Source of the DNA: Thermoleophilaceae bacterium
GTDB lineage: Bacteria > Actinomycetota > Thermoleophilia > Solirubrobacterales > Thermoleophilaceae
Direction: 5' to 3'
DNA: 47,546 nt
Assembly (NCBI GenBank): GCA_019683805.1
Contig: JADGHQ010000012.1
Location: 1 to 47,546 of the forward strand
A model generated the notes under the pieces. That model saw only the letters and a list, made by a program, of their open reading frames with translations, was not told the DNA's origin and did not search any database. Position numbers and translations under genes: made by a program. Positions 1 through 47,546 of the stretch are shown here, piece by piece; position 1 is the stretch's first letter, and every line of letters starts with the position of its first letter.

Positions 1-1
1 C

Positions 2-256
2 GTGCTCTGCGCGGGAATGTGGCTGTCGGCGCTGCTCGTGGCGCGCGTGCGCGATCCCTTCGGCTCCCCGGCTGCCGCCGCCCCCTGCGCCGCCGCGGAG
101 TCGGACGGCCGCGTGGACTTCCCCGTCGCCGTCGAGCTGACAGACGACCGGGGCCGAACGGTGGCCGAGATGACCGTGCACTGGCACCTGCGCGAGGGTC
201 GACCGGGACCTTCATCCCTGCGCTCGCGATCGCGCCGGCGCTCGTCGGGATCGTGA
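2..256 (+). CDS. C-terminal end of an unidentified protein (possibly a hotdog/DUF4442-like thioesterase)
   Basis: The reading frame is open at the left edge, so the start lies outside the window and about 84 residues are visible. They hold a hydrophobic stretch, then VAVELTDDRGRTVAEMTVHW, which resembles the last beta strands of a hotdog-fold thioesterase (DUF4442 type). The end is an Arg/Ser-rich tail. That tail reads less like a conserved domain, so a frameshift or a poorly conserved end is possible. The family guess is weak. The next gene is convergent and ends 36 bases later. Confidence 0.35.
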   Translation: MLCAGMWLSALLVARVRDPFGSPAAAAPCAAAESDGRVDFPVAVELTDDRGRTVAEMTVHWHLREGRPGPSSLRSRSRRRSSGS

Positions 257-291
257 GCGCCGCCCCGCCCGCGGCGCGGTGTGAGCGCCGC

Positions 292-1074
292 TCAGGCGCC
301 GCCCAGCGCCGAGAGGTTCTCGGCGTGGAGCCTGCGCTGCGCCTTGCCGTCGCGGCCCTTCGGCAGCCTGGGCCGCTCGTCGCCGCGCTCGAGGGCGTCC
401 AGGTAGTCGATGTCCTCGTCGAGGATGCGCAGCGCGGCGTCCCGGTCGTGCACCGAGCCGTGACCGGGCACCACCCGCTCGACGCGCTCCACGAGCGGCG
501 CGAGCCGGGCGAGCGTGCCGCGGTAGGCGGCGAGCGAGCCGCCGGCCGAGATCGTCGGGATCTCGACGTCCGAGAGGTAGTCGCCACAGACGAGCACGCC
601 GCAGTGCTCCGCCAGGATCGCCGTGCCGTCGCTCGTGTGGCCGTCGGCGGGGTGCAGCTCGAGCTCCACGGACCCGATCTCGAGCTTGCCGGGCACCGGC
701 AGGTTCTGGGCCGCCCCGAGCGACAGCGGCCGCGGCCGCGTCACGTAGTGCTCGCCGTCGCTGTCGCGCAGCTCGCGCTGCGGGGCGCCCGGCTCGGCGC
801 GCAGCCGCTCGAGCGAGGGCTGCCCGAGCCCGAGCGGCGCCTGAGGGAAGGCGTAGGGGCCGAGGACGTGGTCGAAGTCCAGGTGCGTGGCGATCAGGCC
901 CACGACCTGGAAGCCCGACTGGGCCAGCACCTGGGGCAGCACCTCGAGCTCGTCGGGGAAGTACGGCGAGTCGACGAGGAACGCCTCGTCCCCGCTGCGG
1001 ATCGCGGTGGCGTTCGTCTGCCAGAGGCGGCTCGTGACGACGATCGCGTCCCGGTGGAGCGCGACGACGCGCAC
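292..1074 (-). CDS. MBL-fold metallo-hydrolase
   Basis: This 260-residue protein has the metallo-beta-lactamase layout: an early beta strand ending FLVDSPY, the metal motif THLDFDH (H64, D66, D68, H69), a later GHTSDG around residue 146 and VPGHG further on. The usual motif is HxHxDH. Here the second His is Asp, a variant seen in some dinuclear-metal hydrolases of this fold. The substrate cannot be told from sequence. It starts 7 bases after the stop of the upstream HAD hydrolase on the same strand, so the two are probably one transcript. Confidence 0.8.
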   Translation of the reverse strand: MRVVALHRDAIVVTSRLWQTNATAIRSGDEAFLVDSPYFPDELEVLPQVLAQSGFQVVGLIATHLDFDHVLGPYAFPQAPLGLGQPSLERLRAEPGAPQRELRDSDGEHYVTRPRPLSLGAAQNLPVPGKLEIGSVELELHPADGHTSDGTAILAEHCGVLVCGDYLSDVEIPTISAGGSLAAYRGTLARLAPLVERVERVVPGHGSVHDRDAALRILDEDIDYLDALERGDERPRLPKGRDGKAQRRLHAENLSALGGA

Positions 1075-1081
1075 GCCGCGC

Positions 1082-1762
1082 CTACGCCACGCCGAGCAGC
1101 TTGGCGGCGTCGCGCAGCGTCTTCACTTCCTCGGTCGGCTTCTTCTGCCCGGGCTCGAGCTCCTCGCCGTGCCGGTTCACCCAGATCACCGGGATCTTCA
1201 GCTTCGCGCAGGGCTCGATGTCGGCCTTGTAGCCGCTCGCGATGTGCACCCAGCCCTTCTTGCCGCCGATGCGGCGCTCGCACTCCTTGAAGTGCGCGGG
1301 GTCGGGCTTGTAGCTGCGGACCTGCTGGGCGGTGACCACCAGGTCGAAGTCGGTCCGGAAGTGGCGGCGGGTCGCGCCGAGCAGCTTGTCGTCGATGTTC
1401 GAGAGGATCCCCACCTCGAACTTCTTGGCGAAGCGCTCGAGCTGCGCGTTCGTCTCCCGGAACGTCGGCCACGACGGCACGCTGTCCGGGAGGAACTGCG
1501 AGCGCGACGGCTCGAGGTCCCAGCCCAGCTCGCGCGCGCAGCGGACCGCGGTGCGCCGCAGCACCTCCGCGTAGAGCTCATACGAGCCCTGCTGGATCTC
1601 CCTGGAGATCTGGAGGAAGAGCGGGACGAGCGCGTTGCGGTCGATGGTGAATCCGTCTCGGTCCGCCTCCTTCTGGAACGCCTCGTAGACGCCGGTCTCC
1701 CAATCGATGAGGGTGCCGTAGCAGTCGAAGCTCACGAAGCGGACGTCTTTGGGTAGCGGCAC
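1082..1762 (-). CDS. HAD-superfamily hydrolase, haloacid dehalogenase type II-like
   Basis: The 226-residue protein opens with FDCYGTLIDW, where D13 is the expected nucleophile. It then has SNIDD (motif II Ser), YKPDPAHF (motif III Lys) and a C-terminal acidic motif, in the order and size of L-2-haloacid dehalogenase-like HAD enzymes. The true substrate is unknown and may be a phosphate ester. The start is GTG, with a near-perfect Shine-Dalgarno AGGAGG only 3 bases upstream, which is closer than usual. It is first in a probable two-gene unit with the MBL hydrolase and diverges from sucC across 120 bases. Confidence 0.82.
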   Translation of the reverse strand: MPLPKDVRFVSFDCYGTLIDWETGVYEAFQKEADRDGFTIDRNALVPLFLQISREIQQGSYELYAEVLRRTAVRCARELGWDLEPSRSQFLPDSVPSWPTFRETNAQLERFAKKFEVGILSNIDDKLLGATRRHFRTDFDLVVTAQQVRSYKPDPAHFKECERRIGGKKGWVHIASGYKADIEPCAKLKIPVIWVNRHGEELEPGQKKPTEEVKTLRDAAKLLGVA

Positions 1763-1882
1763 GGGCCTCCTAGGTCAGGGCTTTCGTCGTTTCGATAGGG
1801 TGCCCGGCGCTCGACGCCTTGCGACGCGCCTCGGACGGCGGGCAGGCGGAGCGACCCGGCGGGCGGCACATTCTAGGAACTC

Positions 1883-3022
1883 ATGGATCTTCTGGAGTAT
1901 CAGGGAAAGCAGCTGTTCAAGAAGCACGGCGTGCCCGTGCCCGAAGGCAGGCCGGCCAAGACCGTCGAGGAGGCGGTCGCGGCCGCTGAGGCCCTCGGCT
2001 ACCCGGTCGTCATCAAGGCCCAGGTCCTGATCGGCGGGCGCGGCAAGGCGGGCGGGATCAAGCTCGCCAAGGCCCGCGGCGAGGCGGAGGCGCACGCCAA
2101 GGCGATCCTCGGCATGGACATCCGCGGTTTCACGGTCCACGAGCTCTACGTGGAGCAGGCCTCGGAGATCGACGAGGAGTACTACGCCGCGATCCTGCTC
2201 GACCGCACGGCGAAGAAGCCGCTCGCGATGCTCTCGCGCATGGGCGGCATGGACGTGGAGGAGATCGCGGCCAAGGACCCGACCGCGATCGTGCGCCTGC
2301 ACGTCGACCCGCTGATCGGGTTCCAGGGCTTCCACGGGCGCCGGCTCGCCTACGAGGCGGGCATCGCGGCCGACGTGGTGAAGCCGGTCGTCGCCCTGCT
2401 CTCGCGGCTCTACGAGACGTTCGTCGAGGAGGACGCGCTGCTCGTCGAGGTGAACCCGCTGCTCGTGACCAAGTCCCGCGAGGTGGTCGCCCTCGACGCG
2501 AAGGTGACGATCGACGGCAACTCGCTCCACCGCCATCCGGAGACCGCCGCGATGCGCAACCCCGCCGCCGAGGACCCGCAGGAGCAGATGGCGCGCGAGC
2601 GCGGGCTGACCTACGTGAAGCTCGACGGCAACATCGGCATCCTCGGCAACGGCGCCGGGCTCGTGATGTCCACGCTCGACGTGGTCGCGCAGGCCGGCGG
2701 CAGCCCGGCGAACTTCCTCGACGCGGGCGGCGGCTCGAAGGCAGAGGCGATCGTCGACGCGGTCGAGGTGATCCTCTCGAACCCGAAGGTCACGGCGGTC
2801 CTGTTCAACATCTTCGGCGGCATCACGCGCTGCGACGAGGTGGCGCGCGGCCTGGTGACCGCCTTCGGTCAGATCGACGTCAAGGTCCCCTTCGTGGTGC
2901 GCCTCGACGGCACGAACGACGAGGAGGGTCGGAAGATCCTCGCCGACGCGAGCCTCCCTAACGTGCACGTCGAGAAGACCATGCTGGGCGCCGCACGGAA
3001 GGTGGTGGAGCTCGCGGGATGA
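1883..3022 (+). CDS. sucC: succinyl-CoA ligase (ADP-forming), beta subunit
   Basis: The 379-residue protein matches SucC end to end. It starts MDLLEYQGKQLFKKHGVPVP, has the ATP-grasp segment VIKAQVLIGGRGKAGG, the metal/nucleotide motif VEVNPL, and the C-terminal ligase domain with LDAGGGSKAEAI and NIFGGITRCDEVA. With SucD it makes succinate and ATP/GTP from succinyl-CoA in the TCA cycle. The ATG at 1883 is preceded by AGGA with a 4-base spacer. It overlaps sucD by four bases (ATGA), which implies coupled translation. Confidence 0.97.
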   Translation: MDLLEYQGKQLFKKHGVPVPEGRPAKTVEEAVAAAEALGYPVVIKAQVLIGGRGKAGGIKLAKARGEAEAHAKAILGMDIRGFTVHELYVEQASEIDEEYYAAILLDRTAKKPLAMLSRMGGMDVEEIAAKDPTAIVRLHVDPLIGFQGFHGRRLAYEAGIAADVVKPVVALLSRLYETFVEEDALLVEVNPLLVTKSREVVALDAKVTIDGNSLHRHPETAAMRNPAAEDPQEQMARERGLTYVKLDGNIGILGNGAGLVMSTLDVVAQAGGSPANFLDAGGGSKAEAIVDAVEVILSNPKVTAVLFNIFGGITRCDEVARGLVTAFGQIDVKVPFVVRLDGTNDEEGRKILADASLPNVHVEKTMLGAARKVVELAG

Positions 3023-3897
3023 GCGTTCTCGTCGGCAAGGACACGCGGCTCGTGGTGTGCGGCCTCACCGGCCGCGAGGGCAGGTTCCACGGGCTCAACA
3101 ACCGTAATTACGGCACGAACGTGGTCGCGGGCATGACCCCCGGCAAGGGCGGCCAGGACGTGGAGGGCATCCCCGTCTACAACACCGTCCACGACGCGGT
3201 CGAGAAGGAGGGCGCCAACACCGCGATGGTGTTCGTGCCGCCGGCGGGCGCGGCGGACTCGATCCTCGAGGCGCTCGACGCGGGCATCGAGCTCGTGATC
3301 GCGATCACCGAAGGCATCCCCGTGCACGACATGCTGCGCGTGTACACGCACCTCAAGCGCGGCAACGCGCGGCTCGTCGGCCCGAACTGCCCGGGCATCC
3401 TCTCTCCCGGCAAGGCGAACGTGGGCATCATCCCCGCCCACTTCTTCAGCGAGGGCAACGTCGGGCTCGTCTCGCGCTCGGGCACGCTGACCTACCAGAT
3501 CGGCAACGAGCTGGCGCAGCGCGGCTTCGGCAACTCGTCGATCGTCGGCATCGGCGGCGACCCGATCGCGGGCTCCTCGTTTATCGACATCATCCAGCTC
3601 TTCGAGCAGGACGACGAGACCGAGCTGATCGTGATGTGCGGCGAGATCGGCGGCGAGGAGGAGGAGCGCACCGCCGAGTACATCGCCGAGCACGCGACCA
3701 AGCCGGTGATCGGCTACATCGCGGGCTTCACGGCGCCGCCGGGCAAGACCATGGGCCACGCGGGCGCGATCATCTCGGGGTCGAAGGGCACCGCGCAGGC
3801 GAAGGCCGAGGCGCTCGAGGCGAAGGGCGTGCGCGTCGGCCGCACCCCCACCGAGGTGGCGGAGATCGCCGCCTCGATGCTCGGCGCGAAGGCCTAG
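3019..3897 (+). CDS. sucD: succinyl-CoA ligase, alpha subunit
   Basis: The 292-residue protein carries the CoA-binding Rossmann motif GLTGREGRFHG near residue 20, GPNCPGI in the middle, the glycine-rich RSGTLTYQ, and the active-site GHAGAI, in which H247 is the phosphorylated histidine. Length and order are normal for SucD. Its ATG lies inside the end of sucC (ATGA overlap). It converges on a minus-strand gene, and a strong GC hairpin separates the two stops. Confidence 0.97.
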   Translation: MSVLVGKDTRLVVCGLTGREGRFHGLNNRNYGTNVVAGMTPGKGGQDVEGIPVYNTVHDAVEKEGANTAMVFVPPAGAADSILEALDAGIELVIAITEGIPVHDMLRVYTHLKRGNARLVGPNCPGILSPGKANVGIIPAHFFSEGNVGLVSRSGTLTYQIGNELAQRGFGNSSIVGIGGDPIAGSSFIDIIQLFEQDDETELIVMCGEIGGEEEERTAEYIAEHATKPVIGYIAGFTAPPGKTMGHAGAIISGSKGTAQAKAEALEAKGVRVGRTPTEVAEIAASMLGAKA

Positions 3898-3904
3898 CAC
3901 GGGG

Positions 3905-3934
3905 CCGGCGCGGGCGCGCGCCCGCTAGCGCCGG
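3905..3934. terminator. GC-rich hairpin between convergent genes
   Basis: CCGGCGC at 3905-3911 pairs with GCGCCGG at 3928-3934. A nested GGGC/GCCC stem closes around GCGC. It sits just after the sucD stop and over the stop of the converging HTH gene, so it is well placed to end transcription both ways. There is no T-run, which is common for high-GC actinobacterial terminators. Confidence 0.55.
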
Positions 3935-4488
3935 CGGCGCCGCCGCGTGAGCGCGATCCCGACGGCCGCGCCCAATCCCGCCGCGAGCGCGGCGCCGAGG
4001 GCCGCCTGCCAGCCGCTCACCCGCGCGCGGGCGTACGGCGGGTGGGGAGGCGGCGGCGCCCACGCGTGCTGCGGCGGCAGTGGAGACTGCTGCTGGAACG
4101 GCTGGTGGTACTGGACGGACAGCGGCTCGACGGGCCGCCGCGGCGACGCCTCGCCCGCAACCTGTGCGGCGCTCGGCGGGGTGCCGTTGCGCGCCGACAG
4201 CGGCGGCTCTGCCTCGGGCGGCCTCGGCGGCGCCGTCCAGGCCTCCGCGGGCAACGCGGCAAGCGCCGTCTCCACGAGCTCGCCCGAGCCGTTCACCCCG
4301 AGCTTGGAGGACAAGCGGTCGACGACGCGCGCGCGGCGCAGCGCCACCTCCGCCGGGTGGGAGCCGAGCACGGCCGCGATGCGCTCATCCGGCACGCGCC
4401 ACCGCAGCGACAGGTCGAGCAGAGCGCGGGTGCCCGGGTCGAGCGCCCGAACCGCTGCGACTAGATCTTCCTTGGGTACCGCGGCCAT
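3925..4488 (-). CDS. sigma-70 region-4-like HTH protein with a C-terminal membrane anchor
   Basis: The ATG at 4488 gives 187 residues. Residues 1-75 look like a sigma-factor region 4 or LuxR-like helix-turn-helix: a DPGTRALLDLSLRW helix, then RVPDERIAAVLG and PAEVALRRARVVDRL. A Pro/Ala-rich, low-complexity linker of about 80 residues follows. The protein ends in one hydrophobic helix (GWQAALGAALAAGLGAAVGI) and a run of seven basic residues, TRRRRRR. The layout suggests a tail-anchored protein with its DNA-binding-like domain in the cytoplasm. No exact family is recognised. A longer form from 4623 is possible but would add basic low-complexity residues and run into the divergent promoter. Confidence 0.65.
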   Translation of the reverse strand: MAAVPKEDLVAAVRALDPGTRALLDLSLRWRVPDERIAAVLGSHPAEVALRRARVVDRLSSKLGVNGSGELVETALAALPAEAWTAPPRPPEAEPPLSARNGTPPSAAQVAGEASPRRPVEPLSVQYHQPFQQQSPLPPQHAWAPPPPHPPYARARVSGWQAALGAALAAGLGAAVGIALTRRRRRR

Positions 4489-4586
4489 AGGCTGGGGTCG
4501 CACGAGGGCACGACCGGCAAAGCGATGGTAAATGGAGCGTCGGCCGTCCCCGCGCGGCCGTGCGGCGGCGCGGACCGCATTCCCGT

Positions 4587-4592
4587 TATCTT
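4587..4592 (+). promoter_or_regulatory. -10 box of the aminotransferase gene
   Basis: TATCTT lies 9 bases before the GTG at 4602, and there is no Shine-Dalgarno sequence. The spacing fits a leaderless mRNA and supports the GTG start. Confidence 0.45.
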
Positions 4593-4601
4593 GCGAACCC
4601 C

Positions 4602-5702
4602 GTGAGCTCACAGCCGATCTCATTCGCGCGGGGCGCCCCCTCGCTCGACATCGTCGCGGTCGACGACCTCCGCGCCGCGGCGGATCGAGCCTTCCGCGAG
4701 GACCCGACCGGCGCGCTCTCGTACGGCACCTCGCTCGGCTACGGGCCGCTGCGCGAGTGGATCGCCGAGCGCCAGCAGGTGGCGGTCGAGCAGGTGCTCG
4801 CCACGAACGGCTCGATGCAGGCCGACGCCTTCCTCTTCCAGACGGTCGTCGAGCCGGGCGACGTGGTGATCGTGGAGGCGCCGACCTACGACCGCACGCT
4901 GCTCGCGCTGCGCAACCTCGGCGCGGACCTCGTCGCGATCCCGCTGGAGAGCGACGGCATCGACGTGGGGGCGCTCGAGACGGTCCTGAAGGGGGGCGCG
5001 CGGCCGAAGCTCGCGCACATCATCCCGAACTTCCACAACCCGGCCGGATGCACGCTCTCGCTCGAGAAGCGCCGTCGCCTGATCGAGCTCGCGCAGGAGT
5101 ACGACTTCCTCATCTTCGAGGACGACCCGTACGTCGAGCTGCGCTTCGAGGGCGACCCGCTGCCTACGATGCTCTCGCTCGACACGGCCGGCCGGGTGGC
5201 CTACGCCTCGTCGTTCTCGAAGACCGTCTGCCCCGGCATCCGCGTGGGCTACGTCGCGGGGCCCCCCGAGCTGATCGGCAGGATCCAGACGCTCGCCACG
5301 AGCACCTACATCTCGCCGAGCATGGTGTCCCAGGCGATCGTCGCGGAGTTCTGTCGCTCGGGCGCCATCGAGCGCTCGATCGAGACGGTGAAGAGCGCGC
5401 TGCGCGAGCGCCGAGACGCGCTCGCAGACTCGCTGCGCGCCGAGCTGCCCGCCGCGCGCTTCGTGCTCCCCCAAGGGGGCTACTTCCTCTGGGTCGAGCT
5501 CCCGGAGGGCGACGACGCAGCCGTGCTAGCCGAGCACGCGGCCGAGCGCGGCGTCGTGTTCGTCAAGGGCACGGACTTCCTGCTCGAGGGCGGCGAGCAC
5601 GCGTTCCGCCTGGCGTACTCGGGTGTGCGGCCCGACGAGATCCGCGAGGGCGTCCGCCGACTCGCGGAGGCTTATCGAGGGCTCGGCACAGCGGCCGCGT
5701 GA
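4602..5702 (+). CDS. PLP-dependent aminotransferase, class I/II (ARO8/MocR-like)
   Basis: This 366-residue fold-type I enzyme has YGTSLGYGPLREWIA near the N terminus, the NGSMQADAF turn that binds the cofactor phosphate, PNFHNPAG, the FEDDPYVELRF Asp/Tyr pair, and SSFSKTVCPGIRVGY, where K207 should form the Schiff base. It most resembles 2-aminoadipate/aromatic aminotransferases of the LysN/ARO8 group, without the GntR domain of MocR regulators. The exact substrate is not readable. A GTG at 4560 is an alternative start, but the promoter-like hexamer at 4587 favours 4602. Its stop overlaps the next start (GTGA). Confidence 0.85.
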   Translation: MSSQPISFARGAPSLDIVAVDDLRAAADRAFREDPTGALSYGTSLGYGPLREWIAERQQVAVEQVLATNGSMQADAFLFQTVVEPGDVVIVEAPTYDRTLLALRNLGADLVAIPLESDGIDVGALETVLKGGARPKLAHIIPNFHNPAGCTLSLEKRRRLIELAQEYDFLIFEDDPYVELRFEGDPLPTMLSLDTAGRVAYASSFSKTVCPGIRVGYVAGPPELIGRIQTLATSTYISPSMVSQAIVAEFCRSGAIERSIETVKSALRERRDALADSLRAELPAARFVLPQGGYFLWVELPEGDDAAVLAEHAAERGVVFVKGTDFLLEGGEHAFRLAYSGVRPDEIREGVRRLAEAYRGLGTAAA

Positions 5703-6448
5703 GTGGACGCGCCCGCGTCGAGCTCGAGCGACCGCGCGACCTGGGCGAGCTCCTCGGCGAGTCGCTGAGCGCCTACTTCCGCAACTTCCGGACGCTCTTC
5801 ACGGTCGGGCTCGCGGTCGTGGCCCCGGTCGAGCTGATCGTCGCGGGCTTCGGCCTCGGCCGCCTGACGGCCGGCTGGGACGCGGACCTCAGCACCGGTG
5901 CGCAGCTCGTCGAGCTGGCGGTGAGCTACGTCGTGATCGCGCCGCTCGTCACGGCGATGACGGTCGAGATCCTCAAGCAGGACGCCGGCGGTCGGCGTCC
6001 GCGCGCCTGGCCCGCGATCGTGGTCGGGCTCGAGCAGTTCCGGCCGCTGTTCTTCACGCTCGTGCTCGCCGCGCTCGGGATCACGCTCGGCTTCGTCGCG
6101 TTCCTCGTCCCGGGCGTCTACCTTGCCGTGCGCTGGACGTTCGCCACCCAGGCCGTGCTGTTCGAGGACCTGCGCAACGTGGCGGCGCTGCAGCGCAGCG
6201 GCAAGCTCGTCACCGGGTCGTGGTGGCGCGTGCTCGGCATCGGCGTCGTCGCGTTCCTCGTCGCCGGCATCGCGACCGCCGTGATCGGCGTGCCGTTCGG
6301 CGTCGCCGCGAGCGCGACCGACTCCGCCGCCATCACCCTGGCGGGGACGATCCTCGCGGAGTCGCTCACCGGCCCCTTCCTCGCGGCGATGCTCACGCTG
6401 CTCTACTTCGACCTGCGCGCACGCAGCCGGCTCTCCGCGCGGGCGTAG
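5699..6448 (+). CDS. integral membrane protein of unknown function
   Basis: The GTG at 5699 overlaps the aminotransferase stop. The 249 residues begin with a soluble RVELERPRDLGELLGESLSAYFRNFRTLF segment, then hold about five to six hydrophobic helices (for example VGLAVVAPVELIVAGFGLG, FFTLVLAALGITLGFVAFLV, VLGIGVVAFLVAGIATAVIG). The pattern resembles YciC/glycerophosphodiesterase membrane-domain proteins (a FRNFRTLF-type entry, then VPGVYLAVRW). No catalytic residues are evident. Coupled translation suggests co-regulation with the aminotransferase, although a functional link is not obvious. Confidence 0.7.
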   Translation: MSGRARVELERPRDLGELLGESLSAYFRNFRTLFTVGLAVVAPVELIVAGFGLGRLTAGWDADLSTGAQLVELAVSYVVIAPLVTAMTVEILKQDAGGRRPRAWPAIVVGLEQFRPLFFTLVLAALGITLGFVAFLVPGVYLAVRWTFATQAVLFEDLRNVAALQRSGKLVTGSWWRVLGIGVVAFLVAGIATAVIGVPFGVAASATDSAAITLAGTILAESLTGPFLAAMLTLLYFDLRARSRLSARA

Positions 6449-6452
6449 CGCC

Positions 6453-7172
6453 TCAGCGGCCGTAGCGGTCCTTGGTCAGGACCAGCTTGTCGGGCAGCGC
6501 GGTACGCGGAGGCGGCGAGGGATCGGCAGCGACCGACACGGTCTCCGCGACGCTCTTCGTCACTGCGCAGCGCGACCCGTCGACCGCCTCGACCACCACC
6601 TCCTCGTCGCCGGTCGCGGCGACGACGCCCTCGAGCCCGGGAGAGAGCCCGGACTCCTTGAGGTAGTGCAGGAGGTCCTCCGCCTCGTTCTCGAAGCGCA
6701 GCACGCGCACCTTCGCCCCCTCCTCGACGTCGGCGAGGGGCACGCCCTCCTCGCGCGCGCCCTCCATGATCGGATGGCCGTGCGGGCAGGTCTTCGCGTC
6801 GCCGATCGCGGCCAGCATGCGCTCCTCGAGCCCGGGCGACATCGCGTGCTCGAGACGCTCCGCCTCCTCGTGCACCTCGTGCCACGGAATGCCGAGCACG
6901 TCCGTGAGGAAGCGCTCGATCAGGCGATGCCTGCGCACCACCGCGCTCGCGTGCCTGCGCCCGCTGTCGGTGAAGGCGAGCGACTTGTCCGCGTTGCGTC
7001 TCACGTAGCCGTCCGCCTCGAGCCGGCCCACCATCTCGTGCACCGTCGGCGCCGAGAGCTGCATGGCGCGCGCGATGTTCGCGCCCGTGATCGGCAGCCG
7101 AGCCTCCTCGAGCCAGTAGATCGTCTGCAGGTACTCCTCTTCGGCCGCGGTGGCTTGGTGATCGGTCGACAC
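6453..7172 (-). CDS. DtxR/MntR-family metal-dependent transcriptional regulator with FeoA-like domain
   Basis: The GTG at 7172 gives 239 residues. The N-terminal winged helix (EEEYLQTIYWLEE, then ITGANIARAMQLSAPTVHEM) is followed by the dimer and metal-binding region WHEVHEEAERLEHAMS, CPHGHPI and a C-terminal FeoA/SH3-like domain. Where iron-sensing DtxR and IdeR have Cys in EEACRWEH, this protein has Glu. That is closer to manganese-type MntR, so metal preference is open. The start is supported by AAGGAA six bases upstream and a TAGGAT box at 7201-7206 that would give a leader of about 20 bases. The best candidate operator in the window is at the iron permease 3 kb away. Confidence 0.88.
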   Translation of the reverse strand: MSTDHQATAAEEEYLQTIYWLEEARLPITGANIARAMQLSAPTVHEMVGRLEADGYVRRNADKSLAFTDSGRRHASAVVRRHRLIERFLTDVLGIPWHEVHEEAERLEHAMSPGLEERMLAAIGDAKTCPHGHPIMEGAREEGVPLADVEEGAKVRVLRFENEAEDLLHYLKESGLSPGLEGVVAATGDEEVVVEAVDGSRCAVTKSVAETVSVAADPSPPPRTALPDKLVLTKDRYGR

Positions 7173-7200
7173 GATTGCTTCCTTCGGGGTCCGAGCGCCC

Positions 7201-7206
7201 ATCCTA
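7201..7206 (-). promoter_or_regulatory. -10 box of the DtxR/MntR-type regulator
   Basis: TAGGAT read on the minus strand. Transcription should begin about 7 bases downstream, giving a short leader with AAGGAA before the GTG at 7172. It faces the ligase -10 box 20 bases away. Confidence 0.45.
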
Positions 7207-7226
7207 GACGTTCGGGCGCGCGCGAA

Positions 7227-7232
7227 TAGGAT
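7227..7232 (+). promoter_or_regulatory. -10 box of the ATP-dependent DNA ligase gene
   Basis: TAGGAT lies 6 bases before the ATG at 7239. No Shine-Dalgarno sequence fits in the gap, so the mRNA is probably leaderless. Confidence 0.5.
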
Positions 7233-7238
7233 GCGCTG

Positions 7239-8192
7239 ATGCCGCTCGAGCCACCCGTCAGCCCGCAGCTCGCGCGCTCCGCGAAGGAGCTGCCGGAGGG
7301 GCCCGGGTGGCGCTACGAGCCGAAGTGGGACGGCTTTCGGACGATCGCGTTCAAGCGCGGACCGGACGTGCGGCTGCAGAGCCGCAACGGCCGGCCGCTG
7401 AACCGCTACTTCCCCGAGGTGGTCGAGCAGGTGGCGGCGCTTCCGCACGAGGGGATCGTGCTCGACGGCGAGATGATCGTGGTGGTCGACGGCGTCCAGG
7501 AGTTCGACCTGCTGAGCCAGCGGATCCACCCTGCGGCCTCGCGCGTCGAGCGCCTCGCCCGCGAGACGCCAGCGGCGCTCGTCGCGTTCGACCTCCTCGA
7601 GCTCGACGACGAGCAGCTCCTCGACCTGCCCTACGACGAGCGGCGCGCGCGCCTCGAGGGCGCGATCTCAGGGCCGGTCCAGCTCACGCCCATGACCGCG
7701 GACCCGCGGGCGGCGCGGCAGTGGCTCACCGGCGCCTCCGAGGGGGTGGTCGCCAAGCAGGGCGGCGAGCCCTACCGGCCCGGCGAGCGCGCGGGGATGC
7801 TGAAGATCAAGCGCGTGCGCACCGCCGACGTCGTGGTGTCGGCGTTCCGCTTCGGCAAGGAGGAGGGGACGGTGGGATCCCTGATCCTCGGCCTCTACGA
7901 CGACGCCGGCAACCTGCGCGAGGTCGGCCACACCTCGGGCTTCAGCGCCCGGCAGAAGCGCGAGCTCGTGGCGCTGCTCGAGCCGTACAGGACCTACGAG
8001 CGCGGCTCCGGGGAGCCTTCGCGGTGGAAGTCCGAGGAGGAGCTCGTCTGGGAGGGCCTGCGCCCCGAGCTCGTCTGCGAGGTGGCGTTCGACCACATCA
8101 CCGGGCAGCGCATACGGCACGGCGCGAAGCTCCTGCGCTGGCGGCCCGACAAGCGGCCGGAGGAGTGCCGGATCGAGCAGCTCCGCGCGTGA
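7239..8192 (+). CDS. ligC: ATP-dependent DNA ligase (LigC / LigD ligase-domain type)
   Basis: This 317-residue ligase core has motif I YEPKWDGFR with K29 as the adenylated lysine, motif III LDGEMIV, motif IV EGVVAK and motif V LKIKR, then an OB-fold domain with RPELVCEVAFDH. Length and order match LigC, or the ligase module of LigD without polymerase or nuclease domains. It seals nicks in repair or end joining. It converges with a stand-alone LigD-type polymerase that ends 13 bases later, so the LigD activities are split into two genes here. No ku gene is in the window. Confidence 0.92.
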   Translation: MPLEPPVSPQLARSAKELPEGPGWRYEPKWDGFRTIAFKRGPDVRLQSRNGRPLNRYFPEVVEQVAALPHEGIVLDGEMIVVVDGVQEFDLLSQRIHPAASRVERLARETPAALVAFDLLELDDEQLLDLPYDERRARLEGAISGPVQLTPMTADPRAARQWLTGASEGVVAKQGGEPYRPGERAGMLKIKRVRTADVVVSAFRFGKEEGTVGSLILGLYDDAGNLREVGHTSGFSARQKRELVALLEPYRTYERGSGEPSRWKSEEELVWEGLRPELVCEVAFDHITGQRIRHGAKLLRWRPDKRPEECRIEQLRA

Positions 8193-8205
8193 CCGGCGCG
8201 CTCCG

Positions 8206-9222
8206 CTAGGCCCGGCGCTTCCTCGCCCGCGAGGGCTGCACCCGCTTCGGCTCGCCCGCCTGCCTGGGGAAGTGCGGCGGCCAGGGCGCGTCGCCGAGGC
8301 CCTCGCGCTCGTCGCGCGCCGCCAGCTCGAGCAGGCCGTCGAGCGAGCCGACCGCGTCGTCGAGGCCGGCGCTCGGGTCGCCGACCTCCTTCAGCCGGGC
8401 GGGCACCGTGTCGAGCCGCAGGTCGCCGGGGTCGACGTCGGGCACCTCCTCCCAGGTGACGGGCGCCGACACGCGCGCGTCCTGGTTCGGCCGCACCGAG
8501 TACGCGGAGGCGACGGTGCGGTCGCGCGCGTTCTGGTTGTAGTCGACGAACACGCCGTGGCGCTCCTCCTTCCACCACTTCGAGGTGGCGCTCGCGGGCA
8601 TCCGCCGCTCGATCTCGCGCGCGAGCGCGAGCGCCGCCCGGCGGACCTCGGTGAACTCCCAGCGCGGCTCGATCCGCACGAGGATGTGCATGCCGCGCGA
8701 CCCCGACGTCTTCGGGAAGCCGGTCAGCCCGTGCTCCTCGAGCACCTCGCGCGCGCAGAGCGCCACGCGCCGGACCTCGTCGAAGCCGACGCCCGGGGTG
8801 GGGTCGAGGTCGACGCGCATCTCGTCGGGGTGGTCGCCGTCCGGCCGGCGGACCGGCCACGGGTTCCAGTCGATCACGCCGAGGTTCAGCCCCCAGGCCA
8901 GGTGCGCGCGGTCCTGCACCACGAGGAAGTTCGCGCTGCGGCCGCTCGGGAAGCGCAGCGTCATCTGCTCGAGCCACGGCGGCGCGGACCGCGGCACGCG
9001 CTTCTGGAAGAAGAACTCCTGCTCGATGCCGCCCGGGAAGCGCTTCATCGTGGTCGGGCGGTCGCGCAGGTGCGCGATGCAGGCGTCGGCCACGGAGAGG
9101 TAGTAGTCGAGCAGGTCCCCCTTCGTGTAGCCGCGCTGGGGGAAGTAGACCTTCCCGGGATTCGAGAAGCGCACCTCTCGACCGTCGAGCTCGAGCGTCA
9201 GGTAGTCGCCGCGCGGGGCCAT
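8206..9222 (-). CDS. LigD-type DNA polymerase/primase (PolDom), stand-alone
   Basis: The 338-residue archaeo-eukaryotic-primase-fold protein starts with the typical SNPGKVYFPQRGYTKGDLLDYY. It has the catalytic acid pair in MRVDLDPTPG, the FPKTSGSRGMHI nucleotide-binding loop, DYNQNARDRTVASAYSVR and SAPVTWEEV. This is the polymerase domain of LigD, which fills gaps with dNTP/rNTP during non-homologous end joining. The C terminus is a basic tail (RVQPSRARKRRA). It converges with the ligase gene and diverges from a macro-domain gene with only 17 bases between starts. A TATCCT box lies 6 bases before the ATG. Confidence 0.93.
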   Translation of the reverse strand: MAPRGDYLTLELDGREVRFSNPGKVYFPQRGYTKGDLLDYYLSVADACIAHLRDRPTTMKRFPGGIEQEFFFQKRVPRSAPPWLEQMTLRFPSGRSANFLVVQDRAHLAWGLNLGVIDWNPWPVRRPDGDHPDEMRVDLDPTPGVGFDEVRRVALCAREVLEEHGLTGFPKTSGSRGMHILVRIEPRWEFTEVRRAALALAREIERRMPASATSKWWKEERHGVFVDYNQNARDRTVASAYSVRPNQDARVSAPVTWEEVPDVDPGDLRLDTVPARLKEVGDPSAGLDDAVGSLDGLLELAARDEREGLGDAPWPPHFPRQAGEPKRVQPSRARKRRA

Positions 9223-9228
9223 TGCGAG

Positions 9229-9234
9229 AGGATA
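9229..9234 (-). promoter_or_regulatory. -10 box of the LigD-type polymerase gene
   Basis: TATCCT on the minus strand, 6 bases before the ATG at 9222. On the plus strand the same bases form part of the macro gene's Shine-Dalgarno region, so the two genes share a minimal intergenic space. Confidence 0.45.
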
Positions 9235-9239
9235 TGGGC

Positions 9240-9734
9240 GTGAAGCTCGAGATCCTGCAAGCGGATGTGACGACGCTCGAGGTGGACGCGATCGCGAACG
9301 CCGCGAACACGCGCCTCGCGCACGGCGGCGGGGTCGCGGGCGCGATCGCGCGGGCCGGCGGGCCGGAGCTCGAGCGCGAGTCGCGCGAGCGCGCCCCGAT
9401 CAGCCTCGGGGAAGCGGTCGAGACCACGGCAGGCGACATGCCCGCGCGCTGGGTGATCCACGCCGCGACGATGGAGCCGGGCGGACCGACTTCCGGGGAG
9501 ATCATCGAGCGCGCGGCCCGCTCGACCCTCGCGAAGGCGGAGGAGCTGGGCGCCCGCTCCCTCGCGCTCGTGGCCTTCGGGACGGGCGTCGGAGGGTTCC
9601 CCCTCGACGAGGCGGCGCGGATCATGGTGAGCGCGGTGCGCGAGCACGAGCCGCGCTCGCTCGAGCGCGTGATCTTCGCCGTTCGCGGCGCCGAGGCCGA
9701 GGCGGCCTTCCGCGCCGCCGCCTCGGCCCCCTGA
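9240..9734 (+). CDS. macro-domain protein (ADP-ribose binding or hydrolysis)
   Basis: From the GTG at 9240 the 164-residue protein reads KLEILQADVTTLEVDAIANA, then AN and the LAHGGGVAGAIARAGG loop, then FGTGVGGFPLDEAA. These are the ADP-ribose-binding loops of MacroD/YmdB-like macro domains. Such proteins bind or remove ADP-ribose or O-acetyl-ADP-ribose. GAGAGG lies 8 bases before the GTG. An ATG at 9234 would leave only 2 bases of spacing, so it is less likely. The gene sits head to head with the LigD-type polymerase, which could suggest a link to repair, but proximity is the only evidence. Confidence 0.88.
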   Translation: MKLEILQADVTTLEVDAIANAANTRLAHGGGVAGAIARAGGPELERESRERAPISLGEAVETTAGDMPARWVIHAATMEPGGPTSGEIIERAARSTLAKAEELGARSLALVAFGTGVGGFPLDEAARIMVSAVREHEPRSLERVIFAVRGAEAEAAFRAAASAP

Positions 9735-9742
9735 GGCTCCGT

Positions 9743-10774
9743 CTAGGCGATCTGGTCGAGCAGCGCCGGCGGGCGCTCCGGGCGCATGGCCGGCTGCTCG
9801 CCGCGCTTGCGCGGCCGGCGCACCTTCAGGTGCTCGGCGACGAGGTAGGACCCGACCACGAGCAGGGCGGCGACCGCCTGCACCGCCAGCGTCTCCACCG
9901 ACGGCACGATCTCGAGCCAGCGGGCGAGCCAGCCCGGGAACGCGACGCCCAGGTCGTTCTCGGTGCCCGGCAGCCAGCCGAGGTCCTGGAACGAGCGGGC
10001 GGTGCCGCCGATCATCACGACGAGCACGAGGGCGATCAGCGCGCCGGTCACGACGAGCATGCGCCGGTAGGGCAGCCGCCGCTGGAGCTTGAAGGTGAGC
10101 AGTCCGACGAGCGCCGTGAGCGCGAGGCCGATGCCGGTCCCCTCGAGCACGGCGGACGTGCCGGCCTTGAGCTGGAGGTTCTGGAGGAAGAGCACCACCT
10201 CGAAGCCCTCGCGGTACACGGAGGTGAAGCCGAGCGCGACCAGGCCGAGCATCTGCGCGGAGAGCATCCCGCCGCGCTCCATCGAGAGGAGCTGCTTGCG
10301 GCGCCTGTGATGGTGCGCGATCCAGCCGGTCCAGTACACGCGGTGCAGGAACCAATTGAGGATCACGAGCAGGACGACCACCGCGATCAGCCCGGTGATC
10401 GCCTGCAGCTGGTCCCCGTAGTTCTCGGAGAACGCGCCGAGGATCGCCTGGAACGCGAACCAGGTGGCGACGCAGGCGGCGAACGCGGCGCCGGCGCCCG
10501 CGGCAACGGGGCGCTTGTAGGCGCTGTTCGCGCCGAGCATGCTCGCGGTGACCGCGGCGAAGATGAGCACGGCCTCGAGGCCCTCGCGGAAGACGATCAG
10601 CGAGGCGTCGACGACGATCTGGCCGCGCGAGGCGTGCGTGGCCGGATCGGTCGGGTCGGGCACGCCGCCCTGGGAGGTCGCCGCGAGCCACACCAGGACG
10701 CCGAGGATCGCGGCGCCAACCGCCCACGGGAGAAGGCGCCTTGCGCCTGAAAGCCGACTTGCTAGGTAGGACAT
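9743..10774 (-). CDS. efeU: FTR1-family high-affinity iron permease (EfeU-like)
   Basis: This 343-residue membrane protein has seven or so hydrophobic helices and the two signature acidic motifs, FREGLEAVL (helix 1) and YREGFEVVL (middle), which carry Fe through the FTR1/EfeU channel. An N-terminal hydrophobic helix and a HisArg-rich loop (AHHHRRRKQ) are also present. The C terminus is cytoplasmic and basic. The partners EfeO and EfeB are not adjacent. A 16-base palindrome begins one base 5' of the ATG and contains the likely -10 box, so metal-dependent repression is expected. Confidence 0.9.
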   Translation of the reverse strand: MSYLASRLSGARRLLPWAVGAAILGVLVWLAATSQGGVPDPTDPATHASRGQIVVDASLIVFREGLEAVLIFAAVTASMLGANSAYKRPVAAGAGAAFAACVATWFAFQAILGAFSENYGDQLQAITGLIAVVVLLVILNWFLHRVYWTGWIAHHHRRRKQLLSMERGGMLSAQMLGLVALGFTSVYREGFEVVLFLQNLQLKAGTSAVLEGTGIGLALTALVGLLTFKLQRRLPYRRMLVVTGALIALVLVVMIGGTARSFQDLGWLPGTENDLGVAFPGWLARWLEIVPSVETLAVQAVAALLVVGSYLVAEHLKVRRPRKRGEQPAMRPERPPALLDQIA

Positions 10775-10775
10775 T

Positions 10776-10791
10776 GTTAGGGAACCCTAAC
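10776..10791 (-). promoter_or_regulatory. palindromic operator with embedded -10 box at the iron permease
   Basis: GTTAGGG and CCCTAAC are perfect inverted arms around two A bases. The halves TTAGG/CCTAA match the half-sites of DtxR/IdeR/MntR-type boxes, but the spacing is shorter than in the classic 19-base IdeR box. Read on the minus strand it contains TAGGGT, 9 bases before the ATG. Repressor binding would therefore block the promoter of a probably leaderless mRNA. The two-base loop rules out a terminator hairpin. Confidence 0.7.
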
Positions 10792-10817
10792 AGATTCCCG
10801 CCGTGCGTGTCGAGATC

Positions 10818-11639
10818 TCAGCGGCCCTCGGCCAGGCTGCGCACGACGGCCTCGTAGAAGCCCTCGCCGTTGCGCGCCTCGGTGACCTCGACGTTCGGGC
10901 GGCCGGTGATCGCGCGCGCGAGCTCGGGGTCCTTCTCGACCGCGTTCGCGACGAGGAAGAAGCGGCCGACCGCGTCCGCCACCTCGAGGTCCTCGCGCGA
11001 GTCGCCGACACCGATGCACTCCTCGGGCGCGTAGCCGCGGGCGCGCATGTGCGCCGCGACGGCGCCCGCCTTCGACGCCGCTCTCGGCAGCAGGTGATAC
11101 GCGTGCGGCGGGCCGGGGAGCCCGAGCAGCGTCTCCTTCGGTGCGATCGTCCCGTTGTCGACGAGCCGCAGGTCGCCGTGGCCCTCGCGCGCGAGGAGGT
11201 CGTTCGCCTCGCCCGGGTCGACCAGGCCGCGCAGCAGGTGCGACACCTCGCGGTCGCGGTGCCAGGGCGCGTGGTACTCGAGCCTGCCGGCGTAGGTCTC
11301 GAGCAGCAGCCGCGGGGCGCCGGACTCCTCGATCAGCTCGTGCACGGTCTTGCCGTCGCGGGGGCGCAGGCCGCCGGTCAGGAGGATCTCCTCCCCGTCG
11401 ATCACCAGGCCGGCGCCGACCTCGTAGATGTACGCGGTCTGGCCGATGAGGCGCGCGTCCTCCATCACCTGGGCCTTGCGGCGGCCGGACTTGATCACCA
11501 CCTCGACCCCGGCCCGGAAGCAGGCCTCGAGTGCGCGGGCCGGGAGCAGCGTGAAGCCGCCGTCGGCGTCGCGGAAGAGCGATGCCCCGCGCCCGAGCAG
11601 CGTTCCGTCGAGGTCCGTGTACACGCAGCGCAGCGGCAT
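10818..11639 (-). CDS. HAD-superfamily IIB phosphatase (Cof / sucrose-phosphatase-like)
   Basis: The 273-residue protein begins CVYTDLDGTLLGRG (nucleophile and acid Asp), has VIKSGR (motif II region), a large cap domain, then ASKAGAVAAHMRARGYAPEECIGVGDSREDLEVADAVG, the Lys and acidic motifs III/IV of HAD-IIB phosphatases. Family members act on sugar phosphates such as mannosyl-3-phosphoglycerate or sucrose phosphate. The substrate is not readable here. It lies upstream of the iron permease on the same strand, but the operator between them suggests separate promoters. It diverges from the helicase gene across 26 bases. Confidence 0.83.
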   Translation of the reverse strand: MPLRCVYTDLDGTLLGRGASLFRDADGGFTLLPARALEACFRAGVEVVIKSGRRKAQVMEDARLIGQTAYIYEVGAGLVIDGEEILLTGGLRPRDGKTVHELIEESGAPRLLLETYAGRLEYHAPWHRDREVSHLLRGLVDPGEANDLLAREGHGDLRLVDNGTIAPKETLLGLPGPPHAYHLLPRAASKAGAVAAHMRARGYAPEECIGVGDSREDLEVADAVGRFFLVANAVEKDPELARAITGRPNVEVTEARNGEGFYEAVVRSLAEGR

Positions 11640-11651
11640 CGAGACGGCGCC

Positions 11652-11657
11652 TACTAT
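11652..11657 (+). promoter_or_regulatory. -10 box of the MrfA-like helicase gene
   Basis: TACTAT lies 8 bases before the GTG at 11666, with no Shine-Dalgarno sequence. This leaderless-type spacing selects the GTG over the downstream ATG at 11687. Confidence 0.5.
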
Positions 11658-11665
11658 GGCAAGCC

Positions 11666-13936
11666 GTGGCCGTCGCGCGCGCGAAGATGCCCTGGACCGA
11701 CCTGCTCGAGGCGGCGCGCGGCGAGCAGCTCGTGGCCCAGAGCCGGCTCGGCGCGCGCAAGGGGGAGCCGCGGCCCGTGCCGCGCGAGCTCCACCCCGCC
11801 GTGCGCGAGGCGCTCGCGCGGGTCGGGATCGACCGGCTCTACTCGCACCAGGCCGAGACGCTCGAGTCGGCGTTCGCCGGCCACACGATCGTCACCACCG
11901 GGACGGCGAGCGGCAAGTCGCTCGCGTTCAACCTGCCGGTCCTGCACACGCTCGCGAGCGACCCCTCCGCCCGGGCGCTCTACCTGTACCCGATGAAGGC
12001 GCTCGCCCAGGACCAGGCGCGCAAGCTCTCCGAGCTGCGCGCGCGCTTCCTGCGCCACGCGATCTACGACGGCGACACGCCGCGCGAGGAGCGGCGGGCG
12101 ATCAGGCGGCGCTCCAACCTGATCCTCACGAACCCCGACATGCTCAACGTCGCCATCCTGCCCCACCACCGCCAGTGGGGCGACGTGCTGAAGAACCTCG
12201 CCTGGGTCGTCATCGACGAGGCGCACGTCTACCGCGGCGTCTTCGGCTCGCACGTGGCGAACGTGCTGCGCCGGCTGAGGCGGCTCGCGAACGCCTACGG
12301 GACCGAGCCGCGCTTCATCCTCACGAGCGCCACGATCGCGAACCCGCTCGAGCTGGCGGAGCGGCTGACCGGCGTGGAGATGCGGCTCGTGGACCGCGAC
12401 GGGGCGCCCGCGGCCGAGCGGCAGATCGCGATGTGGAACCCGCCGCTGCTCGACGAGGACACGGGCGCGCGCGCGTCGGCGCTCTCGGAGGCCGCCGGGC
12501 TCCTCTGCGAGCTCGTGCAGGAGGGCGTGCGCACGATCTGCTTCCTCAAGTCCCGCCGCGGGGTGGAGCTGATCCAGAAGTTCGCGCGCCTGCGGCTCGA
12601 GGACGCGGGGCGGCCGGACCTCGCGGAGCGGATCGCGCCCTACCGCGCCGGCTACACGCCCGCCCAGCGGCGCGAGATCGAGCGGCGCCTGGCGGAGGGC
12701 GAGCTGCTCGCGGTGGTGGCCACGGACGCGCTTGAGCTCGGGATCGACGTGGGCGACCTCGACGCCGCGATCTGCGTCACCTTCCCCGGCACCGTGGCGA
12801 GCCTGCGGCAGATGTGGGGGCGCGCGGGGCGGCGCGGCACCGGGCTCGCGCTCTACGTCGCGGGCGAGGACGCGCTCGACCAGTTCTTCTGCCGGCACCC
12901 CAGCGAGTTCCTCGAGCGCGCGGTCGAGTCCGCGATCCTCGACTACGAGTCCGAGGAGATCCACCTGCCGCACCTCGTGGCGGCCGCCTACGAGCTGCCT
13001 CTCTCGGCGGCGGACGCGGACACGCTGGGACCGCGCTGGCAGGCGTACGCGGAGCGACTCGTGAAGCTGGGCGAGCTGCGCGAGCGGGGCGGCCGCTACC
13101 TGCCGCGCGGCGAGGGGTTCCCGGCAGCCCGCCTGTCGCTGCGCTCATCGTCGCTCGACAGCTTCGCGGTGATCGAGGCCGAGGGCGGCGAGATGATCGG
13201 CACGGTCGAGGCGGCCCGCGCCCACTCCACGCTGCACGAGGGCGCCGTCTACCTGCACATGGGACAGAGCTACGAGGTGGAGGTGCTCGACCTGCACAAC
13301 CGCCGGGCGCTCGTGCGCCCGTTCGCGGGCGACTGGTACACGCAGCCGAAGAAGGAGACCGACACCTTCATCGAGCAGGTGGTGGCCCACCGCTCCGCAG
13401 CCGGGGTCGAGCTGTCGTTCGGCTACGTCTCGGTCACCGAGGAGGTGATCGCCTACCAGCGCAAGCGCGTCTCCGACCACGAGGTCCTCGACCTCCTGCC
13501 GGTGGAGCTGCCCGAGCAGCGCTTCGTGACGCAGGCGCTCTGGTTCGAGCTGCCCGAGCCGCTGCTGCGCGAGGAGTTCCCGCTCGAGGCGCTGCAGGGG
13601 TCGCTGCACGCGGCGGAGCACGCGCAGATCGCGGTGCTGCCGCTGATCGCGATGTGCGACCGCTGGGACATCGGCGGGCTCTCCACGGCCCTGCACCCGC
13701 AGACCGGGCGGCCCACGATCTTCATCTACGACGGCCACCCGGGCGGCGTCGGCATCACCCGCGCGGGCTACGAGGCGTTCGAGTCGCTCGTCGACGACGC
13801 GCGCCGCCTGATCGGGGAGTGCCGCTGCAGGTCGGGCTGCCCCTCGTGCGTGCAGTCGCCGAAGTGCGGCAACCTCAACGAGCCGCTCAACAAGCGCGGG
13901 GCGCTCGAGCTGCTCACGCGCATGCACGCGGCCTGA
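11666..13936 (+). CDS. DEAD/DEAH-box helicase with C-terminal DUF1998 cysteine cluster (MrfA/YprA-like)
   Basis: The 756-residue superfamily-2 helicase has Walker A TTGTASGKS, the Walker B box VIDEAHVYRG, TSATIANP, the second RecA domain with DALELGIDVGDLDAAI and GRAGRRGTGLAL, a middle accessory region, and a C-terminal DUF1998 domain with Cys at CRCRSGCPSC and SPKCGN. In Bacillus, MrfA of this family helps remove mitomycin C adducts, and the four-Cys zinc site is a hallmark. The role in repair is by family. The GTG at 11666 is chosen for its promoter spacing. A nuclease partner (MrfB) is not adjacent. Confidence 0.88.
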   Translation: MAVARAKMPWTDLLEAARGEQLVAQSRLGARKGEPRPVPRELHPAVREALARVGIDRLYSHQAETLESAFAGHTIVTTGTASGKSLAFNLPVLHTLASDPSARALYLYPMKALAQDQARKLSELRARFLRHAIYDGDTPREERRAIRRRSNLILTNPDMLNVAILPHHRQWGDVLKNLAWVVIDEAHVYRGVFGSHVANVLRRLRRLANAYGTEPRFILTSATIANPLELAERLTGVEMRLVDRDGAPAAERQIAMWNPPLLDEDTGARASALSEAAGLLCELVQEGVRTICFLKSRRGVELIQKFARLRLEDAGRPDLAERIAPYRAGYTPAQRREIERRLAEGELLAVVATDALELGIDVGDLDAAICVTFPGTVASLRQMWGRAGRRGTGLALYVAGEDALDQFFCRHPSEFLERAVESAILDYESEEIHLPHLVAAAYELPLSAADADTLGPRWQAYAERLVKLGELRERGGRYLPRGEGFPAARLSLRSSSLDSFAVIEAEGGEMIGTVEAARAHSTLHEGAVYLHMGQSYEVEVLDLHNRRALVRPFAGDWYTQPKKETDTFIEQVVAHRSAAGVELSFGYVSVTEEVIAYQRKRVSDHEVLDLLPVELPEQRFVTQALWFELPEPLLREEFPLEALQGSLHAAEHAQIAVLPLIAMCDRWDIGGLSTALHPQTGRPTIFIYDGHPGGVGITRAGYEAFESLVDDARRLIGECRCRSGCPSCVQSPKCGNLNEPLNKRGALELLTRMHAA

Positions 13937-13997
13937 CCGGGCTGCAAGGCTCGTTGCAGAGCGCCAGCCACCCGCAGGGGACGCCGACGCCGACCCC

Positions 13998-15014
13998 ATG
14001 CGGACCCTCCTCCCCACTGCGCTCGCCGCCTCCCTCCTCCTGCCCGCCACGGCGCTCGCCGCCGCCGGCACGGGCGGGGTCGCGCCTGGGGAGACGCCGC
14101 CGAAGCAGACCCCGACCGCACCCCGGCAGGACGGCGGCCAGGGGTCGAACGGCGGGGCGGCGTACGGCGGCGAGCCGCCGGCGGGCACGCCGACCACGAA
14201 GCGGCGCGGCGCGCGCAGGCCGAAGCCGCACCGGCGTAAGAGGCGCTCCGACGGGCGGCCGCTCCTCGAGCTCTTCCAGGTGTCGCGGTCGAGCCTGTTC
14301 GCATACGGCGCCCCGGCGACCGTGCGCTTCCAGATCGGGGACGACTCGCCCACCGTGCGCGTGAGGCTGCTCGTGCTCGCGCCCGGGCAGCGCTCGCCGC
14401 TGCGCACGATCGACCTCGGCGACCGTCCCACCGGCGCGACGCAGACCTATTCGTTCGACGGACGAGCGGGCGGCGTGCTGCCGCAGGGCGCATTCCAGCT
14501 CGAGCTGAGCGCGCGGGATGCGCGCGGCCACCGGCTGCGCACGACGGCGAGGGCGAGCAACGTCCACGACCTCTCCTTCCACTGGCACCGCTTCCCGCTG
14601 ATCGGCGACTTCGACTACGGCCGCAGCGCGGACGGCCGCTTCGGCGCGCCGCGTCCTGGCCACTTCCATCAGGGCCAGGACATCCCCGCCCCCGAGGGCA
14701 CCCCGGTGGTCGCGCCGCGCGGCGGGCGCATCGAGTACGTCGACTACCAGGCCGGCGGGGCGGGCTGCTACGTCGTGCTCGACGGCGCGGGCGAGGACCG
14801 CGACTACGCCTTCATGCACCTGAGGCGCGGCTCCGTCGTCGTGAAGCCGGGCCAGCAGGTCCGCACCGGGCAGAAGCTCGCCGAGGTGGGGTCGACGGGC
14901 GAGTCGACCGGCCCGCACCTCCACTTCGAGGTGTGGGAGGGCGGCCACTGGTGGGCCGGCGGCAAGCCGGTCGACCCGCTGCCCTACCTGCGGCGCTGGG
15001 ACAGCTGGTCCTGA
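13998..15014 (+). CDS. secreted M23-family peptidase (peptidoglycan endopeptidase)
   Basis: This 338-residue exported protein starts with a signal peptide (MRTLLPTALAASLLLPATALA). A Pro/Gly/Lys-rich linker and an Ig-like beta region (about residues 95-190) follow. The C-terminal LytM/M23 domain has the zinc ligands in HFHQGQD and HLHFEVW, plus the core GTPVVAPRGGRIEYVDY. Members cut peptide crosslinks in the cell wall or activate other wall enzymes. The linker motif KRRGARRPKPHRRKRR is strongly basic and may bind wall polymers. The flanking genes are unrelated. Confidence 0.87.
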   Translation: MRTLLPTALAASLLLPATALAAAGTGGVAPGETPPKQTPTAPRQDGGQGSNGGAAYGGEPPAGTPTTKRRGARRPKPHRRKRRSDGRPLLELFQVSRSSLFAYGAPATVRFQIGDDSPTVRVRLLVLAPGQRSPLRTIDLGDRPTGATQTYSFDGRAGGVLPQGAFQLELSARDARGHRLRTTARASNVHDLSFHWHRFPLIGDFDYGRSADGRFGAPRPGHFHQGQDIPAPEGTPVVAPRGGRIEYVDYQAGGAGCYVVLDGAGEDRDYAFMHLRRGSVVVKPGQQVRTGQKLAEVGSTGESTGPHLHFEVWEGGHWWAGGKPVDPLPYLRRWDSWS

Positions 15015-15038
15015 GCCGGAGCTCCCGCCCGGGCCGCC

Positions 15039-16502
15039 CTAGTCGAAGCCGAGCCTCAGCGTGCCGCGGATGCCGCTCGTGCTCGTCTCGGCCCAGCCCG
15101 TGAGCTGTCCGAGCGGAGCGGTGAGGAGGCCGGCGCCGAGCGCGCCCAGCCCGTCCTTCGCCGCGCCCCGCACGAGCGCGCTCGCGATCGCCTCGGCGTT
15201 CGCGCGGATGGCGAGCGAGCCCTGCGCGCCCGGCACGGGCCGGGGCCTGCCCGCCGCGACCTGCGCCGCGAGCCGCGGCTCGTCCGACGCCACCAGCGCC
15301 CCGTCGACGACCCCGAAGACGAGGCGCCTGCCGTCGGGCCCTGTCAGCGCGTAGAGCCCGGCGCGTGGGCGCTCGACGCGGACGCCCCGGACGCCGAGCC
15401 GTCGCGCCAGGCGCGGCAGCCCGCGCGCGAGCTTGCGCAGCGTGGTCCCGAACCGCTCGGGGTCCTTCAGCGTCGAGCGCAGGCCGAAGTGACCGGCGGT
15501 GTCGAGGACGAGCGACGCGTCGCCCGTGAGCTGGCCGAGCACGTCCCGGTCGATGCCCACGCCGAGCTGCCTGCCGATCTGGGCCTCGGCGGCGGCGTAG
15601 CCGCCGAACCGCTGCGGGTCGGACGCCTGGGCGGCCTGCTCCGCGAAGCGAACGATCCGGCTCGGGTCGCGAGTCCCGATCGCGACGTCGCCCGCCCCCT
15701 CGACGACGAGGGGCGCGGCGGCGCCCGTGGCGAACGGCAGGTCCGCGCCCGTCAGGCCCGAGGGGTCGGTCCGCACGTCGAAGGCGATCTCGAGCGCGTC
15801 CTTCTCCGCCGTGGCGGCGAACCCGATCGTGCGGAGCGCGCTCACCCACGCCACCCTGCGGGCCGCCGCGCCGGAGGGGTCGGACCGCAGAAGCTGCCCG
15901 ACGTCGACGAAGCCCCGGACGAGCGCCCCGCCCGGCACCTCGCCGACGTCTGAGTCGAAGTCGTCCTGCGAGTAGTGGCGGCCGCCGTCGTGCGCCGCGA
16001 GCGCCGTCTCGAGGTCCCGGCGGCTGTCGGCGACGACGAGCGCCGAGCCCGCGAGCGCGAGCTCGGCGCCGTCCGTCTCGTAGATCGCGGCGCCGTGCGA
16101 CTCGCCCACCTTGCGCGAGACCCGCTCGACCAGCTTCCTCAGCTTCTCGGGGTCCTTCGTCTCGATCACGCCGATGAAGCGCCCGGAGCCGTCGGCGAAG
16201 CTCCGCGCGTCCACCGCGCCGGCGACGAAGTCGTTGCCGAGCAGCGGCTCGACGTCGCCCCGCGCCCGGAGCTGCCGCCCGAGCTGCTGCTCGACCTGGC
16301 GGCCGAACGGGAAGCGGCGGACGATCGAACGGAGGTTGTCGTACTGCTCGCCGTTGACGTCGGTCGAGACGGCGAGCGCGAGCGGCGTGTCCGCGGGCAG
16401 GTACGAGAGGCTCTCGTCGAGTGCGCTCCCGCTGCCGCCGCCCCCACAGCCCGCGACCGCGAGCGCGGCGGCGGCGAGCACCGGTGCGAGGAGCCTGCGC
16501 AT
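15039..16502 (-). CDS. DUF3352-type lipoprotein
   Basis: The ATG at 16502 gives 487 residues. The signal sequence MRRLLAPVLAAAALAVAGCG has a lipobox AVAGC, so the mature protein should be anchored to the outer face of the membrane by its first Cys. The rest resembles the DUF3352 family: YLPADTPLALAVSTDV near the start, VIETKDPEKLRKLVERV, repeated IGTRDPSRIVRFAEQA and SLVLDTAGHFGLR segments. Function is unknown. TATCTT lies 8 bases before the ATG and supports this start over one 53 codons upstream. Confidence 0.78.
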   Translation of the reverse strand: MRRLLAPVLAAAALAVAGCGGGGSGSALDESLSYLPADTPLALAVSTDVNGEQYDNLRSIVRRFPFGRQVEQQLGRQLRARGDVEPLLGNDFVAGAVDARSFADGSGRFIGVIETKDPEKLRKLVERVSRKVGESHGAAIYETDGAELALAGSALVVADSRRDLETALAAHDGGRHYSQDDFDSDVGEVPGGALVRGFVDVGQLLRSDPSGAAARRVAWVSALRTIGFAATAEKDALEIAFDVRTDPSGLTGADLPFATGAAAPLVVEGAGDVAIGTRDPSRIVRFAEQAAQASDPQRFGGYAAAEAQIGRQLGVGIDRDVLGQLTGDASLVLDTAGHFGLRSTLKDPERFGTTLRKLARGLPRLARRLGVRGVRVERPRAGLYALTGPDGRRLVFGVVDGALVASDEPRLAAQVAAGRPRPVPGAQGSLAIRANAEAIASALVRGAAKDGLGALGAGLLTAPLGQLTGWAETSTSGIRGTLRLGFD

Positions 16503-16510
16503 CGGCGCGC

Positions 16511-16516
16511 AAGATA
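16511..16516 (-). promoter_or_regulatory. -10 box of the DUF3352 lipoprotein gene
   Basis: TATCTT on the minus strand, 8 bases before the ATG at 16502. It fits the leaderless pattern. Confidence 0.45.
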
Positions 16517-16594
16517 TCGCGGCAGCCCGCGGGCGCCGCCGCCCCGCGGGCGCAGCGTCCGCCCGGGGCGGACCGGGCGCCCGCCGCGCGCGGG

Positions 16595-16981
16595 CTACGA
16601 CGGAGCGGGCTCGCTCTCGATGAGCTCGATCCGGTAGCCGTCGGGGTCGCGCACGAAGCACAGGCGCGGCCCTCCCTCCCTGACGGTGTAGGGCGGCTTC
16701 TCCGGCTCGATGCCCTTCTCGCGAAGCCGCGCGAGCGTGCCGTCCAGGTCGTCGACCGTCACCGCGATGTGGTTGTACCCCGTGCCGAGGTCGTAGGAGT
16801 CGACGCCGAAGTTGTAGGTCAGCTCGAGCCGGGGGCCGTCGTCCGGGAACCCCATGAAGACGTTGATCGCCTCGTCCCGGATCGGCAGCCGGCCGAACTC
16901 CTTGAAGCCGAGCGCCTCGTAGAAGGCGACCGAGCGGTCGATGTCGCCGATGCGGTAGCAGGTGTGGATCAGCTTGCTCAT
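16595..16981 (-). CDS. glyoxalase/VOC-superfamily protein (lactoylglutathione lyase-like)
   Basis: The 128-residue protein has two beta-alpha-beta-beta-beta repeats. The likely metal ligands are His6 (LIHTCY), Glu in RLELTYN, His in YNHIAV and Glu in YRIELIE, the order found in GloA. It also has DRSVAFYEALGF and FVRDPDGYRIELIE. Actinobacteria mostly lack glutathione, so the thiol used, if any, is uncertain. TAGGCT lies 8 bases before the ATG and diverges from the tRNA promoter. Confidence 0.85.
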   Translation of the reverse strand: MSKLIHTCYRIGDIDRSVAFYEALGFKEFGRLPIRDEAINVFMGFPDDGPRLELTYNFGVDSYDLGTGYNHIAVTVDDLDGTLARLREKGIEPEKPPYTVREGGPRLCFVRDPDGYRIELIESEPAPS

Positions 16982-16986
16982 CGTGA

Positions 16987-17016
16987 TTGAGCCTAACGCG
17001 CCGCTGTCGCTACCCT
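16987..17016 (+). promoter_or_regulatory. promoter of tRNA-Phe
   Basis: TTGAGC (16987-16992) and TACCCT (17011-17016) are spaced by 18 bases. The start point would be near 17023, seven bases before the mature tRNA. Confidence 0.5.
16990..16995 (-). promoter_or_regulatory. -10 box of the VOC protein gene
   Basis: TAGGCT on the minus strand, 8 bases before the ATG at 16981. It overlaps the -35 region of the tRNA promoter on the other strand. Confidence 0.45.
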
Positions 17017-17029
17017 ACGCAGGCTGCCT

Positions 17030-17102
17030 GGCGAGGTAGCTCAGTTGGTAGAGCACACGACTGAAAATCGTGGTGTCGCCGGTTCGATTCCGGCCCTCGC
17101 CA
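17030..17102 (+). tRNA. tRNA-Phe (anticodon GAA)
   Basis: The full cloverleaf can be drawn. The acceptor arm GGCGAGG (17030-17036) pairs with CCTCGCC (17095-17101). The D arm is GCTC/GAGC, the anticodon arm CACGA/TCGTG with loop CTGAAAA and anticodon GAA at 17063-17065. The variable loop has 5 bases, and the T arm is GCCGG/CCGGC with loop TTCGATT. The discriminator is A at 17102. The CCA end is not encoded and must be added by a nucleotidyltransferase. It is the only RNA gene seen with confidence. Confidence 0.97.
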
Positions 17103-17139
17103 TCTCGGGAGCCGCGCCGTCCGCACCCGCTGTGCCCTG

Positions 17140-17156
17140 AGGCGCCTGGCGCGCCT
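17140..17156 (+). terminator. possible terminator hairpin after tRNA-Phe
   Basis: AGGCGC and GCGCCT form a 6-base stem around CTGGC, 38 bases after the tRNA. No T-run follows, so the call is tentative. Confidence 0.3.
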
Positions 17157-17172
17157 GACGCGCGAGGCCTTT

Positions 17173-17195
17173 CACCCCGCTCTCATTAGCGGGTG
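17173..17195 (+). promoter_or_regulatory. inverted repeat before the two-component operon
   Basis: CACCCCGCT and AGCGGGTG pair with one bulged C around a CTCATT loop, ending 13 bases before the regulator's GTG. It may be an autoregulatory binding site or a hairpin insulating the operon from the tRNA. Confidence 0.4.
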
Positions 17196-17208
17196 TGAAG
17201 ATTGGCTG

Positions 17209-17886
17209 GTGCGGATCCTCGTCGTCGAGGACGATCCGAAGATGGGCGCCCTGATCCGGCGCGGCCTGCGCGAGGAGGGCGCCGCGGCGGACCTCGTCGG
17301 CCGCGGGGAGGACGCGTTGTGGATGGCGGCGGCGACGGAGTACGACGCCGTGGTCCTCGACGTGATGCTTCCCGGCATCGACGGCCTGGAGACGTGCGAG
17401 CGGCTTCGGGCGAGCGGCATCTGGACGCCCGTGCTCCTGCTCACCGCGCGCGACGCCGTCGAGGATCGGATCAGCGGGCTCGACCGCGGCGCGGACGACT
17501 ATCTGACGAAGCCCTTCTCGTTCGGCGAGCTGGTGGCCCGCCTGCGCGCGCTCACGCGCCGGGGAGGAGCTCCCCGCCCCGCGGTGCTGGAGGCGGCGGG
17601 CCTGCGGTTGGATCCGGCCACGCGACGGGTCTGGCGCGGAGAGACGGAGATCGAGCTCTCGCCACGCGAGTTCGCGCTGCTCGAGGCGTTCATGCGGCGT
17701 CCGGGCGAGGCGCTGTCGCGCCTGCACCTGCTCGAGCGGGTATGGGACTACGGTTACGAGAATCGCTCGAACGTGATCGACGTCTACGTGCGCTACCTGC
17801 GCGAGAAGGTGGACCGCCCATTCGGCGCGGCGAGCATCGAAACGGTGCGCGGGTACGGCTACCGGCTGCGCGCGGAGGACGCTTAG
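17209..17886 (+). CDS. OmpR-family response regulator
   Basis: The 225-residue protein has an N-terminal receiver domain with the acidic pair D8/D9, phospho-acceptor D51 (VVLDVMLPG), the switch Thr in LLTARD and Lys in LTKPF. A C-terminal winged helix follows (ELSPREFALLEAFMRRPGE, then SNVIDVYVRYLREKVD, then IETVRGYGYRL). The stimulus is not known. The kinase gene starts at the last base of its stop (TAGTG), so the two are translationally coupled. Confidence 0.93.
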   Translation: MRILVVEDDPKMGALIRRGLREEGAAADLVGRGEDALWMAAATEYDAVVLDVMLPGIDGLETCERLRASGIWTPVLLLTARDAVEDRISGLDRGADDYLTKPFSFGELVARLRALTRRGGAPRPAVLEAAGLRLDPATRRVWRGETEIELSPREFALLEAFMRRPGEALSRLHLLERVWDYGYENRSNVIDVYVRYLREKVDRPFGAASIETVRGYGYRLRAEDA

Positions 17887-19295
17887 TGACGCGGTTCGTT
17901 ACGCCGCTCCCGCTGCGCCTTCGGCTGACGCTCGCTTTTGCGCTCGTGATGGCCGTTGTGCTCGCGTTGACCGGCGTGGCGGTGTACCGGATCTTCCGCG
18001 GCGACCTGAACTCGGCGATCGACGGCTCGTTGAGGACGCGGTCCGATGAGGTGGCCGCGCTCGTGCGCCACGCCGGCCCGGGACTCGACGCGTCGCTGCG
18101 GCAGGTGGGCGGGGAGGGGGACGACTTCGCCCAGGTGCTCGGGACGGACGGAGACGTGCTCGCAGCCACGCCGCAGGTGCGGGGCCTGGAGCTGCTCTCG
18201 GGACCTGCGCTGCGCCGGGCGGCTCACTCGACCGTCGTCCGGGAGCACCCACCGATCGGCAAGCTGGACGGCTCGCTGCGAATGCGCGCGGTTCCCGTGG
18301 CCACCCCGGCGGGCCGCCGGATCGTCCTGGTGGGCACCTCGCTGGGGGAGCGCGACGACTCGTTGCGAACGCTTGCGGCGCTCCTCGCCGGCGGCGGCCT
18401 GGTCGCCCTGGTCCTCTCATCGATTGCGGGTTACGGCGTCGCCGCCGGAGCGCTCGGGCCGGTTGAGGCGATGCGCCGCCGGGCCGCGTCGATCTCGCGG
18501 GCCGAGGCGGGACAGCGCCTGCCGGTGCCGCACTCGAGCGACGAGGTCGCTCGTCTAGGCCTCACGCTCAACGAGATGCTGGACCGGCTCGAGGCGGGGT
18601 TCGCGCGTGAGCGCCGGTTCACCGCCGACGCGAGCCACGAGCTGCGCACGCCCCTCAGCATCCTCAAGGCCGAGCTCGAGCTGGCGCTGCGGCGCGGCCG
18701 CTCCGCCGAGGAGCTGCACGCAGCCCTCGCGTCCGCGGCCGAGGAGACCGATCGGCTGGTGCGGCTCGCCGAGGACCTGCTCGTGATCGCGCGTCTCGAC
18801 GGGCGCGAGCTCCCGATCCGCCACGTGGAGATCGACGCCGCGCGGTTGCTCGGCACGGTGGCCGACCGCTTCTGCGCGCGCGCGAGCCGCGGCGGATCCA
18901 CGCTCCGCGTGGAGGCTGCGGAGGGCATCCGCGTCAGGGGCGACGAGACACGCCTCGAGCAGGCGCTCGGGAACATGCTCGACAACGCGCTTCGCCACGG
19001 CGGGGGCGAGATCCGGCTGGCCGCCGTCGACCACGGCGCCACCGTCGAGCTGCACGTCAGCGACGAGGGCCCCGGCTTCCCTGCGGGCTTCATCGACCGC
19101 GCCTTCGAGCGCTTTGCCCGGGCGGACGGGGCCCGCTCCCGCGGCGGCGCCGGACTCGGGCTCGCGATCGTCGCAGGGATCGCCGAGTCACAGGGCGGAC
19201 GCGCGGCCGCGGTGAACGGCTCAGCGGGTGGCGCGGACGTCTGGCTCGAGCTGCCGGCCGGTCCGCGCCCCACCCGTGCGTCCGTCAGTGCGTGA
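17886..19295 (+). CDS. membrane sensor histidine kinase (HAMP, HisKA, HATPase)
   Basis: The GTG at 17886 gives 469 residues. The order is TM1 (about 12-34), an extracytoplasmic sensor of about 120 residues with no recognised fold, TM2 (about 163-187), HAMP, the HisKA box FTADASHELRTPLS with H251, the N box NMLDNALRHG, DEGPGF and RGGAGLGLAIV. It should phosphorylate the upstream regulator. The last 11 bases overlap the end of the convergent secreted-protein gene. Confidence 0.92.
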   Translation: MTRFVTPLPLRLRLTLAFALVMAVVLALTGVAVYRIFRGDLNSAIDGSLRTRSDEVAALVRHAGPGLDASLRQVGGEGDDFAQVLGTDGDVLAATPQVRGLELLSGPALRRAAHSTVVREHPPIGKLDGSLRMRAVPVATPAGRRIVLVGTSLGERDDSLRTLAALLAGGGLVALVLSSIAGYGVAAGALGPVEAMRRRAASISRAEAGQRLPVPHSSDEVARLGLTLNEMLDRLEAGFARERRFTADASHELRTPLSILKAELELALRRGRSAEELHAALASAAEETDRLVRLAEDLLVIARLDGRELPIRHVEIDAARLLGTVADRFCARASRGGSTLRVEAAEGIRVRGDETRLEQALGNMLDNALRHGGGEIRLAAVDHGATVELHVSDEGPGFPAGFIDRAFERFARADGARSRGGAGLGLAIVAGIAESQGGRAAAVNGSAGGADVWLELPAGPRPTRASVSA

Positions 19296-20040
19296 CGCCG
19301 ACCAGCTTGAACTCCTCGTGGTGTCCCTTGACCACTCGCTCCGCGATCTCGCCTACGCCAGGCGCGTAGTACTTCCGCTCGGTCTGCGGTTCGAGCGGGC
19401 TGCGCTCGCTCGTGACCAGCAGGTGCTTGAAGGTGCCGTACGGCACGGTCAGCCTGCCGCGCAGCTGGAGCACGCGCGCCTGGTCGAGGGCCTTGCCGGG
19501 CGGGTAGTACTCCTGCCTGTAGGCGTCACCTGGGCGCGGGTGCGCCGGCATGATGATCCCGGGCTTGGCGCCGTTGACGCCCGACTTCCACGAGTCGCTG
19601 GCCTTGACGAAGCGGCCGTGCTTGAGCTCGAAGGAGTCCTCGCCCATGTACCAGACGTTGCCCTGCCTGTCCTGCGCATACCAGTCGTCGGTCCGCTCGA
19701 CCGGCCGTCCGTGCTCGGAGACGGTGTCGCGCACGACCGTGCACCGGACGCCGAGGATCCGCTTGGTGCGACGCAGGACGACCTCCTCGTCGGTCTGAGG
19801 TGTCGTCCCCCGGACGCCCTCGAAGTGGAACCTGGTGCCCGGCTTGAACGGCTGGTACCGGTTGTCGATCCTCGCGACGAAGTTCGCCGGGTCGATCTTG
19901 GGCGCGTACCGTCCGTGGATCGGGGCGAGCTCGCCCGGCCGCGGCGATGTCGATCCGCCCGCCGGGCCCCCGGCCACGACGAGCCCCAGCCCCGCCGCCA
20001 CCGCCGCGCCGGACGCAAGTCGTACGAGTCTTCCGGTCAT
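19285..20040 (-). CDS. secreted protein of unknown function
   Basis: The 251-residue protein has an N-terminal signal-like helix (ASGAAVAAGLGLVVAGGPAGG). The mature part is rich in Tyr, Trp and charged residues, for example IDNRYQPFKPGTRFHFEG, DDWYAQDRQGNVWYMGED and VPYGTFKHLLVTSE. The even spread of conserved-looking aromatic residues suggests a beta-rich exported domain. No named family is recognised. GGGAGG lies 6 bases before the ATG. It ends inside the last codons of the kinase gene, and co-occurrence with the two-component pair might mean that it is a target or sensed partner, but this is a guess. Confidence 0.72.
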   Translation of the reverse strand: MTGRLVRLASGAAVAAGLGLVVAGGPAGGSTSPRPGELAPIHGRYAPKIDPANFVARIDNRYQPFKPGTRFHFEGVRGTTPQTDEEVVLRRTKRILGVRCTVVRDTVSEHGRPVERTDDWYAQDRQGNVWYMGEDSFELKHGRFVKASDSWKSGVNGAKPGIIMPAHPRPGDAYRQEYYPPGKALDQARVLQLRGRLTVPYGTFKHLLVTSERSPLEPQTERKYYAPGVGEIAERVVKGHHEEFKLVGVTH

Positions 20041-20200
20041 CTGCTGCCTCCCCTCGGTCGTGGGCTTGCGCCCGTTCTACCGAGTGGCGATGAGAGGACG
20101 ATGAGGGCACTAGCCCTCTCGACGCGGCGCTTGCATCACACCCGACGCTCACTCGGGCTGCGAGCTCCGTGCGCCCAGCGGAACCCGCCGCCGCGCACGC

Positions 20201-20692
20201 TCAGGCGGGGTGCGCCGCCAGCGCCGCGCGCAGCGTCTCCTCGGCCTCGTCGCTGAGTGATGTGCGCAGCACCTCGCCGCCGTGCCTCGAGACCTCGGGC
20301 AGGACCTTGTCCGGGTTGGCGTGCTGGAAGAGCACGAAGAGGGCCGCGTTGCCCGGCTTGAGCTTGTCGCCGAGCTCCTTCATGAAGCGGTCGTCGATGC
20401 CGTAGTCGGCGAGCGACCCGGCGAGGGCGCCCGTGCCTGCGCCTATCGCCATGCCCAGCAGCGGCATCAGGAAGATCAGCCCGATGAGCCCGCCCCACAG
20501 CGCTCCCCCCGCCGCGCCGGCGCGGGCGGGACTGAGGGCCTGGTCCAGCTTGACCTTGCCCTCCTCGTCGCGGGTCACGACCGCGATGTCGTCCAGCTTG
20601 ATCTGGTGCTCGACGGCAAGCGTCCGCAAATCCTCCGCGGCCGCCCGGGCATTCGCCTCGTCGTCGTATGCGATCGCCACGAGTTGGCTCAT
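20201..20692 (-). CDS. DUF1269-family protein
   Basis: The 163-residue protein begins LVAIAYDDEANARAAAEDLR, has VVTRDEEGKVKLDQ, and then a glycine-zipper hydrophobic segment (GGALWGGLIGLIFLMPLLGM, then AIGAGTGALAG). It ends with a soluble part containing DRFMKELGDKLKPGNAALFVL. This matches DUF1269 proteins, which are small, membrane-associated and without proven function. GGAGG lies 5 bases before the ATG. It diverges from the K+ channel gene across 141 bases that contain an inverted repeat. Confidence 0.82.
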   Translation of the reverse strand: MSQLVAIAYDDEANARAAAEDLRTLAVEHQIKLDDIAVVTRDEEGKVKLDQALSPARAGAAGGALWGGLIGLIFLMPLLGMAIGAGTGALAGSLADYGIDDRFMKELGDKLKPGNAALFVLFQHANPDKVLPEVSRHGGEVLRTSLSDEAEETLRAALAAHPA

Positions 20693-20733
20693 AGGTCCTC
20701 CGGTGTCGGTCAGATGGAGCGTCCCGCGCGGAC

Positions 20734-20772
20734 GGGTGACGCGGGATCACCCCCGGCGGGTGATTCCCCCGC
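20734..20772. repeat. alternating GGGTGA/TCACCC half-sites and long hairpin
   Basis: GGGTGA at 20734-20739, TCACCC at 20747-20752 and GGGTGA at 20758-20763 alternate in orientation. ATCACCC/GGGTGAT (20746-20764) forms a perfect 7-base stem, extended by GCGGG/CCCGC with a 3-base bulge. It lies between two divergent membrane-protein genes and could be an operator or a leader hairpin. Confidence 0.45.
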
Positions 20773-20833
20773 GGGTCGCGGATCGCCGCTCGAGGCGATT
20801 CGCCGGCCGCCGCCCCGGGGATCGTCAGGCTGA

Positions 20834-21511
20834 GTGGAGCAGGCCGATTCCCGCGAGCCGTCAGCCGCCGAAAGGTTGGGCCGGTTCCGCTACGGGCTCG
20901 TGTGCGCGGTCACGCTCGGGCTCACCGTGTTCGCGCTGCTCGTGGGGGAGGGACGCGCCGCGCGCGCGGCGGAGGTCGTGCTGGCCGGGCTGACGCTGCT
21001 CGTCTCGCTTGCCACCTCGCGCGGCCCTGCCGGTCGGCGCAGTGCCGGCGCGGCGCTGCTGGCGCTCGCGCTCGCTGCGGGCTGCGCCGCGATCGTCGCC
21101 GCGCGCATCCCGAGCGCAGTCGCGTTCGCGTGCGTCGCGCTGCTCGCGGCCGCCACGGTGGCGACGATCGTGGGCGGCCTGCTGAGGCTCGTGCTCGAGC
21201 GCGGGGTCACCGTGCAGGCCGTGCTCGGCGCGCTCGCCGTCTACCTGCTCGTCGGCCTCGCGTTCGCCTTCCTCGTGGGCACGGTCGCCGCCGCAGTCCA
21301 CGGCCCGTACTTCGCGCAAGGCACCGACGCGACACAGAGCGAGCGGGTCTACTACAGCCTCAGCACGCTCACCACCACGGGATTCGGCGACCTCACGGCC
21401 GGGCTGCGCGGTGGACGCGCGCTGGCGGTGCTCGAGAGCCTCACCGGCCAGCTCTACCTCGTCACGGTGATCGCCCTGCTCATAGGCAACCTGCGGCGGC
21501 CCCCGCGCTGA
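20834..21511 (+). CDS. two-pore-domain-style potassium channel (ion_trans_2)
   Basis: The 225-residue membrane protein has several N-terminal hydrophobic helices, then a C-terminal ion-channel module: helix ALAVYLLVGLAFAFLVGTVA, pore loop VYYSLSTLTTTGFGDLTA with a TTGFGD selectivity filter, and a final helix LTGQLYLVTVIALLIGNL. This is the K+-channel core without an RCK/TrkA regulatory domain. The start is GTG, with a poor ribosome site. The four or so extra N-terminal helices are unusual relative to KcsA but common in actinobacterial homologues. Confidence 0.82.
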   Translation: MEQADSREPSAAERLGRFRYGLVCAVTLGLTVFALLVGEGRAARAAEVVLAGLTLLVSLATSRGPAGRRSAGAALLALALAAGCAAIVAARIPSAVAFACVALLAAATVATIVGGLLRLVLERGVTVQAVLGALAVYLLVGLAFAFLVGTVAAAVHGPYFAQGTDATQSERVYYSLSTLTTTGFGDLTAGLRGGRALAVLESLTGQLYLVTVIALLIGNLRRPPR

Positions 21512-21548
21512 GCCGCCCGCGTCCAAGCCCCCACGCGGCAGCCCGGAC

Positions 21549-21584
21549 GTAGGTTTTCGGGTAGGATTGCCGGTAGACCATGGC
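21549..21584 (+). repeat. three 12-base direct repeats at the Xre-RES promoter
   Basis: GTAGG at 21549, GTAGG at 21561 and GTAGA at 21573 begin units spaced exactly 12 bases apart, the last running over the ATG at 21580. Each is followed by a less conserved 7 bases. The middle unit carries a TAGGAT hexamer (21562-21567). They may be operator sites for antitoxin autoregulation. Confidence 0.4.
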
Positions 21585-21966
21585 AGTTGTCATCGACCCG
21601 GTCGCCGTCGAGGAGGAGGCGGCGCGCCTCGAGATCCGCGTGATCGCGCGCTTTCTCCAGGAGACGCTGGGCCAGCAGCTCACCGCCTACCTCAGCGGCC
21701 TGCGCGACCCGAAGATGGTCGGCCGCTGGGCCGCCGGAAGGGTGGAGCCGCGCGAGCTCGCGAAGATGCGACTGCGCACGGCCTTCCAGGCGGCGCGCAT
21801 GATCGTCGAGGCCTACGGCGAGGAGACGGCGCGCGCCTGGTTCGTCGGCTCGAACACGCGCCTCGACGACGAGGCACCCGCCTGGGTGCTCCGCCATGCC
21901 GACGACCCCGGCGACCTGCGCTTCGTGGTGCCCACCGCGCGCGCCTTCGCGGGGGCGACGGGCTGA
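21580..21966 (+). CDS. Xre/MbcA/ParS-family antitoxin
   Basis: The 128-residue protein has the helical N-terminal part and the C-terminal toxin-binding domain of Xre-MbcA-ParS antitoxins (DUF2384 type), with WFVGSNTRLDDEAPAWVLR followed by DPGDLRFVVPTARAFAG. It should bind and block the RES toxin encoded directly downstream and repress its own promoter, where three 12-base repeats lie. Its stop TGA overlaps the probable toxin start. Confidence 0.82.
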   Translation: MAVVIDPVAVEEEAARLEIRVIARFLQETLGQQLTAYLSGLRDPKMVGRWAAGRVEPRELAKMRLRTAFQAARMIVEAYGEETARAWFVGSNTRLDDEAPAWVLRHADDPGDLRFVVPTARAFAGATG

Positions 21967-22613
21967 GCGAGCCCAGGCGCGCCTGGCGCCTCGGCCGGCG
22001 GGAGGCGCCGCTCGAGTTCGTCCCGCGCCTGTACACGAGCTGGCAGCACCGCTTCGACGATCCGCGGCGGGAGTACCGCACGCTCTACTGCGCCGAGCGC
22101 CCCGACACCTGCCTGCGCGAGGTGCTCGCGGACCTGCGTCCCAACGCCAAGATGCTCGCCGAGCTCGAGTCGGTGTTCGGCCGCGCGCCCGCGATCGAGC
22201 GCTCCGCCGGCCTCGTGACCCGGGCCTGGCGCGAGCACCAGGTGCTGCGGCGCGGCCGGATCGTGGCGAACGGCGAGCTCGCCGACGTGGACGACCTCCG
22301 CCTGCGCCGCCGCCTCGAGCGCCGGCACGCGCGCCTGCTCGCGCGCCACGGCATGGACCACCTCGACATCAGCGAGGTGCGCAGCCGCGCGCGGCCGGTG
22401 ACCCAGGCGGTGTCGCGCTCGCTCTACGAGGACGGCGCGGCGGGCGTTCGCTTTCGCTCCAACCTCGACAACGAGCCCTGCTTCGCGCTATTCGAGGGGC
22501 GCGCGCGCATCGCGGCCGAGCGCGCCGGCCGCGCCACGCTCGTGGAGCTCACGGCGGATCAGCCGCTGCTGCGCGCGGTCTGCGACGAGCTCGGGCTGCG
22601 GATCGAGGAGTAG
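21963..22613 (+). CDS. RES-domain toxin (NAD+-degrading), probable CTG start
   Basis: About 216 residues match the RES fold: PRLYTSWQHRFDDP, the conserved R-Y-E set in YRTLYCAERPDTCLREVL, and AGVRFRSNLDNEPCFALFEG near the C terminus. RES toxins of known Xre-RES pairs deplete NAD+. No ATG, GTG or TTG exists at the needed place in this frame. The best start is CTG at 21963, overlapping the antitoxin stop as CTGA, the geometry seen with ATGA in coupled pairs. The next GTG would remove the core. CTG initiation would keep toxin yield low. Confidence 0.78.
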   Translation: MSEPRRAWRLGRREAPLEFVPRLYTSWQHRFDDPRREYRTLYCAERPDTCLREVLADLRPNAKMLAELESVFGRAPAIERSAGLVTRAWREHQVLRRGRIVANGELADVDDLRLRRRLERRHARLLARHGMDHLDISEVRSRARPVTQAVSRSLYEDGAAGVRFRSNLDNEPCFALFEGRARIAAERAGRATLVELTADQPLLRAVCDELGLRIEE

Positions 22614-22619
22614 CTCGGG

Positions 22620-22662
22620 CTCGGAGTCCGCCGCTCGGTCCAGCTCCGAGTCCGCCACTCGG
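22620..22662 (+). repeat. 19-base direct repeat, 24-base period
   Basis: The unit at 22620-22638 recurs at 22644-22662 with two mismatches in 19. It fills the space between the RES stop and the MarR operator. The purpose is unknown. Confidence 0.55.
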
Positions 22663-22678
22663 GCGTCGCCGGCGAGCC

Positions 22679-22720
22679 GATTTGCTGAGCTAATTACGTG
22701 ATTTGCTAAGGTAATTAGCG
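22679..22720 (+). promoter_or_regulatory. tandem operator and promoter of the MarR-MFS operon
   Basis: Two adjacent 21-base units (22679-22699 and 22700-22720) agree at 16 of 21 positions, and the second ends right at the ATG. Each holds a TTtGCTnAGnTAA dyad-like core, clearer in unit 1. The 21-base period puts the sites on one face of the helix. TAAGGT (22707-22712) is a plausible -10 box 8 bases before the ATG. This is a strikingly AT-rich island in a GC-rich window. Confidence 0.6.
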
Positions 22721-23185
22721 ATGCCAAGCACTTTGACGAGGCCGGGGATCGAGATCGACCGCCGCTACCGGGAGGAGCTGTCCGCCCGGCTCCGGCTCGT
22801 GATCGCGCGCACCGCCCGGCGCCTGCGCCAGGAGGCGGACGGCGGCCTGACGCCGTCGCAAGGCGCCGCCCTGGCCACGCTCGAGCGGGTCGGCCCGCTC
22901 ACTCCGAGCCGGCTCGCCGAGATCGAGCGCGTCCAGCGGCCGACCGCGACCAGGCTGATCGGCAAGCTCGAGGAGAAGGGTCTCGTCACGCGCGCGGCCG
23001 ACCCCGCCGACGGGCGCTCCTGCGTCGTCAGCCTGAGCGCGGAGGGGCGCGCGCTCGTCAAGCGGCTGCGCTCGCGCAAGACCGCCTACCTCGCCAGGCG
23101 CCTCGCGCGCCTCGACGCCGACGAGCTGCGGACGCTCGACCGCGCGGCCGCCATCCTCGAGCGCCTACTGGAGGAGCGCGCTTGA
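22721..23185 (+). CDS. MarR-family transcriptional regulator
   Basis: The 154-residue protein has the winged-helix core of MarR: LTPSQGAALATLERVGPLTP, SRLAEIERVQRPTATRLIGK and the beta-wing ADPADGRSCVVSLSAEGRAL, flanked by dimer helices. The ligand is unknown. It overlaps the efflux gene (TTGA), a classic regulator-pump operon, and two tandem repeats directly before its ATG are the likely autoregulatory operator. Confidence 0.9.
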   Translation: MPSTLTRPGIEIDRRYREELSARLRLVIARTARRLRQEADGGLTPSQGAALATLERVGPLTPSRLAEIERVQRPTATRLIGKLEEKGLVTRAADPADGRSCVVSLSAEGRALVKRLRSRKTAYLARRLARLDADELRTLDRAAAILERLLEERA

Positions 23186-24573
23186 GCGCGGCAGCGCTCG
23201 CGCCCCGCCTCGCGCGCCCCTTCGCCGCCCTCTCGATCCCCAACTACCGCCGCTACGTCGCGGGGCAGGTCGTCTCGCTCAGCGGCAACTGGATGCAGAC
23301 GGTCGCGGAGCTCTGGCTCATGCTCGCGCTCACCGGCAGCGCGGTGGCGGTGGGAGCGACGACGGCGCTCCAGTTCCTGCCGATGCTGCTCGTCGGCGCC
23401 TTCGGCGGGGTGATCGCGGACCGCTACGACAAGCGCCGCCTGCTGATCGTGACGCAGGCGCTGATGGCGGTACCGTCCCTGGCGCTCTGGGCCCTGGCGG
23501 TGGCCGGGCTGCTCGCGCCCTGGATGATCTTCGCTTTCGTCTTCGCTCGCGGCGCGATCAACGCGGTCGACAACCCCACGCGCCAGAGCTTCCTGATCGA
23601 ACTCGTCGGGCGCGAGCGGCTGATCAACGCGGTCGGCCTCAACAGCGCGCTCGTGCAGACCGCCCGCGTCGTCGGCCCCGCGGCGGCGGGCGCGGTGATC
23701 GCGACGCTCGGCGTCCAGACCTGCTTCCTGCTCAACGCCGCCTCGTTCGGGGCGATGCTGCTCGCGCTGCGGGGAATGAACCCGGCCGAGCTGCGCCGTC
23801 CCGAGCCGGTGCCCCGCAGGCCCGGCCAGCTCAGGTCCGCGCTGCGCTACGTGCGGTCCACCCCCACCCTGCTGATCCCGCTCGGCATGATGGCGGTCGC
23901 CGGGACGCTCGCCTACAACTTCCAGGTCCTGATGCCGCTGCTCGCGCGCTTCTCCTTCCACGGCGACGCGGGCACGTACGCCACGCTCACCTCCTCGATG
24001 GGCGCTGGGGCGGTGGTCGGCGCGCTCACGAGCGGCGCGCGCAGGAAGGTGACGCCCGGGCTCCTGAGCGGCGCGGCGACGCTCTTCGGGCTAACCCTGG
24101 CGGTGGCCGCCGCGGCGCCCACGCTCGACCTCGAGCTCGTGGCCCTGGCGCTCGCCGGGATGGCGAGCGTGAGCTTCGCCGCGAGCGTCAACTCGGCGCT
24201 CCAGATCGGCGCCAAGCCGTCCATGCGCGGACGGGTGCTCGCGCTCTACTCCGTCGTCTTCCTCGGCTCGACGCCGATCGGCGGTCCCCTGATGAGCTGG
24301 ATCGCGGGCAGCGCCGGCCCCCGCGCGGCGCTGCTCGTGGGCGCCGTCGCGGCGCTCTCCTCCGGCCTCACGGCGCGGGTCGCCTACAGGCGCGTCGGGA
24401 CGGCGGGTGGCCGCGCGGAGCGTGTGGCGCTCCCCTCCCCGGGCGGCATCGCGGCCGAGGAGGTCGTAGTCCGCGAGGCGGCGGGCGCTACGCCAGGCCG
24501 TCCGCCTCGAGCTCGCGCAGGAAGCCCTCGAACAGGCGCCGGTGTCCCTCCTCGTCGCGCAGGATGTCGGTGA
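23182..24573 (+). CDS. MFS transporter (DHA3/EntS-like)
   Basis: TTG at 23182 starts a protein of 463 residues. About twelve hydrophobic helices, the start SIPNYRRYVAGQVVSLSGNWMQ and the loop GGVIADRYDKRRLL after TM2 (motif A) mark the MFS_3 efflux group. The middle loop has MNPAELRRPEPVPRRPG. The last 60 or so residues after TM12 are a Gly/Arg/Pro-rich tail. The final 86 bases overlap, in antisense, the end of the ferritin-like gene, and no earlier stop exists in this frame. Substrates may be drugs or a siderophore. Regulation by the coupled MarR is likely. Confidence 0.88.
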   Translation: MSAAALAPRLARPFAALSIPNYRRYVAGQVVSLSGNWMQTVAELWLMLALTGSAVAVGATTALQFLPMLLVGAFGGVIADRYDKRRLLIVTQALMAVPSLALWALAVAGLLAPWMIFAFVFARGAINAVDNPTRQSFLIELVGRERLINAVGLNSALVQTARVVGPAAAGAVIATLGVQTCFLLNAASFGAMLLALRGMNPAELRRPEPVPRRPGQLRSALRYVRSTPTLLIPLGMMAVAGTLAYNFQVLMPLLARFSFHGDAGTYATLTSSMGAGAVVGALTSGARRKVTPGLLSGAATLFGLTLAVAAAAPTLDLELVALALAGMASVSFAASVNSALQIGAKPSMRGRVLALYSVVFLGSTPIGGPLMSWIAGSAGPRAALLVGAVAALSSGLTARVAYRRVGTAGGRAERVALPSPGGIAAEEVVVREAAGATPGRPPRARAGSPRTGAGVPPRRAGCR

Positions 24574-24997
24574 CCATGTCCTGGGTGACCGGGTCCTTCC
24601 CGTCGCTGAGCTCGATGATCCGGTTGTAGTGCTCGATGGCGCCGGTCTCGGCCGCGATCACGCCCTTGACGATGTGCACGATGTCGGTCTGCCGCTCGGG
24701 CGGCTGCAGGTACGCCTGCTCGGCGCGGAACTCGAGCGAGCCCGGCACGACGCCGTAGAGCTCCTTGATGCGCGCGCCGAACCGCCGCGCGTGCCCGAGC
24801 TCCTCCTGGATGTCCTGCTCGAGGGACTCCTTGATCTCCTGGGCCCGGATGCCGTCGGGGTTGATCGAGCTCGCGATGTAGCTGATCACCGTCTCGATCT
24901 CCATCCAGTAGGCCTTCTCGAGCATCTCGACCAGCTCGTCGCGCTCGGTTCGGTGCTCGTCGGCGAGGATCCCGCGTGCGGTTGAGGTGGTTCCCAT
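24488..24997 (-). CDS. ferritin-like protein (bacterioferritin/Dps-like)
   Basis: The 169-residue all-helical protein carries di-iron-type ligands across four helices: EIETVISYI, EELGHARRFG (ExxH), AAETGAIEHYNRII and LRDEEGHRRLFEGFL (ExxH). The two ExxH motifs and spacing match the ferritin-like superfamily. It may store or oxidise iron. ATG at 24997. A CGCCCGCGCGGGCG palindrome at 25015-25028 separates it from the upstream SDR gene on the same strand. Its 3' end overlaps that of the convergent MFS gene by 86 bases. It has no palindrome like the one at the iron permease. Confidence 0.85.
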   Translation of the reverse strand: MGTTSTARGILADEHRTERDELVEMLEKAYWMEIETVISYIASSINPDGIRAQEIKESLEQDIQEELGHARRFGARIKELYGVVPGSLEFRAEQAYLQPPERQTDIVHIVKGVIAAETGAIEHYNRIIELSDGKDPVTQDMVTDILRDEEGHRRLFEGFLRELEADGLA

Positions 24998-25050
24998 GCC
25001 GGTCAGGTTCCCAGCGCCCGCGCGGGCGAAACGGCCGGACGGCGGGGCCG

Positions 25051-25743
25051 CTACGCGCGCCCGTACACGGGCACCGCGGCGCCGCTCGTGGGCGCCGAGT
25101 CGTCCGAGACGAGGAAGCGGACCACTCGCGCGACTTCCGCCGGCGCCACCCAGCGCGAGTAATCGGCGCCCGGCTGGGCGCGTCGGTTCGCAGGGGTGTC
25201 GATCACGCTCGGAAGGATCGCGTTGCAGCGCACGCCGCGATCGCGCCACTCCACGTCCAGCGCCTGGATGAAGGCGAGCACCGCCGCCTTCGCCGCGATG
25301 TAGGGGGAGGCGCCGGCGAACGGGCGCACGGCGGCGCGCGCGGAGACGCCCACGAACGCGCCGCCGCCGGCGTCGGCGAGGCGCGGCATCGCGACGCGCG
25401 CGAGCAGGAACAGCGGCCGCAGGTTCAGCGCGAGCATGCGCTCGAGGTCGTCGAGGTCGAGCTCGTGCACCTTCGCCCCGCCCGCGTAGCCCCCGACCAG
25501 GTCGACCACGGCGCGCAGCCCGTCGACCGCGTTCACCGCCGCGGCCGCCGCGTGCGGATCCGTGAGGTCCGCCCTCATCAGCGTGAGCCCCTCGCGCCCG
25601 CCGAGCTCCCGCTCGACGCGCTCGCGCTCCTCCTCGACGAGCCAGGTCGCGGTCACCCGCATGCCAGCGTCGAGCAGCTCGCGCACCACCGCGGCGCCGA
25701 GCGCGCCTGTCCCACCCGCCACGAGAGCTCCGCGAGCGTCCAC
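25051..25743 (-). CDS. short-chain dehydrogenase/reductase
   Basis: The 230-residue Rossmann protein has the cofactor loop GALVAGGTGALGAAV, ADLTDPHA for the adenine ring, DLVGGYAGG, NLRPLFLLARVAM, and the catalytic Ser plus YxxxK in VSARAAVRPF and SPYIAAKAAV. A typical GxxxGxG is slightly altered. Substrate unknown. GTG at 25743 is chosen because TAGCCT sits 7 bases before it. A GTG two codons upstream at 25749 would leave one base only. Confidence 0.85.
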   Translation of the reverse strand: MDARGALVAGGTGALGAAVVRELLDAGMRVTATWLVEEERERVERELGGREGLTLMRADLTDPHAAAAAVNAVDGLRAVVDLVGGYAGGAKVHELDLDDLERMLALNLRPLFLLARVAMPRLADAGGGAFVGVSARAAVRPFAGASPYIAAKAAVLAFIQALDVEWRDRGVRCNAILPSVIDTPANRRAQPGADYSRWVAPAEVARVVRFLVSDDSAPTSGAAVPVYGRA

Positions 25744-25750
25744 GGGCACG

Positions 25751-25756
25751 AGGCTA
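25751..25756 (-). promoter_or_regulatory. -10 box of the SDR gene
   Basis: TAGCCT on the minus strand, 7 bases before the GTG at 25743, leaderless type. It diverges from the YhaM-like gene (TAACTT at 25781-25786). Confidence 0.4.
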
Positions 25757-25796
25757 CCCGGTTCAGTCCGGGGCCCGCTCTAACTTGGGCCTCCCC

Positions 25797-26783
25797 ATGG
25801 AGCAGCCCACGCTCACCCCGGACAAGGTGTTCGTGCGCGACCTCGCGGACGGGCAGGCCGTCGACACGGTGTTCGTCGTCAAGGAGCGCACGCGGCGCAC
25901 GAAGAGGAACGGCGAGCCGTTCCTCAAGCTGCAGCTAGGCGACGTCACGGGGCAGGTCGAGGCGGTGGTGTGGGACTCGGTCGAGGAGATCGAGCCGGCC
26001 GCCGCCCCGGGCGCGTTAGTGCGCGTGAGCGGGAGCTTCTCGGTCGACCAGCGCTACGGCTCCTGTCTCACGGTGCGCTCGCTGCGCGCGGCCGAGGACC
26101 ACGAGTACGAGCTGGCCGACCTCGAGGAGGGGCCGCCGCGCTCGGTCGAGCAGATGGCCGCCGACCTGCGCGACCTCATCGCGACGATGCAGGAGCCGCA
26201 CCTCCGCGCCCTGCTCGAGCGCTGCTTCGCCGAGGGCTCCGAGATCTGGGAGCGCTGGAGCCGCGCGCCGGCGGCCAAGCGCTACCACCAGGCGTACAGG
26301 CACGGTCTGCTCGAGCACTGCCTGTCGGTCGCGCAGGGGGTCAGCGCGCTGTCGGCCACCTTCCCGGGCATCGACCGCGCCGTCGCGGTCGCCGGAGCGC
26401 TGCTGCACGACATCGGGAAGATCGAGTCGTACGAGCAGGTGGGAGGCGCCATCGAGCTCTCGGACGCGGGCAAGCTCCAGGGGGAGATAGCCCTCGGCTA
26501 CTACTTGGTGCGCCGCATGATCGAGGACATGCCCGGATTCCCGCCGGACATCGCGCAGGCGCTCCTCCACATCATCCTCTCGCACCACGGCCAGCTCGAG
26601 CACGGGAGCCCCGTCGTGCCGTGCACGCGCGAGGCGACGCTCGTGCACATGGTCGACAACCTGGGCGGCAAGCTCGGGAGCTTCGACCGGATCGAGAAGA
26701 CGCTCGGCGACGGTGAGCGGTGGTCGGGCTTCGACCGCGCGCTCTCGAGCTCCGCCTACTTCGCCTCTCGCCAGGCGGCGTAG
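25797..26783 (+). CDS. OB-fold/HD-domain 3'-5' exoribonuclease-like protein (YhaM family)
   Basis: The 328-residue protein starts with an OB-fold (KVFVRDLADGQAVDTVFVV, then FLKLQLGDVTGQVEAVVWD), then an HD domain: YRHGLLEHCLSV, ALLHDIGKIES (the HD pair), ILSHHGQLEHGSP and LVHMVDNLGGKLG. The order OB then HD is that of YhaM/CBF1, which trims RNA 3' ends with Mn or other metals. The ATG at 25797 has TAACTT 10 bases upstream. A TTG four codons earlier is less likely. Confidence 0.87.
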   Translation: MEQPTLTPDKVFVRDLADGQAVDTVFVVKERTRRTKRNGEPFLKLQLGDVTGQVEAVVWDSVEEIEPAAAPGALVRVSGSFSVDQRYGSCLTVRSLRAAEDHEYELADLEEGPPRSVEQMAADLRDLIATMQEPHLRALLERCFAEGSEIWERWSRAPAAKRYHQAYRHGLLEHCLSVAQGVSALSATFPGIDRAVAVAGALLHDIGKIESYEQVGGAIELSDAGKLQGEIALGYYLVRRMIEDMPGFPPDIAQALLHIILSHHGQLEHGSPVVPCTREATLVHMVDNLGGKLGSFDRIEKTLGDGERWSGFDRALSSSAYFASRQAA

Positions 26784-26883
26784 CCGCGCCCCGCGGCGCC
26801 GCCCGCGCACCGGACGCCGCAACTTGCGGGAATCGCCCGGGGGGCGAGGCGCGCACCCCCGCGGACTTCCTTTTCAGCGCGCT

Positions 26884-26889
26884 TATCCT
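26884..26889 (+). promoter_or_regulatory. -10 box of pafBC
   Basis: TATCCT lies 9 bases before the ATG at 26899. No Shine-Dalgarno sequence is present, and the preceding 26784-26883 stretch is GC-rich without other features. Confidence 0.45.
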
Positions 26890-26898
26890 GAACCGGGC

Positions 26899-28962
26899 AT
26901 GGCGAAGGACACCGAAAAGCTCATCCGGCAGCTCTCACTGATCTCGTTCCTGATGGCGGAGCGCCGTCCCGTCACCGCCCTCGAGATCAAGCGGGAGGTC
27001 GAGGGCTACTCGGGGATGAACGACGACGCCTTCGCGCGGCGCTTCTACGCCGATCGCGCGGAGCTCGAGTCGCTCGGGATCGAGCTGAAGGTCGAGAAGC
27101 CCGCCGAGGGCTACTACGAGGCCGAGAACTACACGCTCCCGCCGGAGAACTTCTACCTGCCCGCGATCGAGTTCACCGGCTCGGAGCTCGCCGCGCTGCG
27201 GACCGCCCTCTCCCTGCTCGACGGCCAGTTCGCCTACGCCGAGCCGCTGCGCCTGGCGCTCCAGCAGCTCTCGTGGGGCAAGCCGTCGCCGCTCGACTCG
27301 CCCGGCCAGCGAGCCGTCACGCTCTTCGGCCACGCAGGCGCCGGCGGGCGCGAGCTCTCGCAGCGGCTCTCGAAGATCGAGACCGCGATCTTCCGGCGCA
27401 AGACGATCGTGTTCGACTACTACACGATGGGGCGCGACGCCGAGGAGCACCGCAAGGTCGACCCCTACCACCTGCTCTTCAAGCGCGGGCAGTTCTACCT
27501 CGTGGGCTACTCCCACGAGCGCGACGACATCCGGGTGTTCCGACTCTCGCGCATCCGCGGCAAGGTCGGCTACTCCACGAAGGCCGAGCACGACTTCCCC
27601 CCGCCGAAGGACTTCGACGCGCGCGCCTACAGCGAGCGCGAGCTCTGGCAGCTCGGCGAGCCCGTCGGCACCGCGCGCATCTGGATCCCGCGCAACCTCG
27701 AGTGGTGGGTGGAGAAGACCTGGGGCCGCGCCGGGCGGATGCTCCCCGCGTCCGAGGTCAGCGGCGCCCCGGACGACGGCGCCGTGTTCGAGACCGAGTA
27801 CGCCGACGCCCGCGCGGTCGTGAGCTGGGTGCTCGGCAACCTCGCCGAGCGCGCGCGCATAGTCGGCCCGCCCGAGCTCGTGGAGGAGATGAACGAGCGC
27901 CTGTCGCTCGTCGTCGAGCGCCACCGCGGCGAGCTCGAGCTCGCTCCCGCGCGCCGCCGCAAGCCCGAGCCCGTCCCCGACGCTGACTCGAACGGCAAAC
28001 GCGAGGCGCCCATCAGGCCGGAGCGCTTCGCCCGTCTCGTGACGCTCGCGGGCATCCTCATCGAGGCGGCCCGCACGGGTGAGCGGCTCGTCACCGACGA
28101 GGTGCGCGAGAGCCTCCAGGTCAGCGAGGCCGAGCTGCGCGAGGACATCGACCTGCTGAACGTCGTCAACTTCGGCGGCGGCAGCTACGTCCTCTACGCC
28201 GAGGTGCAGGGCGACCGGATCGAGGTCGACCCCGAGCCCTACGGCGACAACTTCGCCAAGCCCGCGCGGCTGCTGCCGCTCGAGGCGAAGGCGCTGATCG
28301 CCGCGATCGACTACCTGGGCGACCACCTGCCCGAGGGCTCGCTCGAGAGCGCGCGGCAGAAGATCGTCGACGCGCTCGGCACCGACCCCGCCGAGGGCGG
28401 TCTGCAGATGGCGAGCCCGGGGGGCGACGACTCCGAGGTGGCGGCGGTGGTGAACCGGGCGATCGTGCGCCACCGGCTGCTCGAGCTCGACTACTACAAG
28501 CCGAACGAGGACGAGTTCTCCAAGCGGCGAGTCGAGCCGTACAAGCTCTTCAACACGAACGAGGGCTGGTACGTGCACTGCTTCGACCCGAGCAGGCAGG
28601 AGCCGCGCTCGTTCAAGCTCGACCGCATCCGCGCGGCGCGCCTGCTCGACGAGGAGTTCGAGCCGCGGCCCGGGATCGAGCCCGACCCCACCGACTGGCC
28701 GACCACTGGCCATCCGCACGACTCGCGCGTCGCTCGCATCTGGGTGGCGCCGGAGCGGGCGCGCTGGGAGCGCGAGGACAAGCGCGTGGTGGCCGAGCTG
28801 AGCGACGGCGCGGTGATCGTCGAGCAGCCCTACAAGGGCGAGGAGTGGCTGGTCCGCCGTGTGCTCGAGGGCGCGGGCGACGCCGTGGTGATCGAGCCCG
28901 AGGACGCGCGCGCCGCGGTACTCCAGGCCGCCGAGTCGCTGGCGGGCGCGGTGACGCGCTGA
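26899..28962 (+). CDS. pafBC: fused PafB-PafC DNA-damage-response activator (two WYL modules)
   Basis: The 687-residue protein is a tandem of two HTH-WYL units. Unit 1 has a winged helix (DTEKLIRQLSLISFLMAERR, then DDAFARRFYADRAELESLGI) and the WYL domain RKTIVFDYYTMGRDAEEHRK then FRLSRIRG. Unit 2 starts about residue 370 (RFARLVTLAGILIEAARTGE) and has LELDYYKPNEDEFSKRRVEP with WYVHCF. In mycobacteria PafB and PafC are separate genes that form a heterodimer to activate LexA-independent repair genes. A natural fusion is known in some actinobacteria. ATG with a TATCCT box upstream. A large hairpin follows its stop. Confidence 0.9.
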   Translation: MAKDTEKLIRQLSLISFLMAERRPVTALEIKREVEGYSGMNDDAFARRFYADRAELESLGIELKVEKPAEGYYEAENYTLPPENFYLPAIEFTGSELAALRTALSLLDGQFAYAEPLRLALQQLSWGKPSPLDSPGQRAVTLFGHAGAGGRELSQRLSKIETAIFRRKTIVFDYYTMGRDAEEHRKVDPYHLLFKRGQFYLVGYSHERDDIRVFRLSRIRGKVGYSTKAEHDFPPPKDFDARAYSERELWQLGEPVGTARIWIPRNLEWWVEKTWGRAGRMLPASEVSGAPDDGAVFETEYADARAVVSWVLGNLAERARIVGPPELVEEMNERLSLVVERHRGELELAPARRRKPEPVPDADSNGKREAPIRPERFARLVTLAGILIEAARTGERLVTDEVRESLQVSEAELREDIDLLNVVNFGGGSYVLYAEVQGDRIEVDPEPYGDNFAKPARLLPLEAKALIAAIDYLGDHLPEGSLESARQKIVDALGTDPAEGGLQMASPGGDDSEVAAVVNRAIVRHRLLELDYYKPNEDEFSKRRVEPYKLFNTNEGWYVHCFDPSRQEPRSFKLDRIRAARLLDEEFEPRPGIEPDPTDWPTTGHPHDSRVARIWVAPERARWEREDKRVVAELSDGAVIVEQPYKGEEWLVRRVLEGAGDAVVIEPEDARAAVLQAAESLAGAVTR

Positions 28963-29005
28963 GCGAGGCCGCGCCGCGGCCGGCGGGCGCCCGTTCTGCT
29001 TCCGC

Positions 29006-29071
29006 TGGATGGGCAGGCGGCCCCCGGGGGACGATCCGCTATCCCCTGCTCGGGGGCCGCCGTGCCATCCA
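29006..29071 (+). ncRNA. long hairpin after pafBC: terminator or structured RNA candidate
   Basis: TGGATG/CATCCA and GCA/TGC, then an 11-base GC stem GGCGGCCCCCG/CGGGGGCCGCC, are interrupted by one unpaired G on each side. Inside, GGGGA/TCCCC closes a 10-base loop with a TGCT bulge. The total is about 25 base pairs, larger than a normal terminator. A second hairpin (AGCTG/CAGCT with inner GGG/CCC) lies at 29085-29111. No known RNA family is recognised. Confidence 0.4.
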
Positions 29072-29121
29072 CACCCGCGAAAGGAGCTGTTGGGCGCTGA
29101 ACCCTCCAGCTTGGGCGTCTA

Positions 29122-29150
29122 TCGACAAGTATCCTTGCAAGCATTAGCAT
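29122..29150 (+). promoter_or_regulatory. sigma-70-like promoter upstream of the PPOX/rfb genes
   Basis: TCGACA (29122-29127) and TAGCAT (29145-29150) are spaced by 17 bases. The start point would be near 29157, giving a leader of about 130 bases before the ATG at 29289. Confidence 0.45.
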
Positions 29151-29288
29151 CTTTTCTCACTGGTAGGCCTCTTTCGGCGGCGCGGCGCCCGCTGCGCACA
29201 CCGCCGGCTCGATGACCGCAGAGCAGGCCGCGCGGACGGGCGGGAGTACGACGCTCCAGCTCTTTCCCGCATAGTCTGCGCAGGCGGA

Positions 29289-29756
29289 ATGGCGTCGCGC
29301 CGCGAGCAGATACGGATGAGCGACGACGAGCTGCGGGCGTTCCTCGAGCAGGAGCGCACCGTGATCGTCGCCACGATCGGCCCGGGAGGCCGGCCGCACC
29401 TCATGCCGCTCTGGTACGTCCCCGAGGGGACGGTCCTGCGCGGCTGGACGTACGCGAAGTCGCAGAAGGCGCGCAACCTCGAGCGCGACCCTCGCGCGAC
29501 GCTCCAGGTGGAGGCCGGCGAGGAGTACCACGAGCTCAGGGGCGCGATGCTCGAGTGCGACGTCGAGATGGAGCGCGACCCCGCCAGGGTGGAGAGCTTC
29601 GGCGTGGCGCTCTTCACCCGCTACGGCGACGGCCGCGAGCCCGGGCCGGAGGTGCGCGAGATGGTCGCCCGGCAGGCGCCCAAGCGCGTCGCCCTGACGT
29701 TCCGCCCCACGCGCATCGTCACGTGGGACCACCGCAAGCTCGGAGGCGTGTACTAG
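29289..29756 (+). CDS. pyridoxamine 5'-phosphate oxidase-family (PPOX) flavin/F420-binding protein
   Basis: The 155-residue split-barrel protein has DELRAFLEQERTVIVATIGP, RPHLMPLWYVPEG, KARNLERDPRATLQVEAG and a C-terminal FRPTRIVTWDHRKLGG. This matches PPOX-class proteins that bind FMN or F420 and reduce varied substrates. The true cofactor cannot be set from sequence. AGGCGGA lies just before the ATG. Its stop is followed at once by the GTG of rfbA, so it is probably in the same transcript, although its function is not tied to dTDP sugars. Confidence 0.83.
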   Translation: MASRREQIRMSDDELRAFLEQERTVIVATIGPGGRPHLMPLWYVPEGTVLRGWTYAKSQKARNLERDPRATLQVEAGEEYHELRGAMLECDVEMERDPARVESFGVALFTRYGDGREPGPEVREMVARQAPKRVALTFRPTRIVTWDHRKLGGVY

Positions 29757-30833
29757 GTGAAGCCGCTCAAGGGCCTCATTCTCTCCGGGGGCAAGGGCAC
29801 GCGCCTGCGCCCGATCACCTACACGAGCGCGAAGCAGCTCGTGCCCGTGGCCAACAAGCCCGTCCTCTTCTACGGCATCGAGGCGCTCGCCGACGCGGAC
29901 ATCGACGAGATCGGGATCATCATCGCCCCCGAGACGGGCGCAGAGATCCGCGCCGCGGCAGGCGACGGGTCGCGCTTCGGCGTCTCGATCACCTACATCG
30001 AGCAGCACGCGCCGCTCGGGCTCGCGCACGCGGTGCTCACCGCGGAGGACTTCCTCGGCGACTCGCCGTTCGTCATGTACCTCGGCGACAACCTCCTGCG
30101 CGACGGCGTGGTCGAGCTGGTCGAGACGTTCCGCACCCAGTCGCCGGATGCGCTGATCCTGCTCACCCCCGTGAGCGACCCCGAGAACTACGGCGTCGCC
30201 GAGCTCGACCCCGACGGCCGCGTCGCCCGGCTGGTCGAGAAGCCGAAGCAGCCGAAGACCAACCTCGCGCTCGTCGGCGTCTACATGTTCACGCCGTCGA
30301 TCTTCGAGGCCGCGCGCGCGATCGAGCCGTCCGGGCGCGGCGAGCTCGAGATCACCGACGCGATCCAGCACCTCGTGGACAAGCGCCTGCGCGTGGACCC
30401 GCACATCGTGTCCGGTTGGTGGAAGGACACGGGACAGGTCGCCGACATGCTCGAGGCCAACCACCTGATCCTCGACGACCTCGAGGAGCGAGTGGAGGGC
30501 GAGCTCGTCGACTCGCGGGTGGACGGCCGCGTGGTCATCGAGCGCGGCGCCCGGCTCGAGCGCGCCACGGTGCGCGGCCCGGCGATCATCGGCGCGGGCG
30601 CCCAACTCGTGGACGCCTACGTCGGCCCGTACACCGCGATCGGGCCCGACGTGCGCATCGAGCGCGCCGAGGTCGAGTACTCGATCGTGCTCGAGGGCTC
30701 CTCGATCGAGAAGCTCGACGGACGCATAGAGGCCAGCCTGATCGGCCGGAACGTCGCGGTGCGCCGCAGCGACGGCCTGCCGCGCGCATACCGCTTCGTG
30801 GCGGGCGACAACGCCGAGATCGTGATCCTCTAG
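29757..30833 (+). CDS. rfbA: glucose-1-phosphate thymidylyltransferase, long form
   Basis: The 358-residue protein has the nucleotidyltransferase signature LILSGGKGTRLRPITYTSAK at the start, KPVLFYGIEAL, MYLGDNLL (metal Asp), VEKPKQPKTNLALVGVYMF, and a C-terminal left-handed beta-helix (about residues 245-340, repeating GPAIIGAGAQLVDAYVGPYT-like hexads). It makes dTDP-glucose from glucose-1-phosphate and dTTP, the first step to dTDP-rhamnose and other deoxysugars. Start GTG, directly after the PPOX stop. The long form is often found in secondary-metabolite or surface-sugar clusters. Confidence 0.92.
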   Translation: MKPLKGLILSGGKGTRLRPITYTSAKQLVPVANKPVLFYGIEALADADIDEIGIIIAPETGAEIRAAAGDGSRFGVSITYIEQHAPLGLAHAVLTAEDFLGDSPFVMYLGDNLLRDGVVELVETFRTQSPDALILLTPVSDPENYGVAELDPDGRVARLVEKPKQPKTNLALVGVYMFTPSIFEAARAIEPSGRGELEITDAIQHLVDKRLRVDPHIVSGWWKDTGQVADMLEANHLILDDLEERVEGELVDSRVDGRVVIERGARLERATVRGPAIIGAGAQLVDAYVGPYTAIGPDVRIERAEVEYSIVLEGSSIEKLDGRIEASLIGRNVAVRRSDGLPRAYRFVAGDNAEIVIL

Positions 30834-31006
30834 CCGCGCCCCGCCGCGGGCGCCGCCAGCCGCGCGATCGCCTCGTGAGGCGCGATTCCCGCCTCGCGCA
30901 GGAAGCGGGCGAGCGTCATCTCGGCGGCGCTGACGTCCGTCTCGATGTCGTCGGCGCCGAGCAGCCGTCCGGTCGCCACCTCGAGCGCGTTCGCGATCGC
31001 CCATCG
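30830..31006 (-). pseudogene. possible small ORF or gene remnant
   Basis: On the minus strand a frame reads VATGRLLGADDIETDVSAAE then MTLARFLREAGIAPHEAIAR before its stop. It looks more protein-like than the surrounding shadow frames. A GTG could give about 49 residues; further upstream the frame becomes Arg/Ala-rich low complexity. It lies in the gap between rfbA and rfbD. No family is recognised, and it may be the remains of a longer gene. Confidence 0.25.
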
Positions 31007-31088
31007 AGCTCTTCGGCGCGCGCGCCGCGCCCCTCGTCCGCGAGGAGCTCGCGCGCCGCGCGCCCAAAGACTGCTATCTCTACGGGCC

Positions 31089-31931
31089 GTGAAGGTGCTC
31101 GTCACAGGCGCGGGCGGGATGCTCGGGACGGATGTCGTCCGCGCGGCGAGGCTCGTGAACCACGAGGTGGTCGCGCTCGCGCGCGCCGACCTCGACGTCA
31201 CCGACGAGCCGGCCGTGCGCGAGGCGCTCGAGGCCGAGCGCCCGGACGCGGTGATCAACTGCGCCGCCTACACCGCCGTCGACGCCGCCGAGGACGACCT
31301 CGAGGGCGCGATGCTGGTCAACGCCGAAGCGGCGAGGATCGTCTCCGCGGCGGCGGCGAGCGTCGGCGCGCGCGTCGTCTACCCCTCGACGGACTACGTC
31401 TTCGACGGCTCGAAGTCCGAGCCCTACGTGGAGAGCGACTCGCCGCGACCCCTGTCCGTGTACGGGCAGTCGAAGCTCGCGGGCGAGCGCGAGACCGCCG
31501 CGGCGAACCCGACTCACTACGTCGTCCGCAGCTCGTGGCTGTTCGGCGCCGCCGGCAGGAACTTCGTGGAGACGATGCTCGCGCTCGGGACAGACCACCG
31601 CGAGGTGCTCGTCGTGCGCGACCAGGTCGGTTGCCCGACCTGGACCGGCCACCTCGCCGAGGCGCTCGTGCGGCTGCTGGACGGCGAGGCCTACGGCCTC
31701 CACCACATCGCGGCGGACGGCGAGTGCTCGTGGTACGAGTTCGCCCAGCGCATCTTCGAGCAGGCGGGGGTGGACTGCCGCGTGATGTCCTGCACCAGCG
31801 ACGAGTTCGGCCGGCCGGCCCCCCGGCCCCCGTACTCGGTGCTGCGGTCAGAGCGCGAGGACACCGTCTTCCTGCCGCACTGGCGCGACGGGCTCTCCAG
31901 CTACCTCTCCGGGCGCATGGTGGCCGCGTGA
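31089..31931 (+). CDS. rfbD: dTDP-4-dehydrorhamnose reductase
   Basis: The GTG at 31089 gives 280 residues: MKVLVTGAGGMLGTDVVRAA-like NAD(P) loop GAGGMLG, NCAAYTAVDAAE, VYPSTDYVFDGSK, the catalytic YGQSK (YxxxK), SSWLFG and DQVGCPTW. It reduces dTDP-4-keto-rhamnose to dTDP-rhamnose. TATCTC lies 8 bases before the start. It overlaps rfbB by GTGA. Confidence 0.9.
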   Translation: MKVLVTGAGGMLGTDVVRAARLVNHEVVALARADLDVTDEPAVREALEAERPDAVINCAAYTAVDAAEDDLEGAMLVNAEAARIVSAAAASVGARVVYPSTDYVFDGSKSEPYVESDSPRPLSVYGQSKLAGERETAAANPTHYVVRSSWLFGAAGRNFVETMLALGTDHREVLVVRDQVGCPTWTGHLAEALVRLLDGEAYGLHHIAADGECSWYEFAQRIFEQAGVDCRVMSCTSDEFGRPAPRPPYSVLRSEREDTVFLPHWRDGLSSYLSGRMVAA

Positions 31932-32926
31932 GGCTGCTGGTCACCGGCGCGGCCGGGTTCATCGGCTCGACGTACGTCCGCACGGTGCTCGAGGAGCGGC
32001 CGGACGACGAGATCGTCGTGCTCGACAAGCTCACCTACGCGGGGCGGCGCGAGAACCTCGAGGAGGTGGCGGACCGGATCGAGTTCGTCGAGGGGGCGAT
32101 CGAGGACAGGGAGACAGTGCTCGAGGCGATGGAGGGTTGCGACGCGGTCGTGAACTTCGCCGCCGAGTCGCACGTCGACCGCTCGATCTCCGACCAGTAC
32201 GCGTTCGTCCACACCCACGTGCTCGGCACTAGCGTGCTGCTCGACGCGACGCGGCACCACGGGGTCGCGCGCTACCTCCAGGTCTCGACCGACGAGGTCT
32301 ACGGGTCGATCGAGGAGGGCTCGTTCACGGAGCGCTCGCCGCTCAACCCGTCATCGCCGTACAGCGCGACCAAGGCGGCCGGCGACCTGCTCGTCTCGGC
32401 GCACGTCCACACCTACGGCCTCGAGGCGGTCATCTGCCGCGGGTCGAACAACTACGGGCCCCGTCAGTACCCCGAGAAGCTGATACCGCTCTGCATCCTC
32501 AACGCGATGGCGGGCGACCACCTGCCCGTCTACGGCGACGGGCGCCAGGTGCGCAACTGGCTGTACGTCGAGGACTTCGCCCGCGCCATCGACCTCGTGC
32601 TGCGCGAGGGGACGCCGGGAGAGGCGTACAACGTCGGCGGCCCGGACGAGGAGGAGAACATCGAGGTGGTGCGGCGCATCCTCGAGCTCACGGGCCGGGA
32701 CGAGTCACTGATCGAGCACGTGACCGACCGCCCGGGGCACGACCGCCGCTACTCGCTCTCGTCCGACAAGGTGCGCGCGCTCGGCTGGGAGCCGCGCGTG
32801 CGCTTCGCCGAAGGGCTCGAGCGGACCGTCGAGTGGTACCGCGACAACGAGTGGTGGTGGGGCCCGATCCGCAGCGGGGAGTACAGGGAGTACTACGAGC
32901 GCCACTACGGCCGCAGCCTCGGCTGA
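31928..32926 (+). CDS. rfbB: dTDP-glucose 4,6-dehydratase
   Basis: The 332-residue extended SDR has the loop TGAAGFIGSTYVRTVLEE, DKLTYAGRRENL, NFAAESHVDRSI, STDEVYGSIEEG with the catalytic acid pair DE, YSATKAAGD (YxxxK), RGSNNYGPRQYPEKLIPL and GRQVRNWLYVEDFARAI. It converts dTDP-glucose to dTDP-4-keto-6-deoxyglucose. It overlaps rfbD (GTGA). The 3,5-epimerase rfbC, needed for rhamnose, is not in the window. Confidence 0.95.
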   Translation: MRLLVTGAAGFIGSTYVRTVLEERPDDEIVVLDKLTYAGRRENLEEVADRIEFVEGAIEDRETVLEAMEGCDAVVNFAAESHVDRSISDQYAFVHTHVLGTSVLLDATRHHGVARYLQVSTDEVYGSIEEGSFTERSPLNPSSPYSATKAAGDLLVSAHVHTYGLEAVICRGSNNYGPRQYPEKLIPLCILNAMAGDHLPVYGDGRQVRNWLYVEDFARAIDLVLREGTPGEAYNVGGPDEEENIEVVRRILELTGRDESLIEHVTDRPGHDRRYSLSSDKVRALGWEPRVRFAEGLERTVEWYRDNEWWWGPIRSGEYREYYERHYGRSLG

Positions 32927-32946
32927 GCGGGCGCCGCGCCCGGCTC
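32925..32946. terminator. hairpin between rfbB and the convergent EAL-HDOD gene
   Basis: GAGC plus GGGCG pairs with CGCCC plus GCTC, with one bulged G, across the rfbB stop. It also reaches the first base of the convergent gene's stop. No T-run is present. It probably ends transcription both ways. Confidence 0.45.
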
Positions 32947-34223
32947 TAGCGCTCGAGCTCCCGGGCGGCCTCGGACGCCCAGGCGACCGCCTGGTTGTAG
33001 GCGTCCTGCACGGAGATGCCCACGCGCGGCGCCACCTCGAGCAGCCTCGCGAAGTCGCCGGCCTCGAACGCGAGCACCGCGGCGAGGATGTTCCCCTTCG
33101 GCCCCTCCTGCTTCGCGATCGCGAGCTTCAGCTCCTCGGCGAGCGGCAGCGAGGCGAGGACCCGGTCGATCGGCGCGTCCATCAACGCCTCGACGACGGA
33201 GAACATCCCGACGGTGAAGCTCTCCTCGTGCTCGCGCTGGACATGGCCGGGCGTGAGCAGCTCGCACATGCGGGCGCGGATCAGCGCGGTGACGATCAGC
33301 TCGTGCGGCTTGTCGTCGATGCCCGCCATCACGAGCAGCGTGGACCAGCGCCTGATGGCGTGCAGTCCGAGCAGCACCATCGCCTGGCGGATCGAGCCGA
33401 CCTTCTGCGGGAGCGAGAAGAAGGCCGAGTTGATGTAGCGGAGCAGCTTGAAGCTGAGACCGACGTCGCGGCTGATGATCCGCTCGACCTCGTCGAACTC
33501 GGTCTCCTCGGAGTTCAGCGCGGCGATCAGCTTGAGCTGGGCGAGCCTGTTCGAGGGAATCGCCTTCTGGCGCAGGACCTTCGGCTTGCAGAAGAAATCG
33601 CCCTGGAAGTAGTCGAAGCCGAGCGCCTTGCAGGTCTCGAAGCGCTCGTAGGTCTCGACCTTCTCGGCGACGAGCTTCTTGCCGAACGGCAGCAGCAAGC
33701 GCAGCTGCTCCTCGAGCCCCGCGTCGTCGAGGGCGGCCACGTCGATCTTCACGATGTCGGCGAGCTCCACGAGCGGGCGCAGCGACTCCCGCCAGGTGAA
33801 GTCGTCGAGCGCGAGCGTGTAGCCCTTGGACTTGAAGCGGCGGACCGCCTCGACGAGCAGGTCGTCGACCTCGACGTCCTCCAGCACCTCGAGGATCATG
33901 CGCTCGGCGGGCAGCGGCGGGATGCCGGCGTCGAGCAGGAAGCGACGGGTGACGTTCACCGACGCCGGGTTGTCGCCGACGATCTCCTCGAGGCCGATCT
34001 CGGTGAGCACGCTGCCGAGCACGCGAATGGTCGCCGCCTCTCCGTCGGAGACGAGCGCGTGGCTGCCGTTCCCCTGCGAGATGAGCGCCCGGTTGCCCTC
34101 CCCGTCGCGGAAGAGCAGCTCGTAGGCGAACACCCCGAGGTGCCGGTCATAGATCGGCTGGCGGGCGACGAAGACCTCCGGCGCCTGGCCGGGCTCCTCT
34201 GCGAGCTTTGGCTGCGCGTCCAC
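32946..34223 (-). CDS. EAL-HDOD signalling protein (YuxH-type), degenerate EAL
   Basis: The 425-residue protein joins an EAL-like domain (VARQPIYDRHLGVFAYELLF, about residues 18-210) to a C-terminal HDOD domain (NSEETEFDEVERIISRDVGL, LLRYINSAFFS, about 225-420). True c-di-GMP phosphodiesterases need EAL/ELL-R, DDFGTG and ExVET residues. Here the motifs read YELLFR, LDDFTWRE and AEKVET, so DDFGTG is lost and hydrolysis is doubtful. Such proteins may act as adaptors. Start GTG at 34223. It diverges from the UDG gene across 40 bases. Confidence 0.87.
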   Translation of the reverse strand: MDAQPKLAEEPGQAPEVFVARQPIYDRHLGVFAYELLFRDGEGNRALISQGNGSHALVSDGEAATIRVLGSVLTEIGLEEIVGDNPASVNVTRRFLLDAGIPPLPAERMILEVLEDVEVDDLLVEAVRRFKSKGYTLALDDFTWRESLRPLVELADIVKIDVAALDDAGLEEQLRLLLPFGKKLVAEKVETYERFETCKALGFDYFQGDFFCKPKVLRQKAIPSNRLAQLKLIAALNSEETEFDEVERIISRDVGLSFKLLRYINSAFFSLPQKVGSIRQAMVLLGLHAIRRWSTLLVMAGIDDKPHELIVTALIRARMCELLTPGHVQREHEESFTVGMFSVVEALMDAPIDRVLASLPLAEELKLAIAKQEGPKGNILAAVLAFEAGDFARLLEVAPRVGISVQDAYNQAVAWASEAARELER

Positions 34224-34251
34224 CGTCCGAGGTGATCGCTCGCCGCACCCT

Positions 34252-34257
34252 TATCTT
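34252..34257 (+). promoter_or_regulatory. -10 box of the UDG gene
   Basis: TATCTT lies 6 bases before the GTG at 34264, leaderless type. Confidence 0.5.
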
Positions 34258-34263
34258 GAGCCC

Positions 34264-34953
34264 GTGGAAGAGCTGGAGCGCATAGAGCGGGAGGTCGTCG
34301 AGTGCCGCCGCTGCCCGCGGCTCGTGGAGTGGCGCGAGCGGGTGGCCCGGGAGAAGCGCCGGGCGTTCGCCGACCAGGAGTACTGGGCTCGCCCGGTGCC
34401 CGGCTTCGGCGACCCGGACGCGGCGGTCTACCTGCTCGGGCTCGCGCCGGCCGCGCACGGCGGCAACCGCACGGGGCGCGTCTTCACCGGCGACCGCTCC
34501 GGCGACTTCCTCTTCGCGGCGCTCCACCGCGCGGGCTTCGCGAGCCAGCCCACCTCCGTCGGGCGCGACGACGGGCTGAGGCTCGAGGGCGCGTGGGTCG
34601 CCGCCGCCGTGCGCTGCCCGCCCCCGCGCAACCGGCCGCTGCCCCCGGAGCGCGACAACTGCCTCCCCTACTCCGCGCGCGAGCTCGAGACCCTGTCCGG
34701 CGTGCGCGTCGTCGTCTGCCTGGGGTCGTTCGCCTGGGACGCGGCGTGCCGCATCCTCGCGCTCAGGCCGCGCCCGCGCTTCGGGCACATGGCCGAGCAC
34801 GACCCGGGCGACGGCCGCCCGCTGCTGCTCGGCAGCTTCCATCCCAGCCAGCAGAACACGTTCACGGGGAGGCTCACGCCCGCGATGATGGACCGCGTGC
34901 TCGAGCGGGCGCGGGAGCTCGCCGGCCTGGACCGCGCCGCCGACCGGCCCTGA
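34264..34953 (+). CDS. uracil-DNA glycosylase, family 5 (UDGb)
   Basis: The 229-residue protein has the Fe-S type start ECRRCPRL, the motif GLAPAAHGGNRTGRVFTGDR typical of family 5 (Ala in place of the catalytic Asp/Asn of other families), AAVRCPPPRNRP, and the second motif FHPSQQNTFTGRLTP. Cys in ECRRC, VRCPPP and DNCLPY are the probable 4Fe-4S ligands. It removes uracil and other deaminated bases. Leaderless-type promoter. Confidence 0.9.
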   Translation: MEELERIEREVVECRRCPRLVEWRERVAREKRRAFADQEYWARPVPGFGDPDAAVYLLGLAPAAHGGNRTGRVFTGDRSGDFLFAALHRAGFASQPTSVGRDDGLRLEGAWVAAAVRCPPPRNRPLPPERDNCLPYSARELETLSGVRVVVCLGSFAWDAACRILALRPRPRFGHMAEHDPGDGRPLLLGSFHPSQQNTFTGRLTPAMMDRVLERARELAGLDRAADRP

Positions 34954-34972
34954 GCGCTCGCCGCCCCGCCCG

Positions 34973-37534
34973 CTACTCGTACGCGACGGCCTTCAGCACG
35001 TCGAGCCGCGCGGCACGGCGGGCGGGCCCGATCGCCGCGACCATCCCGGCGACCGCCGCGAGGACGAGCAGCAGGAGCAGCGTCCCGACCGGGAACGAGA
35101 GGGAGAAGCCCTCGCTCGCGAGCGGCCTCGAGGCGACGATCGCGAAGAAGATTCCGAGCACCGTGCCGAGCGTCGCGCCGATCAGCGCCGTGATCACCGA
35201 CTCGTAGCGGACGATCCGCTTGACCTGGCGGCGCGAGCCGCCGAGCGCGCGGATCATGCCGATCTCCCGCGTGCGCTCGTAGATCGCGAGCACGAGCGTG
35301 TTCACGATCCCGAGCAGGGAGACGATCACCGCGAGCGACAGCAGGACGTAGAAGAACGACAGGATCCCGTTCACCCACTTCGTCTGGGTGTCCTTGAAGC
35401 CGTCCTTGGTCACGATCTCCGCGGTCGGGTAGCGCGCGTCGAGCACCCGCTCGACCTGCGCCTTCACCTGCCCCACGTCCGCGCCCGGCTTCGTGCCCAC
35501 CAGGATGTACTGCGCCTGGCGCTGGGCGAAGTCGCGCTCCATCACCGGGTTGGTGACGGTGAGGTCGCCGAGCGAATGCGCGTTGTTCTTGTAGGTGCCC
35601 GTGATCGTCAGCGGCACCTCCCGGCCGGACTGGGTGCGGACGACGATCCGGTCGCCCACGTGCTTGTCGTGGCTCGAGGCCCAGGACTCGCTGGCGAGCG
35701 CGCCGGTGTCGGTGAGCGCGCGCGCCGTCGAGTCCGAGCCCTTCTTCCACTCGAGGTGGAAGAGCTGCGAGAACGTGGCGGGGTCGATGCCGGTGATCCC
35801 GTCGGTGCTGCCGGCGCCCGCCACCTTCCCGGGCGCGAGCCGGATCGACGAGGTACCGCTCACGCCCTCGACCCGCCCGACCGCGGCGGCGGTCGAGCCG
35901 GGGATGAGCGACCAGCCGTCCTTGTTCTCGACCACGAGCGGGGCGGTCACGCTCTTCCCGATCGCCTGGTCGATCGAGTGCCTCAGTCCCGCGGCGAAGA
36001 TCGTCACGAAGATGACGAGCGCGAGCCCGACCATCAGCGCGGCGGACGTGCCCGCGGTACGGCCCGGGTTGCGGATCGCGTTCTCCCGCGCGAGCTGGCC
36101 GGTGACGCCGAACGCGCTCTCGAGCGGGTTGCCGATCCCGGTGGAGAGCGGCTTCACGAGCTTCGAGCTGACGAGCGCGACGCCGAGGAACAGCAGCGCC
36201 GCGCCGCCGCCGATCGGGCCCAGAGCGGCGCCGCCCGAGTGGCCGCCGAGGACGCCGAAGAGCAGCAGCGCGACCCCGAGCAGCGAGAGCGCGATCGCAG
36301 CCGGCGTCTTGAGGCGCGCGGCCCGGCCCGGGGCGAGGGTCGCGCCCTCGCGGACGCCCTCGATCGGCGCGACGCGGGTCGCGCGGGCCGCCGGCGCGAC
36401 GCTCGCCAGGAGCGTTACGAGCGTGCCGACCACAAGCGACACGACCACCGTGCGGGCCTCGATCACCGTGCCGCCGGACGGCAGCTCGGCGCCGACCGCC
36501 TTGAACAGCGCCTCGAGCGCCGGCGCGAGCCCGATGCCGGCGAAGAGGCCGACGACCGAGGCCGCGAAGCCCACGACCAGCGCCTCCCCGACCACCGCCC
36601 ACAGCACCTGCCGGCGCGAGGCGCCGAGCGTGCGCAGGATCGACAGCTCGCGCGTCCGCTGGGCGATCGTGATCGAGAAGGTGTTGAAGATCATGAAGGC
36701 GCCGACGAACAGCGCGACGCCCGCGAACACGAGCAGCAGCACCTTGATGAAGTCGAAGCCTTCCTTGACGTCCTTCGAGTCCTGCCGCGCCTGCTCGGTG
36801 CCCGTGCGGACGGTGACGCTCCCGGGCAGGGCCCGGCGCAGGCGCTCGGCGAGCTGCGCGGGCGCGACGCCGGGCGCCGCCTTCACGTCGATCGAGTCGA
36901 AGCGGCCGACCTTGTCGAGCACCCGCTGCGCCTCGGGGAGCGTGAGAACGGCGATCCCCGCGCCGGCGACCGAGTTGAGGTCGCCGAACTTGGCGACGCC
37001 GACGAGCGTGTAGGTGCGCGCGGCCGAGCGGCCGAGCACCTTCACCCTGTCGCCGAGCTTCCAGCCCTCGTCGGAGACGGTCTTCCGGTCGATCGCCACC
37101 TCGTCCGGCGCCGACGGCGCGCGCCCCTGCACGTAGCGGAACGGGTTGAAGGGAGCGGGCTCGTCGCTCGCGACGAAGTTCGGCGTCGATTGCGCGCCCA
37201 CGCGATCGCCGTCCTTGCCGATGACGCTCGCCTGGTCGAACACGCCACCGGCGGCCCTCTCGACGCCCGGCACCGCCTTCGCCCGGTCCAGCACCGAGGC
37301 CGGGAATGCCGGCGGGCTTCCGCCCTGGTTCGTGTCGTTGAACGCCTTGCGCGGCGTGATCGACACGTCGATCCCCTTCGTGACCTGCGTGAACACGCCG
37401 TCGAAGGTGCGCGAGATCGTGTCGGTGAGGATGTAGGTCCCGGAGATCAGCGCGACCCCGAGCACCACCGCGAACGCGGTCAGCGCGGTGCGGAGCTTGC
37501 GCTCGGAAAGCCCCTTGAGCGAGGCGGCGAGCAC
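34973..37534 (-). CDS. FtsX/MacB-type ABC transporter permease
   Basis: The 853-residue membrane protein has the MacB-like plan: an N-terminal TM (LRTALTAFAVVLGVALISGT), a large periplasmic domain (about 40-240), FtsX TM bundle 1 (about 255-410), a central TM pair, a second periplasmic domain, and FtsX bundle 2 at the C terminus ending VLKAVAYE. The two-bundle, long form is typical of exporters of antimicrobial peptides or lipoprotein-linked substrates. It begins GTG one base after the upstream ATPase stop. Substrate unknown. Confidence 0.9.
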   Translation of the reverse strand: MLAASLKGLSERKLRTALTAFAVVLGVALISGTYILTDTISRTFDGVFTQVTKGIDVSITPRKAFNDTNQGGSPPAFPASVLDRAKAVPGVERAAGGVFDQASVIGKDGDRVGAQSTPNFVASDEPAPFNPFRYVQGRAPSAPDEVAIDRKTVSDEGWKLGDRVKVLGRSAARTYTLVGVAKFGDLNSVAGAGIAVLTLPEAQRVLDKVGRFDSIDVKAAPGVAPAQLAERLRRALPGSVTVRTGTEQARQDSKDVKEGFDFIKVLLLVFAGVALFVGAFMIFNTFSITIAQRTRELSILRTLGASRRQVLWAVVGEALVVGFAASVVGLFAGIGLAPALEALFKAVGAELPSGGTVIEARTVVVSLVVGTLVTLLASVAPAARATRVAPIEGVREGATLAPGRAARLKTPAAIALSLLGVALLLFGVLGGHSGGAALGPIGGGAALLFLGVALVSSKLVKPLSTGIGNPLESAFGVTGQLARENAIRNPGRTAGTSAALMVGLALVIFVTIFAAGLRHSIDQAIGKSVTAPLVVENKDGWSLIPGSTAAAVGRVEGVSGTSSIRLAPGKVAGAGSTDGITGIDPATFSQLFHLEWKKGSDSTARALTDTGALASESWASSHDKHVGDRIVVRTQSGREVPLTITGTYKNNAHSLGDLTVTNPVMERDFAQRQAQYILVGTKPGADVGQVKAQVERVLDARYPTAEIVTKDGFKDTQTKWVNGILSFFYVLLSLAVIVSLLGIVNTLVLAIYERTREIGMIRALGGSRRQVKRIVRYESVITALIGATLGTVLGIFFAIVASRPLASEGFSLSFPVGTLLLLLVLAAVAGMVAAIGPARRAARLDVLKAVAYE

Positions 37535-37535
37535 G

Positions 37536-38264
37536 TCAGGCGACCTCGCGCATGAGGTCGACGACCTGCGAGCGGTCGCCGGCTGGGCCCTCGCTCACGA
37601 CCTTGCCGTCCTTGAGCACGACGATCCGGTCCGCGAACGACGCCGCGCTCGGGTCGTGGGTGACCATCACCACGGTCTGGCCGTAGTCGTCGACGGCGCC
37701 GCGGAGTAGCTGCAGGACCTCCTCGCTCGCCTTCGAGTCGAGGTTGCCGGTTGGCTCGTCCGCGAACACCACGGCGGGGCGCGTCAGCAGCGCGCGCGCC
37801 ACGGCCACGCGCTGCTGCTGGCCGCCGGAGAGCTCCGACGGCTTGTGCTTGCGGCGGTCGGCGAGGCCGACCTTCGCGATCAGCTCGTCGAGCCAGGCCG
37901 GGTCGGGCTTCCGGCCCGCGAGCCGCATCGGCAGCGTGATGTTCTCCTCGGCCGTGAGGATCGGGAGCAGGTTGAAGAACTGGAAGATGAAGCCGAGCTT
38001 GTCGCGGCGCAGCTGGGTGAGCCGCCTGTCGTCCAGCTCGGGCAGCTCCACGCCGTCCACCGCCACCGACCCCGACGTCGGCCGGTCCAGCCCCGCGAGG
38101 ATGTGCATCAGCGTGGACTTGCCCGAGCCGGAGGGGCCCATGATGGCGGTGAACTGGCCCTTGGGGAATCCGACGGTGACGCCGTCCAGCGCGTTCACGG
38201 CCGTTTCCCCCTGGCCGAAGCGACGATGGACGTCGACGGCGGAGACGATCAACGGCGCATCCAC
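37536..38264 (-). CDS. ABC transporter ATPase, LolD/MacB type
   Basis: The 242-residue ATPase has Walker [11 protein letters not shown]-loop [15 protein letters not shown], the signature [15 protein letters not shown], Walker [13 protein letters not shown] and the switch His in [15 protein letters not shown] is the MacB/LolD D-loop. GTG at 38264 is chosen because GAAAGGA lies 8 bases before it and a longer form would start in basic low complexity. It pairs with the FtsX permease directly downstream. Confidence 0.92.
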
Positions 38265-38381
38265 GTTGCGGGTCCTTTCGAAGCGTGACGAAGCTGGGAT
38301 GAGCAGGCATCGTCGCAGGCGCACGCCCGGCTTCCAACTGTGGCGACCCGCCGTGTTGGAGGTGGTGGTACCCGCACCTGC

Positions 38382-39026
38382 CTACGCCTCGAGGTAGGTG
38401 AGGACCGCGAGGACCCGCCGGTGGTCCTCCGCGGCGGGGCTGAGGCCGAGCTTCCCGAAGATGCTCGTCACGTGCTTCTCGACGGCGCGCTCGGTGACCA
38501 CGAGCTGCTCCGCGATCGCCTGGTTCGAGCGCCCCTCGGCCATCAGCGCGAGCACCTCCCGCTCGCGCGGCGTGAGGGCGTCCAGCGGATCCTCGCGCCG
38601 GCGCCGGCCGAGCAGCTGCGCGACGACCTCCGGGTCGAGCGCCGAGCCCCCCTCGGCCACGCGACGCACCGACTCGGTGAAGCGCTCGATGTCCGCGATC
38701 CGGTCCTTCAGCAGGTAGCCGACGCCCTCGGGGTTCTCGGCGAGCAGCTCGAGCGCGTAGCCCTCCTCCACGTACTGCGACAGCACGAGCACGCCGGTGC
38801 CCGGGAGCTCCGAGCGGATCCTGTGCGCGGCGCGCAGCCCGTCGTCGGTGTTGGTCGGCGGCATGCGCACGTCGACGATCGCGACGTCGGGCCTGTGCGC
38901 CGAGACCTTGCGGACGAGGTCGTCCGCGTCGCCCGCCTGCCCCACCACCTCGAAGCCCGCCTCCTCCAGCAGGCGCACGATGCCCTCGCGCAGGAGGACT
39001 GAGTCTTCGGCGACGACTACTCGCAT
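38382..39026 (-). CDS. NarL/LuxR-family response regulator
   Basis: The 214-residue protein has a receiver with E7/D8, phospho-acceptor D52 ([10 protein letters not shown]) and Lys in LLKDRI, followed by a LuxR helix-turn-helix ([20 protein letters not shown], then [17 protein letters not shown]). It overlaps the kinase gene by 10 bases. About 117 bases separate it from the ABC genes downstream on the same strand, which are its likely targets by position. Confidence 0.92.
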
Positions 39027-39988
39027 GGGATCTCCGCATATACAACCGCGCCTTCGCCCGGATGGGAATCCACGTCGACGCAACCTCCCAGCGCGGATAC
39101 CCGGTCGGCCAGGCCGACGATCCGCGTGTCGGCGCCGCCGACGCCGTCGTGCTTCACCTGCACGAGCGCCTTCCCGTGCCTGTGCGCGACCTCGACGGAG
39201 ACCTCGGACGCGTGCGCGTGCTCGACCGCGCTCGTGAGCGCCTCGCTGACCACGAAGTAGACGGCGGACTCGACCGCCGCCGGGAGCCGTCCCTCCACGA
39301 GGCAGTCGAGCTCGACCTGCACCGGGGCGCGGTGGGTGAGCGCCACGAGCGCGGGCTTCAGCCCGCGGTCGCTCAGCACCGCGGGGTGGATGGCGCGCGC
39401 GATCTCGCGCAGATCGTCGATCGCGCCCTTCAGCTCGCGCTCGGCGCGCTCGAGCACCGCGCTCGCGCCGGCGGGGTCGGATGCGACCTTCCCACGGGCC
39501 AGCTTGAGCTCGAGCGCGAGCGAGACGAGCCGCTGCTGGGGCCCGTCGTGGAGGTTGCGCTCGAGGCGGCGGCGGTCGGACTCCTCGGCCTCCACGATCC
39601 GGGCGCGCGAGGCGACCGCGTCGCTCAGCCGCGCGCGCAGCTCGGCCTCGCGGCGCTCGCCCTCGAGGGCGCGGCCGGCCGCGGCGGCGGCCCGCAGCGT
39701 CGTCTGCGCCCCCGCGATGCGCGCCTCGTGCACGAGCGCGGCGACGAGCTCGCCGTCGCACATCACCCGGGTGGTCGCGCACCGGGCGTCGCTCGCCGCG
39801 GGGACCTCGACGGGGCGGCCGAGCCTGTCGACCCAGCGCTCCTGCCGGGGCAGCCAGTAGGCGATGCGCAGGGTGCTGTCGCCGAGCGCGGAGGCGATCG
39901 CCTCGCGCAGCTCGCCAGCGGCGGGCGCGGAGGCGAGGCGGGCGATCAGCTCCTCGACGGTCTCTGCCCGGCCGGCGGCGGCGCCCAT
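39017..39988 (-). CDS. NarL-system histidine kinase, short and with altered ATP-binding motifs
   Basis: The 323-residue protein has no membrane helix. Residues 1-110 match only the last, cytosolic part of longer kinases (TLRIAYWLPRQERWVDRLGR). HisKA_3 has ESDRRRLERNLHDGPQQRL, with H147 the phosphate site. In the ATPase domain the N box reads EALTSAVEHA, with Ser where Asn is expected, and the D box reads VKHDGVGGA, with His where the first Asp is expected. The glycine loop is shortened (TRIVGLADRV). Kinase activity is therefore doubtful. The gene starts 10 bases after a lone receiver and overlaps the NarL-type regulator. Confidence 0.87.
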   Translation of the reverse strand: MGAAAGRAETVEELIARLASAPAAGELREAIASALGDSTLRIAYWLPRQERWVDRLGRPVEVPAASDARCATTRVMCDGELVAALVHEARIAGAQTTLRAAAAAGRALEGERREAELRARLSDAVASRARIVEAEESDRRRLERNLHDGPQQRLVSLALELKLARGKVASDPAGASAVLERAERELKGAIDDLREIARAIHPAVLSDRGLKPALVALTHRAPVQVELDCLVEGRLPAAVESAVYFVVSEALTSAVEHAHASEVSVEVAHRHGKALVQVKHDGVGGADTRIVGLADRVSALGGCVDVDSHPGEGAVVYAEIPCE

Positions 39989-39998
39989 CCCCGCGACC

Positions 39999-40352
39999 TC
40001 ACCCGACGAGCGACGCGAGCACGGCGCCGCAGAGCTCCGACTTGGCCACGAAGCCGCGCGCCCCGCTGCGTGTCACGAGCGGACCGTAGTCCGAGAGCTC
40101 GCGGCTCGAGGTGAGCACGACGTGGGGGGCGTCGCCGCCGTCCGCGAGGCGCGCCGCCACGTCGAACCCGTTCATGTCCGGCAGCTGCACGTCGAGCAGC
40201 ACGACGTCCGGGCGCAGCTCGCGGGCGGCGCGCAGCCCGGACAGGCCGTCCTCGGCGTCGCCCACCACGTCGAAGCCGTCCGCCTCGAGCAACAGGCGCG
40301 CGCTCGTGCGGAAGCCCGGATGGTCGTCGACGATCAGGACTCTCAGTGCCAC
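39999..40352 (-). CDS. stand-alone receiver domain (CheY-like response regulator)
   Basis: This 117-residue protein is a bare receiver: LRVLIVDDHPGFRTSARLLL (D9/D10), phospho-acceptor D54 (VVLLDVQLPDMNG), VVLTSSRE (Ser in the Thr/Ser position) and FVAKSEL (Lys). No output domain follows. It is first in a three-gene signalling operon. Start GTG, with CACAAT 7 bases upstream. It may pass or hold phosphate for the NarL pair. Confidence 0.88.
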   Translation of the reverse strand: MALRVLIVDDHPGFRTSARLLLEADGFDVVGDAEDGLSGLRAARELRPDVVLLDVQLPDMNGFDVAARLADGGDAPHVVLTSSRELSDYGPLVTRSGARGFVAKSELCGAVLASLVG

Positions 40353-40406
40353 CGTCGGGATTGTGGAGGGCGGCGGCGGCCGCGCCCATACGGCTAGCTA
40401 CACCCG

Positions 40407-40431
40407 GCGCCCGCCCCCCAGGAACGGGCGC
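40407..40431. repeat. inverted repeat between the receiver operon and lhr
   Basis: GCGCCCG and CGGGCGC are perfect 7-base arms around 11 bases, in the 113-base divergent promoter region. It could be an operator. Confidence 0.35.
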
Positions 40432-40451
40432 GGTCGAGCCCGCCCGCGCAC

Positions 40452-40457
40452 TACGCT
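40452..40457 (+). promoter_or_regulatory. -10 box of lhr
   Basis: TACGCT lies 8 bases before the ATG at 40466, leaderless type. Confidence 0.45.
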
Positions 40458-40465
40458 GGGTCGTC

Positions 40466-43400
40466 ATGGCCGAGGCTGCGCTCGCATCGTTCACCCCGCA
40501 GGTTCGCGAGTGGTTCCTGCGCGCCTTCCAGCAGCCGACCGAGGCGCAGGCCCAGGCGTGGCCGCCGATCGCCCGTGGGGAGAACGTGCTGCTGTCCGCC
40601 CCGACGGGGTCCGGCAAGACCCTCGCGGCGTTCCTCTGGGGCCTCGACCGCCTCGTCGCCGAGCCGCTGCCGGAGGGCGAGCGCCGCACGCGGCTCGTGT
40701 ACGTCTCGCCGCTCAAGGCGCTCTCCTACGACATCGAGCGCAACCTGCGCGCGCCGCTCAAGGGCATCGGCGGCGATGTCACGGTCGGGCTGCGCACCGG
40801 CGACACGCCGCAGCGCGAGCGCCAGGCGATGTCGCGCAAGCCGCCCGACATCCTGATCACCACGCCCGAGTCGCTCTACCTGATCCTCACCTCGAGCGCG
40901 CGCGAGATGCTGCGCGACGTCGAGTGGGCGATCGTCGACGAGATCCACGCGGTGGCCCACACCAAGCGCGGCGCCCATCTCGCCCTCACGCTCGAGCGCC
41001 TGGAGCACCTTGCCGGGCGCCCCATCCAGCGGATCGGCCTCTCCGCCACCCAGCGCCCGCTCGAGGAGGTGGGCCGCTTCCTCGTCGGCGCGGGGCGCGA
41101 CTGCACGATCGTCGACGCGGGCATGCGCAAGGGGCTCGACCTCGAGATCTGCGTGCCGGTCGACGACATGCGCGAGCCGGACTCCGACGGCTCGGAGCTG
41201 GAGGACATCGCGGGCGGCGGGGCGACGCGCCGCTCGATCTGGCCCGCGATCTACCCCGAGCTGCTCGAGCTCGTACGCTCGCACCGCTCGACGATCGTCT
41301 TCGTGAACAACCGCCGCGGCGCGGAGCGGCTCGCCGCGCGGCTCAACGAGCTGGCGGGCGAGGAGGGGCAGCCGGCCGAGATCGCCCGCGCCCACCACGG
41401 CTCGCTCGCGCGCGAGGAGCGCCGCGTGGTCGAGGAGATGCTGAAGTCGGGCGAGCTGCCCTGCCTCGTAGCCACCTCCTCGCTCGAGCTCGGCATCGAC
41501 ATGGGCGCGGTCGACCTCGTGCTCCAGGTCGAGTCCCCGAAGTCGGTGAGCCGCGGGCTGCAGCGCATCGGCCGCGCGGGCCACAACGTCGGCGAGGTCT
41601 CGAAGGGCCGCATCTTCCCGAAGTTCCGCGCCGACCTGCTCGAGTCCACGGTGGTCGCACGGCGGATGCGGGAGGGCCTGATCGAGGAGACGGTCGTGCC
41701 GCGCAACCCGCTCGACGTGCTCGCCCAGCAGATCGTTGCGATGGTCGCGGCGGGCGACGAGTGGCGGGTGCCGGAGCTGCACGAGCTGGTGCGCCGCGCC
41801 CATCCCTACTCCGACCTCTCCCGCGAGCTGCTCGACAGCGTGCTCGACATGCTCGACGGGCGCTACCCGTCCGACGAGTTCGCGGAGCTGCGGCCGCGGA
41901 TCGTGTGGGACCGCGTGGACGACGTGATCCGCGCGCGCAAGGGCGCCCGCCAGCTCGCAGTGACGAACGCGGGCACGATCCCCGACCGCGGGCTGTTCGG
42001 CGTGCACCTCCCGGACGGCCGGCGGGTCGGCGAGCTCGACGAGGAGATGGTCTACGAGGCGCGGCCCGGGCAGACCTTCATGCTCGGCGCCTCGACGTGG
42101 CGGATCGAGGAGATCACGCGCGACAGGGTGATCGTGACGCCCGCGCCCGGCGTCCCGGGGGCGGTGCCGTTCTGGCGCGGCGACGGCGTCGGCCGGCCCG
42201 CCGAGCTCGGCCGCGCGATCGGCGAGTTCTCGCGCTGGGCGGTCGACCAGGAGCCGGAGCGGCTCGCGGCCGAGTACGACCTCGACGAGCGTGCGGCGAG
42301 GAACCTCGTCGCCTTCCTGCGCGAGCAGCGCGAGGCGACGCGCGTCGTGCCCTCCGACCGGACGATCGTCGTCGAGCGCTTCCGCGACGAGATCGGCGAC
42401 TGGCGCCTGTGCGTGCTCTCGCCCTACGGCGGCCGGGTGCACGCCGCCTGGGGCCTGGCGCTGTCGGCGCGGATCCGCGACCGGTTCGGCCTCGAGGCCG
42501 ACGCGATCTGGTCGGACGACGGCATCGTCGTGCACCTCCCCGACGCCGACGAGCCGCCCGGCTCGGAGCTCGTGATGGTCGAGCCCGACGAGGTCGAGGA
42601 GCTCGTCGTGCGCGAGCTCGGCTCCTCGGCGCTGTTCGGCGCGCGCTTCCGCGAGAACGCCGCTCGCTCGCTGCTGCTCCCGCGCGCCTACCCGGGCCGG
42701 CGTACGCCGCTGTGGCAGCAGCGGCTCAAGGCGCAGTCGCTGCTCGAGGTGGCCAAGCGCTACGGGCGCTTCCCGGTGGTGCTCGAGACCTACCGCGAGT
42801 GCCTGCGTGACGTGCTCGACGTCCCCGGCCTCGTCGACCTGCTCTCGAGGCTGCATCGCCGCGAGCTCTCGCTGGTCGAGGCCGAGACGCAGAGTGCCTC
42901 CCCGTTCGCCTCGTCGCTGCTGTTCGACTACGTCGCCACATACATGTACGAGGGCGACACGCCGAACGCCGAGCGGCGGGCGGCGGCGCTCTCGCTCGAC
43001 CGCGAGCTGTTGCGCGAGCTGCTCGGCCAGGAGGAGCTGCGCGAGCTGATCGACCCGGGCGCGCTCGCGGAGGTCGAGGCGGACCTCCAGCGCGTAAGCG
43101 AGCGCACGCGCGCGGCCGACGCCGACGGGCTGCACGACGTCCTGCGGGCGGTGGGCGACCTCACCCCCGCGGAGGCGCAGGAGCGGGTGCTCGCCGCCGT
43201 CTCGGCGGAGCGTCTGCTCGAGGCGCTCGTCGGCGAGCGGCGGGCCGCGCGGATGCGGATCGGCGGCGAGGAGCGCTACATCGCCGCCGAGGACGCCGGG
43301 CTCTACCGCGACGCGCTCGGCGCCGTGCCCCCCGGCGGCCTGCCGCAGGCCTTCCTAGAGCCGGTCGAAGAGCCGCTCGTGCGGATCGCGCGCCGCTACG

Positions 43401-44860
43401 CGCGCACCCACGGGCCGTTCACCACCGCGGAGATCTCCGCGCGCTACGGCGTCGACTTCGGCCCGGCGCTGCGCGAGCTCGAGCGCGCCGGCGAGCTCGT
43501 GCGGGGCGAGCTGCGCCCGGGGGGCTCGGAGCGCGAGTGGTGCGACCCCGAGGTGCTGCGCCGCCTGCGCCGCGCCTCGCTCGCGTCGCTGCGCAAGGAG
43601 GTCGAGCCCGCGGAGCAGCGCGCGCTCGCCCGCTTCCTGCCGTCCTGGCAGGGCGTCGACGCCTCGCCGCCCGGAGGCGCCGGGGTGGACCGGCTGCGCG
43701 AGGTGCTCGTGCCGCTGCAGGGGCTCGCGCTCACGCCCGAGACCTGGGAGCGCGACGTGCTGCCGCGGCGCGTCGGGGCGTACTCCCAGTCGTGGATGGA
43801 CAGCCTCTGCGCGAGCGGCGAGCTCGTCTGGGTCGGCGCCGGGGCGCTGGGGCGCTCGAGCGGGCGCGTGGCGCTCTACTTCCGCGACGACGCCCCCTGG
43901 CTCGGGCCGCCGCCCAGGCGCGGCGAGGCCCCGTCCGGGCCGCTCCACGACGCGCTGCGCGAGCGGCTTGCGCGCGGCGCCGCGTTCTGGACCGACCTGC
44001 TCGCCGACGTCGCGGAGGTGGACGGGCGCGCGGTCGAGCCGGTCGAGCTCCAGGAGGCGCTCTGGGACCTGGTCTGGGCGGGCGAGGCGACGAACGACGC
44101 GTTCGCTCCGCTGCGCGCCCCGCGGCTGTCGGTGGCGCGCCCCGAGCGCGACCGCGGCCGGCGCTTCGCGCGCAGGCGGCGGCCCGCGGCGCAGCAGGTG
44201 CAGGGGCGCTGGTCGCTGACGGCGCCGCTCTTCCGCGACGCCCCGCCGCACGGCCAGCGCACGCGCGCGCTCGCCGAGCTGCTGCTCGAGCGCTACGGCA
44301 TCGTCACGCGCGAGACGGTCCTGGCCGAGGGCGTCCCGGGCGGCTTCTCCTCCCTGTACGGCGAGCTCTCGAGCCTCGAGACGCTCGGCGTCGCGCGGCG
44401 CGGCTACTTCGTCGAGGGCCTCGGCGGCGCGCAGTTCGCGCTGCCCGCCGCGGTCGAGCGGCTGCGCTCGCTGCGCAGCGACGAGCCGGCCGGCGCGCTC
44501 GTGCTCGCCGCCACCGACCCGGCCAACCCCTACGGCGCCTCGCTCCCCTGGCCGCGCCGCGACGACGGCGACTCTTCGCGCCGCCCGGCGCGCGTGCCCG
44601 GCGCGTACGTCGTCACGCTCGACGCCGAGCCGGTGCTCTACGTGGAGCGCGGCGGCAAGGGGATCGTCACGCTGCGCGAGCCGGGCGAGTGGCTGCGGCC
44701 CGCGCTCGAGGCGCTCGCCGACCACGTCCGCCGCGGCCGGCTCAGGCGCCTCGCGATCGAGCGCGTGGACGGTGAGCCGGTCGCCGGCACCGAGGTCGAG
44801 CAGCTCCTGGTCGAGATCGGCTTCCGCCAGGGGCCGCGGCGGCTCACCCTGACCGCCTAG
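40466..44860 (+). CDS. lhr: Lhr-family ATP-dependent DNA helicase
   Basis: The 1464-residue protein is full-length Lhr. Walker A APTGSGKTL has K51, and the DEAD-like box is VDEIHAVAHTKRGAHL. It then has LSATQRPLEEVGRFLVG, HHGSLAREERR, SLELGIDMGAVDLVLQVESP and QRIGRAGH, with the winged-helix and Lhr-core domains, and about 600 further residues forming the C-terminal region (winged-helix repeats such as RYARTHGPFTTAEISARYGV). Lhr is a 3'-5' helicase linked to DNA damage responses in mycobacteria. A nei-like gene lies nearby, as in mycobacteria where lhr and nei are neighbours. It overlaps the convergent permease by 17 bases. Confidence 0.95.
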   Translation: MAEAALASFTPQVREWFLRAFQQPTEAQAQAWPPIARGENVLLSAPTGSGKTLAAFLWGLDRLVAEPLPEGERRTRLVYVSPLKALSYDIERNLRAPLKGIGGDVTVGLRTGDTPQRERQAMSRKPPDILITTPESLYLILTSSAREMLRDVEWAIVDEIHAVAHTKRGAHLALTLERLEHLAGRPIQRIGLSATQRPLEEVGRFLVGAGRDCTIVDAGMRKGLDLEICVPVDDMREPDSDGSELEDIAGGGATRRSIWPAIYPELLELVRSHRSTIVFVNNRRGAERLAARLNELAGEEGQPAEIARAHHGSLAREERRVVEEMLKSGELPCLVATSSLELGIDMGAVDLVLQVESPKSVSRGLQRIGRAGHNVGEVSKGRIFPKFRADLLESTVVARRMREGLIEETVVPRNPLDVLAQQIVAMVAAGDEWRVPELHELVRRAHPYSDLSRELLDSVLDMLDGRYPSDEFAELRPRIVWDRVDDVIRARKGARQLAVTNAGTIPDRGLFGVHLPDGRRVGELDEEMVYEARPGQTFMLGASTWRIEEITRDRVIVTPAPGVPGAVPFWRGDGVGRPAELGRAIGEFSRWAVDQEPERLAAEYDLDERAARNLVAFLREQREATRVVPSDRTIVVERFRDEIGDWRLCVLSPYGGRVHAAWGLALSARIRDRFGLEADAIWSDDGIVVHLPDADEPPGSELVMVEPDEVEELVVRELGSSALFGARFRENAARSLLLPRAYPGRRTPLWQQRLKAQSLLEVAKRYGRFPVVLETYRECLRDVLDVPGLVDLLSRLHRRELSLVEAETQSASPFASSLLFDYVATYMYEGDTPNAERRAAALSLDRELLRELLGQEELRELIDPGALAEVEADLQRVSERTRAADADGLHDVLRAVGDLTPAEAQERVLAAVSAERLLEALVGERRAARMRIGGEERYIAAEDAGLYRDALGAVPPGGLPQAFLEPVEEPLVRIARRYARTHGPFTTAEISARYGVDFGPALRELERAGELVRGELRPGGSEREWCDPEVLRRLRRASLASLRKEVEPAEQRALARFLPSWQGVDASPPGGAGVDRLREVLVPLQGLALTPETWERDVLPRRVGAYSQSWMDSLCASGELVWVGAGALGRSSGRVALYFRDDAPWLGPPPRRGEAPSGPLHDALRERLARGAAFWTDLLADVAEVDGRAVEPVELQEALWDLVWAGEATNDAFAPLRAPRLSVARPERDRGRRFARRRRPAAQQVQGRWSLTAPLFRDAPPHGQRTRALAELLLERYGIVTRETVLAEGVPGGFSSLYGELSSLETLGVARRGYFVEGLGGAQFALPAAVERLRSLRSDEPAGALVLAATDPANPYGASLPWPRRDDGDSSRRPARVPGAYVVTLDAEPVLYVERGGKGIVTLREPGEWLRPALEALADHVRRGRLRRLAIERVDGEPVAGTEVEQLLVEIGFRQGPRRLTLTA

Positions 44861-45620
44861 GCGTCCAGCGGAAGAACCGCAGCGCCAGCACCGCTCCGAC
44901 CGTCCCCCACGCGGCGATGATCCCGACGTGGCCCCAGGCGATCCCGGGCGCGGCGGTGTGCGGGTTGTACACGTTCAGCATCGACTGCACGAGGTGCCGG
45001 ACGGGAAAGATGTCGGCGATCGTCTGGAACCAGCCCGGCGCGCCCTCGGTCGAGAAGAAGACGCCTGAGATGAAGTAGAGCGGCAGCACGACCGCGTTGC
45101 CGAATGCGGGCGCGGCGTCCTCGGAGGGGATGGCCGCGCTGTACGCGATGCCGAGGCAGCAGAGCGAGGCGGCCGCCACCGCGACCGTCAGGACGAGGCC
45201 CGGCAGCGTGCGCCCCGGCACGTCGATCCCGTACAGCACCCAGCCGAGCGTCAGGAGGACCGCCACCAGGACGAACGCCGTCCCGATCGCCGCCACCACG
45301 CGGCCGGCGATGTAGATGCTCGACGGGAGCGGCGTGCCGCGCATCCGCTTGAGGATCCCGGCCTCCCGCTGCCGGGTCAGCCCCATCGCGAGGTTTAGGA
45401 AGGTCGTCGAGACGATCCCGAGCACCGCGATGCCCGGCACGTAGTAGGCGGAGAGCTCGATGCCGCCGGCCTCGGCCACGCGCGAGTCCTTCGCGGTGCC
45501 GGCGAAGATCACGAGGAAGATGATCGGGAGCAGGATCGAGAAGAAGAGGACCGCCGAGTTGCGCACGAGCAGCTTGCGCTCGTAGGCGACCTGGCGCAGC
45601 AGCAGCGCGGCGGCGCTCAT
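44844..45620 (-). CDS. ABC-2 type transporter permease
   Basis: The ATG at 45620 gives 258 residues with six hydrophobic helices, starting RQVAYERKLLVRNSAVLFFS, then ELSAYYVPGIAVLGIVSTTF, GILKRMRGTPLPSSIYIAGR and PLYFISGVFFSTEGAPGWFQ before the last helix. This is the classic DrrB/ABC-2 layout. It overlaps the ATPase by ATGA. Substrates may be drugs or lipids. The 3' end overlaps lhr by 17 bases. Confidence 0.9.
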   Translation of the reverse strand: MSAAALLLRQVAYERKLLVRNSAVLFFSILLPIIFLVIFAGTAKDSRVAEAGGIELSAYYVPGIAVLGIVSTTFLNLAMGLTRQREAGILKRMRGTPLPSSIYIAGRVVAAIGTAFVLVAVLLTLGWVLYGIDVPGRTLPGLVLTVAVAAASLCCLGIAYSAAIPSEDAAPAFGNAVVLPLYFISGVFFSTEGAPGWFQTIADIFPVRHLVQSMLNVYNPHTAAPGIAWGHVGIIAAWGTVGAVLALRFFRWTPRRSG

Positions 45621-46546
45621 GCCTCGACCGCCTCGCGCTCTGGCTCGGCGGTGAGATCGAGGTAGACGTCCTCGAGCCGCGGCCGCTCGACCTCGAGGCC
45701 GGGCAGGTCGACGCCGCGCTCGAGCGCCCAGCCGGTGAGCGCGTGCAGGTCCGCCACGACCGCATCGCTCGCGATCCGCACCCAACCGTCCCCCTCGACC
45801 GGCCCGCGCCCGAGCCCCGAGGGGAGGTCGGCGGCACGCAGGCCGTCCTGCGCGCGGAAGCGGATCTGGGCCAGGCGCCCGCGCTCGCCCCCGAGCTCGC
45901 TCGGCGGCCCCTCAGCGACGATCCGCCCGCCGACGATGATCGCCACCCGGTCAGCCAGGTGCTGCGCCTCGTCCATGTAGTGGGTCGTGAGGAAGATGCT
46001 CTTCCCCAGCGCGCGCAACCCGGAGATCACCTCCCAGGCGCCTCGCCGCGCCGAGGGGTCGAAGCCGGTCGTGGGCTCGTCGAGGAACACGAGGTCCGGG
46101 TCGCCGATCAGCGCGAGCGCCACGTCCACGCGGCGCTGCTGGCCGCCGGAGAGCCGCCCGACGCGCTCGTCGGCCTTGTCCGTGAGGCCGACCAGGGCAA
46201 TCGTCTCCTCGACCGAGCGCGGGCGCCGGTAGTAGCCGGCGTACAGCTCGAGCACCTCGCGCACCGTCAGCAGCGGCTCGACGCGCATGTCCTGGAGCAC
46301 GAGCCCGATCCGCTCGCGCCACTCGCGCGTGGGGTGGGCCGGGTCGACCCCGAGCACGCTCACCTCGCCCGCGTCGCGCTGGCGGTAGCCCTCGAGGATC
46401 TCGACGGTGGTGGTCTTCCCCGCCCCGTTCGGCCCGAGGAACGCGAACACCTCGCCGGCCGCGACCTCGAGATCGATGTCGCGCACCGCCTCCACCGAGC
46501 CGTACGACTTGCGCAGGCCGCGGACCTTGATCACGGGCTCGCCCAC
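45617..46546 (-). CDS. ABC transporter ATPase, DrrA/daunorubicin-resistance type
   Basis: The 309-residue protein has Walker A LGPNGAGKTT, Q-loop VLQDMRVEP, signature RLSGGQQRRVDVALAL, Walker B LVFLDEPTTGFDPSARR, switch His LTTHYMDEAQHLAD and a C-terminal accessory region with EVERPRLEDVYLDLTA. It drives the permease that follows. GTG start with TAGCAT 8 bases upstream. Confidence 0.93.
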   Translation of the reverse strand: MGEPVIKVRGLRKSYGSVEAVRDIDLEVAAGEVFAFLGPNGAGKTTTVEILEGYRQRDAGEVSVLGVDPAHPTREWRERIGLVLQDMRVEPLLTVREVLELYAGYYRRPRSVEETIALVGLTDKADERVGRLSGGQQRRVDVALALIGDPDLVFLDEPTTGFDPSARRGAWEVISGLRALGKSIFLTTHYMDEAQHLADRVAIIVGGRIVAEGPPSELGGERGRLAQIRFRAQDGLRAADLPSGLGRGPVEGDGWVRIASDAVVADLHALTGWALERGVDLPGLEVERPRLEDVYLDLTAEPEREAVEA

Positions 46547-46554
46547 GCCGGGTC

Positions 46555-46560
46555 ATGCTA
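46555..46560 (-). promoter_or_regulatory. -10 box of the ABC-2 exporter operon
   Basis: TAGCAT on the minus strand, 8 bases before the GTG at 46546. Confidence 0.5.
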
Positions 46561-46609
46561 CTGCGGCGCGGCTCGGCGCAACGGCCCCCTTGCGAGCGAG
46601 GATGCCTCC

Positions 46610-46615
46610 TAAGAT
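46610..46615 (+). promoter_or_regulatory. -10 box of the nei-like gene
   Basis: TAAGAT lies 6 bases before the ATG at 46622, leaderless type. Confidence 0.5.
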
Positions 46616-46621
46616 CGCCCC

Positions 46622-47437
46622 ATGCCGGAGGGTGACACGGTCCACAACGCGGCGCGCAGGGTCGGGGCGGCGCTCGTCGGGAAGGAGATCCTCGCGCTCG
46701 AGACGCCCCAGCCGCGGCACGCGCTCGACCGCTGGCCGCAGCGGCTCGCGGGACGGCGCGTGCGCAGCGTGGAGGCCCGCGGCAAGCACATGCTCGTGCG
46801 CTTCGACTGCGGCCTCACGCTCCACTCGCACCTGCGCATGGGCGGCTCCTGGCGGGTGTTCCGCCTTGGCGAGCGCTGGCGCCGCTCGCCGCGGCGGGCC
46901 TGGCTCGTGATCCGCACCCCCGAGCACGAGGTGGTGCAGTTCGACGGGCCCGTGCTCGAGCTCCTGACCGACGCCCGCGCGCGCAGCGACCCGCGCATCG
47001 CGAGCCTCGGGCCGGACATCGTCGCCGCCGGGGAGTTCGACGAGGTCGCGTTCCTGGGGCGCCTGCGCGAGGACGACCAGACGCGCCCGTTCGGCGACGC
47101 CCTGCTCGACCAGCGGAACGTGGCGGGCATCGGCAACATCTGGAAGTCGGAGGCCTGCTTCATGGCAGGCGTCGACCCCTCGCGTGCGCTGGGCGATGTG
47201 CGCGATGAGGAAGCCCTCGCCGCGGTACGCGCGGCGCGCCCGCTGATGCGGCTCTCAGCCGAGCGCGGCCGGATCGCCACCTGGCGACCGGAGCGGCCGT
47301 CGGCCGCGGCCGCCGGCCGCGACTGGGTCTACGACCGCGCGGGGCGGCCGTGCCGCCGCTGCGGCGCGCCGATCGCCGCGCGGCGCCAGGGCGAGGCCGG
47401 CCGTACGACCTTCTGGTGCCCGAGGTGCCAGTCGTGA
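46622..47437 (+). CDS. nei: Fpg/Nei-family DNA glycosylase (endonuclease VIII-like)
   Basis: The 271-residue protein begins [15 protein letters not shown]; after Met removal P2 and E3 are the catalytic residues. [12 protein letters not shown] and [15 protein letters not shown] fit the beta sandwich. The helix-two-turn-helix has [20 protein letters not shown]. The C-terminal zinc finger has CRRCGAPI and TTFWCPRC. The start DTVH is Nei-like, not Fpg. It removes oxidised bases and cuts the strand. It overlaps the following gene by GTGA. Confidence 0.92.
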
Positions 47438-47546
47438 GCCGGGCCCCGCACCTCCCGCCGCTCAAGCGCGTCGGCCACAAGGGCGCCGATCTGGTCGTGC
47501 CCGGCAACACGCTCGAGAGCTTCGAGGCCGCCCTCGCGCACGGCGT
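47434..47546 (+). CDS. glycerophosphodiester phosphodiesterase, N-terminal part (cut by window edge)
   Basis: From the GTG at 47434 the visible 37 residues read [20 protein letters not shown] then AALAHGV. This matches the GDPD start GHRG...PENTLxSFxxA. Here Lys replaces Arg and Gly replaces Glu. The second is a metal ligand in typical GDPD enzymes, so activity may differ. The rest lies beyond the window. It is translationally coupled to the nei-like gene. Confidence 0.75.

What the first reader, a model, noticed from the sequence alone, without database searches (positions are those of the whole stretch)
10776..10791. Iron permease operator with the -10 box inside it
A perfect 7+7 palindrome with a two-base centre lies one base from the ATG of the FTR1 permease and carries the TAGGGT hexamer. 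TTAGG/CCTAA half-sites are DtxR-family in style, and a DtxR/MntR-type gene lies 3 kb away. The 16-base spacing differs from the 19-base IdeR box and may be a distinct class of metal box.
Basis: partly seen in the sequence, partly recalled or inferred. Interest (0 to 1): 0.65.

Follow-up and report, generated by a model that had tools for sequence, protein, structure and literature searches.

The report
Single-dimer iron-regulator operator at FTR1
The short mirror-image DNA sequence in front of this iron-import gene is very probably the binding site for one pair of an IdeR-like iron-sensing protein, and a whole order of bacteria seems to run its iron genes with this half-length site, which had mainly been studied in the test tube.

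Summary
The palindrome GTTAGGGAACCCTAAC at 10776-10791 is real. It sits one base from the FTR1 start codon and carries TAGGGT on the gene's strand. It is conserved: 21 of 30 FTR1 loci from the same order have TTAGG-N4-CCTAA (or a one-base variant) upstream, as do six Ktedonobacterales. In 40 genomes of the order, TTAGG-N4-CCTAA occurs 193 times against 9 for the reversed control. The adjacent genes form an iron regulon: FTR1, ZIP, siderophore and ferric transporters, imelysin, HtaA, ferritin, FeoB, VIT1. The window's genome has exactly two perfect sites, before FTR1 and a ZIP transporter. The 14-mer is not a new spacing: it is the single-dimer unit inside the 19-bp IdeR/DtxR box, which purified S. 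erythraea IdeR binds. The 19-bp spacing is absent here (1 match, 13 control); second sites lie 14 or 20 bp away instead. The likely regulator is the window's DtxR-type protein, whose orthologues diverge from ftr1 across these operators in two lineages. Where the site abuts the start codon, its first half doubles as the -10 box of a leaderless promoter. Binding, metal and repression are untested. The regulator has Glu where IdeR has Met10, Cys102 and Gln43, so its metal preference is open.

The parts
10776..10791 (.). Palindromic operator GTTAGGGAACCCTAAC; core TTAGG-N4-CCTAA at 10777-10790 = one-dimer DtxR/IdeR site
   Evidence: Sequence; conserved upstream of FTR1 relatives; 193 against 9 genome-wide in 40 genomes
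10784..10789 (-). TAGGGT, probable -10 element (TANNNT type) inside the operator
   Evidence: Sequence; in 34 abutting sites the gene-oriented sixth -10 base is T in 29, its mirror base A in 9. Inference, no TSS data; the consensus scan did not report it
10808..10813 (-). TCGACA, possible -35 element, 18 bp upstream of TAGGGT
   Evidence: By eye (5 of 6 to TTGACA); not reported by the scan; not shown to be conserved. Weak
9743..10774 (-). FTR1/EfeU-type iron permease gene (343 aa), the regulated gene
   Evidence: PF03239 E 4.6e-19; TIGR00145 E 6.9e-28, below its cut-off; start supported by orthologues whose ATG also follows the palindrome
6453..7172 (-). DtxR/IdeR-like regulator (239 aa; HTH, dimerisation and FeoA/SH3-type domains), the proposed binder
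   Evidence: PF01325, PF02742, PF04023; best solved relatives M. tuberculosis IdeR, E about 1e-30; orthologues diverge from ftr1 across the operators in other genomes

Best explanation
The palindrome is an iron-regulator operator bound by a single dimer of an IdeR-like DtxR-family protein, most likely the product of 6453-7172. When cell iron is high, the metal-loaded dimer binds TTAGG-N4-CCTAA. That covers the -10 element TAGGGT and the predicted start of a leaderless (0-3 nt leader) ftr1 mRNA, so RNA polymerase cannot start; when iron falls, the dimer leaves and the permease is made. Shown by sequence: the site, its conservation, its iron regulon, the absence of the 19-bp two-dimer box, and the genetic linkage of the regulator to the sites in other genomes. 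Inferred: which protein binds, that Fe(II) is the signal, that the effect is repression, and the transcription start.
For: Site present with N4 spacing only upstream of FTR1 in 21 of 30 order loci and six Ktedonobacterales. 193 sites against 9 control in 40 genomes, next to ZIP, FTR1, siderophore and Fe3+ binding proteins, imelysin, HtaA, heme PNPOx, DtxR, VIT1, FeoB, ferritin, SIP, FecCD. Own genome: two perfect sites, FTR1 and a ZIP transporter. Seven genomes of genus g37, and L059 from another lineage, have this regulator divergent from ftr1 with the site(s) between. The regulator keeps IdeR's base-contacting Ser37 (28/30), Pro39 and Thr40 (30/30). S. erythraea IdeR binds such a half site as one dimer, apparent KD 78 nM (PMC8464063). 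IdeR-repressed genes carry the box over the -10 or start site (PMC10317159). T at the sixth -10 position is strand-biased only in abutting sites: 22 against 2 discordant, p 4e-5; counting distinct sequences 11 against 2, p 0.02.
Against: No binding, expression or TSS data. The regulator has Glu in place of IdeR Met10, Cys102 and Gln43 in all 30 orthologues; Glu at the first two is closer to the Mn sensor MntR (PMC10317159). Its own gene has no site in the window genome. Genus g32 keeps the regulator but has 0-2 sites per genome. No orthologue was found in the site-bearing G014 (93% complete) or G076 (72% complete). Some FTR1 loci lack a site.
Confidence: 0.82

Rival explanations
1. The same operator, but the regulator answers mainly to manganese (or to both Mn and Fe) because its primary metal site is Glu/Glu/Glu/His, MntR-like.
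For: Glu at the Met10 and Cys102 positions in 30/30 orthologues; MntR has Asp/Asn and Glu there (PMC10317159). ZIP and VIT families, both found next to sites, can carry Mn.
Against: The regulon holds HtaA, siderophore systems, SIP, ferritin, FeoB, which are iron or heme functions. The genome has a separate MntR-like protein with Asp/Glu at these positions.
Confidence: 0.12
2. A Fur-family repressor binds the palindrome; the DtxR-type protein is only a neighbour.
For: A Fur-family gene and a VIT1 gene diverge around a one-mismatch site (TAAGGGCGCCCTAA) in the same genome.
Against: TTAGG/CCTAA with N4 is the DtxR/IdeR half-site pair (PMC8464063). The DtxR-type gene, not Fur, sits beside the ftr1 operators in two lineages.
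Confidence: 0.04
3. The palindrome is chance or serves only as a promoter or translation signal.
For: In the window alone the match is not unusual at 3 mismatches, and TAGGGT is a plausible -10.
Against: Conservation, the 21-fold excess over control and the iron regulon; the second arm is conserved although a -10 box does not need it.
Confidence: 0.01

Closest known systems
IdeR/DtxR 19-bp iron box (TTAGGTTAGSCTAACCTAA; PMC10317159)
   Same: Same TTAGG/CCTAA repeats, same N4 spacing within a dimer, iron genes, overlap with the -10 or start
   Different: Only one dimer unit; TTAGG-N9-CCTAA absent in 40 genomes; second sites 14 or 20 bp away, not 5; lineage preference for G at N1 and C at N4
IdeR half site TTAGGNNNNCCTAA of Saccharopolyspora erythraea (PMC8464063)
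   Same: Identical 14-bp consensus, shown to bind one dimer in vitro
   Different: There the exception among 19-bp boxes (for example nuo); here the standard operator of a whole iron regulon, often fused to a leaderless promoter
MntR of Bacillus and of actinobacteria
   Same: Glu at the Cys102 position; DtxR superfamily
   Different: Regulator here has the third (FeoA/SH3) domain, Ser-x-Pro-Thr recognition helix, Glu not Asp at position 10, and an iron regulon

Membership tests
IdeR/DtxR operator | TTAGG and CCTAA half sites 4 bp apart (one dimer) | tested here: met
   Window sequence; only N4 found upstream of FTR1 among spacings 0-13 except one 19-bp box in L100
IdeR/DtxR operator | Two overlapping dimer sites forming a 19-bp box | tested here: not met
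   N9 pattern: 1 match, 13 control matches in 40 genomes; fourth half site within 1 mismatch in 2 of 127 sites
IdeR/DtxR operator | Lies at iron-homeostasis genes | tested here: met
IdeR/DtxR operator | Bound by a metal-activated DtxR-family protein | not testable with these tools
   Needs gel shift
DtxR/IdeR regulator protein | HTH, dimerisation and SH3/FeoA-type domains | tested here: met
   PF01325, PF02742, PF04023
DtxR/IdeR regulator protein | Primary metal site Met10, Cys102, Glu105, His106 | tested here: not met
   Glu105 and His106 kept; Met10 and Cys102 are Glu in 30/30 orthologues
DtxR/IdeR regulator protein | Ancillary site His79, Glu83, His98 | tested here: met
   30/30; the SH3-domain ligands were not tested
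DtxR/IdeR regulator protein | DNA contacts Ser37, Pro39, Thr40, Gln43 | tested here: inconclusive
   First three kept (Ser37 28/30), Gln43 is Glu in 30/30; PMC8464063 reports that Q43A keeps cooperative binding
MntR | Asp/Asn at position 10 and Glu at position 102 | tested here: not met
   Glu at 10, Glu at 102; the paralogue at C26 has Asp and Glu
Fur box | AT-rich Fur-type inverted repeat | not tested
   No Fur motif scan was run; the site is a TTAGG/CCTAA palindrome by sequence

The most novel reading that the evidence does not exclude
A complete order of Actinomycetota runs its iron regulon on one-dimer operators only (single, or pairs abutting at 14 bp or spaced 20 bp), read by an IdeR-like subfamily with a Glu-Glu-Glu-His metal site and Glu43, and in many promoters the operator itself supplies the -10 box of a leaderless mRNA.
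Probability: 0.6. Interest if true: 0.6.

Novelty: new variant of a known kind. Interest (0 to 1): 0.52.

Why it matters
A 2023 review of IdeR lists as open whether half sites occur in other species and what IdeR does at sites that bind only one dimer (PMC10317159). This order gives a natural system where the half site is the normal iron operator, so one-dimer repression, the effect of 14-bp pairing and the metal choice of a Glu-ligand sensor can be tested directly. The consensus also allows iron regulons to be predicted in these mostly uncultured soil bacteria.

Tried and rejected
Distinct new metal-box spacing: rejected, the spacing is that of one IdeR dimer. A hidden 19-bp box: rejected. 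Autoregulation of the regulator in the window: no site upstream of its gene. Sigma-70 consensus scan of the region: no hit, so the -35 is only by eye. Altered motif in genus g32 as a co-variation test: FTR1 upstream regions there show GGGTGCCC-type elements, but exact TTCGGGNNCCCGAA is enriched only in G078, so it proves nothing. Spread over the phylum is mixed and was not resolved by genes. Structure prediction was not run: domain matches and solved relatives already settle the fold.

Full report
What was checked. The palindrome GTTAGGGAACCCTAAC is at 10776-10791, perfect over 7+7 with centre AA, one base from the FTR1 ATG (10774), and on the gene's strand contains TAGGGT at 10789-10784. FTR1 is confirmed by PF03239. 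The DtxR-type gene is 6453-7172.

Conservation. Upstream regions of FTR1 relatives were scanned for TTAGG-N(0-13)-CCTAA, allowing A at the second base of either arm. Only N4 appears, apart from one Chloroflexota locus (L100) with a full 19-bp box. Of 30 FTR1 loci from the window's order, 21 have the site. Four of the other nine (L030, L032, L033, L035) are long fused proteins whose gene start is elsewhere, and two (L027, L029) have imperfect pairs (compare L128 and L143). Six Ktedonobacterales loci also have it (L043, L045, L061, L064, L065, L068), there placed between TTGACA and TAATAT.

Regulon. In 40 genomes of the order the exact 14-mer occurs 193 times, the reversed control 9 times; 39 of 40 genomes have at least one. 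The set was chosen partly for having FTR1, but also includes genomes without it. Genes beside the sites were called by a simple codon-bias script and scanned with Pfam: ZIP 9, FTR1 7, siderophore-binding 7, Fe3+-type binding proteins 6, imelysin 5, HtaA 4, heme PNPOx/DUF2470 3, DtxR-family 3, VIT1 2, FeoB 2, ferritin 2, SIP 2, FecCD 2 among 105 proteins. The window's genome has two perfect sites, FTR1 and a ZIP transporter with its ATG 14 nt downstream, and a one-mismatch site between VIT1 and Fur-family genes.

What the site is. TTAGG-N4-CCTAA is positions 1-14 of TTAGGTTAGSCTAACCTAA. In the S. [quoted passage not shown] IdeR binds a designed half site as one dimer with an apparent KD of 78 nM, and the authors propose TTAGGNNNNCCTAA as the redefined consensus (PMC8464063). 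The order does not use the two-dimer arrangement: TTAGG-N9-CCTAA has 1 match against 13 control matches in the same 40 genomes, and only 2 of 127 sites have a fourth half site within one mismatch. Second sites occur instead exactly 14 bp (11 cases) or 20 bp (5 cases) away, with 0.004 expected per offset. Some of these come from related genomes, so the counts are not all independent.

Regulator. The genome has two DtxR-family genes. The window's one has orthologues at 62-83% identity in 31 of 32 and 20 of 21 genomes searched; none was found in G076 or G014. In seven genomes of genus g37, and in L059 of a different lineage, it is divergent from ftr1 with the operator(s) between. It keeps IdeR's Ser37 (28/30), Pro39, Thr40 and the ancillary ligands His79, Glu83, His98, but has Glu at positions 10, 43 and 102 in all 30 orthologues compared. 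The other paralogue has Asp10/Glu102 and is MntR-like. So the protein works like IdeR but fails two defining ligand tests, and I do not file it as IdeR proper.

Mechanism. In 34 of 138 oriented sites the start codon lies within -1 to 6 nt of the 14-mer. There is no room for a Shine-Dalgarno after the site, and a -10 element TAGGNT in the first arm would place the transcript start at about the last base of the 14-mer. Consistent with this, gene-oriented T at position 7 is found in 29 of 34 abutting sites while its mirror base A at position 8 is found in 9; at more distant sites the two are equal (25/21 and 22/23). The discordant count is 22 against 2 (p 4e-5; for distinct sequences 11 against 2, p 0.02). 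Start codons were assigned by script, so the class borders are approximate. A bound dimer would cover the -10 and start, the usual repressor position of IdeR boxes (PMC10317159).

Limits. No binding, metal or expression data exist for this organism. Genus g32 keeps the regulator but has almost no perfect sites, which is unexplained. Literature was searched only in the open-licence library; the exact consensus string occurs there in one paper only. From memory, archaeal DtxR-type motifs of similar length have been reported in subscription journals; I could not check them.

Noticed in passing
L003:965-1996 (own genome, contig C94): A VIT1-type exporter gene and a Fur-family gene diverge around the one-mismatch site TAAGGGCGCCCTAA, so iron efflux and a second metal regulator may belong to the same circuit.
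   Followed up: partly
window 7173-7238; L121, L122, L129, L135, L149: The DtxR-type gene is divergent from an ATP-dependent DNA ligase gene in the window, and the upstream sequence reads like the same ligase N-terminus in several relatives. The short intergenic stretch in the window carries two TAGGAT boxes facing opposite ways.
   Followed up: no
L191:872-1501 (-), L207:1522-2151 (+): Genes that look like ribosomal protein S4 without the usual N-terminal cysteines start 3 nt from a half site in two genomes; such paralogues are usually linked to zinc limitation (from memory).
   Followed up: no
G030, G036, G072 (loci L280-L294): Genus g32 keeps the regulator, four of its five genomes add a paralogue about 52% identical, and it has 0-2 perfect half sites per genome; FTR1 upstream regions show GGGTGCCC or TTCGGG-type elements instead.
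   Followed up: partly
L011, L023, L024, L028, L034 upstream of FTR1: A second inverted repeat, roughly TTCCGA-N(6-10)-TCGGAA, lies near the iron half site in several loci.
   Followed up: no
window 8206-9222 and 7239-8192: A LigD-polymerase-like gene and an ATP-dependent ligase gene lie convergently between the regulator and FTR1, resembling a bacterial end-joining locus (by sequence resemblance only).
   Followed up: no
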